In this document: positions 1 through 49,175 of the stretch, piece by piece
How the letters are laid out: the number at the start of each line of letters is the position of its first letter
How positions within the stretch are numbered: position 1 is the first letter of the stretch
Source of the DNA: a virus
Virus record (IMG/VR): IMGVR_UViG_3300044859_001857
Location: 1 to 49,175 of that record
Length of the DNA stretch: 49,175 nucleotides
Direction: 5' to 3' (one strand)
Made by a program: the position numbers and the translations under genes
The notes under the pieces: generated by a model
Databases searched by the model: none
Seen by the model: the letters and a program-made list of their open reading frames with translations, nothing else
What the model was told of the DNA's origin: nothing

Positions 1-1
1 T

Positions 2-55
2 ACTAGAAACTATATTGTTGATATATTTGAACAAACATATAAAGAAGGCAAATGA
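2..55 (+). CDS. C-terminal end of a gene entering from the left (partial)
   Basis: An open frame runs from the window edge to TGA at 53-55 and encodes 17 residues ending EQTYKEGK. The stop overlaps the next start in an ATGA arrangement (ATG at 52), the usual translational coupling in this genome, which supports it as the tail of a real gene. Too little is visible to name a function. Confidence 0.5.
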   Translation, partial: TRNYIVDIFEQTYKEGK

Positions 56-333
56 CATCTTTTAGAAAATGGAAAAAATATCATAAACTGAAATACTACC
101 TCGGTGAAGATAGTGTTGGAAACAAATTATATGCTGCCGATGAAGTGGAACTCACTATGCCGTTTGAAACAAAGAAGCCTTGGAAAAGTAGAATCCATTG
201 GAATCCCATTGATGGAGCATTTGTGGATGCTCATCCTGTTCATAAAAGTATGGGTATAGGTAATGATAGAGGATTACGAGAAATTCTTGTAAACGGAAAA
301 GTAGTTAAGACAAAACAATTTTATAACCAGTAA
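52..333 (+). CDS. small protein of unknown function (93 aa)
   Basis: I do not recognise the family. The protein is basic and aromatic at its N-terminus (FRKWKKYHKLKYY), followed by a region with W, H and P residues (KPWKSRIHWNPIDGAFVDAH). There is no signal peptide or membrane segment. Its start overlaps the stop of the preceding gene (ATGA), and two more tiny genes follow at 346 and 486, so it is part of a co-transcribed group of small proteins. There is no promoter motif directly in front of it. Confidence 0.6.
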   Translation: MTSFRKWKKYHKLKYYLGEDSVGNKLYAADEVELTMPFETKKPWKSRIHWNPIDGAFVDAHPVHKSMGIGNDRGLREILVNGKVVKTKQFYNQ

Positions 334-345
334 CATCAACAAGAA

Positions 346-489
346 ATGAGTAAACGAGTTAAGATAAATTTTGAAAGCATAAACAAGGAAAGGTATGAGA
401 TAATACCACCTGAAAAGGTTGCAGAAAGTAGAGAAAGAATAAGACAGAATATGAAAACGTTTCTTAAAAAGATAAACAACAAGAAATGA
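346..489 (+). CDS. small charged protein (47 aa)
   Basis: ATG to TGA frame encoding 47 residues, rich in K, R and E (MSKRVKINFESINKERYE at the start), probably helical in its C-terminal half. It lies 12 nt after the gene at 52-333, and its stop overlaps the next start (ATGA at 486). No function is recognisable. The tight spacing and the coupling on both sides are the main evidence that it is translated. Confidence 0.5.
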   Translation: MSKRVKINFESINKERYEIIPPEKVAESRERIRQNMKTFLKKINNKK

Positions 490-623
490 AAATTAACCGT
501 TGTGAAATCTATGCACAGTTTTATGTGTTTCCCACCGTTAAGGTAACCCACGATAGGTTATTAAACGGAGATAAAGAAATTATTTTCTGTTGGCTAAAAT
601 GGGAATGGATTTTGGCTTGGTGA
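486..623 (+). CDS. small Trp-rich protein (45 aa)
   Basis: 45-residue frame starting inside the stop codon of the previous gene (ATGA). It ends in a Trp-rich segment (CWLKWEWILAW) that could be membrane-interfacial. It is the last gene of the small-gene group; the promoter-like motif for the next unit begins 3 nt after its stop. No known family recognised. Confidence 0.45.
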   Translation: MKINRCEIYAQFYVFPTVKVTHDRLLNGDKEIIFCWLKWEWILAW

Positions 624-625
624 TG

Positions 626-637
626 GTATTTATTATA
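626..637 (+). promoter_or_regulatory. putative late promoter motif GTATTTATTATA
   Basis: One instance of the (G/A)TATTTAT(A/T)A motif that recurs through the window. Its first base is 22 nt before the ATG at 648 and it starts right after the previous gene. Confidence 0.6.
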
Positions 638-647
638 AAATTAAACT

Positions 648-716
648 ATGAAAAAAGTTGTAAGATTAACAGAAGCCGATTTGGTTCGTATTGTTAAAAG
701 AGTTATTAAAGAACAA
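648..716 (+). repeat. copy 1 of a 69-nt coding repeat (targeting leader)
   Basis: The first 23 codons of the gene at 648 match the first 23 codons of the gene at 1190 with one difference (AGA versus CGA, both Arg, at codon 18). Similarity stops abruptly after the GAACAA codons (EQ), where the predicted cleavage site lies. Confidence 0.9.
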
Positions 717-1163
717 ACCGCACCACAAGAAACTACTAATGTTCCGCTAATTGGTAATGTACCAAATTATCAAAGAGAACAACGATTGTCTCAGAACCTT
801 AATAAAACAGTATCATTGGGAGCTTCAGGTAGTAATCCTGATGACTTAAACGCACGATTTAAAAAATTCATTAAAAATCAACAATACTTAAAAGGATTTC
901 CAAATATAGTTGTTAATTCAGTTTCAATTAAAGATTCTGGTAATGGTCTTGAATTAGCTATAAATGCAACATATACAAACCCAAATACTTCGGGATATAA
1001 TTTTCTTTCAATTGTATTTAACCCAAAAGGACAACCCCAACAAGCTAAAAATAATTCGTTATCAAAAAATGTTGGTTCAAAAGTATTGAAGACAGGTAAT
1101 TTCAATTTTCAAAATCAAGAATATGAATACCATTTAATTGGTATTCCATTGGAATTCAAATAG
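648..1163 (+). CDS. putative packaged virion protein with LTEADL-type N-terminal targeting peptide (171 aa)
   Basis: Residues 1-22 are a basic, amphipathic leader (LTEADLVRIVKRVIKE at about 7-22) followed by Q, so the sequence IKE|Q resembles the (I/L)xE| sites cut by T4-type prohead proteases. The remaining ~149 residues are a polar domain with no recognisable family and many N, S and G residues. The leader is nearly identical at DNA level to that of the next gene, while the rest is unrelated. It lies behind a late-type motif at 626. I infer that it is loaded into the prohead and trimmed; the cargo function is unknown. Confidence 0.7.
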   Translation: MKKVVRLTEADLVRIVKRVIKEQTAPQETTNVPLIGNVPNYQREQRLSQNLNKTVSLGASGSNPDDLNARFKKFIKNQQYLKGFPNIVVNSVSIKDSGNGLELAINATYTNPNTSGYNFLSIVFNPKGQPQQAKNNSLSKNVGSKVLKTGNFNFQNQEYEYHLIGIPLEFK

Positions 1164-1172
1164 TAATTAAAA

Positions 1173-1184
1173 GTATTTATTATT
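1173..1184 (+). promoter_or_regulatory. putative late promoter motif GTATTTATTATT
   Basis: Recurrent motif, first base 17 nt before the ATG at 1190, in the 26-nt gap between two packaged-protein genes. Confidence 0.6.
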
Positions 1185-1189
1185 AAACC

Positions 1190-1258
1190 ATGAAAAAAGT
1201 TGTAAGATTAACAGAAGCCGATTTGGTTCGTATTGTTAAACGAGTTATTAAAGAACAA
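1190..1258 (+). repeat. copy 2 of the 69-nt coding repeat (targeting leader)
   Basis: Matches 648-716 at 68 of 69 positions. The sequences downstream of the two copies are unrelated, so the leader behaves as a separable module. Confidence 0.9.
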
Positions 1259-1483
1259 GAAGGTGAGATTACACCTGAAGTTATTATTAGTATGCTTATG
1301 AGGGAGGCTGAATCAACTCCACAAGAAGATTATGATGACCCATACGATTGGATGCAAGATGTATTTTCACCGGTTGAAATGCAACTTGAGGAAATGGGTT
1401 TTGATATTGATGACCTTCGTATGGAATACGATGATGTTTTACTGGGTATGTGGAATCGGGACGATGATGACGATGAATTTTAA
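1190..1483 (+). CDS. putative packaged virion protein with LTEADL-type leader and acidic tail (97 aa)
   Basis: The leader (residues 1-23, ending VIKEQ) is shared with the gene at 648. The mature part is strongly acidic with several Met residues and ends in RDDDDDEF. The protein at 2952 ends similarly (DEDDELF), so an acidic tail plus terminal Phe may be functional. The acidity suggests a role in the prohead core, in charge balance against DNA, or as a DNA mimic; these are inferences. A strong terminator follows at 1524. Confidence 0.7.
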   Translation: MKKVVRLTEADLVRIVKRVIKEQEGEITPEVIISMLMREAESTPQEDYDDPYDWMQDVFSPVEMQLEEMGFDIDDLRMEYDDVLLGMWNRDDDDDEF

Positions 1484-1523
1484 ACAATTTAAAAGAGTTT
1501 CTTAATTATTATCTTTAATATAT

Positions 1524-1548
1524 CCCCTCCCTTAAAGAGGGGTTTTTT
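1524..1548 (+). terminator. rho-independent terminator
   Basis: Stem CCCCTC/GAGGGG around a short loop followed by TTTTTT. It closes the unit carrying the genes at 648 and 1190. A new promoter-like motif begins 11 nt later. Confidence 0.85.
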
Positions 1549-1558
1549 ATTTGTGGGG

Positions 1559-1569
1559 GTATTTATAAG
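1559..1569 (+). promoter_or_regulatory. putative late promoter motif GTATTTATAAG
   Basis: Lies directly after the terminator at 1524-1548 and 13 nt before the ATG at 1572. The terminator-then-motif order supports a promoter role. Confidence 0.65.
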
Positions 1570-1571
1570 AT

Positions 1572-2216
1572 ATGAACCTACAAGAACAAGTATCAAGAAT
1601 CCATGATATGATGGAACAGATGAGTGGTAAATACAACAAACCAACATCTGAAATTGAAAAATTGGTTTATAATCTTTTGAATAGATATATTGGGGGTTCT
1701 GAAGTCTATCGTATAGAACATTTTGTATCCAGACACGATTTGGAATGGTGTAAGGGTGGAAAAGAAATAATGAGTTTAGCTTTATTTTTTGAAGAGATTC
1801 AAGCTTTTGGTGGAGATGAAAGAAAAATGGAAGAACGACCATTTAACCATGGTGTGTTAATGATGCCTGAAGATAAATTTAGAGATATTTTGGATATTGT
1901 ACCCATCAGAGCGACTTATTTGTCTCATTTGATACTTCAGTGGTTTGAGGATACAAAATTAGCTGATGCGAGGACTATGTTTGGTAGAAATGATATTGAT
2001 GTTGATGAATTGAGTCTTAACCCCAAAACCGCTGATGTATGTGTCCCACCACCAACAAAACCTGATGATATTACCAGAGATGAAATGATTGATTATATTG
2101 TTACCGGTACGTTATTTAAAAGAGATGATATAGAAAAAAGAAGTGACGAGTGGATTGAAAAAATGTATTTGGGTAAATTACGTAATCAAAAAGAAAAAGA
2201 ATTAAGGGGTGAATAA
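1572..2216 (+). CDS. unknown, probable virion-associated protein (214 aa)
   Basis: The N-terminus (MNLQEQVSRIHDMMEQM) resembles the starts of the genes at 33798 (LTEVSRISEII) and 36134 (ITQIQEEKEIKQVSRVI), another short helical segment reused in this genome. The rest is an alpha-helical, acidic protein with a Cys-Val-Pro-Pro-Pro stretch near residues 157-161 and a charged C-terminus. No catalytic motif is visible. It has its own late-type motif and heads a run with the genes at 2220, 2564 and 2952. Confidence 0.6.
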   Translation: MNLQEQVSRIHDMMEQMSGKYNKPTSEIEKLVYNLLNRYIGGSEVYRIEHFVSRHDLEWCKGGKEIMSLALFFEEIQAFGGDERKMEERPFNHGVLMMPEDKFRDILDIVPIRATYLSHLILQWFEDTKLADARTMFGRNDIDVDELSLNPKTADVCVPPPTKPDDITRDEMIDYIVTGTLFKRDDIEKRSDEWIEKMYLGKLRNQKEKELRGE

Positions 2217-2219
2217 TTT

Positions 2220-2564
2220 ATGAACTACAGTATCCCTGAAAACAGATTAAATAACGTCATCTTGAAAGCAATTGACGTGGCTTATGACCCCCAAAAAATG
2301 TATGTGGAGCCCTTACTTGATGCAGATGATAATGATGAAAATGCTTTGGCTTACAGAGATGAGGAGGGAGAACTTGTTTTTATGGTATATTTTGAGGATT
2401 ATTTTATTTATACAGACAAATATTCCAAAATGTGTCCCCTTTTAGTGATAAATGATAGAGAATTTGTATATGAAATGCATGATTTGTTTGGTAATAAATG
2501 GGAACCCGTATTTATAGAATGGTTTGAAAATAATTTCCACGTACCGATTAAGACATTAGACTAA
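2220..2564 (+). CDS. paralogous small protein, NYSIPExRL family (114 aa)
   Basis: Member of a local family whose N-terminus reads M-x-Y-x-I-x-[D/E/K]-x-[R/K]-L followed by a hydrophobic helix; other members are at 2564, 3715, 4021 and 4413. It is closest to the neighbour at 2564: both begin MNYSIPE with identical codons and share DLFG-x-[K/R]-W-x-P-[V/I]-F near the C-terminus. Acidic, no catalytic motif. Its stop shares a base with the next start (TAATG). The leader lacks a clear (I/L)xE cut site, so targeting is less certain than for the LTE family. Confidence 0.65.
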   Translation: MNYSIPENRLNNVILKAIDVAYDPQKMYVEPLLDADDNDENALAYRDEEGELVFMVYFEDYFIYTDKYSKMCPLLVINDREFVYEMHDLFGNKWEPVFIEWFENNFHVPIKTLD

Positions 2565-2947
2565 TGAACTACAGTATCCCTGAAAAAAAATTAAATAATC
2601 TTATCTACCGAACCATCGGTAAGATAATTGATAAGGATACCATTAAAAGTACCCCTGATTTGGAATTTAGAAACAGTGATGTTATCACTAAAATAACTTA
2701 TCACGATGATAATTTTGACGAGTTTTTTGCAATATATTTTGAAAATTATTTTAGAGACTCAAATAGATTAAGAAATGCTGCGCCACTTTTACTTGCCGAT
2801 GATGATAATGTTATACCCATTTTAACTGATTTGTTTGGTGATAGGTGGTACCCGATTTTTGTTCAGTGGGTGAACGATAATTTTAACCACAAAGTGAAAA
2901 CATTTATGAACCCAAAGATAAATAAACCAATCTTTTTTGATGAATGA
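2564..2947 (+). CDS. paralogous small protein, NYSIPExKL family (127 aa)
   Basis: Tandem paralogue of the gene at 2220, sharing the opening MNYSIPE, an aromatic acidic middle (FxxYFENYF against FEDYF) and the DLFGDRWYPIFVQW segment near residues 89-102. Its end overlaps the beginning of the next gene. Function unknown. The duplicated N-termini are alike at DNA level over about 24 nt, which suggests recent duplication or gene conversion of the leader. Confidence 0.65.
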   Translation: MNYSIPEKKLNNLIYRTIGKIIDKDTIKSTPDLEFRNSDVITKITYHDDNFDEFFAIYFENYFRDSNRLRNAAPLLLADDDNVIPILTDLFGDRWYPIFVQWVNDNFNHKVKTFMNPKINKPIFFDE

Positions 2948-2951
2948 TTTT

Positions 2952-3338
2952 ATGAAGAAAAAAATTACTCTTACTGAATCTCAATTAGTTGAACTAATTA
3001 AAGATGTTATATTAGAACAAGAAAATGATGAAATTCCCTTGTATTTCAGACGAAGAATACCATTAATTGAAAAATTATTGGAAGAGGCTGTTGATGAAGT
3101 GGGAGATGAACAATCAATGTTTGATGATATGTTTGATTTTGCAACATATGTTATCGGCATTGTTGTGAATAATCTTACTAGTATTTTACCCGAAAACGAT
3201 GCCTTAATTCAAGATGAAGATGAATTGGAAAATTTAATTAAAGATTATTATTCCGATGATATTTTTCAACATTACGTCCCTTCAGATGAAGATGAGGATG
3301 AAGATGAGGATGAAGATGAAGATGATGAGTTATTTTAA
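2952..3338 (+). CDS. putative packaged protein with LTESQL leader and Asp/Glu-repeat tail (128 aa)
   Basis: I chose the ATG at 2952 because it gives MKKKITLTESQL, aligning with the other LTE leaders; an in-frame ATG at 2940 overlapping the upstream stop is possible. The leader ends VILE|Q, a fitting prohead-protease site. The C-terminus is a run of alternating Asp and Glu encoded by a GATGAG/GATGAA triplet repeat, ending DDELF. The tail resembles nucleic-acid-mimicking or scaffold acidic tails. The last gene of this rightward unit. Confidence 0.65.
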   Translation: MKKKITLTESQLVELIKDVILEQENDEIPLYFRRRIPLIEKLLEEAVDEVGDEQSMFDDMFDFATYVIGIVVNNLTSILPENDALIQDEDELENLIKDYYSDDIFQHYVPSDEDEDEDEDEDEDDELF

Positions 3339-3367
3339 TAATCAACCTACATGATAGGTGGGTAATT

Positions 3368-3625
3368 TTATGAACGACTTGCTTGAGATATACTATGAAT
3401 ATGTATCCCCATAGAGTCCGCTAATTCAATAATATCGTTTTTAATTTTAGGATAATCCCTGTTACAATCTTCAAAACCTTTTGAACTACTTACAGGTATC
3501 ACATAAACAGTTACGACGTATGCATTTGGGGTAATTTCATTATAAAGAACAACAATGTCATTGATACAAGAATATTTTTTTAATAAAACACCATTGAGTA
3601 GTTTGCTTAGAGAGTTTTGTTCCAT
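3368..3625 (-). CDS. unknown small protein (85 aa)
   Basis: Reads toward the left and faces the end of the gene at 2952. The start is supported by a motif ATATTTATA at 3629-3637, 12 nt from the ATG, the same spacing as at several other starts. The sequence looks like a compact alpha/beta domain (LSKLLNGVLLKKY at the N-terminus, then VTVYVIPVSSS). No known family. The protein at 17369-17656 has a similar layout and also lies alone on the minus strand, but similarity is too weak to claim homology. Confidence 0.55.
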   Translation of the reverse strand: MEQNSLSKLLNGVLLKKYSCINDIVVLYNEITPNAYVVTVYVIPVSSSKGFEDCNRDYPKIKNDIIELADSMGIHIHSISQASRS

Positions 3626-3628
3626 ATT

Positions 3629-3637
3629 TATAAATAT
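3629..3637 (-). promoter_or_regulatory. putative late promoter motif ATATTTATA (minus strand)
   Basis: Motif on the minus strand whose first base (3637) is 12 nt upstream of the ATG at 3625. The sequence is nearly palindromic here (TATTTATAAATA). Confidence 0.5.
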
Positions 3638-3666
3638 AACCCGCTTGATTTCCTAATATAGAGTAG

Positions 3667-3690
3667 CCCCCGATTTAATTGGGGGTTATT
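3667..3690 (+). terminator. stem-loop, likely terminator
   Basis: CCCCCGATT/AATTGGGGG stem followed by a T-rich stretch. It lies between two starts that point away from each other, just before the promoter-like motif at 3701. Confidence 0.6.
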
Positions 3691-3700
3691 CATTTTTAAG

Positions 3701-3712
3701 GTATTTATTATT
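3701..3712 (+). promoter_or_regulatory. putative late promoter motif GTATTTATTATT
   Basis: First base 14 nt before the ATG at 3715 and shortly after a stem-loop terminator. Confidence 0.6.
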
Positions 3713-3714
3713 GT

Positions 3715-4017
3715 ATGATATATTCTATAACCGATAAAAGACTCTTTAACGTTATTGATGTTATCATGCGTGAAGAATTCGGTAATTATACTATTATTGA
3801 TAACGCTTTTTATGCCGAACACGGATTTTTTTCTGTTGAAGAATTTCCACCATTTACTGTATTAGGTACCAAAATATATCTTAATTCAACTCAATTAATA
3901 GGTTTTATTGATGATATTATTGATTTGACATCCGTAGAGGTTTTAAAGTTTTATTTTTCAAAAGTATTCAATAGACTTATTGATAAAATTTACAACTCTT
4001 ACGGACACGAAATTTAG
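3715..4017 (+). CDS. paralogous small protein, IYSITDKRL family (100 aa)
   Basis: Third member of the M-x-Y-x-I-x-[D/E/K]-x-[R/K]-L family (MIYSITDKRLFNVIDVIM). The rest is short and hydrophobic/acidic without recognisable motifs. It is followed 3 nt after its stop by a fourth member and then a fifth, so three paralogues form one unit driven by the motif at 3701. Confidence 0.65.
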   Translation: MIYSITDKRLFNVIDVIMREEFGNYTIIDNAFYAEHGFFSVEEFPPFTVLGTKIYLNSTQLIGFIDDIIDLTSVEVLKFYFSKVFNRLIDKIYNSYGHEI

Positions 4018-4020
4018 GGA

Positions 4021-4416
4021 ATGAAATATCAAATATCAGATAAAAAATTACAAAAGTTCGTTAACCGAGTCTTTGAAATGATTTTGGGTGATTTGGTTGT
4101 TGTTTCAACATCTGAAAGTCCTGATGAATATATGGTGTCAACTAGCGAGGAGTATGAAAAATCGTTGGGACATTTGGGTAAGTATTGGTGGGCGGATTTT
4201 AGTTTTAATCCAACAACTAAAGAGGTGAAAATATCACGTCGTATATTTGATGATATTAAGGATGTATATTCTGTCCCAACATATATTTTGAGACCGTCAC
4301 TTATTTATTATTTTAAACAAAAATTACCTGAATATGTTGAGGAACTATCTTATTTTGATGGTGTTTACACATTAAATTTGGTTGATGAAATGGTATTAAT
4401 TTATAAAGTAACATGA
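4021..4416 (+). CDS. paralogous small protein, KYQISDKKL family (131 aa)
   Basis: Fourth member of the family (MKYQISDKKLQKFVNRVFEM). The middle contains a Trp pair and beta-like segments (KYWWADFSFNPTTKEVKISRR). The stop overlaps the start of the next member by 4 nt (ATGA), so the two are translationally coupled. Function unknown. Confidence 0.65.
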   Translation: MKYQISDKKLQKFVNRVFEMILGDLVVVSTSESPDEYMVSTSEEYEKSLGHLGKYWWADFSFNPTTKEVKISRRIFDDIKDVYSVPTYILRPSLIYYFKQKLPEYVEELSYFDGVYTLNLVDEMVLIYKVT

Positions 4417-4760
4417 ATTACGCAATACAAGACGATAGATTATACAAGTTAATTGACAAATACATCAAACAAATGTTTGGAGAAATTGTTATGGAGTCAT
4501 TATCAGATAAAAGATATACCAATTTTTGGGGTACAAACGAAGATTATGCCCCTGAACCTCACGGTAAAAGAATTGTTCCACCCTACGAATTGAACCAATC
4601 CGGTGTTTTGTGGAATAATTTGGGTACAAAATCACCTCATTTGACCTTGGGTGACATATTTGGACTTGATGCCGATGAGTTATTTATGTTTTATTTGGAA
4701 AAAAGTTTCCCCGTCAGAATCAAAGGTATGAGCCACGAGGAAGATTTTGATGAGGACTAA
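4413..4760 (+). CDS. paralogous small protein, NYAIQDDRL family (115 aa)
   Basis: Fifth member (MNYAIQDDRLYKLIDKYI). The N-terminal helix is amphipathic, and the remainder is acidic, ending HEEDFDED, which again places an acidic tail on a family member. It ends the array; the next gene has a different promoter type (TATCTTTG at 4784). Confidence 0.65.
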   Translation: MNYAIQDDRLYKLIDKYIKQMFGEIVMESLSDKRYTNFWGTNEDYAPEPHGKRIVPPYELNQSGVLWNNLGTKSPHLTLGDIFGLDADELFMFYLEKSFPVRIKGMSHEEDFDED

Positions 4761-4783
4761 TTTTTTTAATTGAATATTTTGAT

Positions 4784-4791
4784 TATCTTTG
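4784..4791 (+). promoter_or_regulatory. Bacteroidota-type promoter -7 box TATCTTTG
   Basis: Matches TAnnTTTG. The upstream -33 position is only T-rich. It lies 24 nt before the ATG at 4816. Confidence 0.6.
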
Positions 4792-4815
4792 TGTGGACAA
4801 TAAACCATTACGAAG

Positions 4816-5574
4816 ATGATTAACAACCTTGAACTTATCAAACCCCTGTTGAACTTTGAAAAAGAAGGTGATTTTTACATGCTTTACGTCTTTAAGAGGA
4901 AAAAAGACCAAACTACAGACAAAGCAAATCACCAATCGGTTCGTACAATCAAAACTTACTGTGTTGAGAGTATTGAGTATCTTGAAAAGAGATATGAAGA
5001 AATCATGCAACTCTGTGAGATGTTTAAAGCTCGTGCTTACATTCACGTTCAAAAACAAAATCATCATGATGTGTCTTTGGATATGATGGTTGCTCTTGCC
5101 GAAAAGATTCGTAATGGTCAACATAAACAACAACACCTATTTGATTCAGTTGTTGGTCAACTTAAAACTTTGGAGAAACGTTGGATTGTTGACATTGATA
5201 CTAAAGATGATGATGAGTTGTTAAAAATCATGAATGTGATAAACAATGAATGTCGTCCATTTTTAACAAGGTCTGAGATTCATACCCATTTATCTGATGG
5301 TACTGTGAATGTTACTCACGACTACGTACCCAAAGTAATTAAAGTTATCCCAACTAAAAGTGGATACCATTTAATCACTGAGAGATTTGACGTGATGGAG
5401 TTTAAAAAACAATATCCTGAAGTTGACATTCAAAAGAAAAATCCAACATTACTTTATCTCCCTGATAGTTTGAGTGAAGTTGTTGAGATGGAACATTTGA
5501 AGGATGCGAATTTGATTGGTGGATTAACAATGCCTTCTGAACCAAATGAATGGTGGAGTAAAATTGATAAATAA
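4816..5574 (+). CDS. conserved phage protein resembling primase/AEP-like fold (252 aa)
   Basis: The visible motifs are RWIVDIDTKD (hydrophobic-D-hydrophobic-D at about 125-128) and IPTKSGYHLITE (about 178-189). This order of a paired acidic strand followed by an S/G-x-H strand is what archaeo-eukaryotic primase (AEP) catalytic cores show, so a primase-like or related nucleotidyl-transfer role is plausible; the third acidic motif is not obvious. Proteins of this general type occur in Bacteroidota phages as conserved hypotheticals. It forms a single-gene unit with a host-type promoter and its own terminator, fitting early rather than virion expression. Confidence 0.5.
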   Translation: MINNLELIKPLLNFEKEGDFYMLYVFKRKKDQTTDKANHQSVRTIKTYCVESIEYLEKRYEEIMQLCEMFKARAYIHVQKQNHHDVSLDMMVALAEKIRNGQHKQQHLFDSVVGQLKTLEKRWIVDIDTKDDDELLKIMNVINNECRPFLTRSEIHTHLSDGTVNVTHDYVPKVIKVIPTKSGYHLITERFDVMEFKKQYPEVDIQKKNPTLLYLPDSLSEVVEMEHLKDANLIGGLTMPSEPNEWWSKIDK

Positions 5575-5579
5575 AACTA

Positions 5580-5606
5580 ACCCTCACCAATCGTGAGGGT
5601 TTTTTT
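5580..5606 (+). terminator. rho-independent terminator
   Basis: ACCCTCAC/GTGAGGGT stem with a 5-nt loop and TTTTTT, 6 nt after the stop of the gene at 4816. Confidence 0.9.
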
Positions 5607-5642
5607 ACATATAAAAGACACGTTTTTTCAGATTTTTATGTC

Positions 5643-5650
5643 TATATTTG
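5643..5650 (+). promoter_or_regulatory. Bacteroidota-type promoter -7 box TATATTTG
   Basis: TAnnTTTG box 6 nt before the ATG at 5657, just downstream of a terminator. Confidence 0.6.
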
Positions 5651-5656
5651 TTAATT

Positions 5657-5815
5657 ATGAAACTGAATCCATACGCATTTATTTTAATCGGGGTTTTCAT
5701 TGCTATTATAGCAATAACAGATAGACAAATAAAACAAAAAAACATATATGAAAAAACTACTAATGACTCTTGTGTTTGTCCTGACGACAGCACTGTCTTT
5801 ATCCGCAAAATGTGA
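5657..5815 (+). CDS. small membrane protein overlapping the secreted-protein gene (52 aa)
   Basis: Begins 6 nt after a TATATTTG promoter box. Residues 6-21 form one hydrophobic segment (YAFILIGVFIAIIAIT) followed by a basic tail. The last 23 codons overlap, in another frame, the signal-peptide region of the gene at 5748. It may be a real membrane peptide, or the frame may only lead translation into the downstream gene. Confidence 0.4.
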   Translation: MKLNPYAFILIGVFIAIIAITDRQIKQKNIYEKTTNDSCVCPDDSTVFIRKM

Positions 5816-6878
5816 TTGGAACACATTAAAACTCCAACAATGGAATGAACGTAACTACTATAAATGGTATGTAAGTGGCAAAGTATTAGATGACACTTGT
5901 GTTGATTGGATGTTTATGGTTTATGATTTTCAAACTAAGAAAACCGATACTGTATTTGACAACAGAGGTATCTGTGAGGTTCAATTTAACAAAAAGGGTA
6001 AATACAAAATGTATTTGAAGGTATGGAACCGATGTGAAAAATGTGATACCACCTTATACCGTGAAGTAAACATAGTTCAATTTCCAGGGGCTAAAGTAAC
6101 CAGTACTCCGTCAACTTCAAATTGTAAAAAATATAAGTTTGAGTTGAGTTATATTAAAGGTTTTTCAGTAAAAGACACTTGTATGGATTATTACTTGATG
6201 TTCTATTCAGGACCTTGGATGGCTAAAATGACTCAAGGTGAGTGGGATTCATTGACTGATTATCAAATTGGAATGGAGTACAATTTTCCAGATGCTGATT
6301 TTTTAGATTATACCGAAACACGAGTTGTAGATTATACTTTTAAGAATTCAGGTCGTGTGTTGATGATTGCTCAGTGGTGGAACAAATGTATTGCTCAAGA
6401 TACATTCATGTTTAGGAAGTTAGACGTTTGTAAAACAACTACAAAACCTAAATGTGATTGGTCTAAACTTGGTTTTGGGTATGGTAAACCAATGCCATGT
6501 AATGTGTATAAATTTGAATTAGGTTCTATTGATAGTTGTATTAGTTATACCTCTTACATTTATAGTTTCAAGACTGGAAAATGGACTGATACATTTACAA
6601 CAAGAACTTTCACTAAAGTATTTACCGATACAGGCAAGTATAAAGTATATGTTATAGCTAGAAATAAATGTGGTGGATGTGATACTGCGTATTCTAATTT
6701 TGTAACTGTAACTTGTCAACCAACATCAGGTGTTAATGAAGTTATTAAAGGTGACCCTAAATTGATTGGAATGTATGATATGATGGGTAGACCTGTATAT
6801 CATGTTAGGGAAAACGAAGTCTTGATTTACCAATACAATGACGGAACAACACGAAAAGTATTAAAAACAAGTAAATAA
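5748..6878 (+). CDS. secreted Cys-rich PKD-like repeat protein with probable type IX secretion sorting domain (376 aa)
   Basis: Residues 1-20 are a Sec signal peptide (MKKLLMTLVFVLTTALSLSA). Three extracellular repeats follow, each ending in a similar strand: KYKMYLKVWNRCEKCDT, then RVLMIAQWWNKCIAQDT, then KYKVYVIARNKCGGCDT. Paired Cys residues suggest disulphides. The last ~45 residues (LIGMYDMMGRPVYHV ... DGTTRKVLKTSK) have the pattern of Bacteroidota type IX (Por) C-terminal sorting domains, [I/M]YDxxGRxV ... DGxxxxxK. A phage protein so built would be exported by the host and anchored or released at its surface, perhaps masking a receptor or blocking superinfection. The sorting-domain assignment is from memory of the family pattern. 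Confidence 0.7.
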   Translation: MKKLLMTLVFVLTTALSLSAKCDWNTLKLQQWNERNYYKWYVSGKVLDDTCVDWMFMVYDFQTKKTDTVFDNRGICEVQFNKKGKYKMYLKVWNRCEKCDTTLYREVNIVQFPGAKVTSTPSTSNCKKYKFELSYIKGFSVKDTCMDYYLMFYSGPWMAKMTQGEWDSLTDYQIGMEYNFPDADFLDYTETRVVDYTFKNSGRVLMIAQWWNKCIAQDTFMFRKLDVCKTTTKPKCDWSKLGFGYGKPMPCNVYKFELGSIDSCISYTSYIYSFKTGKWTDTFTTRTFTKVFTDTGKYKVYVIARNKCGGCDTAYSNFVTVTCQPTSGVNEVIKGDPKLIGMYDMMGRPVYHVRENEVLIYQYNDGTTRKVLKTSK

Positions 6879-6886
6879 AAAATAAG

Positions 6887-6914
6887 ACCCGAGATGAAAG
6901 TCTCGGGTTTTTTG
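6887..6914 (+). terminator. rho-independent terminator
   Basis: ACCCGAGA/TCTCGGGT stem, 6-nt loop, then TTTTTTG. It ends the secreted-protein transcript. Confidence 0.9.
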
Positions 6915-6916
6915 TA

Positions 6917-6924
6917 TATCTTTG
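6917..6924 (+). promoter_or_regulatory. Bacteroidota-type -7 box TATCTTTG
   Basis: TAnnTTTG immediately after the terminator's T-run, 25 nt before the ATG at 6950. Confidence 0.5.
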
Positions 6925-6949
6925 TTACTTAACCTAAAACTAATGAACG

Positions 6950-7039
6950 ATGTTTGAAGAAGATTATGATGATGAAGTCACCCCTTCCATTTCTAAAACG
7001 AAACCAATCACATTCAGTGACTCTTTAGAGGACGAATGA
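6950..7039 (+). CDS. possible 29-aa acidic peptide
   Basis: Short frame (begins MFEEDYDDEV) behind a TATCTTTG box. It has no similarity that I recognise. An upstream ATG at 6943 gives only a four-codon frame. Support is limited to its position behind a promoter-like box in an otherwise empty gap. Confidence 0.3.
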   Translation: MFEEDYDDEVTPSISKTKPITFSDSLEDE

Positions 7040-7058
7040 CAAAATGTTGTAGTGTTGA

Positions 7059-7070
7059 GTATTTATTAAG
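7059..7070 (+). promoter_or_regulatory. putative late promoter motif GTATTTATTAAG
   Basis: Recurrent motif, here 84 nt before the packaged-protein start at 7143, a longer leader than elsewhere. Confidence 0.5.
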
Positions 7071-7142
7071 TAAATTCTGATAATATGGTAAAGTTAAAAC
7101 TAAAACCAACAATCAGAACTTCAATCAATAAGAAAAACAAAA

Positions 7143-7526
7143 ATGAAACTATTAATTTCTGAAAGACAATTATTGGAAGTTGCCAATAAAATGTTCCAAG
7201 GGGAATTTGATGATTTTGTTTATAGTCAAGAATTTCTTATAGGACAATTAAAGTCCATGATTAAAGAAAGAAAATCTGAATTGGACAAATTAATCCAAAG
7301 ATTAAAAAAAGAAGAGAAACTAATACCTAAGGTTAGATTCAATGTTGATGATAATAACGGTTTTGCTCAGATAATGTTTTTCAACCCTGAAACCGAAAGA
7401 ATGGAAAACAAAAACTTTGACCTCGGTAATATTCATTGGTTTGATGACGAGGAGGGATTACAGACTTGGGGTAAGATGAAAATATTTGACTTTTTAAGAA
7501 ATAAATTCCCGACCTATTATAATTAA
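7143..7526 (+). CDS. putative packaged protein, KLLISERQL leader (127 aa)
   Basis: The N-terminus (MKLLISERQLLEVANKMF) fits the general leader pattern of hydrophobic-I-S-E-x-x-L plus helix shared with the proteins at 8211 and 22726. A long charged helix follows (about residues 30-60, KERKSELDKLIQRLKKEEKL), then a small beta-like region. No exact (I/L)xE cut site is evident near the leader. Function unknown. Confidence 0.6.
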   Translation: MKLLISERQLLEVANKMFQGEFDDFVYSQEFLIGQLKSMIKERKSELDKLIQRLKKEEKLIPKVRFNVDDNNGFAQIMFFNPETERMENKNFDLGNIHWFDDEEGLQTWGKMKIFDFLRNKFPTYYN

Positions 7527-7530
7527 CTTG

Positions 7531-7541
7531 GTATTTATAAA
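7531..7541 (+). promoter_or_regulatory. putative late promoter motif GTATTTATAAA
   Basis: First base 31 nt before the ATG at 7562, just after the preceding gene's stop. Confidence 0.55.
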
Positions 7542-7561
7542 CAAATAATAGATTTGTTTTT

Positions 7562-7957
7562 ATGAAAAAAAGAGTAATTAGATTAACTGAAACTGATATT
7601 AAGAATATTGTCAGAAGAGTTATTTCAGAACAAAATGCCCCCGTAAAAAATGCTGTAAAAGGATATGATGATTTAAAGAGTGCTGTTGGTGGTCCTGACC
7701 CTGAAATTGTGGAGACTCTTAAAGATATGGGATTTGAAAAACAATTCTGTAAAAATGCTAAAGTTAATCCTATGGGGATTGAATTAAGTTATGAGTATTG
7801 TAACAAAGCAAGACCTCAGATTTTGGTGTCTTACCCAAAACCATATGATTCCGCGGAAGTGGTTGACCTAATCAATCAAAAAATTATTGAAATAATTGAT
7901 AATGTTAGTCCTGAAAAATTGGAATCCGCAATGAGAGGATATTTCGCAAATCAATAA
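7562..7957 (+). CDS. putative packaged protein, LTETDI leader (131 aa)
   Basis: The leader reads RLTETDIKNIVRRVISE|Q, clearly homologous to those at 648 and 1190, with the predicted cut ISE|QN. The mature part (about 108 residues) includes two Cys (FCKNAK, EYCNK) and alternating strands and helices; no family recognised. Its own late motif lies upstream and a strong terminator downstream, so it is a single-gene unit. Confidence 0.7.
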   Translation: MKKRVIRLTETDIKNIVRRVISEQNAPVKNAVKGYDDLKSAVGGPDPEIVETLKDMGFEKQFCKNAKVNPMGIELSYEYCNKARPQILVSYPKPYDSAEVVDLINQKIIEIIDNVSPEKLESAMRGYFANQ

Positions 7958-7962
7958 ACTTT

Positions 7963-7989
7963 AAACCCCTCAATAAAGAGGGGTTTTTT
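7963..7989 (+). terminator. rho-independent terminator
   Basis: ACCCCTC/GAGGGGT stem, 6-nt loop, then TTTTTT, just after the stop at 7957. Confidence 0.9.
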
Positions 7990-8017
7990 ATTGTGCAAAA
8001 TTTAGTATATTATTAAT

Positions 8018-8179
8018 ATGGAAGAAGAGATTAGAGGAACAATTTTTATTAAAGATGACAAGTTGGTTTTAAAATACAACAGTGGAGAAACCGAAACATT
8101 TGCTTTGTCACATTACCCAAGCTTTCAAGTAGGGTTTAACTTTATTAGACACAAAGGATTACTATACCATAGAAAATAA
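8018..8179 (+). CDS. small protein of unknown function (53 aa)
   Basis: 53-residue frame between a terminator and the next late motif. It begins MEEEIRGTIFIKDDKLVLKY, looks like a short beta-rich domain and ends in a basic segment (RHKGLLYHRK). The AT-rich stretch before it (GTATATTATTA) is only similar to the late motif. It fills what would otherwise be a 250-nt gap. Confidence 0.5.
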   Translation: MEEEIRGTIFIKDDKLVLKYNSGETETFALSHYPSFQVGFNFIRHKGLLYHRK

Positions 8180-8192
8180 TGGTGGTTAGTGG

Positions 8193-8203
8193 GTATTTAT
8201 TAT
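8193..8203 (+). promoter_or_regulatory. putative late promoter motif GTATTTATTAT
   Basis: First base 18 nt before the ATG at 8211. Confidence 0.6.
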
Positions 8204-8210
8204 CATACCT

Positions 8211-9452
8211 ATGGAAATTTTAATTTCAGAATCCCAATTAAAAGTTTTAATTACCGAAGCTTCAGATTTTGCTGCGGACGCATGTAAAACGTTTACGGAC
8301 TCGTCATCCAACCAATTCTGTAAGTCGGTATATGATATTCTGAAAAGTAAACCCCGTAAGAACAATGACACAGAATGGAATAATTTATTCAGGAGAATTC
8401 AGAGAGCATTAAATCTTGTTGCAGAAGAAACTGAGGGAGAGTATAAAGTAATTTATAAAAATATTAAAAATTTCCAAGAAATTTATACTCGTAAAGTTTA
8501 TGACTTGGAAAAACTTATCAATAAAGTATCACCTTCTTGTGTGACTCTTAAAGAAAGGGCGACTAATTCGTTGAGGGATTTACAATCTAAAGGAAAATAC
8601 ATGTTACTTTACAAGAAAGTAACGGAAGATGGTGAGGTGTTGAATTATTCGTTACTAAATAGACTCAACACAAATATTTCAGGTTTATCAATCTTGATGA
8701 CCGAATATGCCATTCACTATGAACCCACAAAATCACCTGAAGAAATTGTTGATTTATTTTTCAGAAACGTTTTAGGTTTGGATAAATTAGTTGGTTATCT
8801 AAGAGATGTATTGGTTAAGCCAAATCACATTAGAAAAAAGATTGTTGATACGATTGAGAAAATCAAAATTGTTGGTGATAAAAATGAAGAACAGTATTTA
8901 AATTATTTGTCAGAAAAAGGTGAAAAATTTATTCCTTTTGGTGATGATTTTGGAATTGTAGATATGTTGGGTATTGACGTTTTAATTTTAAGAGATGGTC
9001 AATATTTTCCATTACAAGTGAAAAGTTCTAAAAGTGGTGCCACAGGGAGTCTTAATATATGGCAATATAACCAAGGTGGATGTAAATGTTTTGTATCATA
9101 CAAAAAAGATGGTGAGTGGTATGAGATAGATAAACCCATGGGTGTTAGTAAAAAAGTTGAGCCAGAACCATCAATTAAAAAATCAAATAAAAAAGGTACA
9201 TTCACTGTAAATTGTAAAACTTTAACTCCTTGGAGTCCTGATAATATCAACTATTACAAATTTTGTAATGGTTCTAGTGTTTCCGCAGAACAAATACCAA
9301 AAAGTGCCAAATATGTTGAGATTGTTCAGGGAGGAAAAGTTAGAGATTTAATTGATGTTGAATCTACCATTATAAAAACTAAAAAGAATGACACCAAAAC
9401 CGGAAGGTATGGTGACATAATCTATACAATTTTTTACAAAATAAAGACATGA
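8211..9452 (+). CDS. putative packaged PD-(D/E)xK nuclease-like protein (413 aa)
   Basis: The leader MEILISESQLKVLITE|A matches the targeting pattern with a canonical cut (ITE|A at 14-17). Residues ~20-220 are helical. A nuclease-like core follows: NEEQYL (E227), then GIVDMLGIDVLIL (D256) and YFPLQVKSS (Q269-x-K271), the D...(E/Q)xK arrangement of PD-(D/E)xK enzymes, then WQYNQGGCKCFVSY. If packaged and injected, it could attack host DNA or act against a defence system; that is inference. The start of the next gene overlaps its stop (ATGA), so the partner at 9449 is made with it. Confidence 0.6.
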   Translation: MEILISESQLKVLITEASDFAADACKTFTDSSSNQFCKSVYDILKSKPRKNNDTEWNNLFRRIQRALNLVAEETEGEYKVIYKNIKNFQEIYTRKVYDLEKLINKVSPSCVTLKERATNSLRDLQSKGKYMLLYKKVTEDGEVLNYSLLNRLNTNISGLSILMTEYAIHYEPTKSPEEIVDLFFRNVLGLDKLVGYLRDVLVKPNHIRKKIVDTIEKIKIVGDKNEEQYLNYLSEKGEKFIPFGDDFGIVDMLGIDVLILRDGQYFPLQVKSSKSGATGSLNIWQYNQGGCKCFVSYKKDGEWYEIDKPMGVSKKVEPEPSIKKSNKKGTFTVNCKTLTPWSPDNINYYKFCNGSSVSAEQIPKSAKYVEIVQGGKVRDLIDVESTIIKTKKNDTKTGRYGDIIYTIFYKIKT

Positions 9453-9793
9453 AAACTGCTAAGCCAGAAACTTCCGACATAAACAGATTGGTTTCAAAAA
9501 TATTAGATAAACCACCTGTTGAAAAATTTGAAAAGTTTGACTACACCGAAAAGATTTTTGGGGTTGATTACGATTCTTTTGTTGATTCAAATTTTGAATC
9601 GGTTGACCCAATGACAATTGAAAAATATGAGTTTGATAAAATCTATAAAAACTATGAAGACTTTAAAAAAGATTTTCCAAGAGAGTCTAAATTTTTTTAT
9701 GATTGGCATCCAAAAGGAGGTTCATTTTTATTTAATAGAGATGTTATGGGCAGTGATTTTGATGGATTAATGGTTAAGTTTAGAAAAAAATAG
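9449..9793 (+). CDS. unknown protein coupled to the nuclease-like gene (114 aa)
   Basis: Starts 4 nt inside the end of the PD-(D/E)xK-like gene. It is acidic and aromatic, rich in FxKxxxDY-type stretches (EKFEKFDYTEKIFGVDYDSF), and ends basic. It lacks the usual leader. The coupling makes a partner or inhibitor role for the nuclease worth considering, but nothing in the sequence proves it. Confidence 0.55.
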   Translation: MKTAKPETSDINRLVSKILDKPPVEKFEKFDYTEKIFGVDYDSFVDSNFESVDPMTIEKYEFDKIYKNYEDFKKDFPRESKFFYDWHPKGGSFLFNRDVMGSDFDGLMVKFRKK

Positions 9794-9795
9794 TT

Positions 9796-10053
9796 ATGGG
9801 AAAAAAAATTATTAAATTGACAGAATCTGAATTAGTTGATTTGGTGAAAAAAGTTATCACCGAAGAATATTATGATAGAGACAAACTTTGGAATAGAGAT
9901 TATGTTGCAAATCGTTTGATGACCGGCCCAAGACAAATGAGAAGATGGGCAAAAGATTTACCTGAATATGCGTGTGTAGATAAAAATGGTAACGACGCTA
10001 TTTGTACTAAAATTCCTGAAGTGGTATTTGTCTTTCTTACTGGAAGATATTAA
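9796..10053 (+). CDS. putative packaged protein, LTESEL leader (85 aa)
   Basis: The leader KLTESELVDLVKKVITE|E has the predicted cut at ITE|E. The mature remainder is only ~63 residues, basic in the middle (GPRQMRRWAKDLPEYACV) with two Cys, and ends in a hydrophobic stretch (VVFVFLTGRY). It lies 2 nt after the preceding gene, so the trio 8211-10053 is one unit. Function unknown. Confidence 0.65.
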   Translation: MGKKIIKLTESELVDLVKKVITEEYYDRDKLWNRDYVANRLMTGPRQMRRWAKDLPEYACVDKNGNDAICTKIPEVVFVFLTGRY

Positions 10054-10452
10054 TTATTCAAAAGAGTTGTAAACAACCTCTCTTTTATAGGGGTTTTTCT
10101 TTTCAAATTGTTTTACCAATCTTCCTGAATAGGCATTAGCCTCGTCTTCATTCTTACCACCTATGTCAGGACCCTTGTCTCTGTTTAAAACATCTATTTG
10201 ATACTCGTGTACCCATTCGTGTGATAAGGTTCTTAAAACGTCTCTAATGATTCGGTTTTGAACTAAAATTCTTAACTCACTATTATCAGTTCTTGACCCT
10301 GTTGTCATCCCGTTTAACTTTTTACCTAAAAAAATAATTGAGATATTATTTTTCAGTGGAAACTTACTTTGGAGGTGTTTTATAAAATCAATTATGGTGT
10401 TATGACTACTTTCTAACTTATTGCAGTCCTTATATTTTACTTTTACCTCCAT
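10054..10452 (-). CDS. putative zinc metallopeptidase, HExxH (132 aa)
   Basis: Contains LSHEWVHEYQ (HEWVH, residues 78-82) and, about 20 residues on, KNEDEANAYSG, whose Glu (E102 or E104) could be the third zinc ligand, as in small HExxH...E peptidases. I chose the ATG at 10452 because a late motif GTATTTATTA lies exactly 12 nt upstream; an upstream in-frame ATG at 10470 would run through that motif. No signal peptide. The substrate is unknown; it could process virion proteins or act on cell-wall or host proteins. It meets the plus-strand gene tail to tail. Confidence 0.6.
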   Translation of the reverse strand: MEVKVKYKDCNKLESSHNTIIDFIKHLQSKFPLKNNISIIFLGKKLNGMTTGSRTDNSELRILVQNRIIRDVLRTLSHEWVHEYQIDVLNRDKGPDIGGKNEDEANAYSGRLVKQFEKKNPYKREVVYNSFE

Positions 10453-10454
10453 AA

Positions 10455-10464
10455 TAATAAATAC
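10455..10464 (-). promoter_or_regulatory. putative late promoter motif GTATTTATTA (minus strand)
   Basis: Minus-strand motif whose first base is 12 nt from the ATG at 10452. It decides between the two candidate starts of the HExxH gene. Confidence 0.6.
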
Positions 10465-10478
10465 TTTCATCTAATTTA

Positions 10479-10488
10479 ATATTTATTA
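10479..10488 (+). promoter_or_regulatory. putative late promoter motif ATATTTATTA
   Basis: First base 23 nt before the ATG at 10502. With the minus-strand motif at 10455 it forms a divergent pair. Confidence 0.6.
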
Positions 10489-10501
10489 AAAAAATATACT
10501 T

Positions 10502-11140
10502 ATGAAATTCTCAGATTATTACGATGAGTTAATTACCGAAAGAAGATATACAGACGATAAGTTTGAGGTAATAACTAAAAAAATGCCTAATTGGTTATTG
10601 GATGAATTTGGTGGTGACCCTAATATGGTTGTTAGAATGCCAATGTATTCTGATTTCAGAAAATACCTACTTGATAGAGGTGAAGATGTTACTAACAATG
10701 AAGATGTTATTTTAGGATTCTCTTACTTGGAAGATTGGTTAAACGAAATTGATGGTAGATTATCTCAAAAATTCTTGACCCTAATTAGTCAAAGATATCC
10801 CGTAATTTCGGAAAAAATTAAAAATTGGAATAAACCCGATGATTGGGTTAAAGGACCAAGAGGTAGAAAGCCAGGTTCTAAGAACAAACCAAAAACAGGT
10901 TTTGCGGATTTGTCTATGACACAAACTATGGATGTTGAACCATCAATGGCTCCAACCATGGAACCATCAGTACCAAGTGAACCAAAACGTAGAGGTAGGA
11001 AACCTGCTGAAGGTTCTTTGAGGAAACTTGAGGACCAATACGAAAAAATGCAAGATGACCTTGAAAAGCATGTAATGAAGATGAGAGAATTGATGAGACA
11101 AATTAATCAACGTAGAAGTTACTTTGGTAAAAACGAATAA
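10502..11140 (+). CDS. putative packaged AT-hook DNA-binding protein (212 aa)
   Basis: Begins MKFSDYYDELITE|R, very like T4 internal-protein leaders (MKTYQEFIAE|A), with the cut predicted after residue 13. It carries two AT-hook motifs, GPRGRKPGSK (about 118-127) and RRGRKPAE (about 163-170), separated by a Met/Pro/Glu-rich linker, and ends in a coiled-coil-like charged helix (about 172-205). AT hooks bind the minor groove of A/T tracts, so a nucleoid-like or DNA-condensing role inside the head, or action on host DNA after injection, is plausible. Confidence 0.65.
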   Translation: MKFSDYYDELITERRYTDDKFEVITKKMPNWLLDEFGGDPNMVVRMPMYSDFRKYLLDRGEDVTNNEDVILGFSYLEDWLNEIDGRLSQKFLTLISQRYPVISEKIKNWNKPDDWVKGPRGRKPGSKNKPKTGFADLSMTQTMDVEPSMAPTMEPSVPSEPKRRGRKPAEGSLRKLEDQYEKMQDDLEKHVMKMRELMRQINQRRSYFGKNE

Positions 11141-11157
11141 TATATTTGTCACTAAAA

Positions 11158-11568
11158 ATGGATAAACAAAGATTAAAATCAAATCCTATTTTCAGGTTGG
11201 GAATGTCTAATTTGAAAAAAAAATATCCATTTGTTATTGGTTATAATTTTCCTAGTGATTATGAAGAACAATTGTCGGAATATCCCCAATTAATTTTAAT
11301 AAACCTTGTATATTCTATCCCAAAAATAGTTGAGTCAGAAAATCTAACATTAGAACCTTATATGGAAGGTTGGTTTAAATACAATGACACAATTACATCG
11401 TCATTATTGTGGGTACCTTTCGTTGAAAAGGGTAGAGATGATTTAAGATACATTCAAGAGGATATTGAAAATATTTTAAATAGTGGTAAATCTTTAGATG
11501 TTTTTAGAAGTGAGGACAAAATTACTAGACAAATAATGGTTGAAGATTATATTGGAAAAAATGAATAA
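11158..11568 (+). CDS. unknown protein (136 aa)
   Basis: I chose the ATG at 11158 over an upstream TTG. The protein mixes aromatic and charged residues (FVIGYNFPSDYEEQL, MEGWFKYNDTITSSLLWVPF) and looks globular; no family recognised. It is co-oriented with the AT-hook gene 18 nt upstream, and its 3' end overlaps the start of the large gene at 11561. Confidence 0.55.
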   Translation: MDKQRLKSNPIFRLGMSNLKKKYPFVIGYNFPSDYEEQLSEYPQLILINLVYSIPKIVESENLTLEPYMEGWFKYNDTITSSLLWVPFVEKGRDDLRYIQEDIENILNSGKSLDVFRSEDKITRQIMVEDYIGKNE

Positions 11569-13012
11569 GATAAATTTAATAAAATTTATTTATAGGTTAT
11601 CAAAGAATCACCCAGGTTCTTTAACAAACTTGCGACAGTTCAAATCGTTTTTGGAAGATGATGTTGTAGATTTGTTGGGTAATTATGAGATAATTCAGAA
11701 CACAGAAGAAATCGCATATTATTATCAATTAATTAAAAATAATATTGATAGTTTAGAAAAAGGTAATTTAACTTCCCAAAATTTAATTCCTGTTGATTCA
11801 AAAACATATACTGTTGTTTATAGGGTAGGTTTTTCTGAAACAGGTGTCTACAAATATAAAACTACCGTTGAAGCACCTAATGGTGACTTAGCATCACAAA
11901 TTTTTACAACTGATGAAGGAGATGGTGATTTTGATTGGTGGGAAGGTGAGGAATTGGATAGAGAAGTATTTGATTCGGAAAGTTTTGATGTTAATGTTAG
12001 TTCAGTTTACACTGAGGGAACAAAGTTATCAAAACTCAAAAAAAGATTGACAGAATCTTCGGACGCTAAAGCCTTTTTATCTCAGGAAGTTTATATCTTT
12101 AGAACAATTCAAAAACAACTTAAAGAATTAAAAACTAAAGATAAAATTATTGGTAGAATAAAAGAAATACTTGATTACATGGGTTTTGACCCATTAGAGG
12201 CAATGTATTACTATTATTTATTTACGTCAAATTTCAGAGAGGATGGTAGATACGATTTAACAAAAGAATCGGAAAAGAAGGGACCTCAAGACTTAAAACC
12301 ACAAAAAACAACAAACACTAACGTTGGAGCTTTCGCACAATCAAAAATTCCATTTAAAGGTAGTAATTTAGAGGGGTTTTGGGAAAAAGATTTGAATGGT
12401 GTTGACCAATATGTTATTACGTCTTATGGGTGGTACCCAATTTACATTTTCAAAAAAGGTCAATGGTATAAAATTAATGACACATATTCCTCATCAACAG
12501 GAAGACATGTTAGTAACACTCAGATAGGTTATGATAAACCCCTCTTCAATAAGTCTGAAATGAATGCATTGAGGTCGGGAGCTAATCCTGAAAAATTACT
12601 TTCAAACAAATATGAAAAATTAGTTCAAAAGTTAAAAAATGAACTGGTTGGTAGAAAATTTACTAGAAGTATAGATTTTTATTCTTTAGGGTGGAATAGA
12701 CCTGAAATGAGAAATATGGATAATAGGGGCGGTAAAATAGATTTTATTGTTAAAGACGTTAATTTAGTTGATGGTAAACCTGAGTTAACCATTGATATTC
12801 TTCGTGGTGGATTTACAACACCAACACGAGCATATCTTTCAACAACCTATGCTCACCCAAGTTTATTTTCTGAAGGAGCTGAGATGACAGTTGATAGAGA
12901 GATGAAAGCCTTATTATATCCTGAACTATTAAAACGTGATGATTTAATGTTTAAAATTAATCACCCGAATGCGAAATCTCAAGAAACTGAGATTGTTAGT
13001 TCGGAACAATAA
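11561..13012 (+). CDS. large protein of unknown function, possibly virion-associated (483 aa)
   Basis: The ATG at 11561 overlaps the upstream stop; a TTG seven codons earlier is less likely. The first ~190 residues are acidic and mixed. Residues ~150-160 contain KKRLTE|SSDAK, which could be an internal protease site. The C-terminal half includes a beta-rich region with WYPIYIFKKGQWYKINDT and ends in an acidic tail. No catalytic motif or family recognised. Its end overlaps the convergent SAP-domain gene by 17 nt. Confidence 0.55.
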   Translation: MNKINLIKFIYRLSKNHPGSLTNLRQFKSFLEDDVVDLLGNYEIIQNTEEIAYYYQLIKNNIDSLEKGNLTSQNLIPVDSKTYTVVYRVGFSETGVYKYKTTVEAPNGDLASQIFTTDEGDGDFDWWEGEELDREVFDSESFDVNVSSVYTEGTKLSKLKKRLTESSDAKAFLSQEVYIFRTIQKQLKELKTKDKIIGRIKEILDYMGFDPLEAMYYYYLFTSNFREDGRYDLTKESEKKGPQDLKPQKTTNTNVGAFAQSKIPFKGSNLEGFWEKDLNGVDQYVITSYGWYPIYIFKKGQWYKINDTYSSSTGRHVSNTQIGYDKPLFNKSEMNALRSGANPEKLLSNKYEKLVQKLKNELVGRKFTRSIDFYSLGWNRPEMRNMDNRGGKIDFIVKDVNLVDGKPELTIDILRGGFTTPTRAYLSTTYAHPSLFSEGAEMTVDREMKALLYPELLKRDDLMFKINHPNAKSQETEIVSSEQ

Positions 13013-13304
13013 ATTCGTTCTCGGTTCTAAAATACAATCTTTTGGTTGCATAAATTTTTAAATTAGTCGCCAATTTCTTTTCAACTAATTTACCCATCTC
13101 AATTAATTCTTTAGTGTTTCTAATATCAATCTGAACATGGTAACCACCATGTTTGAGTTTTTTTTGTAATGTGTGGAAAATCCATTTATCCTCATCATAA
13201 AGTTTTAACGCTTTAATCATCTCCTCACGAGTTTCTTTACAAACAATTTCTCGTTTGTCACACTCCTTCTTGAGTTGGTCTACTTTTAATTTATTATAAT
13301 CCAT
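12996..13304 (-). CDS. SAP-domain protein, putative nucleic-acid binding (102 aa)
   Basis: Residues ~3-38 (YNKLKVDQLKKECDKREI ... MIKALKLY) match the SAP motif: LKVxxLKxxCxxR followed by a second helix with a hydrophobic LxxL pattern. SAP domains bind DNA or RNA. The C-terminal half has lysines and beta-like strands (KLATNLKIYATKRLYF). A TATATTTG promoter box lies 8 nt upstream, so it belongs to the host-type promoter class and not to the late class around it. Confidence 0.65.
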   Translation of the reverse strand: MDYNKLKVDQLKKECDKREIVCKETREEMIKALKLYDEDKWIFHTLQKKLKHGGYHVQIDIRNTKELIEMGKLVEKKLATNLKIYATKRLYFRTENEFIVPN

Positions 13305-13312
13305 ACAGGTTA

Positions 13313-13320
13313 CAAATATA
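13313..13320 (-). promoter_or_regulatory. Bacteroidota-type -7 box TATATTTG (minus strand)
   Basis: TAnnTTTG on the minus strand, 8 nt before the ATG at 13304. Confidence 0.6.
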
Positions 13321-13333
13321 GGAATATTTCGGA

Positions 13334-13343
13334 GTATTTATAG
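13334..13343 (+). promoter_or_regulatory. putative late promoter motif GTATTTATAG
   Basis: First base 26 nt before the endolysin start at 13360. Confidence 0.6.
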
Positions 13344-13359
13344 AAAAAAAACACTAATT

Positions 13360-13971
13360 ATGAGTTTAAAAAATCTTCAAACAAAAATTGGGGTTGGTTC
13401 CGACGGAGCGTTCGGGCCTGGTACCCTTAAAGCCGCAATGGCTTATTACAAAATGACACCCGAGAGAGCCGCACACTTTTTCGCTCAGACAGCTCATGAA
13501 ACAGGAGGATTCAAAGCATTTTCTGAAAACTTGAATTACTCGGCACAAGGTCTTCAAGGTACTTTTGGAAAATATTTTCCTGGTACATTAGAAGAGTCTT
13601 ACGCTAGAAACCCTGAAAAAATCGCTAACAGGGTTTACGCTGATAGAATGGGTAATGGTGCTGAGGCATCTGGTGACGGTTGGAAGTATAGAGGAAGAGG
13701 AGCTCTTCAATTGACAGGTAAGTCAAATTACAAGGCTTTTTCTGACTATCTTAAGAATCCTTTGATTATGGAACAACCTGATTTAGTTGCTAGTGAGTTT
13801 GCGTTTGAATCTGCAATGTTCTTCTTTGAAAAGAATGGTCTTTGGTCAATTTGTGATAAAGGTGTGAGTAAAGACACTATATTGGCTCTTACAAAAAGAG
13901 TTAATGGTGGTACTCACGGTTTGGCAGATAGAGAAGAAAAAACATTCAAATACTACGGATACTTGAAATAA
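13360..13971 (+). CDS. endolysin, glycoside hydrolase family 19 (lysozyme/chitinase-like) (203 aa)
   Basis: Residues 1-30 carry GSDGAFGPGTLKAAM, resembling a short peptidoglycan-binding start. The GH19 core shows FFAQTAHETGGF with the likely catalytic Glu at E47, then GDGWKYRGRGALQLTGKSNY (105-124), the conserved GH19 signature, and VNGGTHGLADREE near the C-terminus. No signal peptide, so release needs a holin; candidate small membrane proteins follow at 14222, 14450 and 18213. It would cut host peptidoglycan at the end of infection. Confidence 0.9.
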   Translation: MSLKNLQTKIGVGSDGAFGPGTLKAAMAYYKMTPERAAHFFAQTAHETGGFKAFSENLNYSAQGLQGTFGKYFPGTLEESYARNPEKIANRVYADRMGNGAEASGDGWKYRGRGALQLTGKSNYKAFSDYLKNPLIMEQPDLVASEFAFESAMFFFEKNGLWSICDKGVSKDTILALTKRVNGGTHGLADREEKTFKYYGYLK

Positions 13972-14010
13972 TTTATTTTTAGTTTATAATTTCATTATTA
14001 CCTAACAATA

Positions 14011-14238
14011 ATGAACTTTAAAAGACTTTATTATAAATTAACCTGTAAAGTTCCTACTCAGGAACTGAATTGGAATGTTGAAGATTTTAGAACAGGGATG
14101 AGATGGGCTAAGTCCTTACCTCATCCCTTTCTTCGTTCTAAGAGCTTATGGGAAACATTCAACAGATGGGATTCTGTTGATATTTTACACTTTTTAAACA
14201 AAAAAATTAGGGAAAATCAGAGTGTTGAAGTTTCTTAA
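14011..14238 (+). CDS. unknown small protein (75 aa)
   Basis: Basic and Trp-rich protein without membrane segment (VPTQELNWNVEDFRTGMRWA, then LWETFNRWDSVDILHFL). No family recognised. It follows the endolysin and overlaps the membrane-protein gene at 14222 by 17 nt, so it may be part of the lysis unit. Confidence 0.5.
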   Translation: MNFKRLYYKLTCKVPTQELNWNVEDFRTGMRWAKSLPHPFLRSKSLWETFNRWDSVDILHFLNKKIRENQSVEVS

Positions 14239-14419
14239 CTTTTTTTTTAGATGGGTGGCAAATAATCTCTCAATCCCTTTTTGGATGGTTGGTCATGTGC
14301 ATTTAACTATGAATGTATATGAAGACATTTATGAGATTATTGCATCTTTTGGTATGAACATAATCGTTGCTTTCGGTTTTTATTTGGATTGGAAGGAACA
14401 TAAACAAAATAAGTTGTAA
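14222..14419 (+). CDS. small membrane protein, possible holin-related (65 aa)
   Basis: Starts at GTG (14222), with TTG at 14225 as an alternative; no ATG is available before the first hydrophobic segment. Two hydrophobic regions are visible (LKFLNFFFRWVANNLSIPFW and EIIASFGMNIIVAFGFYL), followed by a charged tail (DWKEHKQNKL). Its size and position after the endolysin fit a holin or accessory lysis protein, but holins share no sequence signature, so this is an inference from layout. Confidence 0.45.
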   Translation: MLKFLNFFFRWVANNLSIPFWMVGHVHLTMNVYEDIYEIIASFGMNIIVAFGFYLDWKEHKQNKL

Positions 14420-14449
14420 AAACGATATATTTATCTTATAAAAAAATCC

Positions 14450-14575
14450 ATGGAAATAGTATTTTTTATCATCGGTGTTTCAGCCTGTTCTATTTTAGGT
14501 TGTTACATTGGCAAAAGACTCTTTATTTCACATTATAAGAGTTGTCGTTTCACTCCTTGTGAAGAAATTAAATAA
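14450..14575 (+). CDS. 41-aa membrane or lipoprotein-like peptide
   Basis: Encodes MEIVFFIIGVSACSILGCYI followed by a basic, Cys-containing tail (GKRLFISHYKSCRFTPCEE). The hydrophobic N-terminus ends in SILGC, loosely like a lipobox, so an outer-membrane spanin-type lipoprotein is conceivable next to the endolysin. A motif ATATTTATC about 25 nt upstream fits the late class. Confidence 0.4.
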   Translation: MEIVFFIIGVSACSILGCYIGKRLFISHYKSCRFTPCEEIK

Positions 14576-14589
14576 AATAAAAATAAAAT

Positions 14590-14781
14590 ATGATAGTACG
14601 ACCTAACGAACAAAAAGCCAAAATCTACGACCAATTAATGTTTAGATTTCAGCGTGTGCAAGAACAAATCAAAAACATTGAGACTGGTAATGTGATTTCA
14701 ATGAAAGACACACCACAAAAACTCAATGAACTGAAAAGACAGTTGTCAAGTATTGTAAGTGAAATTAAACGATTGCAGTAA
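14590..14781 (+). CDS. small coiled-coil protein (63 aa)
   Basis: Almost entirely helical with heptad-like spacing (LMFRFQRVQEQIKNIE, LNELKRQLSSIVSEIKRLQ). No known family. It could be a structural or adaptor peptide. It lies 14 nt after the 41-aa membrane peptide. Confidence 0.5.
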   Translation: MIVRPNEQKAKIYDQLMFRFQRVQEQIKNIETGNVISMKDTPQKLNELKRQLSSIVSEIKRLQ

Positions 14782-14790
14782 TATTTATAA
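14781..14790 (+). promoter_or_regulatory. putative late promoter motif ATATTTATAA
   Basis: Overlaps the previous stop and lies 25 nt before the ATG at 14806. Confidence 0.55.
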
Positions 14791-14805
14791 TCAAACAATA
14801 CGCTC

Positions 14806-15198
14806 ATGGCTCACACATTTAATTTTAGAAATAACACAGACTTGTATGCTAAGATTGCTGGTGTCTTTGAAGACCAAGTAATCACACCCAACTCTGAAAT
14901 TGAAGATAAAACAATCCAATGGACTGAATCATCTTCCACGGGTTCTAAACAAATTCAATTATTTCCAACTGAAGACTGTAACACTGCACCTTCTGTTAAC
15001 GCAACAGTAAGATGGGATGCTGATGGAATCTACGTAACAAAGGGTTCAACACCTGGTGATTTTGAAATGGTTGTTGATATGAAAACCGTTTCTTGGGAGG
15101 TTCACCCTGTAATTACAGGAACCACAGAAGAAACCGTAGTTTCAGGTGATGAATTACCAACAGAACCAGAAGTTAACATTTCATGTAACAAAATTTAA
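14806..15198 (+). CDS. beta-rich protein, possible structural/decoration protein (130 aa)
   Basis: No charged helices; high Thr, Ser, Val and Asn content and short strands throughout (TVRWDADGIYVTKGST, DMKTVSWEVHPVITGT), the composition of Ig-like or decoration proteins. Two Cys residues (EDCNTAP, NISCNKI). It has its own late motif and a strong terminator, so it is a separately and probably strongly expressed gene. The role is inferred from composition only. Confidence 0.5.
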   Translation: MAHTFNFRNNTDLYAKIAGVFEDQVITPNSEIEDKTIQWTESSSTGSKQIQLFPTEDCNTAPSVNATVRWDADGIYVTKGSTPGDFEMVVDMKTVSWEVHPVITGTTEETVVSGDELPTEPEVNISCNKI

Positions 15199-15220
15199 AT
15201 TAAACTAACAAAATTATCTT

Positions 15221-15247
15221 AAAACCCCCACTTTTGGGGGTTTTTTG
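15221..15247 (+). terminator. rho-independent terminator
   Basis: AAAACCCCC/GGGGGTTTT stem with a short ACTTTT loop and a T-run, 22 nt after the stop at 15198. Confidence 0.9.
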
Positions 15248-15284
15248 TTTATAAGACCATCATTGTCCATTACATTTATTTCAA

Positions 15285-15965
15285 ATGAATATATCAAACC
15301 TTTTTAATACAATCGTTTTGTTCCAACACAACACCGGTGAACGTGTTTTGGGTGATTATTTTGGTATTTTGGGTTTTAAAATACGGATGGAAATTGATTC
15401 CGAAGATTTGATGGATGTTAGTCGTTATAAAGTATCATACTACAAACCTTATTTTAGACCTCCTGAAGGATTTAAAGTGGTTTGTGTGACAGACAACCCA
15501 TATAGACGTATATTGTCCAAATACAAGGAGATTTCACACGTTAATTGGTCTTTAAAGAAGTATTCCAAAGACTACCTGAGTGAAAAATTCAATAATTGGT
15601 TAACTCCACTCATTTCAAATGATTTCCATTTATTAGAAACGGATTGGAGAACCACTATAAACAGTTATATCTACCTGTATCCTTATGATTTCACCCAATT
15701 TACCCCCGATGAGAGTATACGATTGGATAACTACCGTGAAGATTTATCAAAAATTGACTTTTTACATAAAATGAACATTAATTTTGATGAATACAAACAA
15801 TACGATGTTTCAGATTCATACAAAGATGTGTGGAGTTACGAAAATGCGAGGATTATTTACCGAAAACACCGACACATTTTTGATTTTTATGGTTACGACC
15901 CCTTTAGTTTCACTTCTAAGGTACTTTCACAGAAAGAAAAGGTAGATTTTATTCATAACATGTGA
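15285..15965 (+). CDS. sulfotransferase-like protein (226 aa)
   Basis: FKVVCVTDNPYRRILSKYKE (about 63-82) matches the 3'-phosphate binding element of PAPS-dependent carbohydrate sulfotransferases, [V/C]xR/TDNPxxRxxSxY, here with T replacing the usual Arg before DNP. The C-terminal NARIIYRKHRHIFDFYGYDP matches the family's ending (I...Y..D...FGYD). The 5' phosphosulfate loop near the N-terminus (HNTGERVLGDYF) is less typical. If active, it could sulfate host or phage glycans. No late-type motif directly upstream. Confidence 0.5.
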   Translation: MNISNLFNTIVLFQHNTGERVLGDYFGILGFKIRMEIDSEDLMDVSRYKVSYYKPYFRPPEGFKVVCVTDNPYRRILSKYKEISHVNWSLKKYSKDYLSEKFNNWLTPLISNDFHLLETDWRTTINSYIYLYPYDFTQFTPDESIRLDNYREDLSKIDFLHKMNINFDEYKQYDVSDSYKDVWSYENARIIYRKHRHIFDFYGYDPFSFTSKVLSQKEKVDFIHNM

Positions 15966-15975
15966 GTATTTATAG
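15966..15975 (+). promoter_or_regulatory. putative late promoter motif GTATTTATAG
   Basis: First base exactly 12 nt before the ATG at 15978. Confidence 0.6.
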
Positions 15976-15977
15976 AC

Positions 15978-16493
15978 ATGGGAAAAAGATTTACATTAAC
16001 GGAAGCGGATATCAAAGAAATTAAGTCCCTTTATCGTTTGAATGAGCAAGAATCAGAACAACCTGAACAACAGGGTGAGAAAATGTTCTGTAACTCTCAA
16101 AATACAAAGTCAATTCATGACCTTATGGGTATGGATGAGCCTGAAGAGTATATCGAGGGTATCAAATTAAGAAAAGGTGGTGTCCAAAGTTTGGTGGATA
16201 TGTTAGAGGTATTAAAGACCATGAGATTGTTCCCGCAGATTACGGACGGTGGAGTTGATTTAGCTCATAAGGTGTCTACAACACTACAAGAGTTTAAACC
16301 ATACAACTACTTTGACGAAAACAACAAACAATGTAATAAGGCGATGGACAAAATCATCGAGCTTTACAAAGAGAACGAACACGGAGAAGAGTTGGTGAAA
16401 GATATTGAGAAAGTTTATGCACTTTCCTACTTGGACCCACGAGCTAAAGAGTTTTTAAAACATGGTATAACCATAATCAAAGGAGGGGAGTAA
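15978..16493 (+). CDS. putative packaged protein, LTEADI leader (171 aa)
   Basis: The leader reads FTLTEADIKEIKSLYRLNE|Q, ending in LNE|Q, a good prohead-protease site. The mature part starts with a Gln/Glu-rich linker (QESEQPEQQGEKM) followed by a helical domain. One stretch, SYLDPRAKEFLKHGIT, is compact and conserved-looking. No family recognised. A terminator overlaps its stop codon. Confidence 0.65.
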   Translation: MGKRFTLTEADIKEIKSLYRLNEQESEQPEQQGEKMFCNSQNTKSIHDLMGMDEPEEYIEGIKLRKGGVQSLVDMLEVLKTMRLFPQITDGGVDLAHKVSTTLQEFKPYNYFDENNKQCNKAMDKIIELYKENEHGEELVKDIEKVYALSYLDPRAKEFLKHGITIIKGGE

Positions 16494-16510
16494 TTACTCC
16501 CCCTTTTTTT
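16485..16510 (+). terminator. rho-independent terminator overlapping a stop codon
   Basis: Perfect palindrome GGGGAGTAATTACTCCCC (16485-16502) followed by C and seven Ts. The stop codon of the gene at 15978 lies in the loop/stem. Confidence 0.85.
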
Positions 16511-16526
16511 GCATTATATTTTGGGT

Positions 16527-16886
16527 ATGTCAGAAAAACCGTTATCTCTTTACGAGTATCCTACATCACTTTCATCACCTAAAATAGAACCTGTGGACTT
16601 GACCGCCTTCAAACGGTACGGTGTCATAAAAGCAAACGATTATTTTGGGGGTAAATGGGATGACTTGTTAGAAGAAGCTCAGATACTGAAGGATACAATT
16701 GAGCTTAACGAGAGGATTTACAATTGTAAGTATAATTTTGAACCAAAAATTGGACAAACCTATCACATTTACAGGGGAAGAGATGGACGAGAGTTTTTAT
16801 CCATGATTAAACCAAACGAATGGTCCATGGAACACATCATCTCAGTAAGACTGAACTCGGATAATGTTTGGAAAAAAATTCCCTAG
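16527..16886 (+). CDS. DUF2452-like conserved protein (119 aa)
   Basis: ATG at 16527 chosen over a TTG at 16509 that lies in the terminator T-run. The C-terminal half (FEPKIGQTYHIYRGRDGREF, then LSMIKPNEW) has the pattern FxPxxGxxYxLYxxxDGxxxLSxIxPxEW that I associate with DUF2452 proteins of Bacteroidota and other organisms. The family function is unknown to me. Confidence 0.5.
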   Translation: MSEKPLSLYEYPTSLSSPKIEPVDLTAFKRYGVIKANDYFGGKWDDLLEEAQILKDTIELNERIYNCKYNFEPKIGQTYHIYRGRDGREFLSMIKPNEWSMEHIISVRLNSDNVWKKIP

Positions 16887-17041
16887 AATTAGTATTAGAA
16901 CTCATTATAGAATTAATTAAAATTACTATATTAATATAATATATTATTATATTATATTCTAGAATTAATACTTAGTTCCACTTAAACGAAAATCCAATTT
17001 GTGAAAAAATAATTCTAATTTGTTTTCATTCTAAAAACAGA
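16887..17041 (+). other. AT-rich non-coding region with TAGAATTA repeats
   Basis: About 155 nt without a gene. Almost pure A/T core (about 16920-16968). TAGAATTA occurs three times (16884, 16908, 16970), and a longer direct repeat of about 16 nt (CTAGAATTA-R-TA-TTAG) sits at 16883-16898 and 16969-16985, overlapping the preceding stop codon. The layout resembles a DNA-unwinding or origin-like element, or a protein-binding site; no function is shown by the sequence. Confidence 0.4.
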
Positions 17042-17052
17042 ATATTTATTAT
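17042..17052 (+). promoter_or_regulatory. putative late promoter motif ATATTTATTAT
   Basis: First base 25 nt before the ATG at 17067. Confidence 0.55.
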
Positions 17053-17066
17053 CATAATCAAATTAC

Positions 17067-17372
17067 ATGGGTACGGAATCAATTTGGACGGTAATTATCA
17101 CATTAATCACAGTTTTGGGGTCAACTAGTGCTTGGAAATACTATGAAAAGAGAGCTGAGGTTAAAAGAGACGATGATAATTTCGTAAAACAAGATTGTAG
17201 AGAGAGAATTGCCAAATTGGAAGCGTTATTACAAGAAAGTTCTGAAGAGAAGGACAAAATGAGAGAAACTATCTTGATTTTGACAGAAAAAGTGTCCGCA
17301 TTGTCGGTTCGTGTTGAGTTTTTACAAAAAGAAAACAATGACCTTCTACAAAGGTTCATGAAACAGTCTTAA
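17067..17372 (+). CDS. membrane-anchored coiled-coil protein (101 aa)
   Basis: One N-terminal transmembrane segment (SIWTVIITLITVLGSTSAW, about 4-22), then a basic stretch and a long coiled coil (about 45-100, with KLEALLQESSEEKDKMRETI). The single anchor plus periplasmic-style coil resembles an inner-membrane spanin or a holin-associated protein, which would fit a late-type promoter near lysis genes. Its end overlaps the convergent gene by 4 nt. Confidence 0.55.
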   Translation: MGTESIWTVIITLITVLGSTSAWKYYEKRAEVKRDDDNFVKQDCRERIAKLEALLQESSEEKDKMRETILILTEKVSALSVRVEFLQKENNDLLQRFMKQS

Positions 17373-17656
17373 ACATCAAATTTTACTTGAATTCCGACCT
17401 TATAACCGTCTAAGTATAGTTCGGCTACATCAAGTATCTCATATTGTAAAATAACGTCCTCTAAAACGTCCTCACAGATGACTGAACCAAGTATGATAAC
17501 AGCATCTACGATACATTCTTTCTTTGTGTGAGAAAAATTAACACTTCGTATCTTAATTTTTGTACCCTCACCATAAAATGACTCCAAATGTTCTTTCCTA
17601 ACTTTATTTAGGACTTTCTCTAACAAACGGGCATAGTTTTTTCCCTTGGAGTTCAT
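17369..17656 (-). CDS. unknown small protein (95 aa)
   Basis: ATG at 17656 preferred over the TTG at 17662. The N-terminal helix (NYARLLEKVLNKVRKEHLE) is followed by strand-like segments (TKIKIRSVNFS, CIVDAVIILGS) and a Val/Tyr-rich C-terminus. No family recognised. It is downstream of the 50-aa basic protein gene on the same strand. Confidence 0.5.
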   Translation of the reverse strand: MNSKGKNYARLLEKVLNKVRKEHLESFYGEGTKIKIRSVNFSHTKKECIVDAVIILGSVICEDVLEDVILQYEILDVAELYLDGYKVGIQVKFDV

Positions 17657-17691
17657 ATCCAAAAAATTAAGTTAAAACTTTAATAAATCAA

Positions 17692-17844
17692 TTAACCTTG
17701 ACCTCTATAACGTTTCTTATAGTTCTTGGAATTTTTTGATTTTGAAGTCTTAGTTTTAGCGTGAACACCTGGTCTAGATACTTTTGATTTTTCCCTGAAC
17801 AAAGAGGTGTTTGATGATTTGGTTTTTGATTTTACTGCAGCCAT
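17692..17844 (-). CDS. small highly basic protein (50 aa)
   Basis: Encodes 50 residues with 15 Lys and 4 Arg, containing SRPGVHAKTKTSKSK and ending YKKRYRGQG. I recall similar tiny proteins with RPGVHAK/T and YKK-x-Y-x-GQG in Bacteroidota phages, but no function is known to me. The composition suggests nucleic-acid binding, possibly packaged with DNA. It fills the gap between the minus-strand gene at 17656 and the plus-strand start at 17877. Confidence 0.6.
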   Translation of the reverse strand: MAAVKSKTKSSNTSLFREKSKVSRPGVHAKTKTSKSKNSKNYKKRYRGQG

Positions 17845-17864
17845 AATTGAACTATGTTTGCCTT

Positions 17865-17873
17865 ATATTTATC
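17865..17873 (+). promoter_or_regulatory. putative late promoter motif ATATTTATC
   Basis: First base 12 nt before the ATG at 17877; it supports that start over an upstream TTG at 17847. Confidence 0.55.
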
Positions 17874-17876
17874 TGT

Positions 17877-18182
17877 ATGTTCATTTCTGAAAGCGAAAGA
17901 GAAGAAATTTTATCAAAATATCATGAAAATACTTCAGATGAGGTATTAAAATACATGAGAAGACGTTTTCCCGTCCGCTCAATTAAACTTGATTGGATGG
18001 AAAGACCGTTTACCCAAATGTTTATTGACGATAAATTATACCATGTTGAAGACAACAAAAAAAACTTGGTAAATCGTATCTATTACTTAATTTCAGAGGA
18101 TTTTCCGTCCGTTGATAAATCTATCCTCAGACGAACCATTAAAATGTATATTGATATGGTTTTGAGGGTTATACCTGATTAG
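17877..18182 (+). CDS. putative virion protein, ISESEREEIL leader (101 aa)
   Basis: The start at 17877 gives MFISESEREEILSKYHE, which resembles the openings at 34977 (ISQEEKDRILESH) and 27740 (SENERENILTQH): a second leader subtype, [I/S]-S-x-x-E-[R/K]-x-x-I-L-x-x-H. The rest is a helical basic/acidic domain, and no catalytic motif is visible. No clear (I/L)xE site follows the leader. Confidence 0.55.
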   Translation: MFISESEREEILSKYHENTSDEVLKYMRRRFPVRSIKLDWMERPFTQMFIDDKLYHVEDNKKNLVNRIYYLISEDFPSVDKSILRRTIKMYIDMVLRVIPD

Positions 18183-18186
18183 TTGG

Positions 18187-18196
18187 ATATTTATTA
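18187..18196 (+). promoter_or_regulatory. putative late promoter motif ATATTTATTA
   Basis: First base 26 nt before the ATG at 18213. Confidence 0.55.
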
Positions 18197-18212
18197 TCAA
18201 ACACTAATCATT

Positions 18213-18476
18213 ATGAAAAATTTTTTTAAACAGCTCTTTGACGACAACAACACAATTAATGAAAAATCTGTCGTTGGGTTTTTATCATTTACAATGATGG
18301 TTCTCTCACTTTTGGTTGACTTGGTAACAGGTTACATGGGTAAAGAACTATTAATTAACGAATTCATCTTTGACGGATTCTTGGTAATCACATTAGGTTC
18401 TTTCGGTATTGCATCGATTGACAAATGGGTTAACAACAAAAACAAAAACTCAGCACAAGAAGAAGAAGTAATGTAA
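18213..18476 (+). CDS. holin-like membrane protein (87 aa)
   Basis: ATG at 18213 selected because it follows the late motif. Two transmembrane segments (VVGFLSFTMMVLSLLVDLVT and FIFDGFLVITLGSFGIASI) are joined by a short loop, with both ends polar and a charged C-terminus (NSAQEEEVM). Size and topology match class II holins. The endolysin is about 4 kb upstream under the same promoter class. Confidence 0.55.
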   Translation: MKNFFKQLFDDNNTINEKSVVGFLSFTMMVLSLLVDLVTGYMGKELLINEFIFDGFLVITLGSFGIASIDKWVNNKNKNSAQEEEVM

Positions 18477-18482
18477 GAGAGA

Positions 18483-19088
18483 TTATCTCTTAAGTTGTTC
18501 ATCAATCAACCCTCTTAAACGAAGCAATTGGTCTCTATTCAGGGATTCAAGCTTCGTTTTTCTTTTTTGGACAGATTCGTTAATTCCTATTTCATTAACA
18601 CTACTGAGATACGTTTCGTTAAAATCTTCATCAGAATGACTAACCTTAGGTTCACCAATAAATTTAGGGTTACCTCGTTCATCTCGTATTAAATCACCAT
18701 ACAATTGGTCTTCAATTAAAAATTCCCAATACTTTTCAAGTCTTAGTTTACTATAAAAAGTTTTAGTTGGTATTTTATATTCTCTGGTAATAACCACATC
18801 ATGTGATACTCCAATCGTAACAAAATATCTTTCTAATGTGGGATATCTCAAATTATTAATGTTGAATCCATCTTCAAACATTTCTACACCACCATTGAGT
18901 TTATACAACTCAACAAAAAAATCTTCAGGAATGTCAATACCGTAAAGTGATGACACTTCCTCAACAATTTCAATATTGTCTTTGAAAGCAGCCTCATAGT
19001 ATGGTTCAAAATCAAAACCTTCTGCCTTAAGAGATTTTGCAATCCTATAAATAAATTTTTCGGGATAGTTTGATAAATCCTCTTTCAT
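18483..19088 (-). CDS. unknown acidic protein (201 aa)
   Basis: ATG at 19088 preferred over a TTG one codon earlier; a motif GTATTTATTA lies 13 nt upstream. The C-terminus contains NEIGINE|SVQKRKTKLE and ends GLIDEQLKR. The string GINESV also occurs in the protein at 27740, perhaps a shared processing or assembly site. No known domain. Confidence 0.55.
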   Translation of the reverse strand: MKEDLSNYPEKFIYRIAKSLKAEGFDFEPYYEAAFKDNIEIVEEVSSLYGIDIPEDFFVELYKLNGGVEMFEDGFNINNLRYPTLERYFVTIGVSHDVVITREYKIPTKTFYSKLRLEKYWEFLIEDQLYGDLIRDERGNPKFIGEPKVSHSDEDFNETYLSSVNEIGINESVQKRKTKLESLNRDQLLRLRGLIDEQLKR

Positions 19089-19091
19089 CAA

Positions 19092-19101
19092 TAATAAATA
19101 C
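19092..19101 (-). promoter_or_regulatory. putative late promoter motif GTATTTATTA (minus strand)
   Basis: Minus-strand motif, first base (19101) 13 nt before the ATG at 19088, directly downstream of the terminator at 19104-19129. Confidence 0.65.
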
Positions 19102-19103
19102 TC

Positions 19104-19129
19104 AAAAGGTGGGTATTACCCCACCTTTT
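19104..19129 (-). terminator. terminator of the metallophosphoesterase gene (minus strand)
   Basis: AAAAGGTGGG/CCCACCTTTT inverted repeat; read leftward it ends in TTTTG. It overlaps the stop codon of the gene at 19820-19128. A promoter-like motif for the next gene follows at once. Confidence 0.75.
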
Positions 19130-19820
19130 AATCAACAAATTCCAATTCGTTAGTTTCGGGGTCCCACTCTACCGTCATTGGTTTTTGAGTGAATGTGTAC
19201 ATTTCATCCAAAACCGCCGCGTTAAAGTAGTGAGTTCCATCCACAAACTTGTAACCGTAACCGGTGTGAATGTGTCCACAAACGTGAATCTTAGGTTTCA
19301 CAACTTTGATTCGTTCCGCCAAAAGTTCACAACCCAATGGAACCCCTTGTCCGGTAACGGTGTCCAAGTGTCCCCAAGCCGGTCCGTGAGTTACCAAGAT
19401 GTCGGTGTTCATAGGTATGTCATTCCACATAACTCCTAACTCCCAACCCATTCTCGGAAGATTGAACGCCCAATTATAAAACTCAGGTTGCCATGGAGAC
19501 CCATAAACTTTAACTGCAGTTTCGTAGTCCTCACCAATAACTTCAAGATTATCTTGGAGATAAGTCACCTTGTCGTAAAAATCCAACTGCTCTTTACACA
19601 TTACAGGGTTTTCTTGAAACCCCCAATCGTGGTTACCAGCGATGAAAATCTTATGGGTATAGTTATTCAAACCATTGAACCACTTAAGGAACTGTTGGAT
19701 TTCGTGTTTATGACCCATGGAACTCATATCACCCGCGTGAATTAACAAATCACCACCAGGAAGACTTGATGTCACCTGAGCGTGTTTGTTGTGGGTATCG
19801 GAGATAAATGTGATTTTCAT
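19128..19820 (-). CDS. calcineurin-like metallophosphoesterase (230 aa)
   Basis: All the metal-binding motifs are present in order: FISDTH (D8, H10), HAGDMSS (D31), AGNHDW (N63, H64), VTHGPAW (H145) and CGHIHTGYG (H183, H185). The length fits single-domain phosphoesterases. The substrate is unknown; phage enzymes of this fold act on nucleic-acid ends or on nucleotides. A TATATTTG box lies 4 nt before ATG, implying a leaderless mRNA and expression by host polymerase. It has its own terminator. Confidence 0.9.
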   Translation of the reverse strand: MKITFISDTHNKHAQVTSSLPGGDLLIHAGDMSSMGHKHEIQQFLKWFNGLNNYTHKIFIAGNHDWGFQENPVMCKEQLDFYDKVTYLQDNLEVIGEDYETAVKVYGSPWQPEFYNWAFNLPRMGWELGVMWNDIPMNTDILVTHGPAWGHLDTVTGQGVPLGCELLAERIKVVKPKIHVCGHIHTGYGYKFVDGTHYFNAAVLDEMYTFTQKPMTVEWDPETNELEFVD

Positions 19821-19824
19821 ATCA

Positions 19825-19832
19825 CAAATATA
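19825..19832 (-). promoter_or_regulatory. Bacteroidota-type -7 box TATATTTG (minus strand)
   Basis: TAnnTTTG with exactly 4 nt between the box and the ATG at 19820. Confidence 0.7.
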
Positions 19833-19850
19833 CTACTTTTTTTCTAAAAA

Positions 19851-19964
19851 TTAAATAAAATCATCACCATTATAATCAGGATGATTTTTTTTCATGTAAT
19901 CAATCCCTCTAACCCATAAATAACTTATTGGGAGCATAATCAAAAAAAATATTAAAAATCCCAT
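19851..19964 (-). CDS. 37-aa single-pass membrane peptide
   Basis: Reads MGFLIFFLIMLPISYLWVRG followed by a polar tail (IDYMKKNHPDYNGDDFI). One hydrophobic segment at the N-terminus. It lies between two minus-strand genes with matching orientation, 12 nt downstream of the gene at 19977. No function recognised. Confidence 0.45.
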   Translation of the reverse strand: MGFLIFFLIMLPISYLWVRGIDYMKKNHPDYNGDDFI

Positions 19965-19976
19965 ATTCTATAATTA

Positions 19977-20549
19977 TTAGTCCCACCAACTTTCAACACG
20001 TTCTTCCAAAATACGAAACAAAAGTTTCTTTGCTTTTCGGTGACGAATAATTCCCATACCCAACGCAATTGAATACTCCTTATCTTTATAGTTACCTAAC
20101 TTTTTATCTTGCATCAATCTACGATGTGCGTGAGGATACATTGAAATATAAGTCTCTAACTCATTCTTGGTTGGTTTACTATTCCACTCAAACTTATCGG
20201 TCCCTTCAATAGGTGTGAAATGACATTCTATATCATAATAATCCCAATACTCATGTTGATAGTATTCTTCTTTAATTCGGTCAATTAACTTGACACAGAT
20301 TCTCATGTAATGAACCTCTTTTTCCCAACCAACAAACCTTTGTTTCTTTTCGGTGTAATCTGCGGTGTTTTTAATCTTTTTCTTTAATACTTCAAAAATA
20401 TAAAAATCATCCCAATCACGGTCTTTCCATATAATAGGAAACCACTTCCAAAGATTTTTAAATCCTTGGACAATCTCTCTGGGTAGATGTTTTGCTTCCC
20501 ATCTAAACCACCTCCATACATCCCAATACAAGTTTTTAAGTTTTTCCAT
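19977..20549 (-). CDS. conserved phage protein of unknown function (190 aa)
   Basis: Start at 20549, 4 nt after a TATCTTTG box. Aromatic-rich N-terminus (LYWDVWRWFRWEAKHLP, then FKNLWKWFPIIWKDRDWD), followed by a helical region and a basic C-terminus (IIRHRKAKKLLFRILEERV). I recall similar W-rich WKDRDWD proteins in phages, without a known role. The aromatic start may bind membranes or protein partners. Confidence 0.6.
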   Translation of the reverse strand: MEKLKNLYWDVWRWFRWEAKHLPREIVQGFKNLWKWFPIIWKDRDWDDFYIFEVLKKKIKNTADYTEKKQRFVGWEKEVHYMRICVKLIDRIKEEYYQHEYWDYYDIECHFTPIEGTDKFEWNSKPTKNELETYISMYPHAHRRLMQDKKLGNYKDKEYSIALGMGIIRHRKAKKLLFRILEERVESWWD

Positions 20550-20553
20550 ATCA

Positions 20554-20561
20554 CAAAGATA
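20554..20561 (-). promoter_or_regulatory. Bacteroidota-type -7 box TATCTTTG (minus strand)
   Basis: TAnnTTTG with exactly 4 nt between box and ATG at 20549. Confidence 0.7.
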
Positions 20562-20595
20562 GTAAAAACTATACAATACACAATAAGGTTAGTTA

Positions 20596-20605
20596 GTATT
20601 TATAA
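20596..20605 (+). promoter_or_regulatory. putative late promoter motif GTATTTATAA
   Basis: First base 23 nt before the ATG at 20619. Confidence 0.6.
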
Positions 20606-20618
20606 TAAAATAGTGTTT

Positions 20619-21236
20619 ATGAAAAACATATTAGAAATATTAAGAGAGTATGTTGAGGATAAGGAAAACCCAACTTTGGTTCTCAAAGAGGATGTTAAAA
20701 TATCTGAAAGTTTAAACTACCACATTGAGAATAATCTATCGCTAACCAATAACATCTATAGAGTATATTCAACAGGTTATTTTAATTTGGTTAATGAGGT
20801 TAGGGATTTATACAAACAAGATTTAATTGAATTGAATGAGGAAGATACTTTAATGATTGAATCAGATTTAGGTAAAGCCATTATTATTGAAGGACAAGAA
20901 GTATATTTGGATGCACCATTTTTAGTTGATGAAGATGAGGTTTTAGAAGAGGCTAAACACAGAGGAAAAAATGTTAAATTGAATAAACCATTTAGAACAT
21001 CTGGTGGACCAAAGAAATTTGCTGTATATGTAAAAACACCTGGTGGTGGAATTAAAAAAGTAACATTTGGTGACCCAAACCTGAGAGTTAGAAATAACAA
21101 CAAGGGTGCCGCAAAATCATTCAGAGCAAGACACAAGTGTGACCAAAAGAAAGATAGAACAACTGCAGGATACTGGTCTTGTAATGTTGGACGTTACGCT
21201 AAACAGTTAGGTTTATCCTCAGGTAATTCTTGGTAA
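20619..21236 (+). CDS. virion-type protein with SFRARHKC...YWSC C-terminal domain (205 aa)
   Basis: Start at 20619 because of the late motif at 20596. The N-terminus MKNILEILREYVEDKEN plus VLKE|D fits a cleaved leader. The C-terminal ~90 residues contain KKFAVYVKTPGGGIKKVTFG, then DPNLRVRNNNKG, SFRARHKCDQKKDRTTAGYW and SC. I know this domain (DUF5872-like) from head or prohead-core proteins of large T4-related phages. His and Cys residues may bind a metal. The next gene starts on the last base of its stop (TAATG). Confidence 0.65.
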   Translation: MKNILEILREYVEDKENPTLVLKEDVKISESLNYHIENNLSLTNNIYRVYSTGYFNLVNEVRDLYKQDLIELNEEDTLMIESDLGKAIIIEGQEVYLDAPFLVDEDEVLEEAKHRGKNVKLNKPFRTSGGPKKFAVYVKTPGGGIKKVTFGDPNLRVRNNNKGAAKSFRARHKCDQKKDRTTAGYWSCNVGRYAKQLGLSSGNSW

Positions 21237-21505
21237 TGGATTTCCCGTTTGAACAAATCATAAGTGATGGTAATCTTGTCAGAACATTTCAAGAAAATGT
21301 TGATGACGAGGAACTAAAATGGCACTTTGATTTGAAAGACAGGTGGGTAACTATTTTAGAGTCCGATAATTGGATGTTTCAAATGGATGATGATTTGCCA
21401 AACAAATTAAATGTGAACGATAAGTTATTTATACCTAAATTTGCTTGGCACAGAGTTATTAAAGGAAATGGTAACTTGGTAGTATCAATTGAAGAAGTAG
21501 AATGA
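21236..21505 (+). CDS. cupin-like small protein (89 aa)
   Basis: ATG at 21236, sharing a base with the upstream stop. The pattern DDEELKWHFDLKDRWVTILE, then DNWMFQMDDDLP ... KLFIPKFAWHRVIKGNG matches small cupin-fold proteins found beside the SFRARHKC protein in other phages. The terminal IPxxxWHRV strand is the typical second cupin motif, with one His; the first motif has a lone His (KWHF), so metal binding is possible. Role unknown. ATGA overlap with the next gene. Confidence 0.6.
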   Translation: MDFPFEQIISDGNLVRTFQENVDDEELKWHFDLKDRWVTILESDNWMFQMDDDLPNKLNVNDKLFIPKFAWHRVIKGNGNLVVSIEEVE

Positions 21506-22101
21506 AAAAGGTCGTTAAAACTAACTTAGAGAAATTGGAAATCATTGCAAACGCCTTGGTTACCGACGCTGTTAATGTACTCAAACGAAATCGTTCAGGA
21601 TACTTTTATCTACCTGACGATAGTCTTGGTGAAGGGATATACATTTTTGAAAATTTGAACGCCCTTACTTTGGAATTGGATGTTACTCACGACACAACTT
21701 TACCTGAACCAGAAGTTGATGGTGAATACTATGATGGTGAAGGAACAATCAAAGTTGAGGTTAAGTTGAATCCAAACCAACCAATAGATGAAATATTAGA
21801 ATTGGTTGTACCCGAACTCCATGAATTAGTTACTCATGAGGTTGTACATTTCTTACAAGAAGAAAGTGGACTTGAGTTCCCCAAAAAGATACCAAAAAAA
21901 CCATTTAAATATTATTCTCAACCCCACGAGTTAGAAGCACAAATCAGAGGTTTTGAAGCTAAAAGTAAAGCAACAAAAACTGAGATAAGAAAAGTTATGA
22001 AAGATTGGTTTAAAAAATATCCTCACAAACACAATCTTACCGATAAAGAAGTTAATAAACTGATAAAAAGGTTATTAGAAAATTACGGAAAGAATGACTG
22101 A
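21502..22101 (+). CDS. putative zinc metallopeptidase, HExxH (199 aa)
   Basis: ELVTHEVVHFLQEES carries HEVVH (H112, E113, H116), and QPHELEAQIRGFE about 25 residues later supplies a Glu (E143 or E145) as the likely third zinc ligand. The N-terminus has no targeting leader. Coupled to the cupin gene (ATGA) and overlapping the gene at 22094. In this context a role in processing virion proteins or in host entry is possible. It resembles the smaller HExxH protein at 10054 only around the motif. Confidence 0.6.
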   Translation: MKKVVKTNLEKLEIIANALVTDAVNVLKRNRSGYFYLPDDSLGEGIYIFENLNALTLELDVTHDTTLPEPEVDGEYYDGEGTIKVEVKLNPNQPIDEILELVVPELHELVTHEVVHFLQEESGLEFPKKIPKKPFKYYSQPHELEAQIRGFEAKSKATKTEIRKVMKDWFKKYPHKHNLTDKEVNKLIKRLLENYGKND

Positions 22102-22729
22102 TTTATCAAGGATATTAAAACAAATTCTATCAAGAAATAAATGGACTGATAGAGGTACAACTTATGTCTTCACTCAAATTGTTTTTGACGAGGGGGTATA
22201 TGAATTTTATGTAAATGCTACTCAGTCTGAAGATATCACATTTTTAGCCTTTAACATCTATGGCTTTTGTGAAAAATTAATTTTAGCTGCCTTTGATATT
22301 TTGGATATTGAGGATACCGCCTATGAAATTAAATTAAATTTTTCAGGACCAAATAATTTGGATGGTAAAAGATTAACATATTCAATGTATCACGTTAGTG
22401 ATAAGGACAAACAAAAAACCTTAAATAAGTTTAATAGTTTACCCCTTATAGGTGCTATAGTTAAAGATGAAGAAATTATCCCATATAAAGGAAAAGCGTC
22501 AGACTTTAATTTGGATATAAATTCTACGTTAAAATCAATTGATTTTACGTTTTATGTTGATTTTGATAAAGAAAAATATGGTATATCTAAAAATGAAGCT
22601 CAAAACCACATTTTTGTTGACATGACCAATAATTACATGAGTGGGTTTTTACTTTCTCAATATGAAAATAAGTTTATTACTGTAAATGATGGAGATTGGG
22701 CATTTCTCACATCAATAACAATAACTTAA
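22094..22729 (+). CDS. unknown protein (211 aa)
   Basis: Overlaps the metallopeptidase gene by 8 nt. N-terminus basic (LSRILKQILSRNKWTDRGTT), middle hydrophobic with strand-like segments. Near the C-terminus is EKYGISKNEAQNHIF; the same YGISK-x-EAQ string occurs in the protein at 23387. No family recognised. Ends overlapping the convergent gene by 4 nt. Confidence 0.5.
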   Translation: MTDLSRILKQILSRNKWTDRGTTYVFTQIVFDEGVYEFYVNATQSEDITFLAFNIYGFCEKLILAAFDILDIEDTAYEIKLNFSGPNNLDGKRLTYSMYHVSDKDKQKTLNKFNSLPLIGAIVKDEEIIPYKGKASDFNLDINSTLKSIDFTFYVDFDKEKYGISKNEAQNHIFVDMTNNYMSGFLLSQYENKFITVNDGDWAFLTSITIT

Positions 22730-23352
22730 TTACCTGAAAGTTTACTTATAACTTTTTGAATAAAAGTGGTTAGGACACTACCACCAATTAATACAACACC
22801 TGAGGCTATTATCCTACTTATAATCATTTTTAGTGATTCATTTGGATTTACACCATCATATAAATGGTAAATGTCGTTGAGTATTGGTAAAATAAATGCA
22901 TAACTCATTATAGATGATTGAGTACTTACACTAATTTTAATTGTTCGTAAAAACTCTTCTAAAGCTCTTTTTAATTCTTCGGATTTGGAGTATAATCTCT
23001 TAAAGATATCCATTAATCCTTCATCCTTTATTTTAGCAACAACTTTTCTAATAAAATCTGAGTTATCGTAATAGTAATTTGATGCAATACCTAAAAGTAA
23101 AAGATATATTTGTTCTTGTGTCAAGTTAGCACCTTGACCTTCAAGCCAATTTTTTAGTGGAAGAATCATACCACCCAATGCAGCACCCCAAGTGATTAAA
23201 AATTTTGCATTCAATCCCCAAACATTTGCGTTGGTGATTAACATTTGTTTTACAGACTCAAACATTTGTTTAAGGTCCTCAGTAATGTTTCCATTACCAT
23301 TAGATTCACTTAAAATTAATTTGAGTTGACTCTCACTTATAAGATACTCCAT
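22726..23352 (-). CDS. putative packaged membrane-active protein, LISESQL leader (208 aa)
   Basis: The leader MEYLISESQLKLILSE|S is nearly the same as that of the nuclease-like protein at 8211 (MEILISESQLKVLITE|A). After the cut, hydrophobic segments appear (FLITWGAALGGMILPL, IYLLLLGIASNYYY, ISRIIASGVVLIGGSVLTTF), so the mature protein could insert into membranes. A late motif lies 14 nt upstream. I infer a packaged, ejected protein that may contribute to genome delivery. Confidence 0.65.
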   Translation of the reverse strand: MEYLISESQLKLILSESNGNGNITEDLKQMFESVKQMLITNANVWGLNAKFLITWGAALGGMILPLKNWLEGQGANLTQEQIYLLLLGIASNYYYDNSDFIRKVVAKIKDEGLMDIFKRLYSKSEELKRALEEFLRTIKISVSTQSSIMSYAFILPILNDIYHLYDGVNPNESLKMIISRIIASGVVLIGGSVLTTFIQKVISKLSGN

Positions 23353-23356
23353 ATTT

Positions 23357-23366
23357 TAATAAATAC
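23357..23366 (-). promoter_or_regulatory. putative late promoter motif GTATTTATTA (minus strand)
   Basis: First base (23366) 14 nt before the ATG at 23352. It is divergent from the plus-strand motif at 23373. Confidence 0.6.
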
Positions 23367-23372
23367 TTCAAT

Positions 23373-23382
23373 ATATTTATAA
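23373..23382 (+). promoter_or_regulatory. putative late promoter motif ATATTTATAA
   Basis: First base 14 nt before the ATG at 23387. Confidence 0.55.
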
Positions 23383-23386
23383 TCAA

Positions 23387-24004
23387 ATGAATCCTAAAGT
23401 AAAAATTGGTGATAGGGTAATGTTAGTCTACATGGAAGACGAATTAGACCTATCCACAAAAGATAAAGGTACCGTTACAAGTGTAACCCGAGACCCATTT
23501 GAAACTGACGAATGTTATATTATTGGGGTTGACTGGGATGAAGGTTCTTCACTAAGTTTATTGTCTTGTAGGGATGTTTATAGGGTAATAAAAGACACAA
23601 TCAAAGAACAAGCTGAAGACTATGGTATTAGTAAAGATGAGGCACAAATTGATTTTTTGATACAAAATCGGGACTTAAGAAAAAATTTCAATAGGGATTT
23701 AATCTTCAATTATTTAAATAAATTGAGAGAATCTGGTGTTGTTAATATGTATGAATCTCCAAAGTTTCTTTACTCGGGAAGAGATTGGATAGATAGATAT
23801 CATGGCGAAAATCCACCAAATCAAGAAGCTTTTGAGGAAGTTCTTGAAATGGCGGATAACGTTAAATCAGAATTAATTAATGGTGTACTTAAATCTATTA
23901 ATGATTTAGAAGGTGAGTATAATGATGAATATTTTCGTAATCTTGAAAGACTTGTTTTCAAAGCCGCCAACAGATTCACAACATTTTGGATGTTATTCTA
24001 TTGA
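23387..24004 (+). CDS. unknown protein with SH3-like N-terminus (205 aa)
   Basis: The first ~65 residues (KIGDRVMLVYMED ... DKGTVTSVTRDP ... YIIGVDWDEGSSLSLL) look like a KOW/SH3-type beta barrel. Then IKEQAEDYGISKDEAQIDF appears, where the motif IKE|Q matches the cleaved-leader cut site and YGISK-x-EAQ matches the protein at 22094. The C-terminal half is helical. No enzyme motif. Confidence 0.5.
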   Translation: MNPKVKIGDRVMLVYMEDELDLSTKDKGTVTSVTRDPFETDECYIIGVDWDEGSSLSLLSCRDVYRVIKDTIKEQAEDYGISKDEAQIDFLIQNRDLRKNFNRDLIFNYLNKLRESGVVNMYESPKFLYSGRDWIDRYHGENPPNQEAFEEVLEMADNVKSELINGVLKSINDLEGEYNDEYFRNLERLVFKAANRFTTFWMLFY

Positions 24005-24519
24005 TTAGACCAATCTTCCCACAAAATACCATTTAAATCTTTTTCTGAAATCACAGGGGTATTTGTAAAACCATCTACCATAGATTTAAACTCAGGAACA
24101 CTACCGTAATATAAAGAACGCTCATTTTCGGGTGAGTAAGTGTTATCCACAAGATATTGGATAATAGTATTTGGTTCTAAAGTTATTAATGCATTTGCAT
24201 ATCCTTTAGGTACCAAAACCGCCTGATTTTTATCCACTTCAAAAAAATACTTCTTACCAAAGTCAGGTAATTTGTTATCAACACAAATTATGAAGTTGAT
24301 TATTTTACCCCAAACAACCTTAAGATATTTTGTTTGTTCAAACCCATTAATTTGAAAATGCATTCCTCTGATGGTGTAGGGTTCATGACTAATACTTGTA
24401 TTAACCTGAACCCAATTTTTATCCAAACGAACATCTTTAATCATGTTTGTTTGAATACTACAAAAATTACCTCTTTCATCTTGAAAGGTTGGGTGTTGAA
24501 TGATAAATGGTTTTTCCAT
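23998..24519 (-). CDS. rmlC: RmlC-like dTDP-4-dehydrorhamnose 3,5-epimerase family protein (173 aa)
   Basis: Conserved pieces of the RmlC cupin are in order: DERGNF (14-19), VQVNTSISHEPYTIRGMHFQ (37-56) with the catalytic His at 54, KYLKVVWGKIINFIICVD (64-81) with Asp81, VPKGYANALITLE (103-115), and YLVDNTYSPENERSLYY (122-138). The family's GFAHGF His is replaced by Asn (GYANAL), so activity may be changed. It would act on nucleotide-sugar intermediates for surface glycans or glycosylation. Convergent with the gene at 23387. Confidence 0.75.
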   Translation of the reverse strand: MEKPFIIQHPTFQDERGNFCSIQTNMIKDVRLDKNWVQVNTSISHEPYTIRGMHFQINGFEQTKYLKVVWGKIINFIICVDNKLPDFGKKYFFEVDKNQAVLVPKGYANALITLEPNTIIQYLVDNTYSPENERSLYYGSVPEFKSMVDGFTNTPVISEKDLNGILWEDWSNQ

Positions 24520-24520
24520 A

Positions 24521-24763
24521 TTATTTTTTTGTGTCGTTGTGATTTACACTATTTGTATACCAAATTTGAGGGTTAAAAGGTGGTGAGTAAGGGTTTGGAG
24601 GACCTATTGGGTAAGTTGGGTAAATTGGGTAAACAGGAAAATTAATTGGTTGGTCGTTTATGAGAAGAATTACCGCTTCTTCTGTAGTGATTAACTTCCC
24701 ATCTAACAATCTTTGTACGATGCTAGATTTAGTTGGTGGTAAAGAAATTGAACTTGTATCCAT
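24521..24763 (-). CDS. small Pro/Tyr-rich protein (80 aa)
   Basis: Short N-terminal helix (SSIVQRLLDGKLITTEEAVI), then a Pro/Tyr/Asn-rich tail with VYPIYPTYPIGPPNPYSPP. No family recognised. It lies between thyA and the RmlC-like gene in the same direction. Confidence 0.5.
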   Translation of the reverse strand: MDTSSISLPPTKSSIVQRLLDGKLITTEEAVILLINDQPINFPVYPIYPTYPIGPPNPYSPPFNPQIWYTNSVNHNDTKK

Positions 24764-24769
24764 AATTTT

Positions 24770-25798
24770 TTAATTTGATAAAGGTGCTTTTATTTGTCCG
24801 TGTGATTGATAATCTAACAAATTATATTCAAATTGACCATTTAAAATATCTGATTCAATAACATCCATTTTTGGTAATTCAAAAGGTTCTCTTTCAATCT
24901 GCTCTTCAGCCTGTTCAATATGGTTCAGATACAAATGAACATCACCCAATGAGCCAATTAGTTGGTCGGGAACCATATTCACTTCCTTGGCAATCATTAA
25001 AAGTAACATACCATAAGATGCAATGTTGAATGGTAAACCTAAGAATGTATCTACTGAACGTTGATTCCACATTAAAGAGATTGCTCTACTAGGGATGTGT
25101 AATTCATCATAATATTCATCAGACTTAATATCATCAGTACCCACTGGATATTTTTTATAATAAATATCACTTCTTTCACCCCAACTCAACTCTCTTGTAT
25201 AAACTTGAAATCCATAATGACAAGGTGGAAGAACCATTTGGTCTAATTCACCTACATTCCAAGCATTAACCATCAATCGTCTTGAGTCTGGGTTTGTTTT
25301 TAGGTCGTTGATTAGGTTTTGGATTTGGTCTATCTTTTTAGTAAATGTAAGATATCTTTGATTTTCATCTACATACCACTTTTCCCAACTTCTCCATTGT
25401 TTACCATAAATTGGACCTAACTCACCCCACTTCTTAGCAAACTCATCATCGGTTTTGATTTTGTTGATGAATTGGTCTTGAGTTAATGACTCAACTTGAG
25501 TGGACATACCGGCAATTATAGAATATCTCTTATAAGCATCACCATCCCAAATATGACAACCATTATCAACAAGGAACTTAATATTAGTATCACCACGAAG
25601 GAACCATTTAAGTTCTGTTGTCAGAGTTTTAATACCCATTCTTTTAGTTGTTAAAAGAGGGAACCCTTCACTCATATTATGACGAATAGTGTAACCAAAA
25701 ATTGATTTGGTTCCAGTACCTGTCCTATCTTTTTTTTCTACACCAAACTCTAAAATTGTCTTTAGGAGTTCTTGATATTGTTTGTCTAAAGTATTCAT
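24770..25798 (-). CDS. thyA: thymidylate synthase (342 aa)
   Basis: Converts dUMP to dTMP using methylenetetrahydrofolate, raising dTTP for phage DNA synthesis. Motifs: DRTGTGTKSIFGY (24-36), FPLLTTKR, ELKWFLRGDTNI, LGPIYGKQWR (128-136), the nucleophile region LPPCHYGFQVY (Cys193), MWNQRSVDTFLGLPFNIASY and GDVHLYLNH. Longer than typical bacterial enzymes because of extra stretches (for example about residues 200-228). It overlaps by one base the stop of the gene at 25798-26064. Confidence 0.97.
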   Translation of the reverse strand: MNTLDKQYQELLKTILEFGVEKKDRTGTGTKSIFGYTIRHNMSEGFPLLTTKRMGIKTLTTELKWFLRGDTNIKFLVDNGCHIWDGDAYKRYSIIAGMSTQVESLTQDQFINKIKTDDEFAKKWGELGPIYGKQWRSWEKWYVDENQRYLTFTKKIDQIQNLINDLKTNPDSRRLMVNAWNVGELDQMVLPPCHYGFQVYTRELSWGERSDIYYKKYPVGTDDIKSDEYYDELHIPSRAISLMWNQRSVDTFLGLPFNIASYGMLLLMIAKEVNMVPDQLIGSLGDVHLYLNHIEQAEEQIEREPFELPKMDVIESDILNGQFEYNLLDYQSHGQIKAPLSN

Positions 25799-26064
25799 TA
25801 GTATTTCTTCAGTATATTTTTAATCGTTTCCTCATCATCAGAAGAAATTCGTTGTCTAATATCAGATAGTTTATTACACATATCTTGCCATTCAATTTCC
25901 AAAATTGAAGGTAGTTTTTCTGAAGGGTTAGTCCCCTTAGGTGATATTCGTCTTACCCAACCATCTTCTTCAAGCATGTCGATAAAACTTTCTTTTTCTC
26001 TTGTTGAACATAAGGACCAAAACTCATCCACATCAACATCTACGTAAGTCTCAAACTCAGGCAT
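25798..26064 (-). CDS. small acidic protein upstream of thyA (88 aa)
   Basis: Begins MPEFETYVDVDVDEFWSL, followed by EKESFIDMLEEDGWV and a helical C-terminus. I recall similar VDVDEF...LxEDGW proteins in other phages without assigned function. Its stop shares a base with the thyA start (TAATG) and it lies 3 nt downstream of the RNA ligase stop, so the three genes form one operon. Confidence 0.55.
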   Translation of the reverse strand: MPEFETYVDVDVDEFWSLCSTREKESFIDMLEEDGWVRRISPKGTNPSEKLPSILEIEWQDMCNKLSDIRQRISSDDEETIKNILKKY

Positions 26065-26067
26065 AAT

Positions 26068-27162
26068 TTATAATTTTTTAAATTCAGGTTTTACAATTTT
26101 CCAAATAATAGGTGAAACATCTTTACCATCCAACATCCCAAACAATAATGACGGGTATTTGTATTGTTTTGCAACATTTGCAAAGTTCTTACGGTCACCA
26201 CCAACCTTATCCATCATGTTTTGGATATCTCTAAAGTGAATACCATAATCATTACTCAATGAGTTGAACATAAACTTAAGTTCATCTTCATACTCTTTGA
26301 TTTTACCATAGAACTCATCAGGTACATCTTTAAGTAATTCATCCATGTTTCCACCATTAGATAATACTTCCCAAACTGCGGTTGTTGATAAATTAGTCAT
26401 TATCTTATGTAAACGAACATACTCTTCAAATTTGATTTTCATTCTAAAGTTTCCTGGTTGGAACCTCAAAACAAAACCTTCTTTATTGGTTTCATTCTTT
26501 TCTTTCAAACTTTTGTAAAGTTCGTCTGAAAAATTGAAGTGTTGTTCAGTCTTTACAACATCTGACTCGTGGATTCCATTAGATTTAAATATCATAAGAG
26601 AGGTACTCCAATGTAGTTCGGTATCATCAGTGGAATTCCACTTGTAAGTCCCATTCAACACTGCAGATAGAAATGTCACTTTCTCAACTCCGTAATTAAC
26701 AACGATACGGTTTTCGGGATAAATGATTTCCAACAAGTAGGCGTATTCCTTCATCCAAGAATCCAAAAAGTATTTTTCTTTTACAATTTCAAGTCCCATT
26801 ACGGCTTGTTCTGAGGTAAAGGAACCACGAGTTGCCATAATCCACTCATCATCATAGTTGAACAAGATACCCAAAGACCCGTCTATTTTTTCTTGAACAT
26901 AGACATAATCACCTTTTTCAGGTATTACACCCTTACCAACCAACTCTTCATAATTGAAGAATTTTTTGAATGGTTGAACAACTATGTTTCCTACATTGTC
27001 GGTGATTAGTCCACGACAAGACATGGTAACCTCGTCCCATAGACCTTCATACTGAACTTTTTCTGAGTAGTTCCAAATAGTCAACGGTAAAGTCGGATGT
27101 ACTTGTTTGTACAACAGTCCTTCCTCGTGGTATTTGTTTAGTATGTTTAACGAAAGTTCCAT
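26068..27162 (-). CDS. rnlA: T4 RNA ligase 1-like RNA ligase (364 aa)
   Basis: Nucleotidyl-transferase motifs are visible: I, VQEKIDGSLG (lysine nucleophile K92); a downstream LLEIIYPENRIVVNY; IV, NKEGFVLRF; and V, RMKIKFEEYVRLH. The upstream MSCRGLITD and PFKKFFNYEE also match the T4 Rnl1 family. In T4 this ligase repairs host-cleaved tRNA anticodon loops, which fits a phage carrying 14 tRNAs. A TATCTTTG box lies 4 nt before ATG. Confidence 0.9.
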   Translation of the reverse strand: MELSLNILNKYHEEGLLYKQVHPTLPLTIWNYSEKVQYEGLWDEVTMSCRGLITDNVGNIVVQPFKKFFNYEELVGKGVIPEKGDYVYVQEKIDGSLGILFNYDDEWIMATRGSFTSEQAVMGLEIVKEKYFLDSWMKEYAYLLEIIYPENRIVVNYGVEKVTFLSAVLNGTYKWNSTDDTELHWSTSLMIFKSNGIHESDVVKTEQHFNFSDELYKSLKEKNETNKEGFVLRFQPGNFRMKIKFEEYVRLHKIMTNLSTTAVWEVLSNGGNMDELLKDVPDEFYGKIKEYEDELKFMFNSLSNDYGIHFRDIQNMMDKVGGDRKNFANVAKQYKYPSLLFGMLDGKDVSPIIWKIVKPEFKKL

Positions 27163-27166
27163 GGAA

Positions 27167-27174
27167 CAAAGATA
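27167..27174 (-). promoter_or_regulatory. Bacteroidota-type -7 box TATCTTTG (minus strand)
   Basis: TAnnTTTG with exactly 4 nt between box and ATG at 27162; drives the RNA ligase, 88-aa and thyA genes. Confidence 0.7.
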
Positions 27175-27178
27175 CTAA

Positions 27179-27403
27179 TTATTTTTCAATCTGCATCAAA
27201 GTATTTTGAATTGGTAGACGACAAACAGGAATACGTTGTTCACCTTGTGTGCGTTCTTGCATAATTTCATAAAATCCTTCAGTACGAACTTGAACTGTTG
27301 GTACATCACTGAAAACTTGAATGATTGTTGGGTTAATCATGTTTTGAGAGCCGTCGTAAACTTTTGCGGTCTTAGTTGTTGTGTTAAAGTTGAGTATAAT
27401 CAT
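27179..27403 (-). CDS. unknown small protein (74 aa)
   Basis: Beta-like composition (IILNFNTTTKTAKVYDGS, then TIIQVFSDVPTVQVRTEGFY) and a hydrophilic C-terminus. No family recognised. It ends just before the RNA ligase promoter and follows the gene at 27415-27666 on the same strand. Confidence 0.5.
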   Translation of the reverse strand: MIILNFNTTTKTAKVYDGSQNMINPTIIQVFSDVPTVQVRTEGFYEIMQERTQGEQRIPVCRLPIQNTLMQIEK

Positions 27404-27414
27404 TTTTAGTAAAT

Positions 27415-27666
27415 TTAAAAAGTGTCTTCCATGAAAATGGCGTTTTGTGGGGATGCATACAATCCGAGAATATTGTAATCATAAAATTCAATTGCATCCT
27501 CCTCAGTCATACCATCACGGTTCATTAATATTTCATAGATTTTTGATTTGGAATATACAATCCGATAACCATTACCGAATTCTTCCGCCATACCAATTAT
27601 TGCGTCATCAAGACCATCCAATAAGATAGCTCCCTCAGCACGTTCTTTGATTTCTTCAATATCCAT
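27415..27666 (-). CDS. conserved small phage protein (83 aa)
   Basis: Start at 27666, 4 nt after a TATCTTTG box. The pattern LDDAIIGMAEEFGNGYRIVY followed by YEILMNRDGMTEEDAIEFYD matches a small acidic family common in phages (DDAIIG...VYD...DGMxxEEAxEFxxyN) of unknown function. Confidence 0.6.
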   Translation of the reverse strand: MDIEEIKERAEGAILLDGLDDAIIGMAEEFGNGYRIVYSKSKIYEILMNRDGMTEEDAIEFYDYNILGLYASPQNAIFMEDTF

Positions 27667-27670
27667 AGGA

Positions 27671-27678
27671 CAAAGATA
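27671..27678 (-). promoter_or_regulatory. Bacteroidota-type -7 box TATCTTTG (minus strand)
   Basis: TAnnTTTG with exactly 4 nt between box and ATG at 27666. Confidence 0.7.
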
Positions 27679-27714
27679 GTAAAATTGAATTATAAAACAA
27701 ATGTGAGTATGAAA

Positions 27715-27726
27715 GTATTTATTAAG
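27715..27726 (+). promoter_or_regulatory. putative late promoter motif GTATTTATTAAG
   Basis: First base 25 nt before the ATG at 27740, divergent from the host-type promoter at 27671. Confidence 0.6.
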
Positions 27727-27739
27727 AAAGTAATCATAT

Positions 27740-28582
27740 ATGGCACATTTTGCAGTTTGGAGTCCTTCGGAAAACGAAAGAGAGAATATTTTAACACAAC
27801 ACAAAGAGTTGTATAATGGGTATCAAACCTTGAACCCCGCCGCTATGGAGAAAATACAACCTCTCTACACCCAAGACTTTGCAAATGACAAAAGTGGTCT
27901 TACGGTCAATAATAGAGGAGAGGTTATGAAATACACTAACATGGGTATTAACGAATCTGTTAGTAAAGAAATGTGTGAACAATGTGGAGGTGGTATGGTA
28001 GAAAATGTTTGTGAACAATGTGGTAGTGTTAACGAACAAATGTATGGTCAAGAATTAGACACCGTTGAAGACATTGACCCAAAAGCTCATGTTGATTACA
28101 TTGAAGAAGAGGGTGAAACTGACGAGCAGTATGATTCTGTAGAGTCGGCATACCAATTCCAATCTCACGGTCCTGAGGATGTTTACGGTACTTTACATGA
28201 TTATGATAAAGAACACCCACATCACGACTATGATTCAATGGAGGATGTTGAAAGATATGACCCAAGTGATGACTTGGCGGATATGTTTGACGTATCAGAT
28301 GGATTTGCATTTAGAGATGAACCATCAGACACGTTCCAACACGATGCTGGTGACGTTAACAGAATGGGTGATGAAGGTTTAGGTCAAGATACCGAAAATG
28401 ATATGGACTTAGGAAAATCAGAACCAGGTTATGATTTTTACTCAGATGGTTCAGAGGGTGGTGAGTCTTACCCAAACTATGATGATGGTGATGAAGGTGA
28501 AGATTGGGAAGAATTGACTGAAGCCAAATCTGAAAGAAAACAAATTTTGGAGATGATACAGAGAATGAAGAATTTTATGTAA
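27740..28582 (+). CDS. acidic zinc-ribbon protein, possible prohead-core protein (280 aa)
   Basis: The N-terminus carries the second leader subtype (SENERENILTQH). A zinc ribbon follows, CEQCGGGMVENVCEQCG (C79, C82, C91, C94). The remaining ~180 residues are extremely acidic and low in hydrophobics, as expected of a scaffold-like protein. The last residues, ELTE|AKSERKQILEMIQRM, resemble a leader placed at the C-terminus. Shares GINESV with the protein at 18483. Late motif upstream. Confidence 0.6.
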   Translation: MAHFAVWSPSENERENILTQHKELYNGYQTLNPAAMEKIQPLYTQDFANDKSGLTVNNRGEVMKYTNMGINESVSKEMCEQCGGGMVENVCEQCGSVNEQMYGQELDTVEDIDPKAHVDYIEEEGETDEQYDSVESAYQFQSHGPEDVYGTLHDYDKEHPHHDYDSMEDVERYDPSDDLADMFDVSDGFAFRDEPSDTFQHDAGDVNRMGDEGLGQDTENDMDLGKSEPGYDFYSDGSEGGESYPNYDDGDEGEDWEELTEAKSERKQILEMIQRMKNFM

Positions 28583-29480
28583 TCTCTGAAGGGATAGAAT
28601 TTTTAAAATTAATATATTTCAAAACCGAGGACTTATCTTCGGTTTTGTTTTTTATAACAAGTGTGTCATCATCAAGAACAAAATGACTTTGCAATAAAAA
28701 CAACAATTCATTTTTGATATAATCCATTTTGGTTCCCAAAACATAGTTTTTTGGACAGTCATTCTTATAAAATTTTGAATTAATCCAAAAACCTTCCTCT
28801 TCAATTATAACATCAAAATTCTTTGGTGGTCGCGGTTCAAAATTAATGTTAAAATGTCCCCCAAGTTTACAATGAATGTCTTTCAACACCAAAGGTTTAT
28901 TTATTGGGTCAACCGATATCATGTTTATTTTAAAATCCAACAATTCTTGAATAGTGAAATTCAACCCATAAAACACATTTAAGAAATCAGACAATTCATT
29001 TAAGTTTTGGAATCCAATCAAACTATAACCTAATAACTTGTTTCGGATTATATTGTAAGGTTGAGTATAATAAAAACTTATCTCTTCAAATAATTTCTTA
29101 TTCCGTAAAACACTGGAATATGAAAACACACACGAACCCATGATGATTCTGTTGAGTGATAAGTTATCGGACCAATTTAGTATTGTGTGATTATAAACAT
29201 CAAAATCACTATATGTTTTTATTTCGTGGATTAGTTCTTTGGGAATAATCTCATTCACCTTTGATAACCAAAACATGTCATCAAAATTCAAATTAGGAAT
29301 TGATTTAATCAAATCTTTAACATAATTTGATTTAAGAACCTCATCATATGAAATGCCCAAAGTTTTTATATCAATTATAATGAATTCATTAACAACCCCC
29401 TCGTAGTACGACATCCTCTTTTCCAAAAGTTCGGGTTCATTGTTGTATAAAATTAAATTGATTAAATTATTTTTTTTCAT
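28575..29480 (-). CDS. glycosyltransferase-like protein (GT17-like pattern) (301 aa)
   Basis: The N-terminal LINLILYNNEPELLEKRMSY, then VVNEFIIIDI and NLNFDDMFWLSKVNEIIP resemble the GT17-type start (NE..LLE.R...Y...VD.FVI.E, then D.I..SD.DEIP), although the acidic SDxDE is here SKVNE, missing the Asp. The remainder is helical and Asn/Phe-rich. It could modify glycans together with the RmlC-like epimerase, or be inactive. Convergent with the gene at 27740, divergent from 29523. Confidence 0.4.
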   Translation of the reverse strand: MKKNNLINLILYNNEPELLEKRMSYYEGVVNEFIIIDIKTLGISYDEVLKSNYVKDLIKSIPNLNFDDMFWLSKVNEIIPKELIHEIKTYSDFDVYNHTILNWSDNLSLNRIIMGSCVFSYSSVLRNKKLFEEISFYYTQPYNIIRNKLLGYSLIGFQNLNELSDFLNVFYGLNFTIQELLDFKINMISVDPINKPLVLKDIHCKLGGHFNINFEPRPPKNFDVIIEEEGFWINSKFYKNDCPKNYVLGTKMDYIKNELLFLLQSHFVLDDDTLVIKNKTEDKSSVLKYINFKNSIPSEIT

Positions 29481-29522
29481 ATCTTTACTTAAAGATAAAC
29501 AAATTATAATTATTTTAAACTA

Positions 29523-30119
29523 ATGTCAGCTAATCACTTTTTTATTTCTAAAGAAAGAAATAATGTAGACCACTACAATTATTACTATTTTGACAATGTA
29601 TTCACTGATGATGAATTAACAAAAATTCACAATCTTGCAATGTCTTATCCTAAACTGAATGCTACCACCGTTGGAGAAGAGGGGGTAAACGTTTCTGAGT
29701 ACCGAAAAAGTACTGTCACTTGGCTTCCTGATGAACAAAGAAGTCTTTGGTTGTACGATAAAATTAGTGAGTTAGCTCACACAGCAAACACCAATATGTG
29801 GAATTACGAAATTTGGGGTTATAACGACCAACTCCAATACACCGTTTATGAAGGTAATGGAGGTCACTATGACTGGCATGCTGATTTGGGTCCAACAATC
29901 TCAAACAGAAAATTATCGTGTGTAATCCAATTGTCTGACCCTGACGATTATGAAGGTGGTGACTTACAATTAAACAATGGTTCAGGTGTGATTACAATTG
30001 AAAAGAAAAAAGGTAGAATCATATTCTTCTCATCATTTGTTTTACACAGAGTTACACCAGTAACAGACGGTACTCGTATTTCATTGGTAACATGGTTGTC
30101 GGGGAAAAATTTGAGATAA
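29523..30119 (+). CDS. 2-oxoglutarate/Fe(II)-dependent oxygenase, PKHD-hydroxylase type (198 aa)
   Basis: The double-stranded beta-helix motifs are complete: HYDWHADLG (H119, D121), EGGDLQL, and FSSFVLHRVTPVTDGTRISL (H175, and R185 for 2-oxoglutarate). Length and motif spacing match PKHD-type/prolyl-hydroxylase-like proteins. It likely hydroxylates a protein, nucleotide or lipid. It overlaps the next gene by 28 nt. Confidence 0.85.
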   Translation: MSANHFFISKERNNVDHYNYYYFDNVFTDDELTKIHNLAMSYPKLNATTVGEEGVNVSEYRKSTVTWLPDEQRSLWLYDKISELAHTANTNMWNYEIWGYNDQLQYTVYEGNGGHYDWHADLGPTISNRKLSCVIQLSDPDDYEGGDLQLNNGSGVITIEKKKGRIIFFSSFVLHRVTPVTDGTRISLVTWLSGKNLR

Positions 30120-30520
30120 CACCTGTTAGTGAGTTTTATAACATTTCAAAAGATGGGGGAGTATTTTTTTGGAATTTCATCATTGATAACCAAACTAAAA
30201 CTCCTGTATCTTTAGACCCATTAATAATTGAAGAGCCAAGGTCTTCAAGAGGACATCAATTGAGGTCCTTGGTTATTGATTATAACATCAGAATATACGA
30301 ATCTTACACCAAAGATTCTATTGATTTTTTGATGGGGTTTGGATTTAACTCTGAAGATGTGTGGTACAACAAAAAAAGGAGGTTTAAACCCCTTTTCCTT
30401 GCATTTAATGGTTTGAAATACGTTAGGGGAATCCCAAGTAATGAAGTTACTTGTTATTGTTTAAATGGTGTTGTGGAGACGATTATATTAACCGACCCCA
30501 CACTATTACCATTAGATTAA
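30092..30520 (+). CDS. unknown protein overlapping the oxygenase (142 aa)
   Basis: Starts inside the 3' end of the oxygenase gene in another frame (28-nt overlap). Beta-rich appearance (GVFFWNFIIDNQTKTPVSLD; VIDYNIRIYESYTKDSIDFL). No domain recognised. Its stop overlaps by 4 nt the stop of the convergent oxygenase-like gene at 30517. Confidence 0.5.
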   Translation: MVVGEKFEITPVSEFYNISKDGGVFFWNFIIDNQTKTPVSLDPLIIEEPRSSRGHQLRSLVIDYNIRIYESYTKDSIDFLMGFGFNSEDVWYNKKRRFKPLFLAFNGLKYVRGIPSNEVTCYCLNGVVETIILTDPTLLPLD

Positions 30521-31095
30521 AACTCTGTATTAAAGAAGAATACTTGGAACAATCTCCCGTTCTCAAGATTATTACCAAAATAGTCCAACGACATGTGGTA
30601 GTTATCGGCACGATACATAATTAATCTATTGTATACGTTTCCAAATTTATCAACTATTTCCCATTTTGTCATGTCTTGGAAATCATCACCAGGAGGTTGA
30701 GTCTTTAGATATTCAGGATTACTATTTCTATAGTCCCAATTTGTCAAACCCGTTGCTTTGTGTTTGAAAATACCTGTACCAGCACTTAGTGGTGCGTCAG
30801 GGGTTAAATAAAGAACCGCAGCCCAATCAGTTGTTGAATCAGCATGAATCCAAGAACGGTCACGAGATACGGTGTATTGGAAAGACCCTGTATATTCCCC
30901 ACCCCAGTTTGTGATAGTACCAGCGTAAGGATACAAAATTTCCTGTAATCTTTTTTTCATTGAGTCATTTAAATATGACTCGGTTCTTTGTCCTGGATAG
31001 TTACCACGGACTTTAAATTCTTGTTTTAATGCGAAATTTCTAACCTTATCGGGGTCAGAATAAAAATCATCAATAACCAATGCGTTGACTCTCAT
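30517..31095 (-). CDS. DUF6445-like Fe(II)/2-oxoglutarate oxygenase-type protein (192 aa)
   Basis: Start at 31095 selected (MRVNALVIDDFYSDPDKVRN); the frame opens 45 codons earlier without support. SWIHADSTTDWAAVLYLTPD gives the H-x-D, and NRLIMYRADNYHMSLDYFG then GRLFQVFFFNTEF give a downstream His and Arg. The arrangement matches DUF6445, a family of small predicted 2OG-Fe(II) oxygenases. Two such enzymes within 1.6 kb suggest a hydroxylation pathway. Confidence 0.7.
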   Translation of the reverse strand: MRVNALVIDDFYSDPDKVRNFALKQEFKVRGNYPGQRTESYLNDSMKKRLQEILYPYAGTITNWGGEYTGSFQYTVSRDRSWIHADSTTDWAAVLYLTPDAPLSAGTGIFKHKATGLTNWDYRNSNPEYLKTQPPGDDFQDMTKWEIVDKFGNVYNRLIMYRADNYHMSLDYFGNNLENGRLFQVFFFNTEF

Positions 31096-31184
31096 ATGTA
31101 ATTTTTTTATAAAAATATTCAAAATAAAAATATAAGAAAGTGAACTTATGTGGATTTTGAAATATTTGTTGATAAAGTTTAGAT

Positions 31185-31508
31185 ATGGAAGTGATTGAAA
31201 TAGTTGAATATAATGTAAACCCAAAGACAAACATTTTGGAAGTTACATTTAGATTGATGGACGATTCTGAGGATATGGTCAGGGAGGATAAAATGGATTA
31301 CTCCATTGCTGAGGAGTATGGGTATAATTTGGAAGATGAGACATTTGATTTCTTTGAAATGGGTTTTGATGAGGATGATGAAGACTCGTTGTTTGAGGAA
31401 GACCATGAAGTTGGTGACACTTTAATTGATGAAGACCAATTAATATCCTTTTTGAATGAATATTACACCGTAAATCCAAATAGATTACCGAAAGCCGAGA
31501 TTTACTAA
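31185..31508 (+). CDS. acidic protein of unknown function (107 aa)
   Basis: N-terminus beta-like (VIEIVEYNVNPKTNILEVTF), then strongly acidic (GFDEDDEDSLFEEDHEVGDT). A near-match to the host-type promoter (AATATTTG) lies upstream. No leader, no known domain. Another of the acidic small proteins of this genome. Confidence 0.55.
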   Translation: MEVIEIVEYNVNPKTNILEVTFRLMDDSEDMVREDKMDYSIAEEYGYNLEDETFDFFEMGFDEDDEDSLFEEDHEVGDTLIDEDQLISFLNEYYTVNPNRLPKAEIY

Positions 31509-31515
31509 GGAAAAG

Positions 31516-31527
31516 GTATTTATTAAT
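31516..31527 (+). promoter_or_regulatory. putative late promoter motif GTATTTATTAAT
   Basis: First base 12 nt before the ATG at 31528. Confidence 0.65.
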
Positions 31528-31815
31528 ATGGATTTAAACGTTGATAATATTATCAATCTCTTAAAAAAACTATCCTACTCAAATAAAATGGAATTTGCTG
31601 AGCAGGATGCCTCTGCGGATACGTCAAGCTCAGATACATCATCTGGTACTGTTAAAAAGTGGGAGAGTGGAAGGACTATGGGTAAAACATACGGTGGACC
31701 TGGTTATAAATGGGAGAGTGGTAGAACTTTCGGAAAGACCTATATGAACGACCCAAAACATAAATGGTACAGTGGTGTACAAAGAGGTAAAGCAAATCCT
31801 GCTAAAGAATCATAA
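31528..31815 (+). CDS. putative packaged repeat protein KWESGRTxGKTY (95 aa)
   Basis: The leader MDLNVDNIINLLKKL ... KMEFAE|Q ends in FAE|Q. Then a Ser/Asp/Thr linker and three imperfect repeats: KKWESGRTMGKTYGGPG, YKWESGRTFGKTYMNDP, HKWYSGVQRGKANPAKES. The mature repeat region is basic and Gly/Trp/Tyr-rich, suited to binding DNA or packing in the head. It is the first gene of the 31.5-36.8 kb unit. Confidence 0.65.
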   Translation: MDLNVDNIINLLKKLSYSNKMEFAEQDASADTSSSDTSSGTVKKWESGRTMGKTYGGPGYKWESGRTFGKTYMNDPKHKWYSGVQRGKANPAKES

Positions 31816-31826
31816 TATTTATTAAG
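31815..31826 (+). promoter_or_regulatory. putative late promoter motif ATATTTATTAAG
   Basis: Starts on the last base of the previous stop codon, first base 22 nt before the ATG at 31837. Confidence 0.55.
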
Positions 31827-31836
31827 AAAGAAAAAT

Positions 31837-32355
31837 ATGGGACAGTACAATATTAATGAAGGTCTTGAAGAGTTGAAAAGAAGCCTTTTGGTAATGAACT
31901 ACGACACAAACAAAACTTTAAGTGAAAACGCCGAACTAATAAATGAATCGACTCCTGAGGAATATTTTGATATTAGAATCAGACAAATTTTAGATTACCC
32001 TGAATTAGTAAAAGACTTCACACCTGTTATTGGAAACACACAGGTTAAAGCCGCTGAAGCTATCAAAAATGCTGTAACAGGTTTGGGAACTTCATTCGAA
32101 GGTGTAAATTATTCAATCGATAACGGTTTTAAATCATTAAACGAATTTTTGGGTTTGTCTAAAAAATATAAAGAATCGTATGGTGAATCTTTATTATCTG
32201 CTTTAGATGGAGAATTGTTTAGTTCGGGAGAAAGTAGAATTATTAATAGAGGTATTGGATTGGCTGAAAAATTATGTAACGCAAAACCAAGAGATAAAAA
32301 ATATGATAAGTGGTGTACAGTTGTTGATACTAAAAAAGTGAAATATGGATTTTAA
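31837..32355 (+). CDS. putative packaged virion protein (172 aa)
   Basis: The N-terminus (NYDTNKTLSENAELINE|S) resembles that of the next gene (SFDSNKTLNENYDLL), so the two share a third leader subtype, [N/S][Y/F]D[T/S]NKTL[S/N]EN. Cuts at LSE|N or INE|S are possible. The remainder is helical with two Cys near the C-terminus. Overlaps the next gene. Confidence 0.6.
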   Translation: MGQYNINEGLEELKRSLLVMNYDTNKTLSENAELINESTPEEYFDIRIRQILDYPELVKDFTPVIGNTQVKAAEAIKNAVTGLGTSFEGVNYSIDNGFKSLNEFLGLSKKYKESYGESLLSALDGELFSSGESRIINRGIGLAEKLCNAKPRDKKYDKWCTVVDTKKVKYGF

Positions 32356-33757
32356 TATGAACACCAAATTAGAAAGAAGTAAATTTTTAATGAGTTTTGA
32401 CAGTAACAAAACATTAAACGAAAATTATGATTTGTTAACGAATTCTAATGATGATGTAATTTTTGATTTTGTGGTTACTGAAAATCAAAAGTATGTGATT
32501 TTTGCTGATAATCTAATATCAAAAGAACTTGGTTACATTGGTAATATTTGGGAAAATACTTGGGTAATTAATGAGATTATCAATGAGAATATTAATAAAG
32601 GTGTTGATGTTATTGAGGAGAGTGTTGTTAACTCGATTGTTTGGACTAAAGAGTTATTTTTAGAATGTGTTGTTTCATTAGATGACGATGGGTTATTAAC
32701 TGAACAGTGGGATTGGATTAAAAAAAGTGCAGGAAAAGCTTGGGATGGTGCAAAAAAAGTTGGTAGTGCCATAAGTAAAGTATCTGCTAATTTTGCAAAA
32801 TCTATTTTAATGAAAGGATTTTTACCTCTTCTTAGATGGATTAGAAAAAATGCCTACACTATGATGGGTACCATAGTTGATGTTGTTAGTGCAATAATAC
32901 CTGTAACATCAGGTATTAATAAGTTGATATGGTCAATGATTGTTATTTTGGATATTTTTGAAATAACAACTGGAAACTTTGACCCTGAAGATGAGGAAAG
33001 AAAACAAGACCCTTATGCTGGTTTATTAATTGATTTAATTTCATTTACCTTTGCCGCCGCAGCTGGACTCACCGCTAAAACCGCAATAAGAGCGGTTAAA
33101 GCTGGTAAACCAATGAGTAGTTTTTTAAAAAGTACCTTAACTAAATTCAAAAATATGTTACCAGGTATCTCTAACACATTAAAATCTTTTGGAGATTTTA
33201 TTGTAAAATATATTCCTGGGGCTAAAAAAGTTGTTAGCACGGTAATGTCAGGTGTTAGTAAGGTTTTAGACGGAGTGGATAAGTTCATATCACAATTATT
33301 TAGTAAACAAGGAGCGGTTGCTGTGGGGACAGGTGTTGTGGTTGGTTTTATTTCTAAACCTGTTCTTTTAGGTATCGGTTCTTCAGGACAAGATGTTGCA
33401 GCATTGAATAAATATTTTAGAGAATATCATAACTCAATTGTTTCAGATAAATTTAAAATTGACCCAAAAAAAATATCTACAGGTAATACTTTTGATAAAA
33501 ACACTGAAGATGCGGTAAAAAAATTCGCATCGTATTTTAATAGTGACCCTGAGTTGAGTAGGTATACTCAATTAAGAACGGACGGTAAAATAGATAATGC
33601 CGGTCTACAATCTGTGGGTGTTACTATGGATGAGAGAGGGATTGCTAAACTTATACCACAAAAAGCAAAAGATGCTATGGGTAAAGCGGCTAAGGCTGGA
33701 ACTGATTTTTTGAGGAAGGGACTCAAAGGGGTTGAAGCTAAAAGACCGACCGCTTAA
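32345..33757 (+). CDS. putative packaged membrane-active protein with C-terminal peptidoglycan-binding-like domain (470 aa)
   Basis: The ATG at 32345 overlaps the upstream stop; an ATG four codons on (32357) is also possible. Leader as at 31837. Residues ~120-340 include Gly/Ala-rich hydrophobic helices (LLIDLISFTFAAAAGLTAKT; VAVGTGVVVGFISKPVLLGI). The end (GIGSSGQDVAALNKYFREY ... LRTDGKIDNAGLQSVG) resembles a peptidoglycan-binding repeat (GxxGxDVxxL). Such a mix fits a protein ejected into the envelope to help the genome cross the wall and inner membrane. Confidence 0.6.
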   Translation: MDFNMNTKLERSKFLMSFDSNKTLNENYDLLTNSNDDVIFDFVVTENQKYVIFADNLISKELGYIGNIWENTWVINEIINENINKGVDVIEESVVNSIVWTKELFLECVVSLDDDGLLTEQWDWIKKSAGKAWDGAKKVGSAISKVSANFAKSILMKGFLPLLRWIRKNAYTMMGTIVDVVSAIIPVTSGINKLIWSMIVILDIFEITTGNFDPEDEERKQDPYAGLLIDLISFTFAAAAGLTAKTAIRAVKAGKPMSSFLKSTLTKFKNMLPGISNTLKSFGDFIVKYIPGAKKVVSTVMSGVSKVLDGVDKFISQLFSKQGAVAVGTGVVVGFISKPVLLGIGSSGQDVAALNKYFREYHNSIVSDKFKIDPKKISTGNTFDKNTEDAVKKFASYFNSDPELSRYTQLRTDGKIDNAGLQSVGVTMDERGIAKLIPQKAKDAMGKAAKAGTDFLRKGLKGVEAKRPTA

Positions 33758-33776
33758 AACTTAAAAACAAATTAAT

Positions 33777-33786
33777 ATATTTATAA
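33777..33786 (+). promoter_or_regulatory. putative late promoter motif ATATTTATAA
   Basis: First base 21 nt before the ATG at 33798. Confidence 0.55.
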
Positions 33787-33797
33787 TAAAAAAACTT

Positions 33798-34970
33798 ATG
33801 CCAAATAATCTACTAACCGAAGTATCAAGAATAAGTGAGATAATTTACGGTACGACAAAATCATTACTTAATGAGGGTGTAATAGGTAATGTATTCAAAC
33901 AAATTGCAGAGACCGAAATACAAACAATTATTAGAGCAGAAATTAAAACCGCAATAAGAGCGGGTGCAAAAGAAGCTGACGCAGCCGTAACAAAATCTGC
34001 TAAAAATATTGAGTCAAGTGTTTTGAAAAAAACCGGTTTGAATTCTTTGACTGGACCACAAAAAAGTGCTCTTAGGGTTGAGGCTGCAAAAATTGCTAAA
34101 GAAGAGACTGAAGCAGCTGCTAAAATCACCACATCTAAAGGTGCAAAAGCTGTTACATCTACAGCGGAAAAAGAAGCTGCGGTGACTGCGGCACAAAACA
34201 TTAATAAGAATTTTAATAAAAATACTGTAGAAGTTGTTGTAAAACTAGAAGGTAAACTTCCAGGAATTAAAAATGCGTCAAGGGCCGGTTCTAAAACTGT
34301 TAAAACGGCTACGGGCCGTACAAAAAATTTGAAACGACCAGCACTTTCAGAAAAACAAGTGCTCGAGTTAGATACAGCAGTAAGAAATGGTGCTATAGAA
34401 CAAGTACAGACAGTGATAACAAAAAATTGGAATTGGGTAAAATATCTAAAATGGGGTGCACGAGTTGGTATCGGTGCCGGTGTTCTTTATTTATTATTTT
34501 ATTTTATGAGTGATGATGCAACACCCGTTCCTGATGATATTACACCAACACCAACACCACCAAGTCCTAATCCTGAATCTAGTAACTACAGAGATTGTAA
34601 TTCAGTTGAATTTTTAAGTCAGGGTTGTAAATCAGAAAAAATTAAAGATTTACAAACTTGTATTGGATTAACAGGTAGAGATGTTGATGGCCTTTGGGGT
34701 CCAAAAACACAAGCCAAAATGGTTGAATTAGGGTTGGCGACAGGTATTTTAGTTTCAGATATTGAAGGTATTTGTAACTCGTACAATCAAATTAAAACAG
34801 GTTCAAATGCTGATTTAGAATCATCAAGAGAAAAATTGCAAAATAGACAACAAAATAGAACTTTTTCAGGTGAAGAACCATATGCCGATTATGATGCGGC
34901 TTCAACATCATCACCATCAACTCAACCTTCAGGGACTAATTCAACTGAAGGACTAACAGCAGAATACTAA
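33798..34970 (+). CDS. putative packaged protein: Ala-rich helices, TM segment, peptidoglycan-binding-like domain (390 aa)
   Basis: The leader NNLLTEVSRISEIIYG ... KSLLNE|G has a good LNE|G cut at residues 23-27. Then ~180 residues of Ala/Lys-rich helix, a single transmembrane segment (about 221-237, ARVGIGAGVLYLLFYFM), a Pro/Thr linker (TPTPTPPSPNPE) and a Cys-containing domain with IKDLQTCIGLTG ... VDGLWGPKTQAKM (about 282-308), matching peptidoglycan-binding domains (DGxxGPxT). It resembles an injected envelope-spanning protein. Confidence 0.65.
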   Translation: MPNNLLTEVSRISEIIYGTTKSLLNEGVIGNVFKQIAETEIQTIIRAEIKTAIRAGAKEADAAVTKSAKNIESSVLKKTGLNSLTGPQKSALRVEAAKIAKEETEAAAKITTSKGAKAVTSTAEKEAAVTAAQNINKNFNKNTVEVVVKLEGKLPGIKNASRAGSKTVKTATGRTKNLKRPALSEKQVLELDTAVRNGAIEQVQTVITKNWNWVKYLKWGARVGIGAGVLYLLFYFMSDDATPVPDDITPTPTPPSPNPESSNYRDCNSVEFLSQGCKSEKIKDLQTCIGLTGRDVDGLWGPKTQAKMVELGLATGILVSDIEGICNSYNQIKTGSNADLESSREKLQNRQQNRTFSGEEPYADYDAASTSSPSTQPSGTNSTEGLTAEY

Positions 34971-34976
34971 TAAAAA

Positions 34977-36131
34977 ATGAAAAAAATAATAATTTCCCAA
35001 GAAGAAAAAGACCGAATTTTAGAAAGCCATAACTCATACAGAGAAGATTTGATGGGTCATCTATTTGATAAAAATTTGATTAAAGAACAACAATCATTTA
35101 CAGCACCTGAGGCAAATCCTCAAGGTTATACTGAACCTTCAAAAGTTTTGAGAGATGCTCAAACTAAATGTACTCAGGGTTCACCTTTAACTAAAGGAAC
35201 TATCATAAAAGTTACGGGAGCTGGTGATGCTATTAAATACAAACATGAAGGTGATGACCAAAAAGTTGGTGCATCTTCGGGTGATACAACTTACTATTTT
35301 GGTAATTTTACTTATCAAACAGTTGCACCTAACAATCAAATTAAGACAACCGGAAAATGGATGTGTAAAGCTTTAAACATTGAGTCTGGTCAGTGTGATG
35401 CTATTAAGAAAGATAAAAAATCTCAAAATTTTATGACTATTGATGAATTATCAGCAGCTGGAGGAGCATCATTAGTTAACAATCCTGCTATGGTTGAAAT
35501 CATCACAGTTTGTAATGAAAAATTATATCGTGTAAATCAAAAATATAGAAACCAATATCAAGCTTTGACTAAAGACCAAATAGCTTACTTAAATGAACTT
35601 TATGGTCTTGGTGGTGATAATCAACCAAAAACTGACCCTGAGACAGGTGCTGAAGTTCCCGCTAAATGGGTTTTAGCTAAAAACGCTAATCAGGCACAAA
35701 TTAATCAAATTGGGTTTAAAGAAATTGTTATTAATCCGGCATCAAATAATCCATTTGATTACCCTGTAACAATCTATCTCAAAGTTGAAGGAGAACAAAA
35801 AGTTAAGGGTAGTGAATTACAAGCGGCTAAAGACAGAATGAGGTCTGAAACTGATAGTAGACAATATTGTAATAACGCGATTGAGGTATTCTATACAGCA
35901 TTTGTTATGCAGGGAACATCAAATCTATCACCATCAGAATTCAATAAGTTCAAATCTGATGTTGAAGGTTGTGCTAAGAGAGCAATCCTACTTAAAGATG
36001 TTAGTTTAGATAGAAAAGCAAGAGCTCAACTTACAGCATTAATGGGACAGGCAAGTCCTAACTACATCACAGTAGATAGAAATTCGGCATTTTTAATTAG
36101 AGTAAATCCACCAAGAACACCAAGAACTTAA
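34977..36131 (+). CDS. putative packaged virion protein (384 aa)
   Basis: N-terminus MKKIIISQEEKDRILE|SHNS (leader subtype two), with a second possible cut at NLIKE|QQS (about residue 37). The mature part is polar with several Cys pairs and no hydrophobic segments (GKWMCKALNIESGQCDAI; SRQYCNNAIEVFYTAFVM). No enzyme motif. Lies 6 nt after the TM/peptidoglycan-binding protein and 2 nt before the next gene. Confidence 0.6.
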   Translation: MKKIIISQEEKDRILESHNSYREDLMGHLFDKNLIKEQQSFTAPEANPQGYTEPSKVLRDAQTKCTQGSPLTKGTIIKVTGAGDAIKYKHEGDDQKVGASSGDTTYYFGNFTYQTVAPNNQIKTTGKWMCKALNIESGQCDAIKKDKKSQNFMTIDELSAAGGASLVNNPAMVEIITVCNEKLYRVNQKYRNQYQALTKDQIAYLNELYGLGGDNQPKTDPETGAEVPAKWVLAKNANQAQINQIGFKEIVINPASNNPFDYPVTIYLKVEGEQKVKGSELQAAKDRMRSETDSRQYCNNAIEVFYTAFVMQGTSNLSPSEFNKFKSDVEGCAKRAILLKDVSLDRKARAQLTALMGQASPNYITVDRNSAFLIRVNPPRTPRT

Positions 36132-36133
36132 TT

Positions 36134-36784
36134 ATGTCCAACATACGTAAGCATATTACACAAATACAAGAAGAAAAAGAAATCAAACAAGTCTCAAGAG
36201 TTATTGTTGAATCAAGAATCAAGGAACTTATTGGAGGTCCTGATTTTTTTGAAAGATACAATAAACTTTCCGAAGACAAGAAAGTTGTTGTTTCTTATCA
36301 ACTTTTTTGTGAATTAAATGAACTCAATTCTTATGGATTGATTGAAGAGCAAGACTTATGGTCTGCGTTCAAAGGTTTGTTTGGTGGTTTCGGTGGAATA
36401 TTTTCAAGTGGTATTGAGACCTTGGCAGAACCCGTAGTTAGAAAGGTATTAGCGTTTATAGGTTTTGATGAAAATTGGTATTGGACAAGTGTTATTGTGT
36501 CCTACTTAACATCAAGACCATCAGAACTAATTAGTTCATTTAGAAGTTGTGAAGCATTTTCTAAATTATTGTCGGAAGCGATAATTGAAGCGTTTGTTAT
36601 GGAACTACAACAAAGTAGTAAACTCACAAACAACATGGTTGTTGATTTTATAAGAAACTCTGTTGGAAATTCGGCAAAACAATTTACTGACCCATTGAGT
36701 AAAGAATTAAGTAAAACAGTATGTAACTTCTTCTCCTCATTGGTTAAAAACATTGGAGGCTTGCAGACAAAACTTGCGTCCTAA
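36134..36784 (+). CDS. putative packaged protein with Gly-rich amphipathic segment (216 aa)
   Basis: The leader RKHITQIQEEKEIKQVSRVI then VE|SR offers an IVE|S cut. A later YGLIEE|QDLW is followed by a Gly/Phe-rich, membrane-active-looking stretch (LWSAFKGLFGGFGGIFSSGI). The rest is helical. Last gene of the rightward unit, before a bidirectional terminator. Confidence 0.6.
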   Translation: MSNIRKHITQIQEEKEIKQVSRVIVESRIKELIGGPDFFERYNKLSEDKKVVVSYQLFCELNELNSYGLIEEQDLWSAFKGLFGGFGGIFSSGIETLAEPVVRKVLAFIGFDENWYWTSVIVSYLTSRPSELISSFRSCEAFSKLLSEAIIEAFVMELQQSSKLTNNMVVDFIRNSVGNSAKQFTDPLSKELSKTVCNFFSSLVKNIGGLQTKLAS

Positions 36785-36853
36785 CGGAATCTTCCGAGGA
36801 GACTCGTGTTGATATAAACACAAACAGAAAGGGGTGTTCTAATTGTATCTCGG

Positions 36854-36881
36854 AAAGAGGGGTTTTTTAACCCCTCTTTTT
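36854..36881. terminator. bidirectional rho-independent terminator
   Basis: AAAGAGGGG/CCCCTCTTT inverted repeat with T-runs on both strands. It ends both the packaged-protein unit (plus) and the clpP unit (minus), whose stop codon lies in it. Confidence 0.85.
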
Positions 36882-37544
36882 CGTTTTAACAACCTCGTCA
36901 ATAATACCATATTCCACGGCTTCCTCGGCAGATAACCAAAAGTCACGAGTAGAGTCTAACTCAACTTGTTCTGCAGTTTTTCCACAGTAAGAACCCAAGA
37001 GTTCAAACAAGATTTTGTTGACCTTTTCCCATTCTTGAAAATTAATACGAGCGTCTTGGATGTTACCGCCAGCGCCCCCTGAGGTTTGGTGTAACATTGT
37101 TTTAGAGAAACGTAATGATGAACGTTTACCTTTGGTACCAGCACCTAACAAAACAGAACCCATAGACGCTGCCATCCCTGTATTTACAGTTCGGATATCA
37201 CATTTAATGTAATCCATAACGTCAACAATAGAAAGACCTGACTTTACACTACCACCAGGACTATCGATGTGCATCGTGATGTCCGTGGAATCAACAGAGT
37301 CTAAAAACATCAACTGTGCTTGCACTATGGTGGACATGTTGTCATCAACTCCACCCGCAACCCAAAGAATTCGGTCTCTCATCAATCGTGAGAAGATATC
37401 AATCTGAGTTGCTCGTAACTCCCTTTCTTCCAAAACATAAGGGGTTAATGATGATTCAATCTGTGATTGATAGTTATGAAGGTTCTGAGAACCTTTACCT
37501 AAGTGATTTACCCAATACTTTTCAAATTCTTTACCGTAGTTCAT
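36867..37544 (-). CDS. clpP: ClpP-like serine protease (225 aa)
   Basis: Catalytic triad visible: Ser in NTGMAASMGS (S127), His in TMLHQTSGGA (H152), Asp in STRDFWLSAEEA (D201). The oligomerisation strand MHIDSPGGSV and the C-terminal EYGIIDEVV also fit ClpP. The ATG at 37544 is chosen; 37553 is an alternative. Phage ClpP-like proteins may act as prohead maturation proteases or general proteases. It could be the enzyme cutting the leaders described here, but T4-type (I/L)xE specificity is not known for ClpP, so that is a guess. Confidence 0.85.
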   Translation of the reverse strand: MNYGKEFEKYWVNHLGKGSQNLHNYQSQIESSLTPYVLEERELRATQIDIFSRLMRDRILWVAGGVDDNMSTIVQAQLMFLDSVDSTDITMHIDSPGGSVKSGLSIVDVMDYIKCDIRTVNTGMAASMGSVLLGAGTKGKRSSLRFSKTMLHQTSGGAGGNIQDARINFQEWEKVNKILFELLGSYCGKTAEQVELDSTRDFWLSAEEAVEYGIIDEVVKTKKRG

Positions 37545-37568
37545 TTTTAACATTTTTAGTTTACAGTA

Positions 37569-37576
37569 CAAATATA
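37569..37576 (-). promoter_or_regulatory. Bacteroidota-type -7 box TATATTTG (minus strand)
   Basis: TAnnTTTG 24 nt before the ATG at 37544; separates clpP from the upstream carbamoyltransferase unit. Confidence 0.55.
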
Positions 37577-38221
37577 CTATAAACCAAGTATGTCATCAAC
37601 TATTTGAGAAGAATTTAATTCGTTCCAAGAACGAGGATGTTCGTATGACCAAAAAGATTTCCAATTACCAAAATAGAGTACTCCTTGAAATCTATCGTCA
37701 ACAGTTTTCCAATCTGTAGATGATTTAGGTAATCTACCTATTTTATATGTTTTGTAAGGTTCAACACCATCTATGTTGAAAAAGTTAGGTGTTAATTTAT
37801 TTAGATTATCAAACTTACTTTTAATAATTGGCTTACACCCACTTATTTTTGAATATTGTAAAACTTTGGACATCCAAAATTTGGCTTCGTCCTCATCATT
37901 AGTTGTGATTTCAAAATTAACTAATTTACCCCTATCATTGTATCTGTGAGACCATATTAAAGATAAACCAATCTCACTATCATATTTGTAGATTAATATT
38001 TCAAAGTCCATGTAAAACTTAATATCAAGTTGAAACATCTTTTTTTGACCGTAGATGTTTTTACTTGTTATGTGATATCCTTGAACAAGTTTACTTATTT
38101 GAGACTTTTTTGGATACTCCCTAACCTCTACATAATATAAGTTATCAGGTCCATCAACATTAACCTTGATACCATCGTTAAAATCATAGTAAATTTTTAT
38201 ATCATCTATTTTGGTATACAT
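37577..38221 (-). CDS. half-length strand-loop-strand heptosyltransferase-like protein (214 aa)
   Basis: The N-terminal ~110 residues are beta-rich (IYYDFNDGIKVNVDGPDNLY; GYHITSKNIYGQKKMFQLDI; IWSHRYNDRGKLVNFEI), like the strand-loop-strand domain in front of autotransporter O-heptosyltransferase-type enzymes. Next come EAKFWMSKVLQYSKISGCKP, VEPYKTYKIGRLP and an end SSQIVDDILGL, where family members continue into the GT9-like catalytic half. Here the protein stops, so it looks like a shortened relative. It overlaps the carbamoyltransferase by 20 nt. From memory of the family only. Confidence 0.45.
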   Translation of the reverse strand: MYTKIDDIKIYYDFNDGIKVNVDGPDNLYYVEVREYPKKSQISKLVQGYHITSKNIYGQKKMFQLDIKFYMDFEILIYKYDSEIGLSLIWSHRYNDRGKLVNFEITTNDEDEAKFWMSKVLQYSKISGCKPIIKSKFDNLNKLTPNFFNIDGVEPYKTYKIGRLPKSSTDWKTVDDRFQGVLYFGNWKSFWSYEHPRSWNELNSSQIVDDILGL

Positions 38222-39797
38222 AATTTCCTATAACTAATTTATCAACAACTTTATTTTTCAAATGATTAAAGGCGTGTGAGGGGTTTTCAATTATTGGTTC
38301 TCCGTGAGTATTGAATGATGTATTTAATATCGCGGGAATTGACGATAATTCAAAATATTGTTTCATCAACTGATATATTTTTGGGTTATTCTCACTTGTA
38401 ATTACCTGTGGTCGTGCGGTTTTATCTGATTTCTGAACCACCGCAGGAATTTTGTCCATCCACTCAGTTTTTGTTGAGTAACATATTGTCATGAACTGAG
38501 CGGAATATTTTGATTTGTTGGTTGTAAACAAATCTTCAAAATACTCATCCAAGACCATCGGTGCGAACGGCATTGTGTCGTACCTGTTTAATCTACGATT
38601 AAGAACTTTATGGGTCTCTAATTGAGTTGGTCTAACCAATAAACTTCTATTACCTAACGCTCTTGGTCCAAACTCCATACCCCCATCAAACCATCCGATG
38701 ATTTTTCCTGAATGAATGTCTTTGGCAATTTCATCATAATCTAATCCCGTTCTAATGAAATCAAATTCTCTTGAGAACTCATAAATGGATTCTTCATCAT
38801 AACTTGGACCAAATGAAAAATTTGTCAATTTCAAAGGTTTTTTTAATTCACCCAATTGATTTGATTTCCAAAGAGCTGCACCTAAAGACAATCCTTCATC
38901 ACCCATTGGTGGGTATACAAACAATTCGTCTAACCAATCCAATTCATTTAACTTTTGGTTTAGTTTGACATTTGCAAACAATCCACCGGCAACTGCGATT
39001 TTGGTGTACTCAGGAAATTTTTTATGAATATCATTAAAGAATTCAATCATTAAATCTTCGGTTAGTTTTTGAAGATTATATGAAATAATTTCTCTTTGTT
39101 TTGGTGTTTTCATCAGACCATCATGATACATTGAATCTATGAGGAACTTGGTTTTTTCTGCGGTTGCTGAAGGTGAGAAATTAAAATTCTCATACTTTAT
39201 AACACTTGATAGTAGATTATGAATCTTTTCATCGTAGTGTCCTTCAGGTGCCATACCCATGAGCTTACCTTCATCCTTACACATTTTCCATTTACCTTGC
39301 ATGTATTGGTCATAACCCATAATACCTGATGTGACAAATGCCCAAATGTGTGCTAAACTTCCTGATGTTGATTGTTCAAGATTGAATATCTCTAACATCT
39401 TACCATCTTCACATAGAAAAATTTTCATTAGGTGTTCATGACCACCACCATCATAAGACAAAGTCAAAACTTTACCGTCCATTCCCGAAGTGAAATAGGC
39501 ACCGGCACAGTGTGCTGTGTGGTGAGAGATTATTTCATAAGGTTTACCGTTAGAAATAAAACTTGTGTAAGGTTCATGACTTGGGAAAACATCAACACGG
39601 TAATCAGAATCTTCAAATTTCAAACCGGTGACTTCTTCAATCTTTGCATGTGACTTTTCAGGTAAACAGTCGTGATTATCACCCGCTTTTAATCGGGTCA
39701 TTCTCTCCTCTTCAAGACAGTTTATTATTTCACCATCTTTAACTAAAGAGATAGATTGACTATGGTAACCTGTGTAGATTCCGTAGATTGTGCTCAT
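38202..39797 (-). CDS. carbamoyltransferase, NodU/CmcH family, copy 2 (531 aa)
   Basis: The N-terminal Kae1-like domain has YTGYHSQSISLVKDGEI, HHTAH (H92, H93, H96) for metal binding and TLSYDGGGHE (D116). The C-terminal domain shows GWFDGGMEFGPRALGNRSLL, NRYDTMPFAPMVL, KTARPQVI and LNTSFNTHGEPIIENP. These enzymes carbamoylate hydroxyl groups (sugars, antibiotics) from carbamoyl phosphate and ATP. The 1-nt gap to the other copy and overlap with the glycosyltransferase-like gene point to one pathway acting on a sugar, nucleoside or modified base. Confidence 0.85.
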   Translation of the reverse strand: MSTIYGIYTGYHSQSISLVKDGEIINCLEEERMTRLKAGDNHDCLPEKSHAKIEEVTGLKFEDSDYRVDVFPSHEPYTSFISNGKPYEIISHHTAHCAGAYFTSGMDGKVLTLSYDGGGHEHLMKIFLCEDGKMLEIFNLEQSTSGSLAHIWAFVTSGIMGYDQYMQGKWKMCKDEGKLMGMAPEGHYDEKIHNLLSSVIKYENFNFSPSATAEKTKFLIDSMYHDGLMKTPKQREIISYNLQKLTEDLMIEFFNDIHKKFPEYTKIAVAGGLFANVKLNQKLNELDWLDELFVYPPMGDEGLSLGAALWKSNQLGELKKPLKLTNFSFGPSYDEESIYEFSREFDFIRTGLDYDEIAKDIHSGKIIGWFDGGMEFGPRALGNRSLLVRPTQLETHKVLNRRLNRYDTMPFAPMVLDEYFEDLFTTNKSKYSAQFMTICYSTKTEWMDKIPAVVQKSDKTARPQVITSENNPKIYQLMKQYFELSSIPAILNTSFNTHGEPIIENPSHAFNHLKNKVVDKLVIGNYVYQNR

Positions 39798-39798
39798 A

Positions 39799-41478
39799 CT
39801 ATCTATTTTGAACTATAACGTAATTTCCTATAACAAGATAATTTAAATAACAGTTGTGAAGAGCTCTAATGGCATCATGTGGGGTTTCAACAATAGGTTC
39901 TCTCGGTCCATTGAAACTTGTATTCAACAATACGGGTACCCCTGTTTTGTTATAGAATGAAGAAATTATTTGATGAAATCTTGGATTATTGTCCTTTGTT
40001 ACTGATTGATATCTTGCGGATTTATCAATGTGAGTAACGGCAGGAATTCTGTCCCACCATTCAGGTTTAACTTGACTGGTAACCAACATGTGTGGTGAGT
40101 AGGTATCTAATTCAAAAATTTCACTTTGATGTTCAAACAATACTGCGGGTGCAAAAGGACGATACCACTCTCTGAATTTAATATCATGATTGATATGGTC
40201 TTTCATCCAATGAGGTATTGGAGATGAGATGATTGACCTATTACCAAGAGCTCTTGGACCAATTTCAGAACCACCTTGATACCAACCAATAACTCTATTG
40301 TTAACTAATTTATCTGAGATAAATTCAACTAAATCATCAAAATTTGGATAATGGGTTGCTTCACAGTTTGGGAAATCTTCTAATGCTTTTAGGAAATTTT
40401 CCTCAGAATATGTTTTACCTAAATAAGGGGAAATCATTTCCGTCTTTTCAATATCCGCAACTTGTTGATATGCATACCATGCACAACCTAATGGGATTCC
40501 ACTATCATCTGACGGTGGTAAAAAGAAACAACCATCGTAAAGACCTGATTTTAAGATTCGTTCATTTGAATTACAATTTAAAAAAGAACCACCTGCAGTA
40601 CAAACATTGTTTGATTTTGTTAATTTTTTTGCTAATTCAGATAACATAACAGAAATTCTCTCTTGTTCTCTCTGATAAATTCCCGCAACACAAGCCCTTG
40701 AGAAGAAGTCAGATTTCCAAGTCACATTTGGGTAGATTGTATTATTTGGGATGCAAATATCGGTTTGAGTTGAATCAGTCCAATGGGCAAATTTTGGTGC
40801 CTCATCCACAATATCTTGATTGGCGTATGATGCCAGTCCCATCAGTTTACCTGCGGGCCAAGTTTGGGTTCTTGGTTCATAAACAAGTTGAACTGAACCT
40901 TCAGAATACATGGTACCAACCGAAGTACATTCATTAGTGTTAATATCGGGAGGAGATATAATCCATTTTTTATAGACTTCAGTGTAACCTGACTTGGTTA
41001 AATGGTAAAGTGAAATACCTTCAGTCAAGTCTTGTTGTCCACTTAAAACTTTTTCGTATTCTTCAGGATACCAATTTTTTGTTTGATTATCTGAATTCAA
41101 AATACTTCCTGATGCATCCGCCACTATGATTGCAGATTCTTCCATTCCTGATGAAAAGAATGTTGAATAAGCGTGAGCCAAGTGGTGTGGAATATGAATC
41201 AACTTCTTTCTTGGTAGATTCCAAAACTTTTGAAGTTGTTCATAAGTTGTATCAGTAACTTCAGTTGTACTGTAGACAATCAAATCAACATCATCAAGGG
41301 TGTATTTGTATTCATTCAAACAATATAAAATTGAATCCAAGGGAATTACACCACCTTGATATGCACCATCATTTTTTACCCGAGATAATCTTTCTTGAGT
41401 AATTGCAATTAGAACCTCACCATCTTTGATAAGTGCAGCTCCTTTGTCGTGACCGACAGAAAAACCTAATACTATCAT
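39799..41478 (-). CDS. carbamoyltransferase, NodU/CmcH family, copy 1 (559 aa)
   Basis: Starts MIVLGFSVGHDKGAALIKDG. Conserved parts: IPHHLAHAYSTFFSSGM (H98, H99, H102), VADASGS (D121), GWYQGGSEIGPRALGNRSII, REWYRPFAPAVL, SARYQSVTKDNNPRFHQI and VLLNTSFNGPREPIVETP. Clearly a paralogue of the next gene but diverged, so the two probably act on different positions or substrates. The upstream 97-aa gene ends in an ATGA overlap with it. Confidence 0.85.
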   Translation of the reverse strand: MIVLGFSVGHDKGAALIKDGEVLIAITQERLSRVKNDGAYQGGVIPLDSILYCLNEYKYTLDDVDLIVYSTTEVTDTTYEQLQKFWNLPRKKLIHIPHHLAHAYSTFFSSGMEESAIIVADASGSILNSDNQTKNWYPEEYEKVLSGQQDLTEGISLYHLTKSGYTEVYKKWIISPPDINTNECTSVGTMYSEGSVQLVYEPRTQTWPAGKLMGLASYANQDIVDEAPKFAHWTDSTQTDICIPNNTIYPNVTWKSDFFSRACVAGIYQREQERISVMLSELAKKLTKSNNVCTAGGSFLNCNSNERILKSGLYDGCFFLPPSDDSGIPLGCAWYAYQQVADIEKTEMISPYLGKTYSEENFLKALEDFPNCEATHYPNFDDLVEFISDKLVNNRVIGWYQGGSEIGPRALGNRSIISSPIPHWMKDHINHDIKFREWYRPFAPAVLFEHQSEIFELDTYSPHMLVTSQVKPEWWDRIPAVTHIDKSARYQSVTKDNNPRFHQIISSFYNKTGVPVLLNTSFNGPREPIVETPHDAIRALHNCYLNYLVIGNYVIVQNR

Positions 41479-41768
41479 TCTTGAGTTTCTTGGGTTTCTT
41501 GATTTTCTTGGGTTTCTTCTTCGGGTTCGTTAATGTTAACCGAAGTGCCAGCTTCTAAATCACCATCATACTTTTGAATGTGAACAGCGTTGTTAAGTTT
41601 GAATACCGCAACTTTATCAGTTTCTTCAGGAAGAACAATTCCCATTTCAGGTAAAATATCAACGATAATACCTTGGCCATTATCCAACATAAGAGAGATT
41701 GCCTGTGAGAACACAATAGATGCGTTTAATAAGTCGTTTTGAGTTAGTTCATTATTTTGTGATTCCAT
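41475..41768 (-). CDS. small protein with Gln/Glu/Thr tail (97 aa)
   Basis: Residues 1-70 look globular (IVFSQAISLMLDNGQGIIVD), and the C-terminus is a run of QE/TQE units (EEETQENQETQETQE). ATGA overlap with the carbamoyltransferase start. No known family. Confidence 0.55.
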   Translation of the reverse strand: MESQNNELTQNDLLNASIVFSQAISLMLDNGQGIIVDILPEMGIVLPEETDKVAVFKLNNAVHIQKYDGDLEAGTSVNINEPEEETQENQETQETQE

Positions 41769-41794
41769 AATATTTTTTTTAAAAAGTAAGTTTT

Positions 41795-42286
41795 TTAGTT
41801 AGAAAGAAAAGATTGATTAACAGCATCCCATAGATTATTTAACCCATCGTAGTCGTTAATAAATGTTGGTTGAGTTGGTTTAACTCTTAGTATCATACGA
41901 GACTCTTCGGGTGTTTTATTACCCTTCTTTAAATTACATTTTGAACAACAAGTTACCAAGTTGGTCCAAGTGTTACGACCCCCTCTTGAACGAGGTTGAA
42001 TGTGGTCAATCGTTAAATCACGAGTAGAACCGCAATATCCACACTGGTGTCCATCTCTTTTGAAGATTCTATGACGGTTAACACTAATACCGGAACTACG
42101 GTAATTGATATAACGAAGCAAACGGATAATAAGTGGGCGTACGTATGTCTTATACGTTGTAACGATAGGATTCTCATCTTGTTTGATGACTTCAGCTTTT
42201 CCTTTATCCACCAATACAAATCCTCTTTGAAGCGATGTAACGTTCAAAGGGGTGTAGTCATAGTTTAATACCAACACTTGTTGCAT
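41795..42286 (-). CDS. HNH endonuclease (163 aa)
   Basis: Zinc-binding HNH: CGYCG (C82, C85), LTIDHIQPRSRGGRNTWTNL (D94, H95, N109) and CCSKCNLKKGNKTP (C114, C117). The N-terminal VLVLNYDYTPLNVTSLQRGF is typical of stand-alone HNH5-type proteins of phages and bacteria. It may be a homing or packaging-type nuclease. A TATATTTG box lies 4 nt before ATG. Confidence 0.9.
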   Translation of the reverse strand: MQQVLVLNYDYTPLNVTSLQRGFVLVDKGKAEVIKQDENPIVTTYKTYVRPLIIRLLRYINYRSSGISVNRHRIFKRDGHQCGYCGSTRDLTIDHIQPRSRGGRNTWTNLVTCCSKCNLKKGNKTPEESRMILRVKPTQPTFINDYDGLNNLWDAVNQSFLSN

Positions 42287-42290
42287 AACA

Positions 42291-42298
42291 CAAATATA
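42291..42298 (-). promoter_or_regulatory. Bacteroidota-type -7 box TATATTTG (minus strand)
   Basis: TAnnTTTG with exactly 4 nt between box and ATG at 42286. Confidence 0.7.
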
Positions 42299-42314
42299 AT
42301 TCTTTTAATAATAA

Positions 42315-42339
42315 TAAAAAAGGGGTCAAATGACCCCTT
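42315..42339 (-). terminator. rho-independent terminator, minus strand
   Basis: AAGGGGTC/GACCCCTT stem with an ATTT loop; on the minus strand it is followed by TTTTTT. It ends the transcript of the 35-aa frame at 42462. Confidence 0.8.
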
Positions 42340-42354
42340 AACACTTTTTTCCGT

Positions 42355-42462
42355 TTATTTTATGCGTTCATGGGTCCGAAATACAGAGTGCTCATCCGAT
42401 GCACTATAATTTGAAATTAGTGTACCAAGATGATGTAAAAATGTATTCCAATAATTGAACAT
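42355..42462 (-). CDS. 35-aa peptide with own promoter-like motif and terminator
   Basis: Start at 42462 (MFNYWNTFLHHLGTLISNYS) lies 12 nt downstream of a minus-strand ATATTTATG motif (42466-42474), the commonest spacing in this window. A terminator follows 16 nt after its stop. Function unknown; it could also be a small RNA gene. Confidence 0.4.
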   Translation of the reverse strand: MFNYWNTFLHHLGTLISNYSASDEHSVFRTHERIK

Positions 42463-42486
42463 AATCATAAATATAGTAAAAATTTG

Positions 42487-42518
42487 TTTGGAACCAAATG
42501 ATTTTTATAGTATATTTG
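42487..42518 (+). promoter_or_regulatory. Bacteroidota promoter TTTG-20 nt-TATATTTG
   Basis: TTTG at 42487-42490, a 20-nt spacer and TATATTTG at 42511-42518, the full -33/-7 consensus. It drives the gene at 42574. Confidence 0.75.
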
Positions 42519-42573
42519 TATTCTTGTTAAATCAAGATTAACTTTTTATAAACAACAGATACATATTATTACC

Positions 42574-42771
42574 ATGACTAACGAAGAACTTTCAGAATAT
42601 TACGGTTTCAAGGCCCATGAGTATGGGTTTTTTGAACTTTGGAGAGATGTAACATGTGACTACATGAATAAGAATCCGAAATCGGATAGGTCAGAAGTAT
42701 ATGGTAGATTTTTCATTCAGTTACTTGATGAAAAGAACCAATCTCCCTTAAAAAGGGTGGTTAGTATTTGA
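42574..42771 (+). CDS. unknown small protein (65 aa)
   Basis: Begins MTNEELSEYYGFKAHEYGFF. Helical, mixed charge, no recognised family. Expressed from the promoter at 42487 with a ~55-nt leader. The tRNA-Pro promoter begins within its last codons. Confidence 0.55.
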   Translation: MTNEELSEYYGFKAHEYGFFELWRDVTCDYMNKNPKSDRSEVYGRFFIQLLDEKNQSPLKRVVSI

Positions 42772-42797
42772 TTTTCACACAATAATTTTTATCTTTG
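42767..42797 (+). promoter_or_regulatory. Bacteroidota promoter TTTG-19 nt-TATCTTTG for tRNA-Pro
   Basis: TTTG (42767-42770), 19-nt spacer, TATCTTTG (42790-42797), 9 nt before the tRNA's first base. The -33 element overlaps the stop codon of the preceding gene. Confidence 0.8.
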
Positions 42798-42806
42798 TAT
42801 TAACAA

Positions 42807-42882
42807 CGGGAAGTGGCGCAAGTGGTAGCGCACCTGGTTTGGGACCAGGGGGTTGCAGGTTCGAGTCCTGTCTTCCCGACCA
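42807..42882 (+). tRNA. tRNA-Pro(TGG)
   Basis: CGGGAAG acceptor pairs with CTTCCCG; anticodon stem CCTGG/CCAGG with loop TTTGGGA, anticodon TGG. 3' CCA is encoded. A C at the first position is typical of tRNA-Pro. Confidence 0.95.
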
Positions 42883-42895
42883 ATTTTTTTAAACT

Positions 42896-43138
42896 ATGGA
42901 AGCAATATTAAAATTTGATTTAAATGAGTTTGATGACCAAGTAGCTCATATGCGTGCAATTAGAGCTCTTGACTTGTGTTTGATGATTAATGATTTTGAG
43001 GAGGAATTACGAAAATTGGTCAAATATTCTCCTGATAGTCTTTCAGATGAGAAGTATCAAGGATACGTTGAGGTACGAGACAAATTTTATGAAATATTGA
43101 ATAGACACTCAATTGACATGGAAAAACTAATTTATTAA
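42896..43138 (+). CDS. conserved small phage protein (80 aa)
   Basis: The N-terminus MEAILKFDLNEFDDQVAHMR and LRKLVKYSPDSLSDEKYQGY match a small helical family of phage proteins (MxAILKFDLP...AxxAxxL...LRxxxKY) that I recall without a known function. Sits 13 nt after the tRNA-Pro and is followed by the gene at 43140 after 1 nt. Confidence 0.6.
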   Translation: MEAILKFDLNEFDDQVAHMRAIRALDLCLMINDFEEELRKLVKYSPDSLSDEKYQGYVEVRDKFYEILNRHSIDMEKLIY

Positions 43139-43139
43139 T

Positions 43140-43343
43140 ATGGTATACGTTATTTTAAAACACATAGACTGGAATGGAGAAAAAAAGACTGTCATTGTAA
43201 ATGATAGTGAGGGTGAATCCATTGAATTTGAAACTCTTGAGCAAGCAGAAAAGATTAGAGAACTTTTCCAAAACAACACCACTCACTCAAGTGTTTACGA
43301 AATCAGAGAAATAGGTCATGGCACATCCACTAGAGCACAGTAA
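43140..43343 (+). CDS. unknown small protein (67 aa)
   Basis: Beta/alpha composition (VILKHIDWNGEKKTVIVNDS, then TLEQAEKIRELFQNN). No family recognised. Overlaps the next gene by 26 nt in another frame. Confidence 0.5.
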   Translation: MVYVILKHIDWNGEKKTVIVNDSEGESIEFETLEQAEKIRELFQNNTTHSSVYEIREIGHGTSTRAQ

Positions 43344-43671
43344 ATCTTCTGCCCACAAGTTTGGTGGTAAACCTGAAGACTATGACCACATCCACCAATG
43401 GTTGGATGAAACCAAAGGATGGTTTGGCGATTCATTACACAGAATGTTTCGCCACCATTCTGAAGGTATTTTTGAACTTGAAAACAAGTTCGGTAAAAGT
43501 TTTGTGAACTCAGACGGTAAAACGGTTTATACTCGTTATGTTGGTGAACAACATGTAAAAGAAGACTGTAATGGGTACATACCATCAGCCAAAGAATGGA
43601 TAAATGGTCTAAATTTGGAAAAAAAACCAGTTTGGATGGTTAAAACTCTGAAGTTGAGTTTTACCGACTGA
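43318..43671 (+). CDS. DUF6915-like protein (117 aa)
   Basis: The sequence MAHPLEHSKSSAHKFGGKPE, DYDHIHQWLDETKGWFGDSL, HRMFRHHSEGIFELE and TRYVGEQHVKEDCNGYIPSA fits a widespread family (I recall DUF6915) with many conserved His residues (H33, H47, H48), suggesting metal binding. Function unknown. The stop leads into a late motif for the next gene. Confidence 0.6.
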   Translation: MAHPLEHSKSSAHKFGGKPEDYDHIHQWLDETKGWFGDSLHRMFRHHSEGIFELENKFGKSFVNSDGKTVYTRYVGEQHVKEDCNGYIPSAKEWINGLNLEKKPVWMVKTLKLSFTD

Positions 43672-43681
43672 TATTTATAAA
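43671..43681 (+). promoter_or_regulatory. putative late promoter motif ATATTTATAAA
   Basis: First base overlaps the preceding stop and lies exactly 12 nt before the ATG at 43683. Confidence 0.6.
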
Positions 43682-43682
43682 C

Positions 43683-44387
43683 ATGATTACACCTGAAGAA
43701 AGCAAAGCATTTAAATACTTAAAAAAATATTCGTTGAGTCTTGGAATTGACGAAGTAGAATTCTCATTTGAATATGAGTACAGTCCCGCTACCGATGTTG
43801 AGGTTGATTTTTTTACATCAACAAGTGGTAGAGGTTATTATAATGAAAATATACAAGTACCTCAAGCAATTGCCGTTAAAATTTTGGAATTTTACAACCG
43901 AGAGCTCAAAGACAAAATTGAAGATGTATGGCAAAATTTTCCTGGTGATGATGAGTTTAGTCAGGGAGGTATGTATTTAAGGTTCAACTTTGGTATTTCA
44001 GAAGTATCTGCAACAGTATGGGCAGATTATTATGGCGCTGGCGATGAACAAATTGAAGAATGGGAAGTTGACGGAGATACAAGACTTGCTGAGTGTATTA
44101 ATGATTTAAAATCAATGGATGATGAAATAATCACGGCAACCTTAGATTTCAGTGGTGGTGGTGATTCAGGGTATATTGAAGATGATATGACAACAAATTT
44201 TAGTACAGATAGTGCACCTGAAAGTTGTAAAGATTATATGTATGATAAGTTACCTGGTGGATGGGAAATCAACGAGGGTAGTCAAGGTTCGGGTGTGTTT
44301 GATGTTAGTAAAGGTACTTTCACATTGTTTTATACCGAAAACATTGAAGGACAACACACCAATACTTTTTTTGAAGAAACTTTCTAA
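43683..44387 (+). CDS. acidic DUF6878-like protein (234 aa)
   Basis: Strongly acidic. The C-terminal LDFSGGGDSGYIED ... LPGGWEINEGSQGSGVFDVS resembles the SGGGDSG...GGWExNxGSxG pattern that I associate with DUF6878-type proteins; their function is unknown to me. The only gene of the tRNA region with a late-type motif. Confidence 0.45.
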   Translation: MITPEESKAFKYLKKYSLSLGIDEVEFSFEYEYSPATDVEVDFFTSTSGRGYYNENIQVPQAIAVKILEFYNRELKDKIEDVWQNFPGDDEFSQGGMYLRFNFGISEVSATVWADYYGAGDEQIEEWEVDGDTRLAECINDLKSMDDEIITATLDFSGGGDSGYIEDDMTTNFSTDSAPESCKDYMYDKLPGGWEINEGSQGSGVFDVSKGTFTLFYTENIEGQHTNTFFEETF

Positions 44388-44391
44388 ATCG

Positions 44392-44422
44392 TTTGGACTC
44401 TCAAAAATTTAACATATATTTG
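44392..44422 (+). promoter_or_regulatory. Bacteroidota promoter TTTG-19 nt-TATATTTG for tRNA-Leu
   Basis: TTTG (44392-44395), 19-nt spacer, TATATTTG (44415-44422), 9 nt before the tRNA start, the same layout as for tRNA-Pro. Confidence 0.8.
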
Positions 44423-44431
44423 TAGTGTAAT

Positions 44432-44516
44432 GCCGATGTGGTGTAAAGGTAGCCACGAGGGACTTAAAATCCCTTGGACAGTAGTGTCCGTGCCGGTTCG
44501 AGTCCGGCCATCGGTA
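44432..44516 (+). tRNA. tRNA-Leu(TAA)
   Basis: Acceptor GCCGATG/CATCGGT (one G-T pair), anticodon loop CTTAAAA in stem AGGGA/TCCCT, long variable arm (class II). No encoded CCA. Confidence 0.9.
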
Positions 44517-44525
44517 CAAAATTTT

Positions 44526-44597
44526 GTGTGATAGCTCAGTTGGTAAGAGCAGGATTCTTATACAATCAAGGTCATGGGTTCAAATCCCATTCACACA
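44526..44597 (+). tRNA. tRNA-Ile(TAT), slightly irregular
   Basis: Acceptor GTGTGAT/TTCACAC with a T-T mismatch at the last pair; D and T arms are clear (TGGGTTCAAATCCCA). Anticodon loop CTTATAC reads TAT (AUA codons); the first anticodon-stem pair is G-A. Useful in an AT-rich genome where AUA is common. Confidence 0.65.
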
Positions 44598-44613
44598 ACA
44601 TATACAAAACATC

Positions 44614-45039
44614 ATGGAACTACTCAATACACACCCGATTAAAAAATCAGACTTAGGATTTCACGGAAATTTATTTGGTGGGAAGATGCTTGCGTGGATT
44701 GACTCGGCAGCAGCGGGTTACGCAATGCAACTCTGTGATACACCAAGAATGGTGACAATATCAATTGATAAATGTTTTTTTGAGAGACCTGCAAAAGAAG
44801 GTTCATTAATTAAAATCTATGGTTTACCTCATAAAGTCGGGACAACATCAATAACAATGTATATGGAGTGTCGGGTTCACAATGTTTATACTGGGGAACA
44901 AAAAGTGATATTGAGAACAAATATAAAATTTGTAAGAATTGATGAAGAAGGAAACTCAATTCCCATAAGTGATAGGGCAAAAAACCGTATTGCTAAGATA
45001 ATTAATGGAGAGATAGATATAACTGACAAAATCATCTAA
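44614..45039 (+). CDS. acyl-CoA thioesterase, hotdog fold (141 aa)
   Basis: ATG at 44614, just downstream of tRNA-Ile; the frame extends upstream through the tRNA but without support. DLGFHGNLFGGKMLAWIDSA (13-32) is the hotdog thioesterase signature (N-x-x-G-G ... D), and FERPAKEGSLIKIYG and ILRTNIKFVRIDEEG match the YciA/acyl-CoA hydrolase core. It hydrolyses acyl-CoA thioesters. Rare in phages; could alter host lipid or acyl-CoA pools. Its stop overlaps the next start (TAATG). Confidence 0.8.
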   Translation: MELLNTHPIKKSDLGFHGNLFGGKMLAWIDSAAAGYAMQLCDTPRMVTISIDKCFFERPAKEGSLIKIYGLPHKVGTTSITMYMECRVHNVYTGEQKVILRTNIKFVRIDEEGNSIPISDRAKNRIAKIINGEIDITDKII

Positions 45040-45236
45040 TGAAAAACAAATCCTCAATTTTCTTAATTCTATTCTTAATTTTTTGTTTGGCCATGTGTTT
45101 GTATGACTTAAAAGTTGTTTCACAAGAGAATGAAAAGTTGAAAAAAGAAAACAGTGAATTAAAACAAGACATGAATTCCTTGGAAACTAAACTCAATGAA
45201 TTAGAGAATTTCATTGATGAATCTTATTGGGAATGA
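45039..45236 (+). CDS. membrane-anchored coiled-coil protein (65 aa)
   Basis: N-terminal hydrophobic segment (SSIFLILFLIFCLAMCLYDL), then a coiled coil (QENEKLKKENSELKQDMNSL). Single-pass topology. ATGA overlap with the gene at 45233. Could be a spanin-like or regulatory membrane protein; not identified. Confidence 0.55.
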   Translation: MKNKSSIFLILFLIFCLAMCLYDLKVVSQENEKLKKENSELKQDMNSLETKLNELENFIDESYWE

Positions 45237-45397
45237 TTAAATTCACAAAATATTTCTACGCCAATATAATTGCCATAATGGGTGTCATTATCCTTTTGGT
45301 TAATAATAATTATCCAATATTATTTGGGTTCATGGGTGGTTGGTTTGTGGGTATCGCCCTTAAATTAGCCCGAGAATATGGTAAAGAAGAAAAATAA
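45233..45397 (+). CDS. small two-pass membrane protein (54 aa)
   Basis: Coupled (ATGA) to the gene at 45039. Two hydrophobic segments (FYANIIAIMGVIILLV, then PILFGFMGGWFVGIAL) and a charged C-terminus (LAREYGKEEK). Function unknown. Confidence 0.55.
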   Translation: MIKFTKYFYANIIAIMGVIILLVNNNYPILFGFMGGWFVGIALKLAREYGKEEK

Positions 45398-45428
45398 TTT
45401 GACAAGTTAAAAAACTTTTGTATATTTG
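45398..45428 (+). promoter_or_regulatory. Bacteroidota promoter TTTG-19 nt-TATATTTG
   Basis: TTTG (45398-45401), 19-nt spacer, TATATTTG (45421-45428). Transcription should start near 45434, just ahead of the leader frame at 45447. Confidence 0.8.
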
Positions 45429-45446
45429 TGGTATAATTATAAAGAC

Positions 45447-45545
45447 ATGAAAACTAATTTTGAACTCATTATGAATTTTGCGTTTGTAGCCATTTGTGAT
45501 AAGTGGTATCAGCGTAATATTGCTAGTTCGGGTATTCTCATGTAA
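45447..45545 (+). CDS. 32-aa leader peptide of an attenuator-like element
   Basis: Begins MKTNFELIMNFAFVAICDKW and ends SSGILM. The frame ends 24 nt before a terminator whose 5' arm can instead pair with a segment inside this frame (AGTTCGGGT, 45525-45533). This looks like a transcription-attenuation leader. It may also be a short functional peptide or part of a small RNA. Confidence 0.5.
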   Translation: MKTNFELIMNFAFVAICDKWYQRNIASSGILM

Positions 45546-45569
45546 ATTCAACAAGGATTAAAAATCGTG

Positions 45570-45598
45570 AACCCGAACTCAAAAAGTTCGGGTTTTTT
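45570..45598 (+). terminator. rho-independent terminator with alternative pairing partner
   Basis: AACCCGAACT/AGTTCGGGTT stem followed by TTTT. A second copy of the 3' arm (AGTTCGGGT) lies upstream at 45525-45533, allowing an exclusive alternative hairpin. Confidence 0.85.
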
Positions 45599-45641
45599 GT
45601 TTTAACTTTGTAGAGTTCTTTGACATATTGGTAGCCAAATC

Positions 45642-45716
45642 GGAAAGGTAGCGCAGTTGGTCAGCACGCGTCGGACTGAAAATCCGAAGATATGGGTTCG
45701 ATTCCCATCCTTTCCA
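45642..45716 (+). tRNA. tRNA-Phe(GAA)
   Basis: Acceptor GGAAAGG/CCTTTCC; anticodon stem TCGGA/TCCGA with loop CTGAAAA. A TAnnTTTG-type box (TAACTTTG, 45603-45610) lies ~30 nt upstream. No encoded CCA. Confidence 0.95.
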
Positions 45717-45724
45717 CAATACAT

Positions 45725-45798
45725 AGGCACTTAGCTCAGATGGTTAGAGCACCTGACTGATACTCAGGGGGTCGCAGGTTCAAGTCCTGCATTGCCTA
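45725..45798 (+). tRNA. tRNA-Ile(GAT)
   Basis: Acceptor AGGCACT/ATTGCCT with one C-T mismatch; anticodon stem CCTGA/TCAGG, loop CTGATAC. Eight nt after tRNA-Phe. No encoded CCA. Confidence 0.88.
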
Positions 45799-45804
45799 CT
45801 ATAT

Positions 45805-45875
45805 TACCCTCTCGTCTAACGGCAGGACAAGTGGTTTTGGTCCACTTAATTGGAGTTCGAATCTCTGGGGGGTAA
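45805..45875 (+). tRNA. tRNA-Gln(TTG)
   Basis: Acceptor TACCCTC/GGGGGTA; anticodon stem AGTGG/CCACT with loop TTTTGGT. T arm partly wobble-paired. No encoded CCA. Confidence 0.88.
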
Positions 45876-45879
45876 CAAT

Positions 45880-45954
45880 GGTTTCTTAGTTTAATTGGAT
45901 AAAACATCTCGCTACGGACGAGAAGATGTGGGAGTTCGAGTCTCTCAGGAATCA
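45880..45954 (+). tRNA. tRNA-Arg(ACG)
   Basis: Acceptor GGTTTCT/AGGAATC with two wobble pairs; anticodon stem TCTCG/CGAGA with loop CTACGGA. Needs A34-to-inosine editing by the host to read CGU/CGC/CGA. Confidence 0.9.
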
Positions 45955-45960
45955 CAATAC

Positions 45961-46031
45961 ATGGGTGTGGTGAAAGGGTATCATACCGGTCTCCAAAACC
46001 GTTGTTGGGAGTTCGAATCTCTCCACCCGTG
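45961..46031 (+). tRNA. tRNA-Trp(CCA)
   Basis: Acceptor ATGGGTG/CACCCGT, loop CTCCAAA, anticodon CCA, discriminator G. The first anticodon-stem pair is C-T mismatched. Confidence 0.88.
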
Positions 46032-46042
46032 CTAAAAAAATA

Positions 46043-46074
46043 TTTGTGTAATTAAAAAACGTGTTGTATCTTTG
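46043..46074 (+). promoter_or_regulatory. Bacteroidota promoter TTTG-20 nt-TATCTTTG
   Basis: TTTG (46043-46046), 20-nt spacer, TATCTTTG (46067-46074), then 4 nt to the ATG at 46079. This is the clearest full promoter placed for a leaderless mRNA. Confidence 0.8.
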
Positions 46075-46078
46075 AAGT

Positions 46079-46336
46079 ATGAAACAGAAAGAAAAATTGT
46101 ACAGGAACGCACAAGGTGAATACCTTTACTTGTTTAATTGGACTAGTGGTGGATTCAACGATGTATGGGCTCCTTCAAAAAAAGAGGCATACCGCAGAGT
46201 TGTAAATGAGCGTAAAGAATGGGAATCAAAAAACCCGACATACAGTCAACTACGTCCTGACTATAAGTCAATGCGTCGCTGCACTTACTCGCAGTATCAA
46301 TCCCAAAACAGTTTGGGTTGGAGTATGTGTATGTAA
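46079..46336 (+). CDS. unknown basic aromatic protein (85 aa)
   Basis: Begins MKQKEKLYRNAQGEYLYLFN; rich in Trp, Tyr, Ser and Arg (PSKKEAYRRVVNERKEWESK; MRRCTYSQYQSQNSLGWSM). No known family. Lies between tRNA-Trp and tRNA-Tyr behind its own promoter. Confidence 0.6.
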   Translation: MKQKEKLYRNAQGEYLYLFNWTSGGFNDVWAPSKKEAYRRVVNERKEWESKNPTYSQLRPDYKSMRRCTYSQYQSQNSLGWSMCM

Positions 46337-46342
46337 AATAAT

Positions 46343-46424
46343 GGGGGTATCGCATAGTGGCAATTGCGGCTGACTGTAAATCAGCTCCTTAATTGGTTCG
46401 GTGGTTCGAGTCCATCTACCCCCA
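46343..46424 (+). tRNA. tRNA-Tyr(GTA)
   Basis: Acceptor GGGGGTA/TACCCCC; anticodon stem GCTGA/TCAGC with loop CTGTAAA; long variable arm. Starts 6 nt after the preceding gene. Confidence 0.92.
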
Positions 46425-46441
46425 CTAAAAAATTTAAAATC

Positions 46442-46933
46442 ATGGGAACTAACTACTACAGGATTCCGAAGTCTAAGGAGATGACGGAACGATACCAAAA
46501 ATTACACGACCGTGTTGCTCATTTGGATTGGATTAATCCATCTTTGATTGAGCGTAATTTCAGGGACATTGAAGACCCTAAAGATTCTTGGTCTAAGTTA
46601 AATCCGTGGGATGAATTCACTTACGAAGCAAATATTCATTTAGGTAAACGAAGTAGTGGTTGGAAGTTTCTATGGAATTGGAATTCCAACAAGTTCTACA
46701 AGACCAAGGAAGAGTTGTTCAAGTTTATTCGTGATGGTAGGGTTGTGGATGAATATGGTGAGTTGATGGATACCGAAGAATTCATCAAAATGGCTTTAGA
46801 GTGGGGTCAAGAAGAAGGTTGGGACATTGAAAGTTACCACAAGGAAAATCCTGAACGTAACGTTTGGGGTGACCGTAAACACGAGGAGTACATTGAGGGT
46901 CTCCGTGTTTCAACTTCAACTGACTTTAGTTAA
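46442..46933 (+). CDS. conserved protein, MGTNYY family (163 aa)
   Basis: ATG at 46442 just after tRNA-Tyr. MGTNYYRIP ... ANIHLGKRSSGWKFLWNWNS ... DEYGELMDTEEFIKMALEW fits a small family found in phages and bacteria (MGTNYYxR...HIGKRSxGWxFxF...DEYGxxIxxEEF), probably all-helical with an N-terminal beta hairpin. Function unknown. The stop is 1 nt before tRNA-Met. Confidence 0.65.
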   Translation: MGTNYYRIPKSKEMTERYQKLHDRVAHLDWINPSLIERNFRDIEDPKDSWSKLNPWDEFTYEANIHLGKRSSGWKFLWNWNSNKFYKTKEELFKFIRDGRVVDEYGELMDTEEFIKMALEWGQEEGWDIESYHKENPERNVWGDRKHEEYIEGLRVSTSTDFS

Positions 46934-46934
46934 T

Positions 46935-47006
46935 GGCTTCGTAGCTCAGGGGTAGAGCATCTCTTTCATACGGAGAGGGTCGGTGGTTCAAATCCACCCG
47001 AAGCTA
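46935..47006 (+). tRNA. tRNA-Met(CAT), first CAT tRNA
   Basis: Acceptor GGCTTCG/CGAAGCT (one G-T pair); anticodon stem TCTCT/GGAGA with loop TTCATAC. Could be Met or, with lysidine, Ile; with two CAT tRNAs in the window one may be tRNA-Ile2. Confidence 0.85.
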
Positions 47007-47052
47007 CAATACAGGTCACTTGAGTAATGATTATCGGTCAAAAACACTTAAA

Positions 47053-47673
47053 ATGAGTCATAAATTAAATAAAATTGAACGATATATGAAAATAAACAGG
47101 AAAGACCTGTTATGGTTTCTCCAAAACATCCGTAGGAGAGCCGAGGGTCAAGAACTTACGGATGAGCAGTTGGCGGATAAACTTGCCGGTTATATTGAGA
47201 CAAACCCTGGTTGTGTTGATATGAATGGTGTTAGCAACCCTGGTAGGTTTAGTTACTCAACTGTTGGTTATGGTATCTTTTCACTTATGGGTGAAAAATA
47301 CCGAATGGGTAGGATTGAAATCTTTGATAGTGAAGATGAGTCAGGATACGCGGTTAGTGAGGGTATCTACACGATGCCATTTGTAGCGGCAAATCAATTT
47401 GAGGATTTCATTGAGTCTTTGGAAACTGATTTACCAATAAACATTGAAATCGGTTCTCATGGATGGTGTGAATCCGAGTGTGCAAAATCTCTTGGTTTTA
47501 AAGATTCGGAAGAAATGAGAGACCCTGAAAATGTAAAGGAATATCGGAGAAAGAAAAACGATGTTTATGCTCAAGAAAAGGGTTATAAAGATTGGGATGA
47601 TTTTATGGTTAATAGTAAGTTCGGATTAAAGAATCAGCTCAACAAAGAAGAAAATACGGCTCAAAAAGAGTGA
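47053..47673 (+). CDS. unknown protein (206 aa)
   Basis: ATG at 47053 chosen (MSHKLNKIERYMKINRKDLL); an ATG at 47086 or a TTG at 47020 are possible. Helical basic N-terminus (LLWFLQNIRRRAEGQELTDE), then a beta-like middle and an acidic C-terminus. Its stop lies in the loop of an 11-bp hairpin (47655-47686). No family recognised. Confidence 0.55.
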   Translation: MSHKLNKIERYMKINRKDLLWFLQNIRRRAEGQELTDEQLADKLAGYIETNPGCVDMNGVSNPGRFSYSTVGYGIFSLMGEKYRMGRIEIFDSEDESGYAVSEGIYTMPFVAANQFEDFIESLETDLPINIEIGSHGWCESECAKSLGFKDSEEMRDPENVKEYRRKKNDVYAQEKGYKDWDDFMVNSKFGLKNQLNKEENTAQKE

Positions 47674-47708
47674 TATTTGAGCCGTAAATTCCCTACCTTT
47701 GAGCCGTA
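47655..47708 (+). repeat. inverted plus direct repeat TACGGCTCAAA / TTTGAGCCGTA (x2)
   Basis: TACGGCTCAAA (47655-47665) pairs with TTTGAGCCGTA (47676-47686), and a second TTTGAGCCGTA follows (47698-47708). The second copy starts inside a TACCTTTG box directly before tRNA-Lys. The hairpin has no T-run, so it may be a processing or regulatory structure, not a terminator. Confidence 0.65.
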
Positions 47709-47710
47709 AT

Positions 47711-47785
47711 GACCTCGTAGCTCAATTGGTTTAGAGCACCTCACTTTTAATGAGGGGGTTTCGGGTTCAAGTCCCGACGGGGTCA
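47711..47785 (+). tRNA. tRNA-Lys(TTT)
   Basis: Acceptor GACCTCG/CGGGGTC; anticodon stem CCTCA/TGAGG, loop CTTTTAA. No encoded CCA. Confidence 0.95.
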
Positions 47786-47861
47786 CAAAAAAAATCGTAG
47801 TACCGCAAGGGAAGAAGGTGAAGTGTACAATCACCACAGGTTAAGCGATATCCTGTAACTT
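47786..47861 (+). other. inter-tRNA segment with two hairpins
   Basis: About 76 nt between tRNA-Lys and tRNA-Leu with no gene. Two stems can form: GGTGA/TCACC (9-nt loop) and ACAGG/CCTGT (10-nt loop). The length and arm layout recall a decayed tRNA, but no anticodon loop or TTCRA motif is present. Confidence 0.3.
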
Positions 47862-47942
47862 GCCGAAGTGGTGAAATGGTAGACACGCTGGTCTTAGGAA
47901 CCAGTACTTCACGGTGTGTGGGTTCGAGTCCCACCTTCGGTA
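47862..47942 (+). tRNA. tRNA-Leu(TAG)
   Basis: Acceptor GCCGAAG/CTTCGGT; anticodon stem CTGGT/ACCAG with loop CTTAGGA; variable arm present (class II). Confidence 0.9.
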
Positions 47943-47948
47943 CAAATT

Positions 47949-48023
47949 GCACCCTTAGCTCAGCGGGAGAGCACTTGGCTTACATCCAAGGGGTCGGAGG
48001 TTCAAATCCTTCAGGGTGCACCA
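47949..48023 (+). tRNA. tRNA-Val(TAC)
   Basis: Acceptor GCACCCT/AGGGTGC; anticodon stem CTTGG/CCAAG with loop CTTACAT; 3' CCA encoded, as for tRNA-Pro. Confidence 0.95.
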
Positions 48024-48028
48024 ATATT

Positions 48029-48102
48029 GGACCTTTAGCTCAGTTGGTCAGAGCAGTTGACTCATAATCAATTGGTCGGGGGTTCAAGTCCCTCAAGGTC
48101 CA
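48029..48102 (+). tRNA. tRNA with CAT anticodon (Met or Ile2)
   Basis: Acceptor GGACCTT/AAGGTCC; anticodon stem GTTGA/TCAAT with loop CTCATAA. Second CAT tRNA of the window. The last tRNA gene before the strand switch. Confidence 0.85.
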
Positions 48103-48133
48103 CAAAACCCCTTAAACTTTTTTGTGAGTTTTA

Positions 48134-48844
48134 TTAAGAAGTTTTGATTATTTTAAAATCTTTAAAGAACTCAGGATAACTTTCAAAATAACCTTTATAT
48201 GTCTCTTTTCCATAATCAATATCTTCTGCCATCCAAGACCAATACAAATCGTCATTAACTTTAAAACCAAAGTAGTCGTGTATTTGTTTTTGTAATTCAA
48301 CAATCTTATCAGAATAATAATGTTGACCTATACAAATTAATCCTGAATTTACGTCTTTAATTATATTAGATTCGTTACCAGGTACAAATCTATTATTTAT
48401 CCAATTTAATCTTTCGATTAGTTTCTGATAAAACATATTTGCATTTCCCCATCTTGTAGAAACAAAAAAAACGACACAATCTGATTCAAATAATTCTTTT
48501 GAAATTTTCCAAAGTTCATCGTCGGGATTGTGTATTGATGCCCAACATCTATGATATCCCGATGGATTTTTTTCTTCGTCTTTGAGTAGTGCTTCTTTTA
48601 ATCCACATTTATTACCATCTTCTCTCGATACATTGCCCTCACACGGATAAATGTTTAAATCAGGAACATTTATAATCGTTACATTATCTAATTTTTGGGA
48701 AATTACTTCGGCTAAAATAGTGGATTTTGGCGTTTGTGTTTCTAATATATCTTTGTATCTGTTTGAGCAAGTCAAAAACAATACTTTATCAAACCCTTTT
48801 AAAGTTTCAATCGTGGTTTTAATTTTTTTTAAATTTTCTGACAT
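48134..48844 (-). CDS. flavodoxin-fold NAD(P)H/FMN reductase-like protein (236 aa)
   Basis: KVLFLTCSNRYKDILETQTP then KSTILAEVISQKLDNVTIIN gives the flavodoxin-type phosphate loop and first alpha/beta unit; VPDLNIYPCEGNVSREDGNK and CGLKEALLKD follow; and LFESDCVVFFVSTRWGNANM then FYQKLIERLNW matches the FMN-reductase core (S..RWG......K..ID/ER). Extra C-terminal ~70 residues. Would reduce flavin or quinone using NAD(P)H; the role in infection is unclear, perhaps redox stress or reducing power. Confidence 0.7.
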   Translation of the reverse strand: MSENLKKIKTTIETLKGFDKVLFLTCSNRYKDILETQTPKSTILAEVISQKLDNVTIINVPDLNIYPCEGNVSREDGNKCGLKEALLKDEEKNPSGYHRCWASIHNPDDELWKISKELFESDCVVFFVSTRWGNANMFYQKLIERLNWINNRFVPGNESNIIKDVNSGLICIGQHYYSDKIVELQKQIHDYFGFKVNDDLYWSWMAEDIDYGKETYKGYFESYPEFFKDFKIIKTS

Positions 48845-48850
48845 TATACT

Positions 48851-49126
48851 CTATAAATATTGTGACGTAATCCATTTTTCTCCCTCCCAGTATTCGGCCC
48901 CTGTTATTTCTAATTTGTAGGGAAAATAATTTTCGTATGATTCGTAAATGTATAGAAAATTTTTATCATAAAGTTTCCCATAATTACTGAGTAATAGAAT
49001 ACAGTCTTTACCTAATGAAAATTTATTTAAATTTTGAACCATTGCGGTTTCTAATCCTAATAGTACTTTTTCAAATTCTCTGAATCTAGTATAGGCAACA
49101 ACTTCATCATTAAACATAACTTTCAT
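48851..49126 (-). CDS. unknown small protein (91 aa)
   Basis: Begins MKVMFNDEVVAYTRFREFEK; C-terminus LEITGAEYWEGEKWITSQYL. No signal peptide or known domain. Six nt upstream of the reductase gene on the same strand, so likely co-transcribed. The remaining 49 nt of the window show no gene. Confidence 0.5.
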   Translation of the reverse strand: MKVMFNDEVVAYTRFREFEKVLLGLETAMVQNLNKFSLGKDCILLLSNYGKLYDKNFLYIYESYENYFPYKLEITGAEYWEGEKWITSQYL

Positions 49127-49175
49127 AATTTTTAAATCTTCATATTGTGAGTTATTGTTATAATAATTGACTAAA

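Follow-up and report, generated by a model that had tools for sequence, protein, structure and literature searches.

A phage protein with a short C-terminal tag, probably exported through the type IX secretion system of its host

We describe a phage protein that is likely exported through the type IX secretion system (T9SS) of the host. Its gene lies in a 49 kb virus record (49,175 nucleotides, analysed whole and called the window here) that also carries an endolysin, an RNA ligase, a thymidylate synthase, a tape-measure-like gene and 14 tRNAs. Host T9SS export is the best reading because the C-terminus of the protein is modular, lies exactly at the C-terminal end, belongs to SprA-positive Bacteroidota and can be exchanged with canonical C-terminal sorting domains (CTDs); our confidence covers export alone and not the function outside the cell. 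A preliminary description of this DNA had proposed that the phage uses the host T9SS, and computational comparison favours such export, though not by way of a domain of the TIGR04183/PF18962 type.

The open reading frame is the one placed in that description, with an ATG start, and is a real coding gene rather than a chance one, with omega values of 0.05–0.25 in the body of its family that indicate purifying selection. A signal peptide is likewise predicted: judged by eye, the N-terminus (MKKLLMTLVFVLTTALSLSA-KCDW) looks like the classical Sec/SPase I type without a lipobox, and such a start is clear by eye in all relatives. Matches of residues 1–46 to Shiga toxin B-subunit models (13–19 bits against cut-offs of 165–203) reflect signal-peptide similarity only and were discarded. 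The protein holds 15 cysteines, and of its three proposed Cys-rich PKD-like repeats, the first and third are clearly homologous to each other (local score 120; best among 1000 shuffles, 61), but the second is divergent, contains an insertion and gives scores of 77 against a best shuffle of 73 and of 56 against 54. The label PKD-like is fair since repeat 3 falls barely below the Pfam gathering scores for PKD_4 (24.3 bits against 27) and PKD (22.5 against 23.5), short of membership of the PKD family by that measure. Most relatives have two repeats and are missing the third. A Foldseek search with the whole model of the protein returned generic FnIII/Ig tandem proteins only, with no indication of function. 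The ending LIGMYDMMGRPVYHV...DGTTRKVLK (6762–6866), also noted earlier, is conserved C-terminally in all aligned viral relatives. An open reading frame similar to the small one that overlaps the start of the gene lies upstream of the cargo gene at four loci (L004, L006, L008 and L016), with its N-terminal half conserved.

Table 1. Positions of the features discussed, in window coordinates unless a locus is named
Feature	Position	Strand	Basis or remark
Proteins with the shared MKKVVRLTEADLVRIVKRVIKEQ-type start	648-1163, 1190-1483, 2937-3338, 7562-7957, 9796-10053		
Intrinsic terminator upstream of cargo gene (cassette border)	5579..5601	+	
Small ORF of 52 aa with a single hydrophobic segment	5657..5815	+	Overlaps cargo gene start in another frame
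Phage T9SS cargo gene (putative), 376 aa	5748..6878	+	Relatives at 18 viral loci; purifying selection
Predicted Sec signal peptide (SPase I type), residues 1-20	5748..5807	+	Sequence; kept in every relative
PKD-like Cys-rich repeat 1	5808..6080	+	Repeat comparison
Divergent PKD-like repeat 2 with inserted helical segment	6099..6440	+	Repeat comparison
PKD-like repeat 3	6444..6719	+	Pfam PKD_4 24.3 bits; alignment
Linker with cleavage-like motif PTSGVNEV	6720..6752	+	Likened to PT/GI of Prevotella intermedia short CTDs; cleavage predicted
Putative short T9SS C-terminal sorting domain, strands around LIGMY, LIYQYN and KVLK	6753..6875	+	Comparative and AF2
Intrinsic terminator downstream of cargo gene (cassette border)	6884..6911	+	
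Cohesin-cargo block	L087 7180-13017; L088 72-6804		Partly kept in immuto gp13-gp18

Several other features of the window were seen along the way. Megablast of its first 25 kb matched no phage record, and a weak second match at 22133–22222 was set aside, as it lies in an open reading frame with neither signal peptide nor tag. A near-identical N-terminal segment (MKKVVRLTEADLVRIVKRVIKEQ and variants) opens several otherwise different window proteins and resembles a delivery tag; it may target proteins to the capsid and be removed after IKE/ISE by a prohead protease of the T4 type. A second N-terminal pattern is found in five small proteins at 2220–4760, which start with MNYSIPENRL, MNYSIPEKKL, MIYSITDKRL, MKYQISDKKL and MNYAIQDDRL. 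Two adjoining genes at 38202–41478 on the minus strand encode Nol-like carbamoyltransferases, possibly for modified bases or glycans.

The preliminary description had likened the end of the protein to T9SS type A sorting domains and offered an HMM search as the check, with the lack of a significant hit counting against it. No sorting-domain profile matched: the NCBIfam and Pfam models (TIGR04183 and PF18962), which describe the long seven-stranded domain, found nothing in the window protein or 15 viral relatives at an E limit of 10, so that in this form the claim formally fails. What survives is that the end of the protein acts like a sorting signal for the T9SS, and comparison gives good support to its being a short T9SS signal, a variant missed by TIGR04183 and PF18962. 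When 296 genomes from the order of a Flavobacterium with the same C-terminal end (L027) were searched with a profile, 83 gave matches at E<=1e-4, up to about twelve per genome. In 41 different extracted proteins the module sits 0–7 residues before the stop codon; their bodies form at least 17 groups without detectable mutual similarity, and nearly all that have a visible N-terminus bear a signal peptide. The module is, in other words, a tag common to unrelated secreted proteins. SprA is present in 59 of the 60 tested genomes with a short tag, a count to be read with the fact that relatives of those genomes nearly all have SprA anyway. Across the phylum, all four tagged genomes in a sample of 345 fall among the 266 that are SprA-positive and none among the 79 that are SprA-negative; since this sample is so poor in short-tag genomes, the association comes mainly from the set of 60. 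Tens of canonical type A cargo proteins are encoded in each of the 12 short-tag genomes tested. For only 1–3 of 27 such short ends did the sorting-domain models give even marginal scores, and annotation therefore overlooks them. This leaves a gap in T9SS cargo prediction for small-genome Flavobacteriales (L039, L042–L070 and other loci of the order-wide search).

Compared with 31 canonical CTDs, the tag gives a profile–profile score of 25.9, the maximum of 200 column-shuffled controls being 16.0; the alignment falls on the YDxxGR motif and is confident only over this first motif. AlphaFold2 (AF2), given the 52-residue end and an alignment of 67 rows, predicts a three-stranded sheet (pLDDT 86) and not the seven-stranded Ig-like sandwich of 70–100 residues that defines type A. 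The predicted single three-stranded sheet instead agrees with the short CTDs of Prevotella intermedia, as do a length within 40–55 residues at the extreme C-terminus, a glycine and a basic residue conserved in the first motif and a conserved basic residue in the last strand; G10, R11 and K33 of the tag alignment are invariant or nearly so. The middle strand departs from them, reading IYxYxxG in place of GxY/GxN. A bridging host sequence (L041) reads EGVYIYRYNDG, and the linker of the phage proteins has PTSGV or a close variant. Structural matches of the 52-residue tag by VIA-align to HBP35 (Z 3.3) and the RemA CTD (Z 2.5; 29% identity) are weak and no more than consistent with this, because unrelated folds reach equal scores. 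For HBP35 of P. gingivalis, targeting needs no more than the final 22 residues (PMC11285876, PMC11969387).

A natural exchange of tags is seen in another phage protein family, the third considered here, found on 72 viral contigs of up to 171 kb, where its genes adjoin an M15-peptidase endolysin and fibre-like genes at the loci examined. The short tag ends 28 of its members and a canonical CTD about 28; nine of nine canonical tails tested score above the TIGR04183 cut-off, and a short-tagged member (L318) has no TIGR04183 match. The body of the latter is 76% identical over 916 residues to that of a member with the canonical tag (L291). The simplest reading, since orthologous phage proteins bear either tag, is that the short and canonical ends do the same job, with the proviso that this family differs from that of the window and is linked to it by tag similarity of about 30–40%. 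One protein of the third family is similar, in part of its length, to a virion protein annotated in a Synechococcus phage.

A second cargo accompanies the window gene family in 6 of 19 records, including all four longer than 100 kb. This protein of about 630 residues has a signal peptide, a cohesin domain and a TIGR04183 domain over the cut-off, and is found on at least 107 viral contigs. Among the best 80 loci, the canonical tag is terminal in 73 of 79 automatically extracted open reading frames, the other six comprising one cut by a contig end and five wrongly chosen frames. A relative is present in a cultured Flavobacterium phage, as gp15 of immuto, with a signal peptide, a cohesin domain and a tag of 44.8 bits (cut-off 23). 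No short-tag protein was found at E 0.01 in immuto or in any of 23 further large virus records that carry the cohesin cargo, and the window's protein is thus limited to a subset of phages. Beside the cohesin cargo lies a conserved block encoding a lipoprotein, a large exported protein, a GEVED-domain protein, a holin-like protein and an endolysin; the lipoprotein was suspected to be CsgG-like, an identity dropped for want of Pfam support.

Relatives of the window protein were found at 18 IMG/VR loci, one of them identical to it, and all complete viral relatives retain a predicted signal peptide, at least two of the repeats (three in some) and the C-terminal module. Cultured phages and plasmids gave no relative. 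The C-terminal alignment, searched against genomes of 84,980 species, found seven loci, all in Bacteroidota. Six are members of the window's own family on contigs of aquatic Bacteroidota MAGs, with the same layout (five whole, one, L022, cut by the contig end), and three of these (L021, L024 and L026) have clearly cellular neighbours; the seventh, in the Flavobacterium mentioned above, is an unrelated secreted protein that shares the C-terminal end. Phage and host copies interleave, in one phage/host pair a stretch of 727 bp that does not extend beyond the cargo gene is 92% identical, and the cargo genes of the relatives occur in at least six different neighbourhoods. As the gene is also a cassette, these observations point to aquatic Bacteroidota as the probable hosts and to repeated exchange of the gene. 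For one pair of loci in the window's own family (L010/L018), dN is 0.05 in the body and 0.65 in the tag, the body being kept while signal peptide and tag recombine. In one of the aquatic MAGs (L024, 2851–5000), the homologue stands between two pieces resembling a single rimO-type gene without its middle, which looks like an insertion or an assembly chimera. Directly downstream of one phage copy (L254, 3219–6107) is an exported PKD-containing protein of at least 963 residues.

Taken together, the signal peptide would carry the protein via Sec into the periplasm. There the module of 40–52 residues, probably a type A CTD cut down to three beta-strands with its YDMxGR, IYxY and Lys motifs, would be recognised by the host SprA translocon and PorV shuttle, as the comparative link to T9SS suggests. 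The protein would then cross the outer membrane, its tag probably being cut in the TSGV linker by PorU, and the PKD-like Cys-rich repeats would be left anchored at the surface or released, by analogy with type A behaviour. In F. johnsoniae, for instance, type A cargo uses PorV and is statically anchored or released, whereas SprB has a type B tag that addresses it to the gliding machinery (PMC12618676). Because fixed anchoring or release is what type A CTDs bring about, and gliding is served by type B, a role in gliding appears the least likely of the functions suggested in the preliminary description, where receptor blocking and exclusion of other phages were also named as possibilities. The repeats may attach to or shield structures on the surface of the infected cell, keeping rival phages, or progeny meeting debris, off the receptor. 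Such receptor masking is our preferred function, albeit a tentative guess; alternatively, the protein could be the phage's copy of an adhesin from the host surface, or could compete for the translocon.

Export itself is disputed by the view that the protein stays in the periplasm, having a working signal peptide and an ordinary small beta domain at its end, and never crosses the outer membrane. The silence of all sorting-domain models on the window protein would fit this, as would a profile likeness to canonical CTDs restricted to one motif, but a module that forms the very C-terminus of many secreted proteins unrelated to one another, and that canonical CTDs replace in orthologous phage proteins, speaks against it, and we regard it as improbable. 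Slightly less probable again is a virion component, a PKD/Ig-like decoration or receptor-binding protein whose CTD-like end would act as a PorV/SprA ligand. Every relative has a signal peptide by eye, the gene in the window forms a cassette between terminators whose surroundings vary among relatives, and host chromosomes hold whole-protein homologues, all of which weigh against it, even though virions commonly bear Ig-like domains, the second and third cargo families adjoin endolysin and fibre-like genes, and the third shows the likeness to a virion protein noted above.

The remaining alternatives concern what the protein does. Its main job could be to occupy PorV/SprA and so stop host cargo secretion or movement, in that a phage protein made in quantity and bearing a strong tag might compete. 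PorV is apparently in excess or recycled, however, and copes with overproduced type A fusions (PMC12618676), and the body must matter because it is more strongly conserved than the tag; we give this explanation very little credence. A surface protein of host type, by contrast, would keep T9SS export and rival receptor masking on function only, sustaining during infection a task of the host's own such as attachment or matrix binding. The homologues in six aquatic MAGs, interleaved with phage copies, and the phage/host pair with 92% identity limited to the gene favour it, although most of the diversity so far known sits in phages; we consider it a possibility, if a doubtful one.

Related tagged proteins in many other aquatic phages suggest that infected cells may place proteins made by the virus on their surface or release them into the surroundings. 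We lean, with some reserve, to the wider view that phages of aquatic Bacteroidota as a class export proteins of their own through the host T9SS and so reshape the infected cell's surface or its surroundings, drawing on three or more cargo families unrelated to one another and on long and short tags that can replace each other. On this view the short tag would be a widespread second form of T9SS signal missed by annotation. Export of phage proteins through a dedicated host secretion machine has hardly been studied; if true, infected Bacteroidota, which are major aquatic polymer degraders, would carry or release virus-made proteins. The phage immuto on Flavobacterium provides a testable system, natural tag swaps can reveal which parts of the tag suffice, and annotation pipelines appear to have overlooked a short T9SS tag in many small-genome Flavobacteriales.

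The earlier remark that no phage example is well described holds in that we found passing mentions only, but Cryophage (PMC7468147) and the crAss-BACON cluster 2 phages (PMC6949934) had already been noted with T9SS-tagged proteins, and we found no follow-up of either in the open literature that we searched. The novelty lies in a short tag present both in phages and in many Flavobacteriales, in its interchange with the long form and in how widely phages carry such cargo.

Among known systems, the T9SS type A domain (TIGR04183; PF18962, Por_Secre_tail) resembles the short tag: both lie at the C-terminus, have a motif of YDxxGR type and a basic residue in their last strand, are partnered by a signal peptide and occur in SprA-positive genomes, and the two are exchanged on orthologous phage proteins; it differs in having 70–100 residues and seven strands against 40–52 and three. 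Closer are the short CTDs of Prevotella intermedia, which have 43–55 residues in one three-stranded sheet and are cleaved at PT/GI, cleavage and glycosylation of their cargo having been shown experimentally in what is described as the sole species reported with both CTD lengths (PMC11969387). Length, sheet, motif order, glycine and basic residues, and a PT/GI-like cleavage site are alike, whereas the taxon is another, GxY/GxN stands there for IYxY in the window tag, and the processing demonstrated there is predicted from sequence here. Immutovirus immuto gp15 (NC_055915) likewise combines a signal peptide with a T9SS tag, but has a cohesin domain and a long canonical tag and is homologous to the second cargo of sibling phages, not to the window protein. 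The Cryophage cargo genes are similarly phage-encoded, T9SS-tagged and variable between phage variants, though the cargo consists of two enzymes and a PA14 protein with type A domains (PMC7468147). A similar picture is found in the crAss-BACON cluster 2 phages, gut phages with BACON domains, unlike ours, whose proteins nonetheless also join tandem beta-domains to a T9SS sorting domain (PMC6949934).

Follow-up and report, generated by a model that had tools for sequence, protein, structure and literature searches.

What does a promoter with a short reading frame and a terminator do directly in front of a phage tRNA array? The reason why phages carry tRNA genes at all has been debated for decades (PMC10264068), and host tRNA loss after infection is documented in work cited in the same paper. 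The element lies in an IMG/VR virus record of 49,175 bases, the whole of which was analysed and is called the window here. Based on a comparison of this sequence with related phage loci, it is very probably a ribosome-mediated transcription attenuator that makes phage tRNAs on demand.

A sequence-only reading of the window had proposed a promoter, a 32-codon frame and three segments able to form two mutually exclusive hairpins, and each of these parts was found where it had been placed, exact to the base (Table 1). The segment 9-mer occurs five times on the two strands of the window, against 0.20 expected, and three of the five are segments 1-3. The predicted terminator, a stem of 11 pairs closed by a 5-nt loop and followed by a T-run, has its stem 48 nt ahead of tRNA-Phe, the first gene of the array.

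Table 1 Parts of the tRNA leader in the window, and leaders that precede tRNA arrays in other phage sequences
Feature	Position	Strand	Description
Promoter, Bacteroidota-type	45398..45428	+	TTTG-N19-TATATTTG; predicted transcript start ~45434
Leader ORF	45447..45545	+	MKTNFELIMNFAFVAICDKWYQRNIASSGILM; 32 codons
Segment 1	45525..45533	+	AGTTCGGGT; predicted antiterminator 5′ arm, within the final leader codons
Segment 2	45571..45579	+	ACCCGAACT; common to predicted antiterminator (with segment 1) and terminator (with segment 3)
Segment 3 and T-run	45585..45600	+	AGTTCGGGT copy at 45585-45593; predicted 3′ arm of the intrinsic terminator
boxA-like motif	45615..45631	+	GTTCTTTGACATATTGG; between attenuator and tRNA-Phe
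tRNA-Phe, Ile, Gln, Arg, Trp	45642..46032	+	Array directly after the attenuator
tRNAs Tyr, Met, Lys, Leu, Val, Met and small ORFs	46343..48103	+	Beyond the first five tRNAs
L007 leader			MKLVNKQIVKHVIQFCQNWYIRLFASSGVLS; before Phe Ile Gln Lys Val Tyr Cys His Arg Trp Leu Asn
L036 leader			MKTTMTYKLGVDKTGMVADSLTQGPGMSNMS; before Ser Asp Val Thr Lys Met Ala Gly
L119 leader			MKNLLDILMVALVAVLWAADEDRLYSVG; before Asp2 Glu2 Val2 Leu4 Ala2 Trp2
L154 leader			MKNNINTLVLLLNNLLLQSNRTGRVIQMC; before seven Leu tRNAs (taa, caa, aag, taa, gag, cag, tag)
Cellulophaga phage phi4:1 (cultured), leader 1			MKIQRLHLQELEQPIISGGTGV; before Pro Glu Gln His Leu Leu Arg
Cellulophaga phage phi4:1, leader 2			MQLTKTGITVIDKTKGARAYLGDTVIG; GTG start, within annotated gp075 (AGO49488.1); before Ala Lys Ile Gly Met Asp Thr Val Arg Met Tyr
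LR756501 (735-kb metagenomic phage) leader			MLQTSKHSKHFSSSSKWFTTFGVETDLLCVS; before Trp His His Phe Lys Ser
LR756501 leader			MKNMVRKYNDYCINDKLKMLIG; before Ile Cys Ile Asp Asn3 Ile Tyr Asp
LR745206 (634-kb phage) leader			MTTNSTHKNFSKSHKWFSNQSFGTESVLSLN; before His Phe His Phe Trp Lys4 Arg Ser

The strongest evidence against a chance arrangement is its recurrence in front of tRNA arrays. When IMG/VR was scanned for the three exact segments with free spacers, 17 loci were recovered; each of them stands immediately in front of a tRNA array and has a short ORF that extends into segment 1. L002 is almost identical to the window, and L001 has diverged with every part kept. A second IMG/VR scan, anchored on the T-run and the boxA-like motif only, returned 38 loci, many with very different stems, and a third gave at least 119 contigs. 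Among the matches listed, a script identified 153 terminator plus boxA-like modules; an ATG ORF ends at segment 1 in 150 of these listed modules, and at least three tRNAs lie behind the attenuator in 118. These module searches were anchored on one boxA-like motif, and the prevalence figures cover such loci only.

In GTDB genomes the strict pattern gave no match and the relaxed pattern 74, none with both a leader and a tRNA array, and the device looks phage-borne as far as the patterns used can tell. No match was returned by blastn of the other leaders against phage isolates, and tblastn of the leader peptides gave none or only chance-level ones; the phi4:1 example was found by reading its tRNA array. 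The arrays of crAss-like cr116_1 and Sphingomonas phage PAU, inspected by eye, showed no such leader. E. coli-type boxA was present at 122 sites in viral contigs, one of them before tRNAs, and no leader was seen at that site. One contig (L300, position 5848, plus strand) carries a 27-tRNA array preceded by a terminator and an E. coli-type boxA, and a leader peptide is not apparent there. Judging from the promoter type, the host of phi4:1 and the resemblance of the boxA-like motif to an rRNA leader, the hosts are probably mostly Bacteroidota.

A correspondence that was absent from the sequence-only reading gives the leader ORF its meaning: its codons match the tRNAs encoded downstream. Before segment 1, the window leader contains codons for all ten downstream isotypes (F I Q R W Y M K L V), which for the window alone, with its own protein composition as the null, is moderate evidence (P = 0.008 for the ten isotypes and 0.055 for the first five tRNAs). 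Across 40 leaders sharing <50% identity, with operon ends defined by a 1-kb gap rule, 96.2% of operon isotypes are present before segment 1. Re-pairing leaders and operons lowers this value to 66.8% ± 3.0%, with a maximum of 78.1% in 20,000 permutations. The match is confined to the translated sense frame, which gave z = 9.8 and 12.0 (the latter composition-controlled), while the five other frames ranged from -1.7 to 1.7; DNA upstream of the leaders did not match the tRNA set. The leaders are partly homologous and not fully independent; non-redundant sets were taken at both <50% (n = 40) and <35% identity (n = 27), the latter giving z = 7.9 and, with composition controlled, 9.3. The match is not a selection effect, because the searches and the ORF rule ignored peptide and tRNA content.

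The correspondence extends to single residues and codons. Tyr is present in the leader at all 16 loci with an operon tRNA-Tyr, versus 5 of 24 without one. In arrays whose Arg tRNAs read one codon box, 16 leader Arg codons belong to that box and one to the other; the same test gave 18 own versus 7 other codons for Leu, and was not informative for Ser (16 versus 12). In phi4:1 the Arg codons track the anticodons, with CGT before tRNA-Arg(acg) and AGA before tRNA-Arg(tct), and the leader preceding the seven-Leu array reads CTG CTT CTC CTC CTA TTG TTA, which comprises all six Leu codons. The local array decodes no more than 61% of the residues in the leaders, and the window leader also holds Thr, Asn, Glu, Ala, Cys and Asp. 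In L001 (minus strand, ~1570-1640) a Cys-tRNA-like sequence that ARAGORN does not call follows the leader terminator directly, and the leader there has a Cys codon.

The proposal that segment 2 pairs alternatively with segment 1 or segment 3 is supported by the 40 non-redundant loci, in which segment 1:2 duplexes exceed those formed with shuffled upstream DNA (mean z 2.8, combined z = 17.8), with 39 different segment 1 sequences. Dozens of stem sequences occur across ~150 IMG/VR sites and change together. The sequence-only reading had named a lack of compensatory changes across related phages among the grounds for abandoning it. Such changes are present among homologues in all three segments (GGAGATGG/CCATCTCC, GAAGATGG/CCATCTTC, GAAGAGGG/CCCTCTTC and GGAGAGGG/CCCTCTCC), as read from ungapped stems. 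Formal pair counting was dropped because the MAFFT subfamily alignment, confronted with spacers of differing length, shifted segment 2 by one base in three rows. One locus (L132) has no convincing segment 1. Compensatory stems, 1:2 pairing and the frame-specific codon match together give comparative support to the suggestion of the sequence-only reading that the leader frame attenuates the tRNAs that follow.

The geometry of the leader is suited to such a switch. Matched codons lie at least 13 nt before segment 1 in 90% of cases, and the stop codon lies a median of 9 nt behind it, placed in 36 of 40 loci so that a finished ribosome would reach segment 1, and beyond easy reach in the other four. 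We folded the leaders with the ribosome footprint removed and, for the window, with the polymerase placed just before segment 3. The predicted probability of 1:2 pairing, P(1:2), in the window is 0.98 without a ribosome and 0.96-0.98 with one at codons 1-22, falls to 0.89 at codon 23 (Arg) and 0.55 at codon 24, and is 0 from codon 25 onward, so that Trp20-Tyr21-Gln22-Arg23 just precede the switch point. Over the 40 loci P(1:2) averages 0.87 with the ribosome at matched codons, 0.71 without a ribosome and 0.00 with it at the stop codon, and both phi4:1 leaders give the expected antiterminator in truncated folds. Once segment 3 is complete, the equilibrium often prefers the terminator even with segment 1 free (window P(1:2) 0.02-0.62), and the switch must therefore act kinetically, with timing being important. 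Kinetic action is accepted for other attenuators.

The sequences show the architecture, its recurrence, the covariation, the geometry and a codon match to the array that is specific to the translated frame; transcription, leader translation, stalling and the polarity of the response are what we infer from them. RNA polymerase would start near 45434, followed by a ribosome translating the 32-codon leader, which would serve as a test strip with at least one codon per array isotype ahead of segment 1. If all sampled tRNAs were charged and plentiful, the ribosome would quickly arrive at the stop codon and mask segment 1, segments 2 and 3 would form the terminator, and the tRNAs would remain off. 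If any one of the sampled tRNAs were scarce, for example when host tRNAs are cut or lost in infection, the ribosome would wait upstream of segment 1. The free segment 1 would then pair with segment 2, no terminator would form, and the polymerase would pass the boxA-like site into the array. An untranslated leader would be read through by default.

Other explanations of the same parts differ in how they account for the codon match and the competing hairpin. Promoter, ORF and terminator form a complete unit and RNA 45434-45602 folds well (z = -3.6), as would be expected of an ordinary small gene or stable small RNA whose segment 1 repeat and tRNA neighbours are incidental. This is extremely unlikely, since no Pfam or Rfam family fits the leader, the peptide sequence is unconserved between families while its composition tracks the array, and the complementarity of segment 1 to segment 2 is kept across the 40 loci. 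The stable RNA of ~165 nt that the sequence-only reading had offered as an alternative is likewise not favoured, nothing conserved having been seen outside the attenuator parts, though a terminated leader would be just such an RNA. The codon match could instead be a by-product, either of genome-wide codon use by phages with given tRNAs or of co-inheritance without a functional link, and some homologous leaders do travel with similar arrays. Against this stand its absence from the other frames and from upstream DNA, its persistence at <35% peptide identity, and comparisons within single genomes. Genomes with two arrays carry two leaders, each matching its own array: own isotypes are covered 9/9 and 6/6 in L029 (the other array's 3/6 and 4/9), 6/7 and 13/13 in L022 (4/13 and 3/7), and 6/6 and 9/10 in phi4:1 (3/10 and 3/6). 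At 16 loci there are 2.06 leader residues per local isotype versus 0.66 per isotype encoded elsewhere in the same locus. These within-genome and frame controls already largely refute the by-product explanation, which is almost certainly wrong.

The attenuator parts might also be read out differently: leader translation would govern RNA decay or termination by Rho ahead of the array, antitermination would fall mainly to the boxA-like site, and the 1:2 hairpin would be secondary. All collected modules contain the boxA-like motif, which the scans had, however, selected for, and boxA counters Rho at rRNA (PMC4807359). Nearly all loci nevertheless have both a competitor hairpin that covaries and a strong intrinsic terminator complete with T-run, which a Rho scheme could do without, and the boxA-like site, being located behind the terminator, cannot act before it has itself been transcribed; we regard this readout as very unlikely. 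A question of purpose rather than mechanism is raised by the possibility, which we consider less likely than not, that the attenuator works as described and provides plain feedback on phage tRNA supply, shutting the array once there is enough tRNA, instead of responding to host tRNA loss. Product feedback is inherent in the same circuit, and it is the physiological trigger itself that we infer. No observation decides against it: the presence of an RNA ligase in the window and the reports of host tRNA depletion fit a demand signal, without proving it, and are compatible with feedback too.

Ribosome-mediated attenuation is classical. The attenuators of amino-acid operons (enterobacterial trp, his, thr, leu and ilv) have a leader rich in regulatory codons, exclusive hairpins that share a strand and a U-run, and respond to scarce charged tRNA. 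The phage element has the same codon-rich short leader between promoter and terminator, the same exclusive antiterminator and terminator sharing one strand, the same U-run and a stop codon placed for masking by a finished ribosome and not by a stalled one (36/40 loci and footprint folds), and a response to tRNA scarcity is predicted for it; the codon enrichment is clear in the family and moderate in the window alone. It differs in belonging to phages and in what it controls, as its downstream genes are tRNAs rather than genes for amino-acid synthesis or tRNA charging, and in sampling up to 13 or more isotypes where amino-acid operon leaders sample one to three. Its three segments also lack the protector hairpin found in the trp leader, so the antiterminator is predicted to form by default when no ribosome is present (P 0.98 while segment 3 has yet to be transcribed). 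Rfam leader models scored below their cut-offs on the element (Thr_leader 17.7 of 55 bits, Trp_leader 12.6 of 41).

T-box riboswitches also sense tRNA charging and control a terminator, binding one uncharged tRNA directly and having no leader ORF. The phage element would share with them the control of a terminator by tRNA charging, whereas a leader ORF is found in the phage element only, and a T-box model search of the element gave no match. The boxA-like GTTCTTTGACATATTGG resembles GTTCCTAGACATATTG upstream of 16S in one Flavobacterium genome, although boxA/Nus elements belong to rRNA operons and the motif here stands before tRNA arrays, behind an attenuator; the exact phage motif was absent from four Bacteroidota genomes with one mismatch allowed. 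Phage tRNA arrays have been proposed as an answer to host tRNA depletion (PMC10264068, PMC11555353), which concerns the same genes and the same need, and attenuation is not mentioned in PMC10264068. The literature searched, which included few subscription papers and does not prove absence, did not describe tRNA genes, whether of phages or of other origin, as being controlled by a leader peptide, and we have not found a leader that samples a whole tRNA set to control phage tRNA genes described.

We consider it likely that the element represents a general sensor of tRNA supply in phages, probably mostly of Bacteroidota hosts, whose leaders have evolved to hold exactly the codons of their own array, such that loss of any member, for example to a tRNA-cutting defence, would induce all. 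A leader that tests each tRNA of its array implies that phage tRNAs are wanted when supply fails, and its sequence would then reveal which tRNAs a phage expects to lose. Ribosome-mediated attenuation keyed to single amino acids would thereby be joined by a multi-input form that senses an entire tRNA set. With such leaders, tRNA-array operons and what triggers them could be predicted from sequence, and a natural reporter for multi-tRNA depletion would be at hand; in cultured Cellulophaga phage phi4:1 the purpose of phage tRNAs becomes directly testable.

In phi4:1 (L231, KC821632.1), the annotated CDS Phi4:1_gp075 at 1388-1507 is the second leader, with the annotated start inside the promoter; the true start is probably the GTG at 1424. 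The minus strand of LR756501 (L235) has a five-Leu-tRNA array at 34157-34700, with a terminator and the boxA-like TGTTCTTTAACAT upstream.

Promoters are a further recurrent part, TAnnTTTG being present in the 75 nt that precede the leader ATG at 18 of the 40 non-redundant loci versus 2.2 in shuffles. In the window the TTTG-N19-TATATTTG pattern has seven matches against 2.2 expected. A further promoter-like site at 46043-46074 separates the first five tRNAs from the later six, which may be transcribed from the leader promoter. Promoter-like sites at 42767-42797 and 44392-44422 directly precede single tRNAs (Pro; Leu-Ile) that have no leader, which indicates that in the window the attenuator covers the larger array only. 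Between the terminator and the boxA-like motif lies a lone -7-like box, TAACTTTG (45603-45610), with no -33 partner at the proper spacing. A second promoter between attenuator and tRNAs was dropped as a general feature, as such a box or promoter was found in only 3 of 40 loci, with a complete promoter in L043. Given these promoter-like boxes behind the terminator, some arrays may be transcribed independently of the leader.

Two other regions of the window, both on the minus strand, are of note. The gene at 26068-27162 encodes a T4 Rnl1-type RNA ligase (PF09511, E 1e-16). Ligases of this class are known for mending cut tRNAs, and its presence fits a phage facing tRNA-cutting defences. At 38202-41478 lie two adjacent carbamoyltransferase-like genes, an unusual cargo, the first matching Carbam_trans_N and C and the second judged by eye.
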